Assembly: GCF_017656495.1 (NCBI RefSeq)
Contig: NZ_JACDNS010000019.1
Location: 1 to 40,480, forward strand
Length of the DNA stretch: 40,480 nucleotides
DNA from: Thermococcus sp.
GTDB taxonomy: Archaea; Methanobacteriota_B; Thermococci; Thermococcales; Thermococcaceae
Reading direction: 5' to 3'
Numbering within the stretch: the stretch's first letter is position 1; each line of letters begins with the position of its first letter. The notes beneath the pieces are model-generated. The model made no database searches, was not told the origin of the DNA, and saw only the letters and a list, made by a program, of their open reading frames with translations. Below, piece after piece: positions 1 to 40,480 of the stretch. Both the position numbers and the translations under genes were made by a program.

Positions 1-52
1 ATGGCTTAGTCGGACCCCCATAGCAGTGGCCTCCGGCAGGATCAACCGGAAT
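1..52 (-). rRNA. 16S ribosomal RNA, 5' end (partial)
   Basis: Read on the minus strand, positions 52 down to 33 give the near-universal archaeal 16S start ATTCCGGTTGATCCTGCCGG. It continues with the conserved helix-1/2 sequence typical of Thermococcales. Only about 52 nt of the gene lie in the window; the rest runs off the left edge. The mature 5' end is placed at position 52 by comparison with known archaeal 16S termini, to within a nucleotide or two. Confidence 0.97.
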
Positions 53-295
53 TGCTATAGGAGTACGGCCGGTGGGACTCCCCATAAAAGGGGAGTACCA
101 AAATCCCATCCGGGGTTTAGTCGGGGTGTTGGGCCTGCCTTACCCCCGAGGGGTCCCCTTTCGGGTTTTCCTCGGGAGTGCATTGGTTGTGCCCTTGGTT
201 GGAGGGCGGGGTTCATGTTGGGTGCTTTGCACCCATTCCCCCCGACGCCGCCGTCTTGGCACCAGGGCTTTGCCCCCTTATTCGGGGGCTCCACC
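53..295 (-). other. 16S rRNA transcribed leader (processing region)
   Basis: This stretch is strikingly GC-rich against the AT-rich flanks, as expected for structured RNA of a hyperthermophile. It carries several simple hairpins: ACTCCCC/GGGGAGT at 77-83 and 90-96 with a six-base loop, a GGGTGC/GCACCC pair near 218-234, and a GCCCCC/GGGGGC pair near 272-289. It lies between the 16S 5' end and an AT-rich promoter, so it should be the pre-rRNA 5' leader that forms the 16S processing stem with sequence beyond the 16S 3' end. The matching strand and the bulge-helix-bulge cannot be checked here. Open reading frames across it are by-products of GC richness and are not called. Confidence 0.75.
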
Positions 296-315
296 CAATA
301 CTTAGCAACACCACC

Positions 316-331
316 AATAAAAAATTTTTGC
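316..331 (-). promoter_or_regulatory. Putative rRNA operon promoter (BRE/TATA)
   Basis: On the minus strand an A-rich BRE-like stretch runs into an AT-only TATA-like box at about 317-325. That predicts a start near position 295, which matches the onset of the GC-rich leader. Further AT-rich sequence upstream (360-430) offers alternatives, so the exact box is uncertain. Confidence 0.5.
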
Positions 332-430
332 AAAACCCGTTACCGACCATATTTTTGAAAAAGAAACTGTCAAAAAGTTCCAATAAAATGCACAATTTTA
401 GACATAAAAATGGCAAAATTTTTGCATAAA

Positions 431-1123
431 TCATGTTTGCTGGGATTTCTTTATCTCTTCTTGCAAGGTTTCAATGAAATCCTCAAAAAGCTCTATGCAA
501 CCCTCCCATCCAAGATCACTAAACAACTTTTTGATACTCTTTCCATTGTCTTCCTTCCAAGTGTACCACAGGTAGAGCAACTCATCAATTCTCTTGTACT
601 TTTCTCTTTCTGGAAAATCCAGCTTAAATTTCCTAATAGTTTCATCCAAAGCATCTTTAAAGTGTATATATTCATCAACCTTCAATGTTTCACTCTTTTT
701 AGCACCGATCCCTCTAGCAATTGGATTGTCAATCAAGGGAAACGCTTCAGGATACAAGACATGGGCAAGTTTTATTGCCCCTATTATCTCACGAGTTTTC
801 TTAGGGCGTTTTCTTCCCTTCTTTACAGCCTCCCCCAAGATATCCTGAAGTTTTTCGATAAACTTTTCTTCATCGTGGTCTTTCTCAAACTCGGACATAA
901 TGGCAATCAAGTTCTCAGTCAACTGCTCTCTTAGGTTCCTATATCCTCTCCGCGGGTTCCATGCCACTAAAAATTTCACTAACTTCTCAATATCCGAAGT
1001 GTTTCCTTTCCTAATTTTCTCTCCTGCTTTCAAAGCTTCCTTATAGATCTCGGGATTCTTTTCAACAAACTCCCAAAGCTGGTGTACTTTCTCAAAACAG
1101 TCTTCAGGTTTGATAATCTCCAT
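431..1123 (-). CDS. Conserved hypothetical helical protein
   Basis: Protein of 230 residues of unknown function. I do not recognise a named family. It is predicted almost entirely alpha-helical and highly charged, with no signal peptide or membrane segment, so cytosolic. A helical core contains AWNPRRGYRNLREQL (around residue 53) and YPEAFPLIDNPIARGIG (around 130). The second string resembles a motif in uncharacterised all-helical proteins where an aspartate-asparagine pair follows 'FPLI'. The ATG at 1123 is preferred over a TTG at 1129 because the GGTGA ribosome binding site at 1130-1134 is correctly spaced only for the ATG. The gene has its own TATA box near 1162-1169 and lies just upstream of the rRNA promoter on the same strand. 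Existence of the gene is well supported; function is open. Confidence 0.8.
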   Translation of the reverse strand: MEIIKPEDCFEKVHQLWEFVEKNPEIYKEALKAGEKIRKGNTSDIEKLVKFLVAWNPRRGYRNLREQLTENLIAIMSEFEKDHDEEKFIEKLQDILGEAVKKGRKRPKKTREIIGAIKLAHVLYPEAFPLIDNPIARGIGAKKSETLKVDEYIHFKDALDETIRKFKLDFPEREKYKRIDELLYLWYTWKEDNGKSIKKLFSDLGWEGCIELFEDFIETLQEEIKKSQQT

Positions 1124-1160
1124 CGACAATCACCAAAAGTATTATGAACAAAGAAAAAAG

Positions 1161-1172
1161 TAAAATATACCT
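1161..1172 (-). promoter_or_regulatory. TATA box for the 431-1123 gene
   Basis: Minus-strand BRE/TATA (GGTATATTTTAC) centred about 43 nt upstream of the ATG at 1123. It predicts transcription from about 1140, just ahead of the GGTGA ribosome binding site. Confidence 0.45.
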
Positions 1173-1193
1173 TTCTACCATCCACTCCCAACC

Positions 1194-2048
1194 TCACAGC
1201 TTCAGTATATCGGGCACTATGCTTATCTTTGAAACTGGGGTTGGAATAGTATTTGTTACTGCTAGTTCATCAACAGCTTTGCTGACTCTCTCTATTGCTC
1301 CTTTAGCAAAGACTCCATGAGTCGCTGTAACATATATTTTCTTTGCTCCCATCTCTTTCAATATGTTTGCTGCTCTTATCATTGTGCCACCTGTGCTTAT
1401 GATGTCATCTACTATGAGCACGTTTTTTCCAGTAACATCTATGTCAACTGGAGTCATTTGGACCTCAGTTGGGGAAATTCTCTTTTTTTCAAAATGGCTA
1501 AATTCCACACCCAAAATTTCAGCAACAGCTCTTGCTCTCTCTAAAGCCCCCTTGTCTGGTGCTAGAACTATGCCCTCTCCAAGTTTGTCCTTGAAATAGC
1601 TAGCAATTGCTCTTGCTGGACTAAGGTTAACTGCTTTTCCTGGGAAAAATTCGAGTGTTTTGGGATTGTGCAAGTCAAAAACATAGAGTTCATCATAATA
1701 AATGCCTATCGCCTTCATAACAGCTCTAACACTTATTGGTTCTCCATCCTTTGTAACCCTGTCTTGTCTGGAGTATGCAAGATATGGGACAACTGCTATT
1801 AGCTTTTTGAAACCTTTTTCTTTGAGTGCATCTCCCAATAAAAGAAGCTCAATTAAATGTTCGTCTTGGGGAGAATAGGTTGATTGTACGATAATAGCTT
1901 CTTCTCCTTCTCCAAGCACTCTGACGTATTTTTCACCATCTGGGAACTTTTTAATCTCTACCTCAAGGAACTCTTTCTTGTAACTTTGACTTTTTTCTTC
2001 AATCTCATTTTTTAAATGCTGAGCACCACTTCCAAGGACAATTTTCAT
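1194..2048 (-). CDS. prs: Ribose-phosphate pyrophosphokinase (PRPP synthase)
   Basis: Makes 5-phosphoribosyl 1-pyrophosphate from ribose 5-phosphate and ATP, feeding purine, pyrimidine, histidine and tryptophan synthesis. The 284-residue length fits the short archaeal enzymes. Visible motifs are the N-terminal VLGSGAQHL, the substrate-binding region [15 protein letters not shown], a [14 protein letters not shown] segment, and the PRPP-binding loop [14 protein letters not shown] near residues 205-220. A strong ribosome binding site (AAGGAGGTGAT) sits just before the ATG and overlaps the stop codon of the upstream DUF1614 gene, 12 nt away, so the two are likely cotranscribed and translationally coupled. 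Cytosolic. Family assignment is secure. Confidence 0.97.
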
Positions 2049-2060
2049 GATATCACCTCC

Positions 2061-2759
2061 TTAAACCAATAATACCGCAATTATACCAGCGAGAAAAATG
2101 CCATCAAATGTGCCTGCGCCACCGATACTTACCATTGGAGCTCCAAGCTCCTTGATCTTATTCCAGTTAAGTAAATCTGCCCCAATTAAAACACCCATAG
2201 TTCCGCTTGCATAAGCTATTGCTGGCTTATTAGGACCACCAATTAAGAGAGCCAATGAGGCAGCTATGAGGGGTGGGATAAATGTTGGAATTGCAATTCC
2301 TAGCCCTTTAACTGGTTTTGAAAAGGAGTGGCTGAGCAATGCAGATATTAATATTGCTATGAGAATCCTGATTATTAACTCTGTGTCTCCAATAAGTGCA
2401 AATCTTAGGAACTCATAGGTAACTATGCTTAGGGGAACTATTGCTCCGCCTACGTTTATAGCAATTATCATCTTTTGTTCTCCCCAATCGATGTATGGAA
2501 CTGGGTATCTAATTCCAAAAAAACTGACCTCCCTCACCTTCAGGATTGGTGCATATGTCCTTGTTTCTGCTATGGGGATATTTATGAAGCTTCCAATTAG
2601 AGAAGCCCAGAAAAGGGTGTATGCGACAGGTAGGGGAAGGCCTAACTTTTGAAATGCTAATGTTATGGTTCCAGCAAAGAGGAGGAATAGGATTGGTATT
2701 AATAGCAGAAAAAGTATAAGGAGTGGTAGGCTCAGAGGAAGAAAAAAGAATTTTTTCAT
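2061..2759 (-). CDS. DUF1614 family membrane protein
   Basis: Integral membrane protein of 232 residues with about six to seven hydrophobic segments, starting with a strongly hydrophobic N-terminal helix. The C-terminal signature GGAGTFDGIFLAGI and the internal WGEQKMIIAINVGGA block are characteristic of the DUF1614 family found in archaea and some bacteria; its function is unknown. The start codon overlaps the stop of the ASCH gene (ATGA, 4-nt overlap), and the gene is followed 12 nt later by prs. This makes a tight three-gene unit. The family call is by motif recognition; no biochemical role is claimed. Confidence 0.85.
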   Translation of the reverse strand: MKKFFFLPLSLPLLILFLLLIPILFLLFAGTITLAFQKLGLPLPVAYTLFWASLIGSFINIPIAETRTYAPILKVREVSFFGIRYPVPYIDWGEQKMIIAINVGGAIVPLSIVTYEFLRFALIGDTELIIRILIAILISALLSHSFSKPVKGLGIAIPTFIPPLIAASLALLIGGPNKPAIAYASGTMGVLIGADLLNWNKIKELGAPMVSIGGAGTFDGIFLAGIIAVLLV

Positions 2760-3118
2760 TTTTTAAACCCCCTGATGTTGACCCATATCTGGGCACCATT
2801 GGCCATAATAATTTCCTTGGGTTTTTCGAATTTTTGAGGGTTTGATAACACCCATGCATAAAGTTTTTTCCCCTTTGCATACTTCTTCAAAAAGTCATAG
2901 TCTACCAAATGTTTATCTTTATGATTAGCAAGTTCTTCTGGTGTAAAAGGCCCGAGGACATCAACGATTTCAACTTTGCCTATTGCTTTCTTTCTGGTTA
3001 TTATAAAAATCTCCCCTCTAATTTTTGTATTGCTTTTCCTAATCTCCCAAACTTTTTTACCTTCAACTATCCATGAGGCAAATGGTTCTCTCACTATTAA
3101 TCCTTTCATTTTCCTCAT
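2756..3118 (-). CDS. ASCH domain protein
   Basis: Small cytosolic protein (120 residues from the ATG at 3118) with an ASCH-type fold. The N-terminal GLIVREPFASWIVEGKKVWE followed by R-K and a beta-strand GEIFII matches the ASCH/PUA-like pattern (R-x-P-F-x-x-W-I-x-x-G-x-K). Members are thought to bind RNA or nucleotides, and some act as nucleases or coactivators; the activity here is unknown. Start choice is uncertain: in-frame ATGs lie at 3139, 3118 and 3109. A TATA box near 3139-3149 predicts transcription from about 3118, favouring that ATG (leaderless) or the one at 3109 (M-K-G-L-I-V). The 3' end overlaps the DUF1614 start by 4 nt. Confidence 0.82.
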   Translation of the reverse strand: MRKMKGLIVREPFASWIVEGKKVWEIRKSNTKIRGEIFIITRKKAIGKVEIVDVLGPFTPEELANHKDKHLVDYDFLKKYAKGKKLYAWVLSNPQKFEKPKEIIMANGAQIWVNIRGFKK

Positions 3119-3138
3119 TACTTCTAGTTTGAATGTCA

Positions 3139-3166
3139 TTTATAAATTCAACTATTTACTATAAAG
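3139..3166 (-). promoter_or_regulatory. Candidate TATA boxes for the ASCH-DUF1614-prs unit
   Basis: Two minus-strand TATA-like elements, at about 3139-3149 (GAATTTATAAAT) and 3158-3166 (CTTTATAG with a purine-rich BRE), precede the three-gene unit. Spacing of the first predicts a start near 3118, that of the second near 3136. Confidence 0.4.
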
Positions 3167-3252
3167 TGTTCTGGGTTTATTTAATGAAACAAACAGCGAA
3201 TGGAAAGATTTAAGTTTAAGGACAGCGAACTCTTATTTTGGAGGCAGAGCCA

Positions 3253-3888
3253 ATGAAGATTGTGTGGTATGGACACGCGTGTTTTCTTATTGAGACTCGA
3301 GGGGTGAGAATTTTAATAGATCCATATCCAGATGTTGATGATGACAAAATTGGTGAGGTTGATTATATACTGGTCACTCATGAACACAGCGATCACTACG
3401 GTAAAACACCTCTTCTAGCAAGGCTTAGGAAAGCAAAAGTAATTGGGCCCAAAACAGTATATTTAATGGCAATTAGTGATGGACTAACAGATGTTCAGGT
3501 TATTGAAGAAGGTCAGGAAATCGAACTTGAAAATGGCGTTAAAATCAAGGCTGTATATGCAGAACACCCATCAAGCCAATATCCTCTTGGATACATAATA
3601 ATTGGAGAGAAAAGGGTGTGGCATACTGGAGATACTTATTATACTCCCCTGTTCAACAAATTGAAAGGAATGATAGATATTTTGCTTGTTCCAATAAGTG
3701 GTCGCTCTACAGCAAGCGAAAGAGAAGCTGCAGATATAATCGAAGCAGTTAGACCAAGAATTGTCATACCAATGCATTATGGAGTATATGGGGAGGGAAG
3801 TGTTGAAAAACTTCAAGAAGAACTTAGAAAGAGGAGAGTTTGGGTATTAGTAAAGCCTCTTAAAGTTGGGGAAGTGTTCCATGTTTAA
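3253..3888 (+). CDS. UPF0173 metallo-beta-lactamase-fold hydrolase
   Basis: Metal-dependent hydrolase of 211 residues in the UPF0173 group of the metallo-beta-lactamase superfamily. The dinuclear metal ligands are all visible: the opening [10 protein letters not shown], then THEHSDHYG (HxHxDH), HTGDTYY and the late MHYGVYG. The substrate is unknown for the group. The ATG at 3253 is chosen over an upstream TTG at 3238 because GGAGG at 3240-3244 is then a well-placed ribosome binding site; the TTG would swallow it. The gene is followed 11 nt later by radB on the same strand, so the two probably form an operon, though a functional link to recombination is only inference. Confidence 0.93.
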
Positions 3889-3899
3889 CTGGTGATTCT

Positions 3900-4565
3900 A
3901 TGGACAAACTCACAACTGGGAGCAAGAGTTTAGATGAGCTTTTAGGTGGGGGGATTGAGAGAGGGATTTTAACTCAGGTGTATGGAGCATTTGCTACAGG
4001 AAAGACGACTCTTGCAATGCAGATAGGCCTTCTCAATAAGGGTAAAGTTGCTTACATTGATACAGAAGGTGGCTTTTCTCCGGAGAGACTCAAACTTATG
4101 GCAGAAAAGAGAGGACTCAATGCTGATGAGGTCCTCCAGAAGTTTATAATTTTTGAACCACAGGACTTTAAAGAGCAGAAAAGAGTTGTATCGAAGCTCA
4201 AAACGATAGTTAACGAACGTTTCTCTCTCATTGTAATTGATTCAATAACATCTCATTACAGAGTCGAGAAGAATAAGCAGAGCTTAAATGTGGAGCTGGG
4301 AAAACAGTTGCAAGTCCTTTTATGGCTTGCGAGGAAATATAATTTAGCTGTGATAGTTGTTAATCAGGTTTATTTTGATTCAAATTCGAATTCCCTCAAA
4401 CCGATTGCTGAACATACCTTGGGTTATAAGTGTAAGGATATCTTGCGGTTAGAAAAACTTAGCAGACCTGGAATAAGAATAGCAGTATTAGAGAGGCACC
4501 GTTTTAAGCCTGAAGGGGGAATAGTGTACTTTAAAATTACTGACAGAGGGATTGAAGACGTGTGA
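3900..4565 (+). CDS. radB: DNA repair and recombination protein RadB
   Basis: Euryarchaeal RecA-superfamily paralogue of 221 residues, usually seen as a recombination mediator acting with RadA; it binds ATP and DNA with weak ATPase. The protein consists of the core ATPase domain alone, without the N-terminal helix-hairpin-helix domain of RadA, which is diagnostic. Walker A is GAFATGKT at residues 29-36 and Walker B is the SLIVIDSIT stretch near residue 120. The ribosome binding site GGTGAT precedes the ATG, and the upstream UPF0173 stop is 11 nt away. Its 3' end faces that of fau-1 across a 42-nt gap. Assignment is firm. Confidence 0.96.
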   Translation: MDKLTTGSKSLDELLGGGIERGILTQVYGAFATGKTTLAMQIGLLNKGKVAYIDTEGGFSPERLKLMAEKRGLNADEVLQKFIIFEPQDFKEQKRVVSKLKTIVNERFSLIVIDSITSHYRVEKNKQSLNVELGKQLQVLLWLARKYNLAVIVVNQVYFDSNSNSLKPIAEHTLGYKCKDILRLEKLSRPGIRIAVLERHRFKPEGGIVYFKITDRGIEDV

Positions 4566-4607
4566 TGAATGTGCAAAAAAGAGAAATAGACGGGAGCAGA
4601 AAGAAAA

Positions 4608-6023
4608 TTAAATTTTCTCAAAAACTTCTTGTGTAATCCTAAGCGTTGCCTTATACAGTTTCTCGCTTATTATACCGTCTTCATAGTGTCTCTTAAGGTC
4701 ATCTTTGTCGATTATTTCCTTCTTTCCATCTGGCCACTTAACAATATCAACCTCAAGATCTATGTACCTTGCTTTATCGGGATAAATTTCGATTGGTGTG
4801 TTTATGTTATAGTATTCTCCCTTTAAATTGCCATCCTTGTCATAATAGCTGTGCTTGTACCACCATTTACCTTCTTCAATCTCAGTTATGGCGTAATCTC
4901 CATACTCAATTGGTATCTCTAGGCCATCATACACTTTTCCAGGCTTGAGATTCCTTTTGATCTTTATTTTGAGGGGATTAGTAGAGACTTCAAGGACTTC
5001 TCCTGGTCCGATTCTTACTTTTTGACCATCTGGTTTGATATGTTCTAGCGTAAACAGCCAACCAACCTTTGGTCCTTTATTGTCTACTAATGCTTCTATG
5101 AACCCTTCTCTTACTTTTATTCTCTGGGAGGGTATCTTAGCTAAAATTCCCTCAGCAATTTCTACTGCAAAGCTGAATTCTGGATCGTAAGCTTTAAACT
5201 GGTGGTGCCCCTCAATTGTAGGTAATACTTCATTTCTGATGTTGTCGAGCTTTTTTCTAGTACCTCCCCCGAATTCAACCTCATAGATATCTCTCCCCTC
5301 AATTATCTTAGTTGGTGCAGAGTATTTATCAGCCTCTTTGAGCTTATCCGCAAGCTTTGAGAGTTTAACGAGTTCGTCTCTTAGGGTATTCCAATCTTTG
5401 TATGCAGCAGCAGTCCTCCAAAGAATTCCCCAATCACCTAAGTCGACACTTAGTCCCAAAATTCTGAGCCTTTCTCTTTCTTCTGGATCTCTAATTTTTC
5501 TTGAAATCTTCACATGTCTCTGAGCACCAATGGGTTTGGGTATTAACACTGCGTAATCTCCGGGGATTGTTAGTAAGATGCTTAAGTGGGGTAACACATT
5601 ATGTTTTTTAACTTGAACAAGCACTTCATCTCCTTCTGCAGCATCTGGTAACTCTTCAATTAACACTGTTCCAATTGCACTTCCAATATCCACATAGATG
5701 TACTGTTCATCTCTCTTAACTACTATTCCCTTGTAAATTCCATAAAGCTGGTATGGCATTTTTCTAAAAAAGACATCAATGAATTCCTCTTCAAAGACCT
5801 TCTTAATATCTTCAACGTTGGTTCCAACTAAAATAACACCTTGATTGTCCTTTTTGTCATATATATCAACATCGAACTCACTATAAGTTTTTTCAAGGTT
5901 CAATCTATCCGCTATTTTCTGGCTGGGCTGACTAATTTTAAATCCTCTGTCAAGCAAAAGCTTAGTCAGTGCAGTGCTGTATATCCCTCTAATCCTCACC
6001 GAAACCTCTGAGTTTGTAGACAC
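4608..6023 (-). CDS. fau-1: Probable ribonuclease FAU-1 (RNA-binding protein)
   Basis: 471-residue member of the archaeal FAU-1 family, RNase E/G-related proteins described from Pyrococcus furiosus as binding AU-rich RNA and processing pre-5S rRNA. An N-terminal RNase E/G-like region with an S1-like segment ([20 protein letters not shown], residues about 100-120) is followed by a C-terminal DUF402-type domain containing [15 protein letters not shown] at 6023 is preferred because GGTGG lies just upstream and the resulting protein starts at the conserved [15 protein letters not shown]. The gene overlaps the upstream coiled-coil protein (stop at 5989) by 35 nt, so translational coupling is likely. 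No odd features in the body. Confidence 0.93.
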
Positions 6024-6747
6024 TTTCACCACCTCTTTTCCTTTTTTCAACAACACCAATGAGTGTTAGACCTTCCAAGATTTGGGCCGCATAGGCCCTA
6101 TCAATTCCAGTATTCTGCTCTACATTTCTTGGTTCAACCCACAGCAGACCTTTGGAATGCCATTCTCTCAGGGATTCCTCAACTTTGTGAACCCATGAAG
6201 GGTGAGAGTGAATATGAAATACGAAAGTGGTTAGGGTATTTAACCTCTCTTCAAGTTCTTCAATTTTTTTGAGTCTCTCAATTATACTCGTTGGTGGCTT
6301 TTTCTCTTTTTCGCTTATGAAGATCAATCCCTCAATTTCAGCACTAAGCCTTTGTAATGATTGAGTTACCGAATAATCATAAATTCTGTGAAATTGGAAC
6401 AATCTCTGGAGAGCGGCTTTTGTTTTGAGTTTTTCACTAAAGCTCTCTTTTGTATGTCCTAGGAGAGCTATTATTTCCTCAATTCTAAACTTCATTTGAT
6501 GCTCATTTTTCTGAAGTTCTCTCCCAGCTTTTTCAAGCTCTCCCCCAACTGGGGCAATTCTTTTATAAATTTGGGAGGCAGTTTCAAATTTTTCCTCACT
6601 CAGCTCATGAAGCTTGAGAATAACTTCTCCAACAGCTTCAAAATAGTCTTGATTTGCGTACTCGTAGAGCTTCAGGAACAGTTTTTCGAAGTCTCTATGA
6701 AGAGTCTCTGCTTTTAAAATTAGCTCTTTCAATTTTTCCACATCCAC
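5989..6747 (-). CDS. Coiled-coil protein with C-terminal winged helix
   Basis: 252-residue protein of unknown function. The first 180 residues are predicted helical with heptad-like Leu/Glu/Lys patterning, suggesting a coiled coil or helical bundle. The last 55 residues (from about [20 protein letters not shown] through [15 protein letters not shown]) look like a winged helix-turn-helix with a basic wing. There are no membrane segments. GTG at 6747 is used, preceded by GGGGGAG at proper spacing. It overlaps fau-1 downstream by 35 nt and is probably cotranscribed with it. A DNA- or RNA-binding adaptor for FAU-1 is a guess from context only. Confidence 0.82.
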
Positions 6748-6807
6748 ATTTACTCCCCCTATAATCTATGATCATACATCATACTTTTACTTTTCGTTGT
6801 TAAACAG

Positions 6808-6819
6808 AAGTGTTTATCC
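6808..6819 (+). promoter_or_regulatory. Putative moaA promoter
   Basis: BRE-like AGAAG followed by TATA-like TGTTTATCC. Spacing predicts a transcript start near 6840, about 28 nt before the ATG. A second TTTTTTAAG at 6826-6834 is an alternative. Confidence 0.35.
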
Positions 6820-6867
6820 ATAAGGTTTTTTTAAGTGCACAAATTAAATCAGGGTGAGGGTGAAATC

Positions 6868-7791
6868 ATGGCCTTAGTTGATAGATTTGGAAGACCTGTA
6901 ACAAACCTCAGGATTTCTGTAACGGATGACTGTAATTTAAATTGTTTTTATTGCCATAGAGAGGGGCAAATAAAAGGAAAGAGAGAAATGACGCCGGAAG
7001 AAATTGAGAGGATAGTTAAAATTGCCTCTCGTCTCGGTATAAAGAAAGTTAAACTCACAGGAGGAGAACCTACAATAAGAAGTGATATTGTTGAAATTGT
7101 AAAAAGAATTAGACCCTATGTAGTCGATTTGTCCTTGACTACAAATGGAACTGTTATGTATAGATTAGCGGAGAAATTAAAAGGAGCAGGACTTGACAGG
7201 GTGAATATAAGTCTTGACACGTTAGATAGAGAGAAATACAAAAAAATAACCGGCTTTGACGTTCTACCTTGGGTCTTAAAGGGTATTGAAAAATCTGTTA
7301 AGCTTTTCAAGCTTGTTAAGCTCAATATGGTTGTTATGAGAGACATAAACCATATGGAGATATGGGATATGATTAACTATGCAGCCAGAATTGGAGCTGT
7401 TCTTCAGCTTATTGAAATTGAAGTTCCAAGGGAACTCATGGATTCTTGGTTCTTTAAAAGATATTTCTATCCGTTAAAACCACTTGAAGAAGAATTTGTT
7501 AAGAAGGCTGTGGAAATTAAGGAAAGAAGGCTCCACAGAAGAAGGAAATACTACATCCCAACTGAAGAGGGAATAGCTGAAGTGGAAGTAGTTCGCTCAA
7601 TGCACAACACGGTATTCTGTGCAAATTGTACGAGAATAAGATTGACAGCTGATGGGCACTTAAAAACATGCCTCCTAAGGAGAGATGATTTAGTTGATAT
7701 ACTAACTCCTATTAGGAATGGTGCCACAGATGAAGAGCTTATTGAGATTTTTAAGCAAGCAATAATGTTAAGACAGCCATATTGGATGTGA
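6868..7791 (+). CDS. moaA: GTP 3',8-cyclase MoaA (molybdopterin/tungstopterin cofactor synthesis)
   Basis: Radical-SAM enzyme of 307 residues that converts GTP to 3',8-cyclo-7,8-dihydro-GTP, the first step of molybdopterin synthesis. In Thermococcales the cofactor mainly serves tungsten enzymes such as aldehyde ferredoxin oxidoreductases. The N-terminal radical-SAM cluster is CNLNCFYC (Cys22, Cys26, Cys29), followed by LTGGEPT. The second, MoaA-specific cluster ligands are Cys251, Cys254 and Cys268 in [18 protein letters not shown]. The ATG at 6868 is chosen because GGGTGAGGGTGA lies just upstream; an in-frame ATG at 6835 has no such site. No other molybdopterin genes are adjacent. Confidence 0.96.
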
Positions 7792-7798
7792 TCAGTGA

Positions 7799-7814
7799 AA
7801 AGAAATTTTAATAT
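7799..7814 (+). promoter_or_regulatory. Putative promoter of the DUF835 gene
   Basis: Purine-rich BRE-like AAGAAA followed by TATA-like TTTTAATA (about 7806-7813). Predicted start is near 7835, giving a leaderless or very short-leader mRNA for the DUF835 protein. Confidence 0.45.
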
Positions 7815-7847
7815 AACATCGGGCCCTAATATAATAAAGTGATGTGT

Positions 7848-10096
<2,249 letters not shown>

Positions 10097-10128
10097 GAAT
10101 TCCACCGTAAAGTGAAAATAAAGGGAGT

Positions 10129-11634
10129 TTATTTCTTTAGAAAGTCAAACAGCGTTGCCTGTTTGCCTTTCTTCTTGGCTTTGTCAATCTTCTCCTCCTT
10201 CTTAGGTTTTTCCTCTTTCTCCCATTCTACATCTTCTATTTTCTTCTCGATTTCTTCGGTTTCTTCTTCAGAAACTTCTTCACTCTCTACTTCTGCAGTT
10301 TCTTCCTCAGGTCCTTCTTCAATTTCTTCCTCTTCGACTTCTTTGGGAGGCTCTTCTTCTATCTCAACTTTTATCTCAATTCCAGCTTTTTTGAGCTTTC
10401 TGTGAATTGATAGCGTTTTACCCTTAATCTTTGCCGCTTTCTCTTTATCTCCGGCTAAGAATTCTATCTCTTTATCTCCCAAATCTAGGAAAACCGCTAT
10501 ATGAGCGGCAACGTCTAAGTTGTTTTCAAAGATCGTTTTGAATATTTGCATAGTTTCAATGGCTTCAAGCTTACTCATGTGCATCTGCTTCATAATTTTC
10601 TTGATAATTGAGTCCCTAATTCCCCTTTCTTCCTTTGTATCCCTAAGCATTCTGAGAGTCTTTGGAGGATAAAATTTAAGAAATCCTTTCTTTTTCACTC
10701 CTGAAACTGCAACTCCTGCTGTCATCATGTCTATAGCATATTTCCAGAGTCCATAATTTCCAGTTCTTTTAGCCCTTCCAAGATACATATCAGCCCTGCT
10801 TATCGCGTTGTAAGCTTCAGCAATGTCTTCAGGTTTATAGTAAACGTATGGAATGTTTTCATCAACCCAGAGAAGCAACTCATCAGGTGTCATGTCTAAG
10901 TTCCACATTGCCATTTTTGCTCTCTTTGTATTGTCGCTTCCGAAAATCAGACCAAGTGCTTGGAAAACTGTTTTTTCCACATCTCTGTAAGCAAGCACCT
11001 CCTTTGCATCCTCTATTCCACCAGCAACTACGGTTTGCAAATCATTTATTGCGGCTCTTAAATCTCCGCTTGCTCTTTTTGCTATTTCTGCAACTATTTC
11101 CTTTGGTACAAAGATGCCTTCTGCCTTAATAATTCTGAAAAGTGCCTGCATAATGTCTCTTTGAGTCAATCTCTTGTATTCAACAACCTCAGCCTTATTT
11201 CTTATCTCAGCGGGTACTTCCCAGTACTTATTAGCAGCCATGATTATGGGATTTCTTGCTTTGTCTATGAGCTTTGCAATCTCATGAGCACCGCTTGGTT
11301 CTATGTTATCGACCTCATCTAGGAATATGAGCTTTCTTCTCCGTCCAAAAATGTCCATTGTATATGCGGCATCAAGGTAGCGTCTAATTTTCTCGAAGGT
11401 TCTTTCATCGCTTGCGTTAAGTTCAATGACCTCAAACTTATACTCATTTGCTAAGGCATAGACTGTGGTTGTCTTTCCACTTCCTGGTGGGCCTGCAAGG
11501 AGGAGAGCCTTTTTCTTTGGTCGTCCATGAAACCACTGCTTGATCCATGCTTCAACTTTTTCAAGAGCTTGTCTTTGATTAACTATTTCTCTCAGTCTTT
11601 TTGGACGGTACTTCTCAACCCAAGGTATGTCCAT
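10129..11634 (-). CDS. rfcL: Replication factor C large subunit
   Basis: 501-residue large subunit of the archaeal clamp loader, which opens the PCNA ring and loads it at primer-template junctions using ATP. The AAA+ N-terminus shows PWVEKYRP, Walker A GPPGSGKT (around residues 48-55) and Walker [12 protein letters not shown]. The C-terminus has a roughly 70-residue, very acidic Glu-rich stretch, then a lysine cluster, and ends in the PCNA-binding PIP box [13 protein letters not shown] 11634 has the AGGTGA site at correct spacing; a GTG at 11643 lies inside that site. It starts 13 nt after rfcS, forming the classical rfcS-rfcL operon. Confidence 0.97.
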
Positions 11635-11647
11635 TGCACTCACCTAA

Positions 11648-12637
11648 TCATTTGCCCAGCAGAGTGAACTGGGCAAGCAAAGCTTCAAGCTGAATCATTT
11701 CATTTGCTCCCTCAACCAATCTAAAGTTGTACTCTCCAATCTTATCGGCTAAAGCAACTTTCTTAGGCTCACTTATTGGTAGATTAAACACTTCTTTATG
11801 CATTTGAATGAGGACATCCTCTCCACTTAAACCTTGTTTGAGAAGGATTTCTCTAAGCTTCTCTCTGGCTTTTAGGAAGTTGCCCTCTAATGCCATGAGC
11901 ATCATTTCCCTAACATCCTCTGGTCTTGCTCTACTAGCAACCATGAAGACGTTCTCGTCTGTAATCTTTGTATCGAGTGCTGCGGCAGCCTGCAGAACGT
12001 TAATTGCTCTTCTTAAATCACCTTCAGCAATGTAAAGAATTGCCTGTAATCCCTCTTCGGTTAATTCAAGCCCTTCATTTTCTGCTATGAACTTAATCCT
12101 TTTTGCAATGTCCTCATCTTTAAGGGGTCTGAACCTGAAGATTGCACATCTTGATTGAATTGGCTCGATAATCTTGGATGAATAATTACAGCTTAGGATG
12201 AACCTAACGTTATTTGAGAACATTTCCATCATTCTTCTTAATGCCTGTTGGGCATCTTGTGTTAAAGCATCAGCTTCGTCAAGGAAGATTATCTTAAAGC
12301 TTGCTCCACCAATTGGTTTTGTTCTTGCGAATTCCTTGACTTTTTCTCTAATGACGTTAATTCCACGCTCATCAGAAGCGTTTAGCTCGAGAAAGTTGTG
12401 CCTCCAATGTTCTCCAAAGAGTTCTCTTGTTAAACATAGGGCTGCTGTCGTCTTTCCGACACCTGGAGGACCAGCAAATAAAAGATGAGGCATTGAACCC
12501 GTCTTAACATAATGCTTGAGTCTCTTAACTATGTGATCCTGTCCTACAATTTCATCTAATCTTTGTGGTCTATATTTTTCAACCCATGGCTTTTCCAGAA
12601 TTTTGACTTCTTTCACTTCTTTAACCTCTTCGCTCAT
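11648..12637 (-). CDS. rfcS: Replication factor C small subunit
   Basis: 329-residue small clamp-loader subunit; four copies assemble with RfcL. Motifs seen are [17 protein letters not shown], Walker A GPPGVGKT (residues 56-63), Walker [12 protein letters not shown] and the arginine-finger SRC box in [12 protein letters not shown]. The gene is uninterrupted; several Thermococcales carry an intein at the Walker A site, and this one does not. ATG 12637 is preceded by GGTGAT at ideal spacing. Its promoter probably lies near 12685-12693, and rfcL follows directly. Confidence 0.97.
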
Positions 12638-12684
12638 AGCTATCACCTATCATCGTGAGCTAAAGGTTTATTATGCCTTGGAAT

Positions 12685-12698
12685 ATTAAAAACTTTGG
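12685..12698 (-). promoter_or_regulatory. Putative rfcS-rfcL promoter
   Basis: Minus-strand BRE/TATA (CAAAGTTTTTAAT) centred about 50 nt upstream of the rfcS ATG. It predicts a start near 12661. Confidence 0.45.
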
Positions 12699-12706
12699 GA
12701 GAGAAA

Positions 12707-13230
12707 ATGGACACCTTAAAGCATGCCTCAATTTCTTTACTTGGATTTTTGACTCTGAGTAGAAATCCTAAAGTTTAATTCCAATTATTGTTTTCGTATT
12801 TGGATCAATATTCCCAGATTTTGATGTTTTCTTTGGAGAGCACAGGGGTTATTTTCACCCCTTTCTGTTTCTGATTTCTCTTTTGTTGTTTCGCTTTATG
12901 TTCAGAACATTTTATCTTTGACTGTTTGTCCTTAGAATTGGAGTGCATCTCTTCCTAGATTTCTTTTCTGGTGTTATTCTGTTTTTGTATCCGCTCAGGA
13001 AGAATGGGTTTGGCCTGGAAGTCTCGGAAATTGTGATTTTTGAAAGCTTGCCAAAAATGAGTGTTAAGTTGGATATTCTAGGCAAGTCTAGAGGAAGCTA
13101 TGTTGGATTTTCAAACGAGAGTTCAGCAATAGCTTTACATTGCACTTATTGTTCTACTTATGCGGCTGAATCTTTTGGCAATGTGACAGCTATTGATTGG
13201 TGCAAAACTTTTATACCCATGAAACTCTAA
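12707..13230 (+). pseudogene. Decayed DUF457-type membrane-bound metal-dependent hydrolase
   Basis: The 600-nt gap between rfcS and kbl holds a broken gene. Frame 2 opens with MDTLKHASISLLGFL after a GAGAAA leader and stops at the end of line 12721-12780. Frame 1 then reads PIIVFVFGSIFPDFDVFFG and EHRGYFHPFLFLI, the hallmark of DUF457/YdjM-like membrane hydrolases (x-PDxD followed by H-R-x-x-x-H). An in-frame TGA at 12919 interrupts it, after which frame 1 continues with VHLFLDFFSGVILFLYPLR (a typical 'H-x-x-x-D' block). So at least one frameshift (about 12760-12780) and one nonsense codon separate recognisable parts. Family assignment rests on the motif pattern. The tail after 13020 is poorly recognisable. 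Confidence 0.7.
13202..13216 (+). promoter_or_regulatory. kbl promoter
   Basis: BRE GCAAAA followed directly by TATA CTTTTATAC. Predicted start is about 13237, just ahead of the GGTGG ribosome binding site and the ATG at 13249. Confidence 0.6.
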
Positions 13231-13248
13231 TTTTATTGGGTGGTTTTT

Positions 13249-14436
13249 ATGGGAAAGCTTGACTGGATTACTGAGGAATTAAACGAACTTAAAGAAAAAG
13301 GTCTTTACGTCAGAATTAGAGTTCTTCAAAGTGCACAGGGGCCATGGGTTATCGTCGATGGAAAGAAAGTTTTGAACATGTGTTCAAACAACTATCTCGG
13401 TTTAGCTGCACATCCAAAGATTAAGGAGGCAGCAATAAGAGCCATTCTCGACTATGGTGTTGGTGCTGGAGCTGTTAGAACAATCGCTGGAACAATGGAG
13501 CTCCACGTTGAACTTGAAGAAAAGCTTGCAAAGTTCAAGAAGAGAGAGGCTGCAATCCTATTCCAGAGCGGTTACAATGCTAACTTAGGTGCAATAAGTG
13601 CCTTAATAACTAAGAAGGATAACGGCGTCTTTATCAGCGAGGAGCTAAACCATGCGAGCATAATTGATGGCATGCGCTTGAGCGGTGCACCAAAGGTTAT
13701 CTATAAGCACCTTGATATGGAGGACTTAAAGAAGAGGCTTGAGGAGACAAAGAACTACAAGAAGAAGCTCATTGTTACCGACGGTGTCTTCTCAATGGAT
13801 GGTGATCTTGCACCATTGCCAGAGATTGTTGAGCTAGCCGAGCAGTATGATACGATGGTTTACGTTGATGATGCTCACGGTGAAGGTGTTTTAGGAGACC
13901 ACGGAAGAGGTATCGTTGACCACTACAAGCTTCACGACAGAGTTGACTTTGAAATGGGTACGCTGAGTAAAGCATTTGGTGTCATCGGCGGTTACGTTGC
14001 CGGTCCGGAGGAAGCTATTGAATACCTAAGACAGAGAGGAAGACCATTCTTGTTCTCATCAGCACTTAACCCACCAGACGTCGCCGCTGCCATAGCTGCA
14101 GTTGAAATCCTCCAGCACAGTGACGAGCTCGTCAAGAAGCTCTGGGACAACACCCACTTCCTCCAGAAAGGCCTGAGGGACCTCGGTTATGACCTCGGAA
14201 ACACCAAGCACCCAATTACCCCAGTTATGCTCTATGATGAGAAATTAGCCCAAGAGTTCTCAAGGAGATTATATGAAGAGTATAACATCTTTGCACAGGC
14301 AATCGTTTATCCAACGGTTCCACTAGGAACCGCTCGTATCAGACTTGAGCCTTCAGCAGCTCACAGCAAGGAAGACCTGCAATATGTTATTGATGCCTTT
14401 GAGGATCTTGGAAAGAAAACTGGTTTCTTAAAGTGA
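13249..14436 (+). CDS. kbl: Glycine C-acetyltransferase (2-amino-3-ketobutyrate CoA ligase)
   Basis: 395-residue PLP enzyme of the alpha-oxoamine synthase family. It cleaves 2-amino-3-oxobutyrate with CoA to glycine and acetyl-CoA, after threonine dehydrogenase, in threonine catabolism. The PLP lysine is Lys241 in [13 protein letters not shown]; the cofactor aspartate is in [13 protein letters not shown]; substrate-side motifs [12 protein letters not shown] and [10 protein letters not shown] are present. Closely related archaeal oxoamine synthases exist, so exact acyl specificity is inferred. ATG 13249 follows GGTGG. The central third (about 13780-14220) is clearly richer in G and C, with C-ending codons, than neighbouring genes, consistent with high expression. 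It is monocistronic with a T-rich tract after the stop. Confidence 0.93.
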
Positions 14437-14457
14437 TTTTTCCCTTTTTCTTCCATT
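14437..14457 (+). terminator. T-rich terminator after kbl
   Basis: Directly after the kbl stop codon come runs of five T separated by short C-containing breaks on the non-template strand. This is the usual form of intrinsic archaeal termination. Confidence 0.5.
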
Positions 14458-14495
14458 TTCTGAATTAATATGAATAATAATCCCTAGTTCTTTTC

Positions 14496-14510
14496 ACGAA
14501 AATTATATAA
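14496..14510 (+). promoter_or_regulatory. Promoter of the frameshifted DUF835 gene
   Basis: BRE-like ACGAAA followed by TATA ATTATATAA. It predicts a start near 14532, just before the GAGGTGAG ribosome binding site at 14534-14541. Promoter and ribosome binding site remain intact although the gene is frameshifted. Confidence 0.55.
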
Positions 14511-14546
14511 GACCCATAGTAGTTTTATATACTAGAGGTGAGAAAA

Positions 14547-15361
14547 ATGGAAATAGCTGGGACGTTACTCGTACTTGCTATTGGAATCATAGCAATTATA
14601 ATAGTTACATTTAGTGTCAAGTATCGATCAGTATTTATTCACCATCATCCTAGGTTGGGAAGATTCTATGATTATATCCTTCTAGGTCTTGTATTTTCTG
14701 CTGTGGCAAAGTTGGTATTCATACCCCTCGATTTAGACGATATGGGGTTGATTTCAATCTATGCTTCTCAGAGAAGCATAATAAACATGATTGGAAATTC
14801 TCTCTTTATGATTGGAGGTGTATTATTCATTCTTGGATGGGTGCATATTTTAAAAACATTGATCGCTAAATACGAACTTATTCCTATAGTTGAATTTGAA
14901 AGTGAAGACACTTATGAAGAGATCCTGCTGGGATTTATCTTTGTAAAGTTGAAGAATGCTACCCTGCTTTTCTCAAATTATTGAAAGGAAGGGCTGGAGT
15001 TGTAATTTCAAGAATCCCACCAGACGTATTGCGCAAAAAATTTAAACTTGAAAAAACACCAATTCTCTGGCTTACAAAAATTGAGGGAAAGAATACAGTT
15101 CATCCTCATAGGCTGGAATTTCTGCTCCACACTTTGGTAAATTTCATGAAGAAAAACAGTGATCCAAAGATAATATTCTTTGATGGCTTTGAGTATTTAG
15201 TTTTGGAAAATGGGTTCATACCTGTTTTCAGGTTTTTAACTGCCCTAAAGGACTATGCAATTATGAATAATACTATTGTCGTAATTCCAATTAGGGAAGA
15301 AATATTTGACACAAGAGAGTTAAGTATTCTCAAAAGGGAGTTTGGAGAGCTTAAACCTTAA
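14547..15361 (+). pseudogene. DUF835 domain membrane protein, frameshifted
   Basis: Second DUF835 gene. The first frame gives three membrane helices and runs to a stop just before 14985. The DUF835 core continues in the -1 frame, with ILWLTKIEGKNTVHP, IIFFDGFEYLVLENGF, FLTALKDYAI and SILKREFGELKP, to the stop at 15361. The frames join in GTAAAGTTGAAGAA at 14943-14956. A single missing G (GTAAAG-G-TTGAAG) would restore F-V-K-V-E-E-C-Y-P-A-F. The same architecture is intact in the paralogue at 7848-8762. Promoter and ribosome binding site look good, so this is either a recent pseudogene, a sequencing error, or a frameshift-decoded gene; no strong slippery site is evident. Confidence 0.8.
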
Positions 15362-15362
15362 C

Positions 15363-15893
15363 TTAAAACTTCACCCTTTCAATCTGGTAATATACAATGT
15401 CATTGTCTTCATCAACAACCGCCATGATCATTTTCTTCCTCACTCCATGTGCAACCCTTATTCTTGCCGTTAAATCATTTGGAAACATTTTTTGACTTTC
15501 ACTTACAACCCAAACGAGCCAGTCTGAATGTTCCTCCATGCCTTTACGGTAAACTCTAAAGTGAGAGCCATATTTAAGAGCAGTTTTTACAACATATCCC
15601 CTATCTCTTAAATCTTTGTACACTAAAAACTTCAGGTCAAACTGTTCGTCTTTCTTTCTTCCTAAATCAAAGAGCTCTCTCAAACTTAACTCCTTCCCGC
15701 TATCAAAGACTTTAATTTTCCCTTTATCCATCAAATACGCAGCTTCAATCAGTGATAAGAAAAGCTTCCCATTAACAACTTCTCCAAAATATCGCTTGTT
15801 GTAAAATTGGTTTATGGCTTTCTCTCTTTCACTGAAGACCCTTTCCCCGCTTAGATAAAAAGCTATTAGTTCCTTCAATTCCCTCCCCTCCAT
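15363..15893 (-). CDS. endA: tRNA-splicing endonuclease EndA
   Basis: 176-residue homotetrameric-type archaeal splicing endonuclease that cuts bulge-helix-bulge motifs in pre-tRNA and pre-rRNA. The catalytic triad is visible by family pattern as Tyr115 in HFRVYRKG, His122 in EEHSDWLVW and Lys153 in VAHGVRKKM. The length is that of the single-domain alpha4 enzymes. The ATG at 15893 lies inside the 3' end of rimI (19-nt overlap) without a clear upstream ribosome binding site. A TTG five codons in (15878) does have GGAGGG just before it, so the true N-terminus could be slightly shorter. It is cotranscribed with rimI. The 3' end meets that of the DUF835 gene, 1 nt apart. Confidence 0.95.
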   Translation of the reverse strand: MEGRELKELIAFYLSGERVFSEREKAINQFYNKRYFGEVVNGKLFLSLIEAAYLMDKGKIKVFDSGKELSLRELFDLGRKKDEQFDLKFLVYKDLRDRGYVVKTALKYGSHFRVYRKGMEEHSDWLVWVVSESQKMFPNDLTARIRVAHGVRKKMIMAVVDEDNDIVYYQIERVKF

Positions 15894-16384
15894 TCATTCG
15901 CTGGCAAAACCATGTAATATGCATCCTCTCCATCTGAATAGTAACCGATGATCCTCTTTACCTTTCTAAATCCAAGGGTTTCATAAAGCTTTATTGCCCT
16001 TTCATTACTAACCCTAACCTCCAATCCTATGTACCTAGCTCCTTTTTCTATGAGCTTATTAATCACTGAAATCATCAAAGCCTTACCTATTCCATTTCCC
16101 CTATAAATGGGATCAACAGCTATGCTCATCACGTGTCCTTCTAAATCAGGTTTTAAATAAGCCATAACATAACCCACAACTTTTCCGTTATACTCAGCAA
16201 CCAGAAAAGTATCTGGATTGTTCTCTAAAAACATCATAAAAAGTCCTCTCGGATACTGTTCTCTGAATGAGCGGTGCTCTATCCTAACTATCTCTGGCAA
16301 ATCGAGAAGCTTTGCAGGCCTAATGACAACTAAACTTAGAGGGATCCTTTTCATTTGGGGTAAGTCTCTTGAAGAGGCACTCAT
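15875..16384 (-). CDS. rimI: Ribosomal protein S18-alanine-type N-acetyltransferase (RimI/Ard1 family)
   Basis: 169-residue GNAT-fold acetyltransferase. Archaeal members of this group act as general N-terminal acetyltransferases (NatA-like) using acetyl-CoA. The pyrophosphate-binding loop is RGNGIGKALM, after the strand HVMSIAVDP; the C-terminal ERAIKLYETLGFRKV is typical of the RimI/Ard1 branch. ATG 16384 gives an N-terminal extension of about 10 residues before the conserved core; a second ATG lies at codon 11 and neither has a strong ribosome binding site. The gene overlaps endA by 19 nt. Confidence 0.9.
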   Translation of the reverse strand: MSASSRDLPQMKRIPLSLVVIRPAKLLDLPEIVRIEHRSFREQYPRGLFMMFLENNPDTFLVAEYNGKVVGYVMAYLKPDLEGHVMSIAVDPIYRGNGIGKALMISVINKLIEKGARYIGLEVRVSNERAIKLYETLGFRKVKRIIGYYSDGEDAYYMVLPANEWRGGN

Positions 16385-16422
16385 ATTTTAATTTACTCTC
16401 CAGAGGCTTTTAACATTTTGGG

Positions 16423-16437
16423 AGCAAGATTTAAAAG
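16423..16437 (+). promoter_or_regulatory. Promoter of the C/D sRNA at 16460
   Basis: BRE AGCAAGA followed by TATA TTTAAAAG at 16430-16437. The predicted start is about 16459, immediately before the C box. This supports an independent sRNA transcript. Confidence 0.5.
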
Positions 16438-16454
16438 ATTCCATGAAGAGCTAT

Positions 16455-16518
16455 GCTCAGTGATGAGTGCCCTTGATCCTGATGAAAAGATGATGAGCGG
16501 ATTCCTGGCTGATTTCTC
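16455..16518 (+). ncRNA. Box C/D methylation-guide sRNA
   Basis: All four boxes are present at canonical spacing: C box GTGATGA (16460-16466), 12-nt guide GTGCCCTTGATC, D' box CTGA (16479-16482), 7-nt linker, C' box ATGATGA (16490-16496), 12-nt guide GCGGATTCCTGG, and D box CTGA (16509-16512), then a pyrimidine-rich tail. By the D+5 rule the D' guide would direct 2'-O-methylation of the A in GATCA and the D guide that of the second G in CCAGG within its complementary target. Targets, probably rRNA or tRNA, were not searched. It lies between divergent rimI and herA. The short ORF across it is not considered coding. Confidence 0.88.
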
Positions 16519-16532
16519 CTTTTGTTTATTTG

Positions 16533-16548
16533 ACAAAGATTTATATTC
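16533..16548 (+). promoter_or_regulatory. herA operon promoter
   Basis: BRE ACAAAGA followed by TATA TTTATATT at about 16540-16547. Predicted start is near 16566, just ahead of the GGTGAT ribosome binding site and the ATG at 16580. It should drive herA-mre11-rad50-nurA. Confidence 0.6.
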
Positions 16549-16579
16549 ACATCAAGAGTAATTATGAGAAGGTGATAAT

Positions 16580-18313
16580 ATGAAAATAACAGAAGAGGTC
16601 ATTGGTATAGTCAGAGGTGAGGCAACTGTCACAAACTACACCTTCTCTGCTCAGCCCGATGCTGAATTGCGATTTGGAGAATTTGTTGTTGCTCAAAATA
16701 GAGAGGGAGAATGGGTTATTGGCAATATCAGAAAGCTTGAAAATATAAACTGGCTTCTCAGCGGAGGAAAAAGCACCTACCATGCTCTTCAGCTGGACTT
16801 GGAACAGTATGGGGACAGCATTGAAGCTAATGAGGAGGTCATAGCCACTGTGAGAATTCTCGGTAAAATCAAAATTAACGGGGAAAAAGTTGAAGTTTTG
16901 CCGAATAGGGTGCCCATTCCCAATGGCAGAAGGGTGTATCGTTTAAGCGACGAAGTCCTCAGGGCAATATACAATCCCGGGGCTGGCTATATTGAGGTTG
17001 GAAATCTTCTTCTGAGAGAAAGCGTTCCGATTTATCTGAATGCCGATGAGCTCGTTTCAAGGCATTTTGCAGTTTTAGCTGTCACTGGCGCTGGTAAATC
17101 AAACACCGTGGCCGTGATGATCAGTCAGATTGTTGAAAAGCTCAGGGGCACAGTTGTTGTTCTTGACCCTCATGGGGATTACATCAAGTTGAAGCTTCCA
17201 AATACCGGAAAGGAGTATGTCAAGATAATTGAAGCTAAAATAAGACCAGAGGAGATGGATAGTGAGGAATTGGCTGATTTGATTGAGGTTGCCAAGAATG
17301 CAACAATTCAGAGAGAATTCTTGGCTAAGGCTTGGGAAACTGTTAAGCATGACTATCCAAACCTAGGTGGCAGAGAGATTATCGAAAAGCTCATGGAAAC
17401 AATAAGTGATTGGATAAGGCACAAAGAAGCAAGGTATTGGGATGGAGCAAAGCAGAGTTATCTTACTGAGGAACTCAAGTCGGAGAGAGTTGATACTTTG
17501 AGGGGAGTTGTTCTAAGAATCAGAAGATTTCTAAGAAACTATGGAGCATTATTGACAAGTGAGGATTTAATTTCTCAGATTGAGCCGGGTAAAGCTAATG
17601 TCATTGATTTGGGTCCTTTGGATGAGGGGCAGATGAAAGTTGTTGTTGGTAAGCTTTTGCATGCTATTTTTGAGGCAAGAGTAGATTATGAAAAAGCAAG
17701 GAAGAAACTTGAACGCATAAAAGAAGAATTAAGGGAGAGCAGAGTTGCCAGAACTTCAAAGCTTGAAGAAGAAATGAGAGAACTTGAGAAAACTATGAAG
17801 GACATTGAAGCTAAGAGCAAAGCTCTCGCTGAGCCAATCCTTCTGATTGTGGAAGAAGCTCACATCTTCGCTCCACAAGGAGAGCATAATGACGCTGTGA
17901 GAATTTTAAGCAGGATTGCAAGAGAAGGTAGAAAATTTGGAGTTGGTTTGGGAATAGTGTCTCAAAGACCAAATAAGCTGAATGAAGATGTTTTGAGTCA
18001 AACAAACACGAAGATAATTTTAAGGATTGTGAATCCAAAAGACCAAGATTATGTTCTCAAAGCGAGCGAGCAGCTGAGCTCTGATTTGCTTTCAGATATT
18101 GCATCTCTCGGCAAGGGTGAGGCTGTAATAGTTGGCCAAGCAATTGCTTTGCCCGCTTTGGTCAAAATACACAACTTCAAATCTAAAGGCGGAGATTACG
18201 GTGGTGAAGATATAGGAGTTGTCTCAAGATGGCTCAAGAGGGCTGAGGAAGAAGAAAAGGAGAGGGAAATTCAGCAGATTTATGAGGATGAGGGGATAGA
18301 GTATGACCTTTAA
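16580..18313 (+). CDS. herA: DNA double-strand-break repair helicase HerA
   Basis: 577-residue hexameric FtsK/VirB4-class translocase that works with NurA in 5'-strand resection at double-strand breaks alongside Mre11-Rad50. An N-terminal HAS-barrel (about residues 1-110) is followed by the ATPase core with Walker A TGAGKSNT (residues 169-176), the LDPHGDYI block and Walker [15 protein letters not shown] charged helical insert (around 370-415) precedes Walker B, and a C-terminal Glu-rich segment closes the protein. GGTGAT precedes the ATG. Its 3' end overlaps mre11 by 11 nt. Confidence 0.97.
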
Positions 18314-19634
18314 ATTTGCTCACATTGCTGACGTCCATCTTGGATTTGAGCAGTATCGCCTGCCCTATAGAGCTGAAGAGTTCAGAGAAGCCTTTGAAAT
18401 GGCGATAAAAAAAGCAATTGAGGAGAAAGTTGATTTTATCTTGATAGCTGGAGATTTATTCCACAGGAGTAATCCAAGTCCTCAGACTATTAAAGATGCT
18501 ATTGATATTTTGTCGATTCCAAAAGAAGCTAACATTCCAGTTTTTGCCGTTGAAGGAAATCATGACAGAACTCAGAAAAGAATCTCCGTCTATCATCTCC
18601 TTGAGTCTTTGGGATTGATTTATCTTCTTGGATTCAGCGAGGAGAAAAAGGAGAATGAATATCAAACCACGGAAAAAGTCAACGGAAAATTAATTGTCAA
18701 GGGAGTTTTTGAGAAAGGGAATAAAAGTATTGAGATTTACGGAATGAAGTTCATGAGTGCCGCATGGTTTGAGAGAAATAAGCTCAGCGATTATTTCAAA
18801 CCAAGTGGAGATGCCATATTGATGCTCCATCAAGGAATAAGGGAGATGATGGACAAGCTTTATCTTGAAACCCAGAGAGATTACTTTGAGATAAGCCTTG
18901 AAGACTTGCCAGATGGATTTCTCTATTACGCAATGGGTCATATACACAAGAGGTGGCAGACGAGCAAGGGTCTTGGGATCGTAGCGTACCCCGGTTCATT
19001 GCAAAGGTGGGACTTTGGGGATTATGAGATAAGATATAGATGGGATGGAAATAAGTTCTTACCTCAAGCTGGAGAGGACAAGGGCTTTTTGATAGTTGAA
19101 GACTTTAAGCCTCAGTTCATTAAATTAGACGTCAGACCTTTCTATGATATTAGGATAAAGGCAAATGAGAGTGTTGCAAGAAGGGAGCTGAAGAAGTTAG
19201 TGGCAAAGATACCGAGTGAAGCATTCTTGAGAGTTCACATTGAATGGGAAAAGCCTTTTGACGTTTCTTTCCTTCATGATGTTTTCAAGGTTAAATATCT
19301 TTACATAAGGACAAAGTTCGGTAAAGTTTCTCTCTTGAAGGCAAAAGGGACAACTGCAAGCGAGTTTTTTACACCTATGGAACTTAAGGTAATTGAGAGA
19401 GTTGGAGAGAAGGACTTTGAGGAGTTTGATGAGATAATAAAGCTCATTTTAGAAGGCATGGATGATTCTATTAATGTTGTTGAGAAAGTCGTTGAGGAGG
19501 AAAAGACAGAAGAAAAGCTCCAAAAGACAGAGCCACAAGTGGGAAGAGAGGTAAAGGTGCAAAAAACCGAGAAAAAAGTGAAAAGCATCCCCCCGAAGAA
19601 GAAATCTGACATTTTGGCTTGGTTGAGGGGGTGA
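18303..19634 (+). CDS. mre11: DNA double-strand-break repair nuclease Mre11
   Basis: 443-residue Mn-dependent nuclease of the Mre11-Rad50 complex (3'-5' exonuclease and endonuclease at DNA ends). The five phosphoesterase motifs are seen: IADVHLG, AGDLFH, EGNHDRT, LHQGI and the late MGHIHKRW. Residues after about 340 form the Rad50-binding region. The C-terminal 70 residues are highly charged Glu/Lys repeats ending in the block [10 protein letters not shown], typical of Thermococcales Mre11. The start lies inside the end of herA; the stop codon overlaps the rad50 ribosome binding site. Confidence 0.97.
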
Positions 19635-19638
19635 GAAT

Positions 19639-22290
19639 ATGAGAATTGAAAAAATCATTGTGAGAGACTTTCGCTCTCATGAATTTACTAAAGTAACTTT
19701 TACGTCTGGAATAAATCTGATAATAGGTCAGAATGGGTCTGGAAAAAGCTCTCTGCTTGATGCAATTCTCATTGGCTTATACTGGCCTACAAAACCTAAA
19801 GACCTCAAAAAAGACAGCTTTCTTCGTGTTAATGGAAAAAGCACAGAGATAACGATATTCTTCGAAAAAGATGGAGTGAAATATCAAGTTCACCGCAACA
19901 TAACGAGGGGTATTGCCTTTGCTAAGTACTACGACGGCACTTGGCATTATGTAACCGAGGCTAATCAAAAAGCTGTGAGAGACTGGATGGAAAAGCTTAT
20001 TCCTTATGACATTTTTGTCAATGCAATTTACATAAGACAGGGAGAGATTGATGCAATACTTGAAAGTGATGAAAGCAGAGAAAAAGTTGTGAGAAAAGTA
20101 TTAGGCCTTGATAAATACGAAAACGCATATAAAAATCTCCTCGAGGTCAGAAAAGTAATAGACTCCAAAATTAAAGGGATTGAAGAATACTTGAACGCGA
20201 TGAAGAACATAGATGATATGATTAAAGAGGCTGAGAAAGAACTAAGTAGTGCTATTAAGCAGATAAATGAGCTTTCTCCTCAAATTCCAAAACTTAGAAG
20301 GGAAGTTGAGGAGCTTGAGAAAAAATTAAACGAACTTGACAAACTTGCCGAAGAGCTTGAGAAGTTAAAAGAAAACAAGTCTGGGATTGAGAAATCTCTT
20401 GAAGGAATAAACGCAAAGATAAATTCCCTTGCTACTTCCATAGCTGAGAGGGAGTCAAAGGTTAAAGAACTTGAAGAAAAAGCCAAAGAGCTTGAGAAAA
20501 TTAAGCCCGAAGCAGAAAGATACAAAGAGCTTGAAGAATTTTATAGAGAGTACAGCGATGTGAAAGCCAAGGCAGAAAGAGAGATTAAAGGTTATGAGGG
20601 TCAGATAGCTCAGATTGAGGAAAGACTTAAGGAGCTGGAGAGAAAGGCAGAGGAACTTGAGGAATTACAAGAGAAAATATCCGAAATTGACGAACAGCTT
20701 GGAGAACTGGAGGAATATACCAAGCAGTATGATGAAGCCTTAAGAATTAAAAAGACGATTGAATCCCTCAGAAAAAGGCTTAGCTTAAGTGGAGATGAAC
20801 TCAAAAAGCTCAAAGCTGAAATTGAAAACGCCAAGCAAAGAAAAGAGGAAATTCTTAGGGAGATTGAAGAAATTGGAGAGAAAAAGGGAGAGTTAAAAAA
20901 TGCTACAAGTGAGAAGAACAAGGCTATTTTGGAGCTTAGGAAAGCTAAGGGCAAATGTCCAGTTTGTGGAGCTGAACTAACAGAGGAGCATAGGGAAGAT
21001 TTAATCAAAAAATACACTCTGGAAATTGAGAGCTATGCAAAAGAAATGGAGCAGCTTATGAGGAGAGAAAAGGAACTTAGGGCTGAGCTTGTAAACATTG
21101 AGAAGATACTAAAAAAGGAGAAGGATGTTATAACTAACGAGGAGATTCTCAATCAAATACGAGAAAATGAGAAGAGACTCTCTGAATTTAATCTCAAGGA
21201 ACTTGAGGAGAAAGTTAAGAAGTATGAAAACCTCTCTGCTGAGAAGAACAAGCTTGAGGGAAGATTAAGGAGCATTCAAGATGAACTGAAGAAAAAAACT
21301 GCCTTGGAGAAGAAGAAAACCTATTTGGAGAGAAAGATTTCGGAAATCAAAGCCAATCTATATGAATATGAAGCTAAACTTAAAAATCTCGGATTTGAGA
21401 ACATCGACACTCTAAAAGCTGAGATTGAGAGGTTGAAACCAATTTATGAAAAATATCTAAAGCTCTTGAACTCGGAGAAAGAACTCAAAGCTGAGAAAGA
21501 ACGTCTTCAAAGGGACAAGAACGAATTAGAGACCCTTAAAAAGAAAAAAGCTGAGCTGGAAAAAGCTCTTTCTAAGATAAAGGAAAGGTTAGAGAGTCTT
21601 GAGAAGGATTACAGCAAAGATGAACATGAAAGAGTTAGAAAAGAGTACATTGAAAAGAGAGGGGCACTTATAAAGGCAGAAACTGAGCTCGAAAATCTTG
21701 AAAAGAAGAAAGAAGAGCTGATCAAAAACTTAGAGAATTTAAAGAACGAGAAGGAAAACGTCAAAATCAAGAGAAAAGAGCTTGAAGACTTAAAGAAAGC
21801 CCGTGAGAGAGTTCAAAAGCTGAGAGAAAAAGTCAGAATGTTCAAGAATATTCTCAAGGAAGATGCTTTGGCAAAAGTTGGAGAATATGCAAGTGAAATC
21901 TTTGAGGAGCTGACAGAGGAGAAGTATTCAGGAATAACTGTAAAGGCCAAGGAGAACAAGGTGGTTCTCGGCGTTATTTACGATGGAAAGGAAAGAGATT
22001 TATCATTCTTAAGTGGTGGTGAAAGGATAGCACTTGGATTGGCATTTAGATTGGCTTTGTCCTTGTATCTGGCTGGGGAAATTCCTCTACTTATAATGGA
22101 CGAGCCAACGCCTTATCTTGATGACGAGAGGAGAAGAAGGCTCATTGATATAATGGAACGCTATCTTAGGAGAATTCCGCAGGTAATCATAGTTTCTCAC
22201 GATGAGGAGCTAAAGGATGCTGCAGACAGGGTCATTAGGGTTAGACTTGAGAATGGAGTCTCGAAAGTGGAAGAGGTCGAGGTGAGCTGA
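19639..22290 (+). CDS. rad50: DNA double-strand-break repair ATPase Rad50
   Basis: 883-residue SMC-like ATPase. It binds Mre11, tethers DNA ends and gates nuclease access. Walker A is GQNGSGKSS (residues about 30-38). Two long coiled-coil arms flank the zinc hook CPVC at residues 440-443, which dimerises through Zn2+. The ABC signature LSGGERIALGLAFR lies near residue 793 and Walker B is LLIMDEPTPYLDD. GGGGTGAG in the mre11 stop region supplies the ribosome binding site. The stop codon is immediately followed by the nurA ATG. Minus-strand ORFs opposite this gene are coiled-coil artefacts. Confidence 0.98.
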   Translation: MRIEKIIVRDFRSHEFTKVTFTSGINLIIGQNGSGKSSLLDAILIGLYWPTKPKDLKKDSFLRVNGKSTEITIFFEKDGVKYQVHRNITRGIAFAKYYDGTWHYVTEANQKAVRDWMEKLIPYDIFVNAIYIRQGEIDAILESDESREKVVRKVLGLDKYENAYKNLLEVRKVIDSKIKGIEEYLNAMKNIDDMIKEAEKELSSAIKQINELSPQIPKLRREVEELEKKLNELDKLAEELEKLKENKSGIEKSLEGINAKINSLATSIAERESKVKELEEKAKELEKIKPEAERYKELEEFYREYSDVKAKAEREIKGYEGQIAQIEERLKELERKAEELEELQEKISEIDEQLGELEEYTKQYDEALRIKKTIESLRKRLSLSGDELKKLKAEIENAKQRKEEILREIEEIGEKKGELKNATSEKNKAILELRKAKGKCPVCGAELTEEHREDLIKKYTLEIESYAKEMEQLMRREKELRAELVNIEKILKKEKDVITNEEILNQIRENEKRLSEFNLKELEEKVKKYENLSAEKNKLEGRLRSIQDELKKKTALEKKKTYLERKISEIKANLYEYEAKLKNLGFENIDTLKAEIERLKPIYEKYLKLLNSEKELKAEKERLQRDKNELETLKKKKAELEKALSKIKERLESLEKDYSKDEHERVRKEYIEKRGALIKAETELENLEKKKEELIKNLENLKNEKENVKIKRKELEDLKKARERVQKLREKVRMFKNILKEDALAKVGEYASEIFEELTEEKYSGITVKAKENKVVLGVIYDGKERDLSFLSGGERIALGLAFRLALSLYLAGEIPLLIMDEPTPYLDDERRRRLIDIMERYLRRIPQVIIVSHDEELKDAADRVIRVRLENGVSKVEEVEVS

Positions 22291-23634
22291 ATGTATCGCC
22301 TAATTTCGAAGGATCAAGCGGATAAAATTCTCAACATGCTCACTAATGAGCTTAGAGAGGCCGAGAATGTTTTGAGTGGAAAAATTGAGTGGAAACCTCT
22401 GCCAAAAAAGAAAGAGAGCAAAGTTTATGCCGTTGATGGTAGTCAAGGGAAGGCAAGGCTAAGTGGAACGATAATCTATACCGTTGCATCTTTTGCCTTT
22501 GGTAATGGCAAAAGCGCACGTTTGGTTTATACTAATGCTATGATCTACAATCATGGAATCTCTGATCAGATAATTAGGTTGCAGATGGAAACCCTTGAGA
22601 ACAAGCTTGGTGCTCTAGTTGGGACTGAAGAGCACATGATTTTGATGGACGGAACACTTACAGGTTCTTTAACGAGACCCCCGGTTTATCCGGAGAGTGT
22701 GAGGGGTATAACTACCGTGATGAATGCTTTAGGCGAGAAAAGCTTAGAACAGCTTATTGATGATTTTATCCATAAACTTAATGACCACTATGAAGAGCTT
22801 GAAAGGAAGCTCGCAGAAAAGAGAGAAATCCGAGAGTTCGTGATATTGGCAGATGAAGTGGTGGACGAATACTCAGAGTTTTATAAAGCCATGGAGGGAT
22901 ACACATACAGGGATGCACCTCTCCCGAGTAATCTTAGAAAACTGAAAGTTTCATTAATCACGCTTCAAGAGGCTGCCGAAAGGGGAGAGACCATTGAAGA
23001 TGTTATAAACCGCTATCTCTCCGAATATGGGGAAGAAAAGACATTGACTCTTGAAGATGCCAAGAACACCATCCACGTCGTTTTGGGATATCTTGAATAT
23101 CTCTACTCTCTCGAAAAGCTTCTTCAGAGAGAACTTATATACATTGCAAAGAGCTTTTATAACAGAAAAATTACTTCAAAGCTCGGCATCAGTGCTGTTG
23201 ATGTTCCATTCCTTGATGCTTATCTGCTCAAGGTTTATGGAGAAGAAATTCCAGGTTATTACGTGATTTACGACCCAGAGAAAGCCGAGGAGAAAAAGAA
23301 GATAGCCCACCGTCTGCCAAAGATATTGAGAAAATACTTTCCAACTGTTCAGGAGTTCATAGAAAAAGGAGTCCCATCAGCTTACATCAGGACAATGAAA
23401 GGTGGAGTCATATATCTGCTTCAATCTAACCGCACAATCAACGATGAACTCATAGGAAAGCTTCTCTGGCATGAGAGTAGTGGGTATATAAGACCTCTTC
23501 AGAGGGCGCATGAAGGAGTAAAGATTGAGCAGAAGATGTTCAAGGCAGAGCTTGAGGCTCTCATGAACTACTTAAAGAGGAAAAACAAAGAGTTGAGAGT
23601 TTTCATAAAATATGGAAGGTCGCCTTTGGAGTAA
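22291..23634 (+). CDS. nurA: NurA 5'-3' nuclease
   Basis: 447-residue nuclease that forms a complex with the HerA hexamer and degrades the 5' strand at breaks. Catalytic metal-binding aspartates are visible in VYAVDGSQG (Asp49) and [10 protein letters not shown] (about residue 119), with the late [16 protein letters not shown] block typical of the RNase H-like NurA fold. The ATG abuts the rad50 stop codon, and GAGGTGAG inside the rad50 end is the ribosome binding site, so translation is coupled. The stop codon lies directly against the tgtA stop on the other strand, with no spacer. Confidence 0.96.
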
Positions 23635-25371
23635 TTATTTTTCAATTCCTCTCCTTACCTTTACAGCTAACCCTTGCTGGAATATCTTAAGCTCTTTTCC
23701 ACTGAGCAGAGTCTGTCCAGTGGCTAAAAGCTCATCGTTTTTGTTGACAACCAAAACCTCATCATATGGTCTTATGTTCTCATCCGCATCAATCACGAAC
23801 TTTGCAAAGACATTCTTTCCTTTTCTCGCGAAAGGTTCTGCATCCTCATTGACAACGACTCTCATCCTTGGATAGGGCAGAATCTTGTGAAGCCTCTTTG
23901 CTCCTTCAATTCCAAGTGTCAATAGTCCATCTTCAGCTCTAAATGTTGCCAAATGCTTGCCCTTAGCTTTTATCTGTCTTGGCATTCCTGTCTTCCTTGA
24001 CAGCTCAACAAATGCATCCTTGAAAGCTTCACTAGCTCCTTCGCCAAATTGATACTCTGCCACAGCTTGGATGTAGAGTCTTGCCTCGTTTTTCTTTGGC
24101 TTCTCAATTGTGAATTCCTCTTCTCCTTCACTCTGGGCAAAAGGATAGCTCAAGCTCAAATACTTTGGAATTTCACCAAAGATTGGATGGTTTATAGTTT
24201 CAGGGAACTTCTGCTTAACCCTTTCAGCCCTCTGCTTAGCTCTCCAAACTATGGGTGTTCCCATTATTTCCTCGCTAACTTTAAAGAAAGCCGAGCTTTT
24301 TGTTATTGGCTCATTTTCTTCGAGGTAATCTCTGTACTCAAGCAGCCTCTTGTATGCAGAGAAAAGCTTTGGATGGGACCTTGAGCGCTCATCAACTAAC
24401 CTCCAAAGTTCTCCTTCCTTTATTGCCTGCTTTACTCTGTTCAACTCCTCTCTAATCACCCAGAGGTTGTGGAGTGCAAGCAGCTTGACTCTTTCCTCTT
24501 TTGGCATTTCCCTGAGTTCTTGGGGTGTATAACGAGAGCAGACAGGGCAAGAGCATGGGAAGTATTCGAGCTCACTCAAATGCTTAGTTCCTTCTGGAGT
24601 TAAGTAGCGGTCATCTTTTGCATATAGGGCATAGCTTGCTGAATCAAACAAGTCAATTCCCATAGCAACAGCTAATGCAAATATCATCGGATGACCTGCA
24701 CCGAAGAGATGAACAGGTCTGTCGGGTCTCAAGCCGAGCTTTGAAGCGATAACAACGTCAACTAAGTCCCTGTAACGGTAGGACTCCATCAAGGGGACGA
24801 CTGCCCCGATTGGATGAATCTCAAAGTTCATCTCGCTGAGCTTTTTGGCAGCATAAGTCCTTAAGTCAAGATATGTTGAACCTTGAACTGTTGCATTCAT
24901 CGGAATCTGCTTTATCTCTTCAGCTTCCTTGGCTCTCTCTAAGGTTATTCTTAAATCTTCTTCAGCTTTTTCCCTTGGAGCATCTGGGACCGTTGGAATA
25001 TCAAGAAAAGTTCCAATATCCACGCCGATTTTATGCTGGAACTCGATGATCTCTCTGTTGGTTACATCTATTCCACCGTAGCGCATGAGCTGGAATGAGC
25101 CAGAATCAACTTCAATTATACCGTCATAGTCCAAAAGCTTGTGAATTCCCATTTCAAGAGCTTTTTGCCTTAGCTCTTCGTCCTTGTAAATGATGTATGA
25201 GTTCGTGATTATTATGTTGAATCCCATCTCTTTCAGTTCTTTTGGGGTTACTATGAGCTGTTTTGGATTGACTACAGGCATTATAGCTGGAGTTTCAATT
25301 TTCTTCCCATTAACTTCAAGCTTTCCAATCCTGCCAGCAGCATCTCTCGCTTTTATCTCAAACTTAAACAT
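23635..25371 (-). CDS. tgtA: tRNA-guanine(15) transglycosylase (archaeosine TGT)
   Basis: 578-residue enzyme that swaps guanine-15 in the tRNA D-loop for preQ0, the first committed step of archaeosine formation. The catalytic domain carries Asp89 in EVDSGSFQ and a second key aspartate in GIDLFDSASY. The zinc site is CSCPVC with the downstream HNLW histidine. The C-terminal part (after about 500) is a PUA RNA-binding domain with VLVVNKNDELLATGQ. Length matches Pyrococcus ArcTGT, so this is the full fused form. GGTG precedes the ATG by 8 nt. A TATA box sits at about 25404-25411, overlapping the end of the small upstream ORF. Confidence 0.97.
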   Translation of the reverse strand: MFKFEIKARDAAGRIGKLEVNGKKIETPAIMPVVNPKQLIVTPKELKEMGFNIIITNSYIIYKDEELRQKALEMGIHKLLDYDGIIEVDSGSFQLMRYGGIDVTNREIIEFQHKIGVDIGTFLDIPTVPDAPREKAEEDLRITLERAKEAEEIKQIPMNATVQGSTYLDLRTYAAKKLSEMNFEIHPIGAVVPLMESYRYRDLVDVVIASKLGLRPDRPVHLFGAGHPMIFALAVAMGIDLFDSASYALYAKDDRYLTPEGTKHLSELEYFPCSCPVCSRYTPQELREMPKEERVKLLALHNLWVIREELNRVKQAIKEGELWRLVDERSRSHPKLFSAYKRLLEYRDYLEENEPITKSSAFFKVSEEIMGTPIVWRAKQRAERVKQKFPETINHPIFGEIPKYLSLSYPFAQSEGEEEFTIEKPKKNEARLYIQAVAEYQFGEGASEAFKDAFVELSRKTGMPRQIKAKGKHLATFRAEDGLLTLGIEGAKRLHKILPYPRMRVVVNEDAEPFARKGKNVFAKFVIDADENIRPYDEVLVVNKNDELLATGQTLLSGKELKIFQQGLAVKVRRGIEK

Positions 25372-25400
25372 TTCTCAACACCAAAAGGAAATAGAAAAGG

Positions 25401-25414
25401 GGGTTTAAAAGGTA
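25401..25414 (-). promoter_or_regulatory. tgtA promoter
   Basis: Minus-strand TATA CTTTTAAACC centred about 37 nt upstream of the tgtA ATG. The predicted start is about 25382. It overlaps the last codons of the 40-residue ORF. Confidence 0.45.
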
Positions 25415-25527
25415 TTCCAAAGCCTCCTCTTAGGAGCCTTTTCCCTCAGGGCTTTGGCAGTTAAGATCGCCCCTCCAATCATTTCGAGTATTCCACTTGC
25501 TAGGATGAAATATCCAAGCTCCTCCAT
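25405..25527 (-). CDS. Possible 40-residue single-span membrane protein
   Basis: Short ORF starting MEELGYFILASGILEMIGG, with one hydrophobic helix (about residues 5-25) and a basic C-terminal tail (LREKAPKRRLWNTF), giving a positive-inside orientation. A GAGGG ribosome binding site lies 7 nt before the ATG at 25527, and a TATA box (TTTTTAAACC, about 25562-25570) sits at the right distance to start transcription near 25540. Both speak for a real gene despite the size. No homologue is recognised. It lies 35 nt downstream of the phosphate transporter on the same strand, so it could also be a downstream operon member. Confidence 0.5.
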   Translation of the reverse strand: MEELGYFILASGILEMIGGAILTAKALREKAPKRRLWNTF

Positions 25528-25562
25528 CAGAGTTCCCTCAATAGCCGCTCGACTCTTTGGGT

Positions 25563-26513
25563 TTAAAAAGTTAACGGTAAAACACTGAAAATCTTGATAA
25601 ATAGCAAAGTCAATAAACAAGAAACCAAAGGTGCCAAAATCCAACCTTTTACAATATTAAAAGCCAGCTTCTTGTTGATTTTCTGTCCCTTTAGTAGCCC
25701 CAATCCAATAATTCCTCCCACAATTGCCTGTCCGGAACTTACGGGAAGTCCTATTATATTTGCTGAGGTTACGGCTAGGGCAGAACCAAACTGGGCGGAA
25801 AATCCTGCTAAAGGGCCAAGCTGGGTCAGATTTTTGCCAATGGTCATTAGTACCTCATAGCTGAAAGTTAGGGCTCCAAGGAATAACGCCAGCGCAAGGA
25901 TTAGCTTTAATGTGCTGCCTTCAATATTGGTTGAGTATGTTAAAAGACCAATTACGTTTGAGAGCTCGTTTGCTCCTAGATTAAAAGAGGCATAGGCGGA
26001 ACTTAAAATTATCATCCATCTGTAGAGAACCTCAATCTCATAAATTTTTGAGATATGGTTAATGATCCTTCCATATATGGCAAAGATTAAAATGGATAGT
26101 ATAGCTGCCGCTATTGGAGAAACTACCCATGCCATGGCTATCTTTAAAACGATGCCCCAATTCACGTAAGTCTTTTGGTAAACTCCAATTCCAACGATTG
26201 CTCCTATGATTGACTGGGTAGTTGAGATGGGTAAACCTCTGAGTGAAGCAAAAGTCACGGCTAAAGCTGAAGCTAAAAGTGCAAAGGGAATATAGCTTTT
26301 ATCAAAGTTCGGCACAATATTGCTACCTACTGTGTGGGCAACATTTGAGCTGCCGAGGAATGCTCCTAAGAGCGAAAATACTCCAATTAGGAAGACTGCT
26401 CTCCTAAAGCTTAGGATTTCTGACCCTACAGCTATTCCAACAGCTTTTGCGCTGTCATTAGCTCCTATGCTCCATGCCATGAAGAACCCTGCTGCAATTA
26501 TTGCCCAATCCAT
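25563..26513 (-). CDS. Inorganic phosphate transporter, PiT family
   Basis: 316-residue integral membrane symporter of the PiT/Pho4 family, importing phosphate or metal-phosphate driven by a cation gradient. About ten hydrophobic segments are present. The two inverted-repeat signatures are visible: GANDSAKAVG near residue 19 and GANELSNVIG near 185, plus the paired GLPISTTQSIIGAIVG and GLPVSSGQAIVGGIIG blocks. ATG 26513 follows AGGTGAT; an earlier GTG at 26522 lies inside that site. The promoter region holds a perfect palindrome at 26541-26559. No PhoU-like gene is adjacent. Confidence 0.94.
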   Translation of the reverse strand: MDWAIIAAGFFMAWSIGANDSAKAVGIAVGSEILSFRRAVFLIGVFSLLGAFLGSSNVAHTVGSNIVPNFDKSYIPFALLASALAVTFASLRGLPISTTQSIIGAIVGIGVYQKTYVNWGIVLKIAMAWVVSPIAAAILSILIFAIYGRIINHISKIYEIEVLYRWMIILSSAYASFNLGANELSNVIGLLTYSTNIEGSTLKLILALALFLGALTFSYEVLMTIGKNLTQLGPLAGFSAQFGSALAVTSANIIGLPVSSGQAIVGGIIGLGLLKGQKINKKLAFNIVKGWILAPLVSCLLTLLFIKIFSVLPLTF

Positions 26514-26540
26514 TGTTATCACCTCTATATTCTATGGTGT

Positions 26541-26559
26541 GCTATATAGACTATATAGC
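26541..26559. promoter_or_regulatory. Perfect palindrome at the phosphate transporter promoter (candidate operator)
   Basis: GCTATATAG-A-CTATATAGC is a perfect inverted repeat with 9-bp arms around one base, 28 bp upstream of the transporter ATG. A good BRE/TATA (CAAAAAG then TTTAAAAAT on the minus strand, about 26572-26585) predicts a start around 26550, which would place the palindrome across the start site. Alternatively the CTATATAG arms themselves act as TATA box. Either way a dimeric regulator bound here would block transcription. Confidence 0.55.
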
Positions 26560-26607
26560 CAACCAGATACATTTTTAAACTTTTTGGTGGCAATAAAGCT
26601 AACAAGA

Positions 26608-27657
26608 CTATAGCGCTTTTGATTTTAGGATGAATAAATAACCATAGACATGCAATGCCAAGTAGAAAAGCGCCCAGAACCATAAAAATGCGGGAAATAG
26701 AAGGGCATGTATTATGCTTCCTCCCTCTATCAATGTTGGAATTGTCATTGTTATAATTTCAAAACCTAGGAATGCTACAAGCAAAAGCCAATTTCCATGA
26801 ACTATTAGCAGAATTGTGACAATTACGTCAAGAAAAGCTATGAAATCACCTAAAATCAGAAAAAACCACTCCTTTAAAAATCCTCCACCTAGGTGCATCA
26901 AATCCCCCAAAAACCATCTTTTTCTTTGATTCCAGAGCGTTTTTAATGAGGTTGGCATCTTTGTGTATGCCTTGGCTTTTGGAGCATAAACTACCCTGCC
27001 AAGCTTTTTAATTTTCTTTGTGGTTGCATAGTCTTCAACTTTGCTCTCGACGAAGCCCCCTATCTCCTCAAGGGCTTCCTTTCTAAAGGCGCTTATTGGA
27101 CCCGGAGCTACACTTAAGTCCTCAAGCTCCTTGGCTCTCCTGAACATTGCTATTCTCAGATGTTCAACATCTTGGGCTCTTTCTAAAAATGAACCTGCTA
27201 AAACTCTAACCTGTCCACCAACACCCAAAACGGTTTCATCATAGAAGCGCTTCACCAATTCTTTAACCGCAGAGTTATGCAATAATGTGTCCGCATCTGT
27301 TGTTACTATTATTTCTCCCTGGGCTTTAGACAATCCGAAATTTAAAGCTTTGGCTTTTCCTTCATGTGCCTTTCTAAAAACTTTTAGGCGCTCATCCTTT
27401 ATGGAGCTTGCAGTTTCGAACGTTTTATCTTCACTACCATCGTCAACCACAATGACTTCAAAATTCGGATAGTCTTGAGAAAGAGCAGATTTTATTGATT
27501 CTTTAATGCTCCTCTCTTCATTATACGCTGGAATGATTATGCTCACAAATGGTGTCCACTCTTTAATTCTGTAATTCATTAATAGGCTAATTATGTAGTT
27601 GAAGAGGAAGTAAAGATCCCAAAGTATTACAATTATCAGAGTGACCTTAAGTAGCAT
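26608..27657 (-). CDS. Family-2 glycosyltransferase, membrane-bound
   Basis: 349-residue GT2 enzyme. An N-terminal signal-anchor helix (residues about 3-27) is followed by the GT-A domain with VSIIIPAYNEE, VIVVDDGSED, the DxD motif TTDADT, an acceptor VEDYATT and the QRKRW (QxxRW) motif. The last motif is typical of processive beta-glycosyltransferases such as hyaluronan, cellulose and poly-GlcNAc synthases. Three to four membrane helices close the protein. The sugar and acceptor cannot be read from sequence; extracellular polysaccharide or glycolipid are both possible. ATG 27657 is preferred to GTG 27666 because AGTGA then serves as ribosome binding site. It follows lon by 136 nt. Confidence 0.88.
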   Translation of the reverse strand: MLLKVTLIIVILWDLYFLFNYIISLLMNYRIKEWTPFVSIIIPAYNEERSIKESIKSALSQDYPNFEVIVVDDGSEDKTFETASSIKDERLKVFRKAHEGKAKALNFGLSKAQGEIIVTTDADTLLHNSAVKELVKRFYDETVLGVGGQVRVLAGSFLERAQDVEHLRIAMFRRAKELEDLSVAPGPISAFRKEALEEIGGFVESKVEDYATTKKIKKLGRVVYAPKAKAYTKMPTSLKTLWNQRKRWFLGDLMHLGGGFLKEWFFLILGDFIAFLDVIVTILLIVHGNWLLLVAFLGFEIITMTIPTLIEGGSIIHALLFPAFLWFWALFYLALHVYGYLFILKSKAL

Positions 27658-27793
27658 GATATTCACTTATGCTCAAGATTTTTTAACTTTTTAATTCAAA
27701 CATTTTGAGTTCAGCGGTGATAATTGAGAAAGCATAAATTGTGGCAATGAATTGTGACAGATACAAAAGAGAGAATGAAGTTGCAAAGTTACT
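27658..27793 (-). other. lon-GT2 intergenic spacer with possible GT2 promoter
   Basis: AT-rich 136-nt spacer. The only recognisable elements are minus-strand TATA-like AT tracts around 27672-27692, ahead of the glycosyltransferase ATG. No RNA gene or repeat was seen. Confidence 0.3.
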
Positions 27794-29713
27794 TTATGAC
27801 TGTGCCGATGGATAAAGTGGAAGAGCCTCCTTAATTCTTCTAATGAGCTTCTCTTTCTTTTCTGAGTCTTCAAGGGCTATTTCAAGAACTTGATCAATTG
27901 TTTCAACTGGTATTATCTCTATCTTTTCGGCTTTGTCTGGACTTAGAAAGACATCCTTCTCATTTGCCTTTGGGATTATAACTTGCTTTATCCCTGCCTC
28001 AATTGCTGCCTCAATCTTTGGAGTTACACCACCAACAGGCAGTACCTCACCCCTAACGCTTAAAGATCCAGTCATTGCAACACTTTGCTTAACTGGAACT
28101 TCCTCCAGAGCTGATATGACTGCTGTTGCAACGCTTATGCTTGCAGAGTCGCCTTCAACACCTTCGTAGGTTTGTAGGAACTGGACGTGAATGTCGTAGT
28201 TGCTTATGTCTTCACCTTTGTAGCGCTTGATGATGGCAGAGACGTTTTGAACAGCCTCCTTTGCAATTTCACCGAGCTTGCCAGTAACTATTATTTTGCC
28301 CTCCTCTCTGCTTGCTGCGGGGGCAACAACGGCTTCAATTGGCAGCACAATACCACTCTGTTCTCCAATTACAGCTAAGCCGTTCACTCTACCAATCTCG
28401 CCGCCTTCCACTTTGATAACTTGATACTCCTTCTTCCTCTCAATATACCAGTCGGCAAGTTGCTTCTCTAGAGGTCTCGCAAGCTGGAGGGCTTTAAGTA
28501 CATGCTCCCTTGTTACATACTTTGCTCCTTCTCTGACTGCAATGTCTCCAGCCGCCCTAACTACACCACCCAGATCTCTAAGCCTTAACGTCAAATGTCC
28601 TTTTCTTCCAGCTCTCTTTTGGGCTTCTCTAACTATCTCTTCAACAGCATCTCTGGTAAAGTGCGGAATCTTTCCATCCTTTTTCACTTCTTGGGCAACG
28701 AACTGGACTAGTTTCTTTCTGTTTTCTAAAGTGTCAGGCATTGTTGTTCTCATGTATATTTCGTAACCATAACCCCTGATTCTTGACCTTAATGCTGGAT
28801 GCATTTTTTCAACTGTATCAAGGTTTCCGGCAGCAACTAGTACAAAATCACATGGCACTGGCTCAGTTCTAACCATTGCACCACTTGAAAGCTCACTCTG
28901 TCCTGTTATTGGGAACTTCTTCTCTTGCATCGCTGTCAAAAGGCTTTGCTGCATCTTCAAGCTAAGCGTGGCAATTTCGTCAATGAATAAAACACCCTTA
29001 TGAGCACGGTGTATCATTCCGGGCTCTACTCTCTCATGGGCAGGTGTTCCTAATCCACCGCTCTGGAAGGGGTCGTGTCTAACGTCTCCAAGCAATGCAC
29101 CTGCATGAGCACCAGTGGCATCAACAAATGGAGCTTTTTTCTTTCCACAGTTATCAACTAGGAGTTTTGGAACAAGAACCTGATTCTTGAGCCTGAGATT
29201 GGATATTGCCATTATTGAAATTATCATCACAAAGAGACCCATTAAAAGCGTTTGAGGGCTTGGATCCATTAGAACTGCTATCATGACAACAAACAGCACA
29301 AAGAGAAGTAGATATGACTTAATGCTCTCTTGGCTTTTTGCTTTTTCTCTGTATTTCTCGACTATCCTTTTACCCTGACATGCGGGAACTGTTTTTATGC
29401 GGGGCATGTTTTCGTCTTCAGGATTGGGGAATACCAGGATGTCCTCTAATTCTTCTGTCGGCAAAAGCTCAGCCATTGCCTGGCCGAGCATTGACTTTCC
29501 AGTTCCTGGCTCACCAATTAGTAGGACATGTCTCTTTTGTTTTGCTGCAGTTTTTATAACCTCGACTGCATGTTCTTGACCAATAACCTGATCAATAAGC
29601 TTATCTGGAACTTTAATCTCTTCAGTAGTCTTAAACTCGATTCCTAAATCTAACCTCTCCCCGTAATTTTGAGAAGTTTCGATTTTAATCCCTTTTCTCT
29701 CTTCCTCACTCAT
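27794..29713 (-). CDS. lon: Archaeal Lon protease (LonB), membrane-anchored
   Basis: 639-residue ATP-dependent protease for unfolded and regulatory proteins, anchored to the inner face of the membrane. The AAA+ domain has Walker A GEPGTGKS (residues 67-74) and is split by a two-helix membrane insert (about residues 130-175). Walker B is [10 protein letters not shown]. The protease domain has the Ser-Lys dyad at Ser523 in EGDSASIS and the lysine of [11 protein letters not shown] (about 566). Family members in some Pyrococcus species carry an intein; this gene is continuous. ATG 29713 is chosen over TTG 29719. A strong TATA lies at 29761-29769. Confidence 0.97.
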
Positions 29714-29760
29714 TCTCAAGACCCCTTTCTCGCTCTCATGAATGGTTAGATTGTGCCAAT

Positions 29761-29776
29761 CTTATAAACTTTTTTT
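29761..29776 (-). promoter_or_regulatory. lon promoter
   Basis: Minus-strand BRE AAAAAA followed by TATA GTTTATAAG, a textbook Thermococcales promoter. It predicts a start near 29740, about 27 nt before the lon ATG. Confidence 0.65.
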
Positions 29777-29832
29777 ATGTGTAAGAAAAAGCTAAAATAG
29801 AGGTAGTTATAAAGGAAAGAGAGGTGGTGAAA

Positions 29833-30627
29833 ATGAAAATCGAAGACCATATAATGTTTACAGCCAAACATAAGAACTGGGAAATTGGAGATAAGCTTCT
29901 CGTTATGAAAGATGAAAATATTGCACATTTTTTAGCAAGTATTTCAAATACTGTGAACATGAAAATTTCGGAATATTTGATTGATGTGATAAATGTGGCT
30001 GCAGTGATGAGTTTAGCTGAGGAGATGTCTGAAGGAGATCTATGGGAAGTTATAAAGGTATTAAAATCGCCCAAAGCCTCGAGGAAGCTTGGAAAGTTGG
30101 TGTTTGAGACAGATAAGAAGCTCAAAAAGCAGTTGGTGGATATTTCAAAAGCATTGCTAGTTAGAGAAACGCTTTCAAGAAAAATCAGTATTTATTATCC
30201 TGAAGGACCAATGACCGATCTCAAAATAGTGCTGCCGTACAAAGAGGATCACATAAACTTCACTGCTAAACATGGAAGCTGGATAGTTGTAAAAAGATTG
30301 ATGATAGACGAGAAAACTCCTCTAGCCGATGTTGCAAGGATTTTCGCCAGCATAAACGAAACTATAACTGCAAAGTTGCCAATATATGCCAAAATAGATT
30401 TAAAGGGCATTGATGAATGGTTTGCTGGGATAAAAAAGGCAAAAAGTGATGTTGAAATAAAGACCGTGGTTGATAAATATCTTCACTTTCCAGCGTACAA
30501 ATATGCTCCCAATGAGTTTGTTGAGCATGCAAAAATTTATGCTTTAAGGAAGATGCTTGAAAAAGTGGGATTAAGCATAGATATTCCTGCAAAGCCCCTT
30601 GAAAAATACTTGGAAAAGAAAAGCTAA
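29833..30627 (+). CDS. Two-repeat protein of unknown function (DUF2666-like)
   Basis: 264-residue soluble protein made of two related halves. Half 1 begins EDHIMFTAKHKNWEIGDKL (from residue 4) and half 2 EDHINFTAKHGSWIVVKRL (from about residue 137). Each continues through a helical region with A-S-I-N/S-x-T to a final helix and a strand of the type I-S-I-Y-Y-P / L-S-I-D-I-P. The pattern recalls the archaeal DUF2666 family, but I hold that name loosely. There are no catalytic motifs, metal-binding clusters or membrane segments. ATG 29833 follows GAGGTGG. It is divergent from lon; the C/D sRNA starts just after its stop codon. Confidence 0.85.
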   Translation: MKIEDHIMFTAKHKNWEIGDKLLVMKDENIAHFLASISNTVNMKISEYLIDVINVAAVMSLAEEMSEGDLWEVIKVLKSPKASRKLGKLVFETDKKLKKQLVDISKALLVRETLSRKISIYYPEGPMTDLKIVLPYKEDHINFTAKHGSWIVVKRLMIDEKTPLADVARIFASINETITAKLPIYAKIDLKGIDEWFAGIKKAKSDVEIKTVVDKYLHFPAYKYAPNEFVEHAKIYALRKMLEKVGLSIDIPAKPLEKYLEKKS

Positions 30628-30633
30628 GAGTAG

Positions 30634-30702
30634 CAGATGAATGATGAAGCCGAGGACACCTGAGCGAAAGCGATGAAGATTCTTCGCTTCGCTGACTTCT
30701 TG
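30634..30702 (+). ncRNA. Box C/D methylation-guide sRNA
   Basis: C box ATGATGA (30641-30647), 12-nt guide AGCCGAGGACAC, D' box CTGA (30660-30663), linker, a C' box GCGATGA (30670-30676, one mismatch to RTGATGA), guide region AGATTCTTCGCTTCG (15 nt, or 12 if C' is taken further right) and D box CTGA (30692-30695). A pyrimidine-rich tail with T runs follows and may terminate it. The D+5 rule points the D' guide at a C and the D guide at a G in complementary targets, which I did not identify. It begins within 10 nt of the stop codon of the two-repeat protein, so it may be processed from that mRNA; no clear own TATA box is seen. Confidence 0.75.
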
Positions 30703-30719
30703 TCTTTTCTTTGTTACCA

Positions 30720-30732
30720 CAAAATTTTTAGT
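30720..30732 (+). promoter_or_regulatory. Putative ridA promoter
   Basis: CACAAAA followed by TATA-like ATTTTTAG. The predicted start is near 30753, just before the GGAGGG ribosome binding site of ridA. Confidence 0.4.
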
Positions 30733-30766
30733 ACCTAGATGTTATTATAATTATGGAGGGAGAGAG

Positions 30767-31159
30767 ATGAAGAAAAGTGTAATTTTCACTGAAAATGCTC
30801 CAAAACCAATAGGGCCATACAACCAAGCTATTTTAGTGGAGAACCCGGATAAACTCTTAGTAATTTCTGGCCAGATACCAATTAATCCAGAAAGTGGTGA
30901 GATTGTAAAAGGGGACATAAGGAAGCAGGCGAGGCAAGCAATTGAGAACCTTATAGCAATACTTGAAGCAGCAGGAGCAACGGTTGATGATGTAATTAAA
31001 GTTACAGTATATCTAAGAGATATAAAGGATTTTGAGGAGTTTAACGAAGTTTATGAAGAATACTTTGGACATTCAAAGCCTGCAAGAGCAGTTGTTGAAG
31101 TATCGGATCTTCCAAAGGGTGTAAAAATAGAAATTGAAGCAATCGCTGCATTTGAGTGA
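30767..31159 (+). CDS. ridA: RidA family enamine/imine deaminase
   Basis: 130-residue trimeric YjgF/YER057c/UK114-family protein that hydrolyses reactive enamines and imines (for example 2-aminoacrylate from serine/threonine dehydratases) to ketoacids and ammonia. It shows the family landmarks [12 protein letters not shown], the [12 protein letters not shown] loop, and the late [17 protein letters not shown], which carries the conserved arginine that binds the carboxylate. GGAGGG lies 6 nt before the ATG. It is probably monocistronic: a T-rich tract follows at 31177-31195. Confidence 0.95.
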
Positions 31160-31160
31160 A

Positions 31161-31197
31161 GTAGAAATCCTTATATCTTTTTTTAATTATTTCTTTA
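31161..31197 (+). promoter_or_regulatory. TATA box and T-rich tract between ridA and the 31208 gene
   Basis: GAAATC then TATA CTTATATC at 31170-31177 predicts transcription from about 31198, only 10 nt before the ATG. The following TCTTTTTTTAATTATTTC may serve as terminator of ridA, so terminator and promoter overlap. Confidence 0.5.
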
Positions 31198-31207
31198 TGT
31201 GGTTAAA

Positions 31208-31816
31208 ATGGATGTAAGTCCAGGTATATTAGTTCTATTGTTTCTTGAGGATTTTGCAAGAGAGACAAACTCAATTAGAAAAGGAGTTAAATATTTTGAA
31301 TGGCAGAAGAGGTATAATGCCTATGACGTTGCGTATTCTATAGTTGGAGCAACATTAGCCAAGCTTGTAAGGGATGGTTATATACAACTAGAACTTAAAA
31401 AGGGGTTGCTAGGGAGAAAAGTTCTCCTAACTAGAATGAAATCAATTCCCAAAAAATATGGAGTGATTGTGGAAGGTATGAACAGTATAGGGGTGTATAA
31501 AAAAGTTCCTTTAAGATCAGCGTTGTTTTTATCATTTCCAGTGTCAAGGTTTCCCGCGGCGTTTCTTGGGACTTATATATTAAGGAAAGAATTTAAAGAT
31601 CAAGATGCACTGAAGCTGAGAGAAAACCCGGAGATAGTTAGAAAAAAAGAAGAGTTGAAAGCTGTCTTTGAGAGCTTTAAGATGCAAGATGAGGAGCTTT
31701 GGAAAGGAATCATGAAAGAGGTTGACAAAGCCTGCGATCTAGTTAAAGGAAAAGAGGGAATTACCCTATATACTCCACTTGACATGCTGAGGGAGAAGAA
31801 TGAAGATAAAAATTAG
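31208..31816 (+). CDS. Hypothetical protein, possible winged helix
   Basis: 202-residue protein of unknown function. The first 80 residues (from DVSPGILVLLFLEDFARE to GLLGRKVLLT) read like a helix-rich winged-helix fold, with IVGATLAKLVRDGYIQLE resembling a recognition helix plus wing. A hydrophobic stretch follows (LRSALFLSFPVSRFPAAFLG, about 100-120), then a charged helical C-terminus. No catalytic motif is seen. The start is ATG 31208, with a very short leader; the GTG at 31199 is essentially at the predicted start of transcription and is less likely. The 3' end overlaps the JAMM protease gene by 17 nt, a strong hint of coupled expression. Confidence 0.78.
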   Translation: MDVSPGILVLLFLEDFARETNSIRKGVKYFEWQKRYNAYDVAYSIVGATLAKLVRDGYIQLELKKGLLGRKVLLTRMKSIPKKYGVIVEGMNSIGVYKKVPLRSALFLSFPVSRFPAAFLGTYILRKEFKDQDALKLRENPEIVRKKEELKAVFESFKMQDEELWKGIMKEVDKACDLVKGKEGITLYTPLDMLREKNEDKN

Positions 31817-32168
31817 GGGAGAGCTTTTTGAGTATCTCCTCCAGCTTGCAAAGGATTTCTACCCAAATGAATTTGGAGGTTTTTTGAGGGAAATAAACGG
31901 CGTATTTGAAGAAGTTTTAATCATACCAAAAGGACATTTTGGGAAACGCTCAATATTCTTTGATCCATGGCTTTTGCCTCATGACGAAAACATTAAAGGG
32001 ACTGTACATTCACATCCTACTCCCTATGTGAAGCCTTCAAAAGCCGATTTGTATTTCTTTTCAAAATTTGGTGGAGTTCACATAATAATCGCATATCCTT
32101 TTGAAAAATGGAACGTAAGGGCATATACAAGTGACGGAAAAGAAGTAGAAATAGAAATTGTTGATTAG
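31800..32168 (+). CDS. JAMM/MPN+ metalloprotease (deSAMPylase-like)
   Basis: 122-residue Zn metalloprotease of the JAMM family. The full motif is present: Glu24 in NEFGGFL and HxHx(10)D as His70, His72 and Asp83, with Ser80 in HSHPTPYVKPSKAD. Archaeal members (HvJAMM1, PfJAMM1) remove ubiquitin-like SAMP proteins from targets and may release SAMP for sulfur transfer. Being a stand-alone MPN domain of minimal length, it fits this group. It overlaps the upstream unknown gene by 17 nt. Its stop codon abuts that of the Clp-fold protease on the other strand. Confidence 0.93.
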   Translation: MKIKIRGELFEYLLQLAKDFYPNEFGGFLREINGVFEEVLIIPKGHFGKRSIFFDPWLLPHDENIKGTVHSHPTPYVKPSKADLYFFSKFGGVHIIIAYPFEKWNVRAYTSDGKEVEIEIVD

Positions 32169-33008
32169 TTACTTCTTTTCTTGCCTAACAGGATAAGGCA
32201 TAAATTCGACAGTTCCCCTTTGCTTCATTGGCTGTGGGTAAAGTTGCATTAGCTCATAAACTTCCTCTGGGACGTCAGTGCTTACATGCAGACCAAGCTT
32301 TTTAGCCTCTTCAACAGTTATTGGATAGTCATGAGTCCACCTACCCTCTGTGAGAATTTGGGCAAGTTCTTTAGCTTTTTCTTCTCCATATTTGTCTTTA
32401 AGTAGCTCATAGACAAAGTTTCTAACTTGGTTAATCGCTTTTTCTGCAACATCAGCCAAAATTAAGGTTTGATCATCAACTTTTTCTGGTCCTTTCTTCT
32501 GAACTGCCCTAACTATGCTTGGAGCTGGATATTGTCCGAGCTGTGGATCAACAGGTCCAAGAACTGCATGTGGATCCATGATTATCTTATCTGCTGCCAG
32601 GGCTATTAGAGTCCCACCGCTCATTGCATAATGGGGGACAATGACCCTGGTTTCTGCTGGGTGATCTTTCAGTGCTTTTGCTATTTGTGTTGCCGCTAAA
32701 ACTAATCCTCCGGGTGTGTGAATAATTAAATCAATGGGTTTATCTTTTGGAGCCATTCTTATAGCTCTTAAGATTTCCTCGCTATCCTCAATGCTAATGA
32801 ATCTATAGAAGGGTATTCCAAAAAGACCAATGCTTTCTTGTCTGTGGATCATTGTTATTACGGTTGAGTTTCTTTTCCTAGATAACCTTTGAAGAAGTCT
32901 TGCTCTCATCAGCTGGAGCTGTCTATATTGCATTTGTGGCCACAGTAGCAAGTATAGGAAAAACAGCCACCAGATCAGCGAGCCCAAAAATCCACTCAAT
33001 GGATCCAA
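32169..33008 (-). CDS. Membrane-anchored Clp-fold serine protease (SDH family)
   Basis: 279-residue protein with one N-terminal membrane helix (residues about 6-25) and a ClpP/SppA-fold domain. The likely nucleophile is Ser130 in HYAMSGGTLIALAADK; IDLIIHTPGG forms the oxyanion side, and MDPHAVLGPVDPQLG is the typical following block. It belongs to the SDH (serine dehydrogenase proteinase) Clp-fold group widespread in archaea; substrates are unknown, probably membrane-associated proteins. The TTG start at 33008 is supported by GGAGGTG at 33015-33021; no ATG is better placed. It is divergent from the ArsR-like gene. Confidence 0.9.
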   Translation of the reverse strand: MDPLSGFLGSLIWWLFFLYLLLWPQMQYRQLQLMRARLLQRLSRKRNSTVITMIHRQESIGLFGIPFYRFISIEDSEEILRAIRMAPKDKPIDLIIHTPGGLVLAATQIAKALKDHPAETRVIVPHYAMSGGTLIALAADKIIMDPHAVLGPVDPQLGQYPAPSIVRAVQKKGPEKVDDQTLILADVAEKAINQVRNFVYELLKDKYGEEKAKELAQILTEGRWTHDYPITVEEAKKLGLHVSTDVPEEVYELMQLYPQPMKQRGTVEFMPYPVRQEKK

Positions 33009-33049
33009 ATTACCACCTCCAAATAATTTTGGCTATCCGGTATTTTAGG

Positions 33050-33147
33050 CTTTTACTACTAAGTAAATATACTAACAAAATGTTTTTAAAAATTTTGGTT
33101 ACTAAATATTTACCTAAAAAAAGAATTTCACATGAAAATTTTATAAG
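33050..33147. promoter_or_regulatory. Divergent promoter region with inverted repeats (Clp-fold protease / ArsR-like regulator)
   Basis: For the plus-strand regulator, BRE CATGAAA and TATA TTTTATAAG (33139-33147) predict a start near 33170. For the minus-strand protease, a TATA-like TAGTATATTTAC (33062-33075) is plausible. Between them lie TTACT-ACTA-AGTAA (33053-33066, 5-bp arms) and the pair GTAAATAT (33063-33070) / ATATTTAC (33106-33113). A second TTACTA begins at 33099. Such repeats suit autoregulation by the adjacent ArsR-type protein, but this is inference. Confidence 0.45.
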
Positions 33148-33181
33148 TATTGAACCCAATATTAAAAGTAGGTGGGGTGTT

Positions 33182-33559
33182 ATGAAGATAAGGGAACTTA
33201 TTGAGAAACTAAATGAAAAACAAAAGAGAACTGTAAGGAGGTGTCTTCAAAGCTGTGAAATAATAGACTTGGATGAAGAAGTTGGCCTTGAGACTAATGA
33301 AGATCTTTTGAGGTTTTTAAAGCTCATTTCTAATCCCATTAGATACAAAATATTGAAAATGGTAAAAAACAGATGGATGTGTGTCTGTCTAATTTCACAA
33401 GCCCTTGAAGAGGATCAAACTCTAATAAGCCACCATCTTCGTTCCCTCAAAGATATGAACTTGGTATATGAGAGAAGAGAGGGTAAGTTGAAATTCTATA
33501 GAACAAATCTTGAGGAACTCAAAAAATACATTAGGCTTTTAGAGGAGGAGTTTGGCTGA
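33182..33559 (+). CDS. ArsR-family winged-helix transcriptional regulator
   Basis: 125-residue DNA-binding protein. The wHTH core runs from about residue 40 (LLRFLKLISNPIRYKIL) through the recognition helix DQTLISHHLRSLKDMNLV to the wing YERREGKLKFYRT. The string RWMCVCLIS places Cys67-Val-Cys69 at the position of the CVC metal-binding box in classical ArsR/SmtB sensors, and Cys21 and Cys25 add two more thiols, so metal, arsenic or redox sensing is possible. ATG 33182 is chosen because GGTGGGGTG precedes it; longer upstream reading is non-coding promoter DNA. It is followed 28 nt later by the MazG-like gene. Confidence 0.9.
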   Translation: MKIRELIEKLNEKQKRTVRRCLQSCEIIDLDEEVGLETNEDLLRFLKLISNPIRYKILKMVKNRWMCVCLISQALEEDQTLISHHLRSLKDMNLVYERREGKLKFYRTNLEELKKYIRLLEEEFG

Positions 33560-33587
33560 TTTTATTATGTCTTTTTGGTGAATCTCA

Positions 33588-33878
33588 ATGAACAAACTTC
33601 AAAAAGAAGTTGATAACCTAATTAAGGAGTTTGGAGGATACTGGAAACCATTTGAGATGTTAGCTGCTGTTATTGAAGAGTTGGGAGAACTCTCCGATGA
33701 AATGCTCAAATTTGAAAAAGTCAAAGGTGAAGGAAGTATAGAGGAATTGGAAGAAGAATTCGGAGATTTAATGTTTGCACTCTTTTGTATTGCAAACTAT
33801 TATGGTATAGACATTGAGAAGGCTCTTTCGAATTCTATATCAAAATACAGGAATAGGGACAAATCTAGGTGGCAATGA
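33588..33878 (+). CDS. MazG-like nucleotide pyrophosphohydrolase
   Basis: 96-residue all-helical single-domain MazG-type enzyme, expected to hydrolyse (d)NTPs to monophosphates and pyrophosphate, perhaps as house-cleaning. Mg2+ ligands are visible as Glu31 and Glu34 in EELGEL and Glu57 and Asp60 in EEEFGD. The basic tail KYRNRDKSRWQ closes the fold. GGTGA lies before the ATG. It is probably cotranscribed with the ArsR-like regulator 28 nt upstream. Substrate preference is not deducible. Confidence 0.9.
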   Translation: MNKLQKEVDNLIKEFGGYWKPFEMLAAVIEELGELSDEMLKFEKVKGEGSIEELEEEFGDLMFALFCIANYYGIDIEKALSNSISKYRNRDKSRWQ

Positions 33879-34108
33879 CAATTTGTGACTACTAAAAATT
33901 GTGTAATTTACACCATCTGATAAATTACATTATTACCACTCATACTTTCATGTAACTTTGCGGTATTATTTTATGATAGAATCCCAAAAGGAACGAGGGT
34001 TTGACGTAACAACTTGTTTCATCATGTTCTGGAGGAGATTTAGTATATTGGATAAGATTCGAAACATTTTTATAAACAAAGGAGAGTATAACTACTGAGG
34101 TGTTACTG
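33879..34108 (+). other. Intergenic region: palindromes and promoter of the Lrp-like gene
   Basis: 230 nt without a credible gene. It holds GTGTAA-T-TTACAC (33901-33913), a perfect 6-bp-arm palindrome nested in a 9-bp inverted repeat TGTAATTTA (33902-33910) / TAAATTACA (33921-33929). The Lrp promoter has BRE CGAAAC and TATA TTTTATAAAC at 34067-34076, which predicts a start near 34098. The middle part (33960-34050) shows nothing I can name. Confidence 0.5.
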
Positions 34109-34558
34109 ATGAGAGCTAAAATAGATAAGGTCGACATCCAGCTTATTAATCTCCTAGCAAAGAACTCAAGACTTACATACAAGGAGTTAGCAGAACAATT
34201 GAAAACAACAAGACAAAGGATTTCTAGAAGACTAGAAAAACTTGAAAAGATGGGAGTTATTAAAAAGTATACTATAATCCCAGATTTTGAAAGATTAGGA
34301 TATGTATATGTAATTTTGGGGATTACTCTTAAGCCTGCAGCTCCCATAGATGAGATTATCGAGAAACTGAAGGATGACACTGATATTAAAATTATTGAAA
34401 GGGCAATTGGTTCACACAATCTTGTAATTCATCTAGTTGCCCCAAAGGACATGAAAGATATCGAAAAGAAAATACATGAGATTTCTCAAAAGATTGATGG
34501 AATTGATAAGATGGATATAACATTTATTACTGAAATCGTTAAGTTTGAGATTCTTTAG
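34109..34558 (+). CDS. Lrp/AsnC-family transcriptional regulator
   Basis: 149-residue feast-famine regulator. The N-terminal HTH (KIDKVDIQLINLLAKNSRLT, then YKELAEQLKTTRQRISRRLE) is followed by the linker VIKKYTIIPDFERLG and the C-terminal RAM/ACT-like ligand domain with RAIGSHNLVIHLVA. Members form octamers or dimers that respond to amino acids. ATG 34109 follows GAGGTG; the earlier GTG at 34100 lies within that site. It is not adjacent to an obvious amino-acid gene; autoregulation via the palindromes upstream is possible. Confidence 0.94.
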   Translation: MRAKIDKVDIQLINLLAKNSRLTYKELAEQLKTTRQRISRRLEKLEKMGVIKKYTIIPDFERLGYVYVILGITLKPAAPIDEIIEKLKDDTDIKIIERAIGSHNLVIHLVAPKDMKDIEKKIHEISQKIDGIDKMDITFITEIVKFEIL

Positions 34559-34590
34559 CTCTTTTTCTATCCACTTTTCGGCAATAAGCG

Positions 34591-34606
34591 AGGGAAAATA
34601 TAATAA
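34591..34606 (+). promoter_or_regulatory. Putative promoter of the DUF92 gene
   Basis: BRE-like GAGGGAAA followed by TATA ATATAATA (34598-34605). The predicted start is near 34628, leaving a leader of about 38 nt with AGGTGA before the ATG. Confidence 0.45.
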
Positions 34607-34665
34607 AGCACTCTAATTATCCACAGTTAGATCTTAAGTGAGTCATAATATGAAAGGTGACATGA

Positions 34666-35379
34666 ATGACAGTAAGTTCAGCAGTCCAAATAACGATAAT
34701 TTTTATGTTTGCATTGTTAGCATATTTAGTTCGTGCATTAGACAAAAAAGGAAGTATCGCGGCAGCCATTCTTGGAATTCTTATACTACAATTTGGTGGT
34801 GTGTATCCATTTCTAGCCCTGCTGATTTTTGTAGTGATGGGTGTCCTCTCTACAAAATATAAATATTCTGAGAAACTTAAAAGTGGAATTGCTCAAGAGA
34901 AAAGCGGGATAAGAAGTTGGAAAAATGTTCTTGGTAATGGTTTGGCTGCTGTTATCTTTGTGATTATAGAGCATATTACTAGACAAGACTTCTTATGGGC
35001 AGCAACTTTCTCGGCAATAGCAACAGCAAATGCCGATACCTTAGCAAGCGAGATAGGAAAAGTTTTGGGAAAGGAGCCTAGGATGATTACAAACTTTAAA
35101 CCTGCAAAACCAGGAGCTAATGGCGCAATTTCAATTCAAGGAGAAATTTTTGCGTTAGTTGGAGCTATGGCAATTGGAGTTATTGCCATGGTTATAACTC
35201 AATATAAATGGCAGATATTTTTAGCCACTCTGTTGGGGGGCTTCATTGGGTGCAACATTGACAGCATTGTAGGAGCAACTTTGGAAAACAAGGGTATCAT
35301 TGATAACAACGGCACGAATTTCATTGCAACCCTTACTGGGGGAATAGCTGGGGCAATAATATTTTTAGCCATTGTGTGA
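34666..35379 (+). CDS. DUF92 (TIGR00297) membrane protein, phytyl/prenyl-phosphate kinase-like
   Basis: 237-residue integral membrane protein with about six helices. The DUF92 hallmarks are LDKKGSIAAAILGILIL, the cytosolic block GIRSWKNVLGNGLAAVIF, ATANADTLASEIGKV and GGFIGCNIDSIVGATLE. Plant VTE6, a phytyl-phosphate kinase using CTP, belongs to this family. An isoprenoid-phosphate kinase role would fit archaeal lipid salvage but is untested. ATG 34666 has AGGTGA 5 nt upstream. A C/D sRNA follows 11 nt after the stop. Confidence 0.9.
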   Translation: MTVSSAVQITIIFMFALLAYLVRALDKKGSIAAAILGILILQFGGVYPFLALLIFVVMGVLSTKYKYSEKLKSGIAQEKSGIRSWKNVLGNGLAAVIFVIIEHITRQDFLWAATFSAIATANADTLASEIGKVLGKEPRMITNFKPAKPGANGAISIQGEIFALVGAMAIGVIAMVITQYKWQIFLATLLGGFIGCNIDSIVGATLENKGIIDNNGTNFIATLTGGIAGAIIFLAIV

Positions 35380-35385
35380 AAATTA

Positions 35386-35446
35386 AAAATGTGATGAAAA
35401 GGCGGATTGCTGAAAGGTGATGATGACCTTAGGGGCTGATTATTCT
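35386..35446 (+). ncRNA. Box C/D methylation-guide sRNA
   Basis: Canonical layout: C box GTGATGA (35391-35397), 12-nt guide AAAGGCGGATTG, D' box CTGA (35410-35413), 3-nt linker, C' box GTGATGA (35417-35423), 12-nt guide TGACCTTAGGGG, D box CTGA (35436-35439). Short AAT/ATT flanks could close a terminal stem. By the D+5 rule the D' guide aims at the C ending CAATC and the D guide at the U ending CCCCU of complementary RNA; targets were not searched. Its 3' tail is antisense to the last codons of the THUMP-SPOUT gene. A TATA-like AATATTTTTAG (35358-35368) lies about 27 nt upstream. Confidence 0.88.
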
Positions 35447-36495
35447 TTTTCTTCCCTTCTCCTGATCTCTTCTTCATAAATTGTCCAAAGTGCTATTAAT
35501 GCACCAGGAATTCCATGTTCTGTTGCAAATGTCATATAAGGTGCTAAGTCAACAACATAATCCGCAAATCTAAATAACCCCCTTGGAATGCCTTCTCGCG
35601 AACCAATGAACACCACAACTTCCTTTGCGTAATACATGTCTTTCGCCAGTTCATCTTTAACCTCAGCTAGGGTATGCCCTTTGGGATCTGTAATTATAAG
35701 CAAACGCTTGTTTCTTCGCTTGTCTCTTATCACTTGATACAAATCCCAGACATATACAGGAACTTTCTCAATTTTCCAGGGGTAAGCTTCTCTTTGAATC
35801 TGATATCTTGACTCTTGCCCAATCTTCACTCCTCTCAAAAATTCCATAAGCTCATAACCATCAATTTTTTCTTTCGGTGCTATTATTAGTTCTTTAACTT
35901 CAAATGCCTGAGCAGCTCTACCAATCTTTTCACCAAAGTTTCTGCATGCTTTATAATCCCCCCAGTACGGCATCTGGACTATGCTGACTTTTTTGAAAAG
36001 CTTCCTTGCATCTGCCTTCTCTGGAGTGTACTTCTTCCACTCCTCTTTTCCAACAACTGAGATGTAAGCCCTATCACCGATTATTTCAACCAAAATTGTT
36101 TTATCTGGGAAGCTCAAATCAACTTCAGCATTTGTAAGCTCTTTTATTTTTGCTCCAAGCTGAACATTTACATCAACACTTGTGAAGTCGTGTTTTCCTC
36201 TCCTCTTGGTCTTGATGGCAAAGGTTTCTCCCTCATTAATAAACTTGGCAAGATCTTCAGCGACACTTAAAATATCTTCAATTCTAGCAGGAACCTCATG
36301 TAAGACCTCAATAACCCTTTCAACTTCTGGGATTTCTAAAATCTTCTCTTTTGCATTTTTATCGTCAGTTTCAACTAAAATCAATCCAGAATATCCTTGA
36401 GGTGAAATCCAGACCTTAGCATCTTCCAAAGCTTCCTTGATGTAATTGCCAGCGACAGCTTCCATTCCCCTCTGGGTCTTTATCAGAAATTTCAT
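35440..36495 (-). CDS. THUMP-SPOUT family putative RNA methyltransferase
   Basis: 351-residue protein. The N-terminal half, from MKFLIKTQRGMEAVAG to the block ISVVGKEEW, has the ferredoxin-like plus THUMP pattern that binds RNA 3' ends (FAIKTKRRGKHDF followed by DVNVQLGAKI). The C-terminal half looks like a SPOUT (alpha/beta-knot) methyltransferase, with LLIITDPKGHTLAEVKDEL, VVFIGSREGIPRGLFRFAD and the knot-region TFATEHGIPGALIALWTIYE. The RNA target and modification are not known to me. ATG 36495 follows GGTGAT. It is downstream of rps3ae by 84 nt with its own TATA (about 36528-36535). Confidence 0.88.
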   Translation of the reverse strand: MKFLIKTQRGMEAVAGNYIKEALEDAKVWISPQGYSGLILVETDDKNAKEKILEIPEVERVIEVLHEVPARIEDILSVAEDLAKFINEGETFAIKTKRRGKHDFTSVDVNVQLGAKIKELTNAEVDLSFPDKTILVEIIGDRAYISVVGKEEWKKYTPEKADARKLFKKVSIVQMPYWGDYKACRNFGEKIGRAAQAFEVKELIIAPKEKIDGYELMEFLRGVKIGQESRYQIQREAYPWKIEKVPVYVWDLYQVIRDKRRNKRLLIITDPKGHTLAEVKDELAKDMYYAKEVVVFIGSREGIPRGLFRFADYVVDLAPYMTFATEHGIPGALIALWTIYEEEIRRREEKE

Positions 36496-36525
36496 CACTA
36501 TCACCTGATGAGAAATTGGAGAATG

Positions 36526-36538
36526 AGCTTAAAAGCTT
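36526..36538 (-). promoter_or_regulatory. Putative promoter of the THUMP-SPOUT gene
   Basis: Minus-strand AAAGCTTTTAAGC with TATA-like CTTTTAAG at 36528-36535. It predicts a start near 36505, just upstream of the GGTGAT site. Confidence 0.4.
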
Positions 36539-36579
36539 TAGCAGAAGAGCTTTAATGGAGAAATAGAAGCAGAGAGAAA

Positions 36580-37182
36580 TCAAATCTCTGGTTCAGCAAG
36601 AACCTTAATTTTTCTGATTTCTGCTCTTTTGAGTGGGTATATCTTCTTTGCTTCCTTGGCAATCTCAGCAGCCATCTTGCCTGTGACAGCTTCAAGGACA
36701 AACTGTGTGAACGGCAACTCTTCAGCCTTCTTGTATATGATGTTTCTCATAATTTCTCTAATTGCTCTTTCTTGGCTTGTCTGAATTCTCCTTATTGCAA
36801 TGACCATTCCCATAACTCTAAGCTTGTAGCCATCCTTCGTGGTAACATTAAAGATACCATCAATTCTTGTTGTTCTTCTTCTAACCAAGCTCCTAATGTA
36901 GCTCCTTGCAAGCTTGTGCCCTTTGAACTTTGTGTAAGCGTTCTGGCCCTTGACGTCATAAATCTGGAAGTAAAGCTTAACGTGACCTTTTGTGAAGTCG
37001 CCAGTTAAGTCCTTGAGGGTGGTCTCTATAACTCTTCCCTTAACCTTTTCGGGATCGTCTGCTGGTGTTAAACCAATCTCTTGACTTCCGAAAAACTCAG
37101 GAGCATAAACAATATACCACTGCTTAAGCTTCCATTTATCCCTTGCAGCAGCGGCCTTTTTTCTTGGGTTAGCTCTAGCCAT
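36580..37182 (-). CDS. rps3ae: 30S ribosomal protein S3Ae
   Basis: 200-residue archaeal/eukaryotic small-subunit protein (eS1). It begins [20 protein letters not shown] and contains the typical [20 protein letters not shown] and [20 protein letters not shown] stretches; strongly basic. GGAGGTG lies 7 nt before the ATG. It follows pcc1 by 18 nt and is probably the last gene of the S15-GAN-Pcc1-S3Ae operon. Confidence 0.97.
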
Positions 37183-37200
37183 CTTAACACCTCCTAACTT

Positions 37201-37446
37201 TCACAGTTTTAAACTATCTTCGGCGATCTTGATTGAAAACACTAAATCATCCAAAGCCACTATAAGGCTTTCAATCTCACCGGAGTATTTAACTTTTGTT
37301 ATGACCTTACAATCTTCCCAATAAGTTTTAACCTTTAAATTTTTTGGAAGGTTTAAGTTATCAACATCAACAGCTCTCGCTATTGCCTCAGCAGTCTTTT
37401 CGTCGTCGTACTGCCAGATTATCTCTGCTTTAGCTTTAATTTCCAT
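37201..37446 (-). CDS. pcc1: KEOPS complex subunit Pcc1
   Basis: 81-residue subunit of KEOPS, which makes the universal t6A37 modification of ANN-decoding tRNAs. Pcc1 homodimerises, bridges two Kae1 subunits and helps bind tRNA. The sequence shows the two-layer pattern [20 protein letters not shown], then ARAVDVDNL and [15 protein letters not shown]. The start lies 11 nt inside the end of the RecJ/GAN gene, with GGGGGAG in that gene as ribosome binding site, so translation is coupled. Other KEOPS subunits are not in the window. Confidence 0.92.
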
Positions 37447-38854
37447 TTGCCTGCTCCCCCAACGCTTTGTTTATAAGCTCTGCAAATTCTTCTAGTTTGT
37501 TCTTTGGAAATCTAATACCAGCGGCTATTGCGTGTCCTCCACCTTCTCCACCAATAATCTCTGCGACTTTTCTCAATGCTTCTCCAAGGTGATATCCCCT
37601 AGCTAACGCTCTTTCAGTAGTTCTTGCTGAACCTTTAATGAGACTATCGTCTTCTTCGCTGTCCGCCAAGATAATTACTGGTTTTTCTGGATTTGCAAGT
37701 TTTGAACTTATTGCAATATTTGCTGCTATACCCACAAGAGTATCTTTAATGTTCTTACCTGCATAAAAGACGTAGACGTTTTCTTTTTCAATGACTGTGC
37801 TGTTCCAATTCTGTATTAGGTATTTCCTGGCCTCAATTTGCTCTCTCTTGTATTCATCAACTAATTTAAGAGCTTCCTTGAAGGCACCTTCGTCCCCTAA
37901 ACATATTGCCACTCCAAGAGTGCCAGCGTTTAGTCTTCCAGTTGCATTGAGCAGAGTGGCAAATTCTCTTGCCTCGTGTCTTGGATCTCCTTCTTTGTAG
38001 GGCTTTATTAGGACTACATCTCCGATTATTCTGTCAATCACTTCCTTCCCAGCTCCGTGTTTGATCAAATGAATCACAATTAAGTCGTTGAACCTCTTCT
38101 TTTCCTCCTCTCTAAGCTGCCAGTAGTACATATCTGGATCAAATCCCTTAGCCCTGAGAAACTCAATGGCTTTTCTCTCGTCTCCAGTAATTTCTGGAAT
38201 CTCTGGATTGGTGGCATAAGCGAGCATTTGATAGAGCTTTCTCGTTTCTCTCCCATAGAGTCTAATTTCCTTTCTTATTTCAATCAAGTCAAGTTCTTTT
38301 GCATCCTCTATTATGTCCAAGTTCATACCGTGGAACTGTCCATCTATCTCTTGCATATCTCCAACGGCACCAACTAAGGCCAAATAGCTTAAATCCTTGT
38401 TTTTCTCGTTAATCTCTTTTGCAACAAAATAAGCAACACCAGAACCGCTTAGATCTCTGACGCTGTCGGCTCCAAATTGTGTTGGGTTAACTAAGATGTG
38501 ATTGTCGTTCTCAATCTCTCCATCCTCTGGTGGATGATGATCAGATATAACAACGCTCGCATCACTAAGGTATTTCTCAATGGATTTTATTGATCCGCTA
38601 CCTAAATCACTGAAAACGTAAATTTTCTGTTTTTCATTTGCGAGCTCTTTGATTAAATCTTCGCTGAGCTGCTTAACAATGCTTAAATGAAAGTTCCCGC
38701 CTTCTCGTGCAATTGCCTTTGCAAGAATAGCACCAGCAGTTATTCCATCGGCATCTCTATGAGAAATGATGCGTATAGTGTGCCCTAACTCAATGTGCAT
38801 TTTTATTAGTTCGGCACCTTCTCTAACCTTTTCTAAAAAGCCGCTCTTGTCCAT
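37436..38854 (-). CDS. RecJ-like DHH exonuclease (GINS-associated nuclease type)
   Basis: 472-residue DHH-family phosphoesterase. N-terminal DHH motifs are [12 protein letters not shown] (motif I), VFSDLGSG (II) and [12 protein letters not shown] (DHH box), then VGAVGDMQE. The C-terminal DHHA1 domain ends [19 protein letters not shown]. In Thermococcus kodakarensis the protein of this kind (GAN) binds the GINS complex and is linked to the CMG helicase as the Cdc45 counterpart; related Pyrococcus proteins degrade ssDNA or RNA. All metal ligands appear intact, so an active nuclease is expected. The second ATG (38854) is preferred because GGTG is then 5 nt away. It lies between S15 and Pcc1. Confidence 0.92.
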
Positions 38855-38885
38855 CATATCACCTTAATAAGGAAAAAGTGAGAAA

Positions 38886-39341
38886 TCAGCGGACTAAGAG
38901 TTTTGCTTGCTCTGGATCGTATCTCCACTTTGGTGGTAGTTTTCCTGTTCTTCTATAGTATTTCACAAGTCTTCTAATCTTGCTCTCAATGAGCTGAAGT
39001 CCTCTTCTTGAGTGCTTATCCTTGGGGTGCTCCTCAAGGTGCCTTCTTAAGTTTACAGCTCTCTTAATAAGGAACATCAAGTCCTCTGGAATCTCTGGGG
39101 CTAAACCGTTCTCCTCGAGAATCTTGGTTATCTTTTTGCCTGTAATCAGCTTGACGCTTGGGATTCCATACTGGTCTCTGAGAATAGTCCCTATCATAGC
39201 GGTGCTGTAACCTTCTTTCCTAAGCTTTATAACGAGATTTTCAACTTCCTCAGCTGTATATTCCACCCAAGTTGGTGGAGCAGTCCTTGGGGGTCTTTTT
39301 GATCCAGATTTACCTCTCTTTCTCGCATGTATCCTTGCCAT
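38886..39341 (-). CDS. rps15: 30S ribosomal protein S15
   Basis: 151-residue uS15 that binds the central domain of 16S rRNA early in assembly. The archaeal N-terminal extension [19 protein letters not shown] precedes the core with [20 protein letters not shown], the conserved rRNA-binding helix-loop. ATG 39341 has GGAGGTG 6 nt upstream. The in-frame extension to 39536 is rejected because it crosses the promoter and leader. It heads the operon S15-GAN-Pcc1-S3Ae, with a structured leader at 39342-39400. Confidence 0.97.
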
Positions 39342-39400
39342 ACACAACACCTCCTTGGTGACGGCCAGCTCCCGCCAGCCGCCCCTTATGGCATAGCCAA
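39342..39400 (-). promoter_or_regulatory. Structured 5' leader of rps15 (candidate autoregulatory element)
   Basis: A GC-rich island in AT-rich surroundings. On the minus strand, arms GGCGGCUGGC (39383-39374) and GCUGGCCGUC (39369-39360) form a 10-bp stem closed by a GGGA (GNRA-class) loop. It contains a tandem U-G/G-U wobble near the loop and one more wobble near the base. Upstream lie smaller self-complementary pieces (GGCTATGCC, CCAATTGG). The ribosome binding site follows about 6 nt after the stem. S15 proteins are known to recognise G-U/G-C features in rRNA and to control their own mRNA in bacteria, so autoregulation is a reasonable but untested idea. Confidence 0.55.
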
Positions 39401-39417
39401 TTGGAATTGCTGAGGTG

Positions 39418-39432
39418 TATTTAAAAAGTTTT
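39418..39432 (-). promoter_or_regulatory. rps15 operon promoter
   Basis: Minus-strand BRE CAAAAC followed by TATA TTTTTAAATA (39418-39427). The predicted start is about 39396, so the leader is roughly 55 nt and includes the hairpin at 39360-39383. The box overlaps the stop codon region of the LAGLIDADG gene. Confidence 0.55.
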
Positions 39433-40344
39433 GCCTTTGGTTTTCTTAAGTTTGTATCCGCGAGGGGTTTTGTAGTATAATTCATGCCACTCAGAAATAA
39501 CCCTGTCATTAGGTAAATCCATGAGTTGAATAGCAAATTGAAGCTTCTTCATCTTAGTTGGTGAAGAAAATCCTACAAGTTTAGCAAAGCGTTTTACATC
39601 TGCCTTTCGACTTATTGTTAGAGTGTACATGTCAACTTTAGAAGTGTACTTAATACCACGGATTACAACTTCTCGTCCGATAAGGTGAGACTTTCTAAGA
39701 ATTGAATTTATTCCCAACTGAGCAAGCATATCTCTCACAGCATTGATCATCTTTAAACTGGAGTTAGCAACGCCGACCATAACTCGAAACCTATTCTTAG
39801 CTTCAATTATTGGATAACCCTCACTGTCAAAGAATCCTCTTAGAAACTCAGTTGGATAATACTCTGCAGTCTCAATCAATTTGTCAACGGGTTTGTTGAG
39901 AAACATAAAAAGCTCTTTGTTGCTAGCTTCTACGTACCCTCTGTTAACACGTGAGGCGTCTCTTTCAAAGCCAAAAGTTGAGTTAACACCAAGGGATAAA
40001 AGTGTCTTTGAAAATGTCTCTGCAAATTCTTTATCCACTACTTTAAGTTTTATTAAATACCTTCCATTAGACTTTTGGTGGATACTTCCATCACCCAGAT
40101 AGACTCCAATTATATATGAAAGCTCAGGGGAAGGTGTTAAGTTGATACGTTTTATTTTGTTAAATGGATTACTGTCTCCTTTGCACCATCGAATCACGGT
40201 TGCTTTAGAAACTTTAACATCAAATTCCTCGGCAACTTTGCTGACAATCATTCTATAACTAATTCCTTTTTCTTTTCGTAAACCCATGGCAAATCCAACA
40301 ATAATTTGCAATTCTGTTGGAGATAACTCTTTCAAACTACGCAT
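39421..40344 (-). CDS. Free-standing LAGLIDADG homing endonuclease-like protein with N-terminal HTH
   Basis: 307-residue protein. The N-terminal 60 residues look like a helix-turn-helix ([20 protein letters not shown], then ATVIRWC). Two LAGLIDADG helices follow: [14 protein letters not shown] with Asp85, and [15 protein letters not shown] with Asp173. Both catalytic acids are retained, so it may be an active monomeric endonuclease. It is not inside an intein or intron, but lies between initiator tRNA-Met and rps15. ATG 40344 coincides with the start predicted from a TATA box at 40366-40374, so the mRNA would be leaderless. The longer reading to 40416 is unlikely. A regulatory role is the alternative. 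Confidence 0.85.
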
Positions 40345-40363
40345 AGTTATAAGAAAACATGCA

Positions 40364-40378
40364 TCATTAAAAACTTTT
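40364..40378 (-). promoter_or_regulatory. Promoter of the LAGLIDADG gene
   Basis: Minus-strand BRE GAAAAG followed by TATA TTTTTAATG. Spacing puts the transcript start at about 40344, the ATG itself. Confidence 0.5.
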
Positions 40379-40426
40379 CTAAAAAACATTGTCCAAAAGC
40401 AACTCCCAGTGCACAAATGTATACAT

Positions 40427-40480
40427 TGGTAGCGGGGGGAGGATTTGAACCTCCGACCTCCGGGTTATGAGCCCGGCGGG
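40427..40480 (-). tRNA. Initiator tRNA-Met (CAT), 3' part
   Basis: The minus strand reads, from the right edge, an anticodon arm CCGGG-CTCATAA-CCCGG (CAT anticodon at 40469-40467), then a variable loop, a T arm with GGTTCAAATCC, and an acceptor 3' strand ending CCCCGCT-A-CCA (CCA encoded, 40429-40427). The final U72 implies an A1-U72 pair, and the anticodon stem has the three G-C pairs GGG/CCC. Both are marks of archaeal initiator tRNA rather than elongator tRNA-Met or tRNA-Ile(CAU). The 5' half, including position 1, is outside the window. Confidence 0.92.

Follow-up and report, generated by a model that had tools for sequence, protein, structure and literature searches.

Directly upstream of the Shine–Dalgarno sequence of rps15, the gene for ribosomal protein S15, Thermococcus sp. 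carries an RNA hairpin that is found upstream of the same gene throughout Thermococcales. We consider it likely that this element is the operator of a Thermococcales-specific S15 autoregulatory leader, which would mimic helix 22 of 16S rRNA and, when bound, block the adjacent Shine–Dalgarno sequence. The hairpin, proposed earlier from this locus alone (the original prediction), is confirmed as real, and the interpretation given to it there is partly supported.

Results

Position and fold of the leader hairpin

We analysed a window of 40,480 nucleotides (the whole stretch of DNA under study), whose relevant features are collected in Table 1. Between the TATA box and the rps15 AUG, the minus strand reads AAGGGGCGGCUGGC GGGA GCUGGCCGUC A CC AA GGAGGUG UUGUGU AUG. 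The 10-bp stem and GGGA loop of the original prediction are both present (inner stem GGCGGCUGGC / GCUGGCCGUC, at 39383-39360 on the minus strand), but the full helix is longer, as two invariant G-C pairs (39385-39384 with 39358-39357) extend the stem across a bulged A to 12 bp. The helix holds three wobbles, two of which are tandem. The consensus fold is a single hairpin with no junction, and we saw no pseudoknot in the leader (looked for without a systematic search).

Table 1. Features of the rps15 leader and operon; positions are those of the window.
Feature	Position	Strand	Remarks
TATA box TTTTTAAA of the rps15 promoter	39420..39427	-	conserved in 91 upstream regions
Predicted transcription start	39394..39398	-	~23 nt past last TATA A, pyrimidine/purine step
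Conserved leader element AGGGRCGGYYGGC-N4-GCURRYCGUCRCC	39357..39386	-	12-bp helix, one bulged A; 91/91 Thermococcales
Helix 5' strand GGGGCGGCUGGC	39374..39385	-	
Helix 3' strand GCUGGCCGUC-A-CC	39357..39369	-	A39359 bulged
GU/GC motif, 5' side: G39376 (pairs U39367), G39375 (pairs C39368)	39375..39376	-	invariant in 91/91 genomes; 70/70 distinct rows
GU/GC motif, 3' side: U39367 and C39368	39367..39368	-	invariant in 91/91
Tetraloop GGGA	39370..39373	-	not conserved
Shine–Dalgarno GGAGGUG	39348..39354	-	2 nt past helix; 1-3 nt in relatives
rps15 (uS15), 151 aa	38886..39341	-	PF00312, PF08069; probable ligand
GAN / RecJ-like DHH protein	37436..38857	-	next gene; PF01368, PF02272, PF21763
81-aa ORF (Pcc1 in the original prediction)	37201..37446	-	ORF only; overlaps end of GAN gene
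rps3ae (S3Ae)	36580..37182	-	PF01015

The leader folds with a z score of -2.44 (3 of 200 shuffles were equally stable), and ranks 16 among the 16,168 overlapping 60-nt stretches of the window. All 15 more stable stretches begin no more than 250 bases into the window, in the neighbourhood of the H/ACA gene Pab19 (188-289); the other guide RNAs matched by Rfam in the window are the C/D RNAs sR45 (30637-30697) and sR5 (16457-16513). Nearest-neighbour calculation for 85 °C leaves the helix with only about -2.7 kcal/mol.

The transcription start in this species was predicted from the promoter consensus of P. furiosus, where differential RNA sequencing places the last TATA adenine at -23 and the start on a pyrimidine/purine step. 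This rule puts the helix within the 5' untranslated region. The original prediction, which had set the start at about 39396 and the hairpin between it and the Shine–Dalgarno sequence, agrees on both points. The distance from the first A of the TATA box to the conserved GGR is 28 nt in 58 genomes; another 20, among them those of this genus, have 38 nt. With a spacing of 26-28 nt, as in 67 of 91 genomes, the predicted start falls just a few nucleotides 5' of the helix.

A gene for a LAGLIDADG protein (PF14528; 39421-40416, minus strand) lies directly upstream of rps15, its stop codon overlapping the rps15 TATA box, and its relatives occupy the same place, in either orientation, in many Thermococcales. 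Beyond it lies a tRNA (40430-40480, minus strand; anticodon CAU by reading) that is truncated where the contig stops. In this genus the leader also contains a two-codon frame, AUG CCA UAA (39386-39394, minus strand), which by reading is not present in other genera.

Conservation of the helix

Our sample comprised 94 Thermococcales genomes. We found rps15 in 91 of them, and the element lies upstream of the gene in all 91 (six genera), with the consensus AGGGRCGGYYGGC-N4/5-GCURRYCGUCRCC-N1-3-GGAGGUG. A covariance model matched exactly these 91 genomes (E below 1e-7); rps15 was likewise not found in the three genomes without a match. The element occurs once per genome, two explained exceptions aside, and only before rps15, plus one degenerate duplicate; the exact motif has a single occurrence in its own genome. 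Every one of the 91 leaders holds a conserved RNA structure in the rps15 5' untranslated region, the latter being placed by the predicted promoter. GGAGGUG itself is present in 90 of 91 genomes, while the columns 5' of the element mostly carry 0-1 bit, except for the TATA region and an invariant AG just before GGR.

Eight of the 12 pairs never vary (counted from the base: 1, 2, 3, 5, 6, 10, 11 and 12). The others change with pairing largely kept: G.U or A-U occurs at pair 4, G-C or G.U at pair 7, C-G, U.G or U-A at pair 8 (C.A in one lineage), and U.G, C-G or U-A at pair 9, with 1 of 840 cells in the stem alignment unpaired. The tandem wobble noted in the original prediction is present in this genome as part of the set of three, but is not a unit: only G39376.U39367 (pair 10), stacked on G39375-C39368, is invariant, and the second wobble, U39377.G39366, is replaced in eight genomes by C-G (six) or U-A (two). 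The GNRA-class loop that had been singled out fared worse, as the 91 genomes have no conserved GNRA tetraloop: there are 22 loop versions, one of five bases, and GNRA in 60 of 91. A loop free to vary above an invariant stem points to a helix that is read by a protein.

The original prediction had called for a covariance analysis of Thermococcales leaders. The stem proved to be conserved in 91/91, but covariation amounted to one compensatory double change (pair 8, locus L085), all other changes being one-sided, and 43-48 of 500 shuffles did as well. With so little variation in the stem, the test says next to nothing. Covariation is weak and not clear of the shuffles, so it is conservation, together with one-sided changes that are consistent with pairing, that supports the structure.

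Outside Thermococcales, none of 12 inspectable rps15 loci of the same class had such a leader; in these loci another ORF immediately precedes rps15. When 84,980 genomes were scanned with a near-exact pattern, matches came just from Thermococcales and from scattered bacteria, the latter apparently high-GC and read as chance. We also discarded one outgroup covariance match (G109, E = 0.054), which is on a different contig from rps15 and has the GU/GC tip missing, and matches in rRNA flanks (23S), which had low scores and covered the lower stem only. Plasmid and phage records held no archaeal S15 for comparison.

Several other identities for the leader were rejected. The leader had no match among all 4227 families of Rfam 15 at gathering score and nothing meaningful up to E = 10, which leaves it without a match to any known Rfam RNA, including C/D and H/ACA RNAs. 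A terminator would end in a U run, which is missing after the stem, and a coding function does not suit loop and spacer lengths that vary out of frame. In this genome, AUGCCAUA could pair with the start codon in an outer helix and so create a three-way junction; this pairing is not general, because the complementary stretch is confined to this genus and, by reading, a g6 neighbour.

Likeness to helix 22 of 16S rRNA

S15 uses its loop 2 to read the GU/GC motif of helix 22, about one helical turn from a three-way junction. As the genome's own assembly gave no 16S match, we compared the leader with 16S rRNA of relatives. In the Rfam archaeal small-subunit structure, helix 22 runs from the junction as G-C, G-C, A-U, (bulge), C-G, C-G, G-C, G.A, G.A, A.G, G.U, G-C, C-G, with its one bulge in the 3' strand of the lower part. 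Helix 22 and the leader both have 12 levels, a 3'-strand bulge near the base and, with matching polarity, G.U/G-C/C-G at levels 10-12; they are identical at levels 1, 2, 5, 6, 10, 11 and 12 (7 of 12 pairs). In contrast, the purine-rich internal loop of helix 22 is replaced by base pairs in the leader, and helices 20 and 21 are missing from it. The three-way junction, which makes up half of the bipartite rRNA site, is likewise missing, and this counts against the S15 reading.

None of the seven matching levels varies among the leaders, and the four levels that do vary fall within the five mismatched ones (hypergeometric p = 0.01). A match of 7 of 12 was reached by about 0.1-0.2% of random stems, in a register chosen by the analyst, and 2.3% of real rRNA helix windows of these organisms scored as high (89 of 3,824). 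The leader has a GU/GC mimic of the kind used by S15 leaders, with a chance level of 0.1-2.3%, depending on the null, and we regard the level-by-level match as only moderately unusual.

The residues of E. coli S15 that read GU/GC are H41, D48 and S51. They align to H101, D108 and S111 of the S15 encoded here (E. coli residues counted without the initiator Met), a protein close to the T. kodakarensis-type S15 chain in 6skf. These results strengthen the case for S15 autoregulation made in the original prediction: the candidate operator is confined to rps15 (the degenerate duplicate aside), is near-invariant across the order, and copies the GU/GC motif of 16S rRNA in both polarity and level.

The probable rps15 operon

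The gene for GAN follows rps15 after 28 bp here and after 24-33 bp in 30/30 loci checked, and is itself followed by the 81-aa ORF (no Pfam match) and the S3Ae gene, which makes a single control point for the operon plausible. From their arrangement, rps15, GAN, the 81-aa ORF and rps3ae probably form one operon. The spacing also fits the proposal that S15 level is coupled to GAN, Pcc1 and S3Ae, a coupling that we infer.

Natural variants

Two natural variants, each a single case, bear on the element. One g3 genome (G008, probably Pyrococcus) carries an 86-bp duplicate of the rps15 promoter, leader and start 1.2 kb upstream (L180:1415-1500), separated from rps15 by a toxin-antitoxin-like AF2212-like / PIN-domain gene pair (L180:1567-2350). 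This duplicate has ceased to drive rps15, and its GU/GC step carries U in place of C, a change seen in 0 of 91 working copies. In genome G076 (locus L045), an insertion separates the rps15 TATA box from the leader, and the element is intact; the insertion is perhaps the end of an IS element (GGCTCTCAGGGTGGGG). In a metagenome-assembled genome (G054), two contigs (L181 and L182) have the rps15 leader in common, as well as a second block, and differ in between, as if the spot upstream of rps15 varied between strains.

Discussion

We infer that S15 binds and represses, and does so sterically, along the following lines. The first bases of the rps15 mRNA would fold into a 12-bp helix imitating 16S helix 22, with the base of the helix in the role of the junction end and the G.U/G-C step, at the tenth pair, in that of the GU/GC motif. 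S15 in excess of free 16S rRNA would bind the leader helix, probably via the same loop-2 residues as on rRNA. Given that the helix ends 1-3 nt 5' of the Shine–Dalgarno sequence, bound S15 would block it or trap the 30S subunit, which would lower rps15 translation; the co-transcribed GAN, Pcc1 and S3Ae genes would probably be lowered too. A more specific form of this reading, to which we give about an even chance, is that the leader is a minimal S15 operator: a lone, junction-free copy of helix 22 at the mRNA 5' end or close to it, repressing translation at 80-100 °C across the order, with an origin separate from those of the other S15 leaders in archaea and bacteria.

The Shine–Dalgarno sequence could also be masked by the RNA itself. 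The CACC below the stem can pair with GGUG in a second hairpin, and a ligand or temperature might shift the balance between this hairpin and the 12-bp form. CRCC and GGUG are conserved, their pairing holds in 99.5% of alignment cells, and the two forms lie, on average, within 0.7 kcal/mol at 37 °C. However, GGUG is conserved anyway as Shine–Dalgarno sequence, the small hairpin costs about 3 kcal/mol at 85 °C, and it is the 12-bp form that better matches helix 22. We think it unlikely that such a switch explains the leader. The CRCC-GGUG pairing may serve the S15 leader itself as its off-state, in which case the switch overlaps with the explanation we prefer.

A hairpin at the 5' end might, without any ligand, stabilise an abundant mRNA or tune its translation constitutively. 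Such a hairpin needs pairing, not sequence, yet two-thirds of the pairs are fixed, and a destabilising G.U is kept in 91/91 genomes, in hyperthermophiles. The helix is also kept where the leader is longer by about 10 nt and, in L045, where the TATA box has been pushed far upstream. These observations make this explanation rather improbable, even though the predicted start lies just before the helix in most genomes and S15 is among the most-read mRNAs in a published transcriptome of T. kodakarensis.

Conservation alone does not name the ligand, and the operon encodes S3Ae too, which allows for a leader that is read by another protein (S3Ae, for example, or a different ribosomal protein, or some RNA-binding factor not yet known). 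This we doubt strongly, as the operon begins with the S15 gene and S15 is known to recognise the GU/GC step; as for L7Ae, its kink-turn pattern (tandem G.A) is, by inspection, not present. It is very improbable that the element acts as DNA (a transcription factor site or promoter part), a reading for which the nearby TATA box, no more than about 30-40 bp away, and the low covariation leave room. As DNA, the inverted repeat would be mismatched wherever the RNA has G.U, including at the invariant wobble. Its spacing from the TATA box shifts by 10 bp from genus to genus, and by much more in L045, whereas its spacing from the Shine–Dalgarno sequence is kept.

Cis-acting RNA regulation with an experimental test is scarce in archaea, and the 2014 transcriptome paper on T. 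kodakarensis described attenuators or riboswitches as having no direct support in vivo. If true, S15 autoregulation by the helix 22 mimic would provide a compact, order-wide leader in a genetically tractable lineage of hyperthermophiles, and another independent solution to how unrelated mRNAs come to bind S15. The reading yields a sharp prediction at the level of a single base pair.

S15 leaders have already been predicted in Halobacteria and Methanomicrobia, before rps15-recJ-rps3ae, by mimicry of the 16S multistem junction (Eckert & Weinberg 2020, PMC7247131), which lowers the novelty implied in the original prediction. Both those leaders and the one described here are archaeal, precede the same operon (rps15-recJ-rps3ae also lies downstream of the Thermococcales leader), and are proposed to bind S15 by rRNA mimicry. 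By their published description they mimic a multistem junction, which the Thermococcales leader does not have, being a single helix-22-like hairpin with GU/GC. Thermococcales are not mentioned in that paper, and our full-text literature searches found no report of a Thermococcales S15 leader. Therefore, predicted S15 leaders before this archaeal operon are known, and the proposed Thermococcales helix-22 version is new to the literature searched and to Rfam 15.

In bacteria, S15 is a demonstrated autoregulator that acts via GU/GC or junction mimics. The E. coli rpsO leader offers S15 a GU/GC mimic, read by the three residues named above, as the Thermococcales leader would, but uses a pseudoknot. 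The rpsO leaders of Geobacillus and Rhizobium likewise have a conserved stem that contains a GU/GC step, which in Geobacillus lies roughly one turn away from a junction; they are multistem structures with a junction, in contrast to the junction-free helix of Thermococcales.
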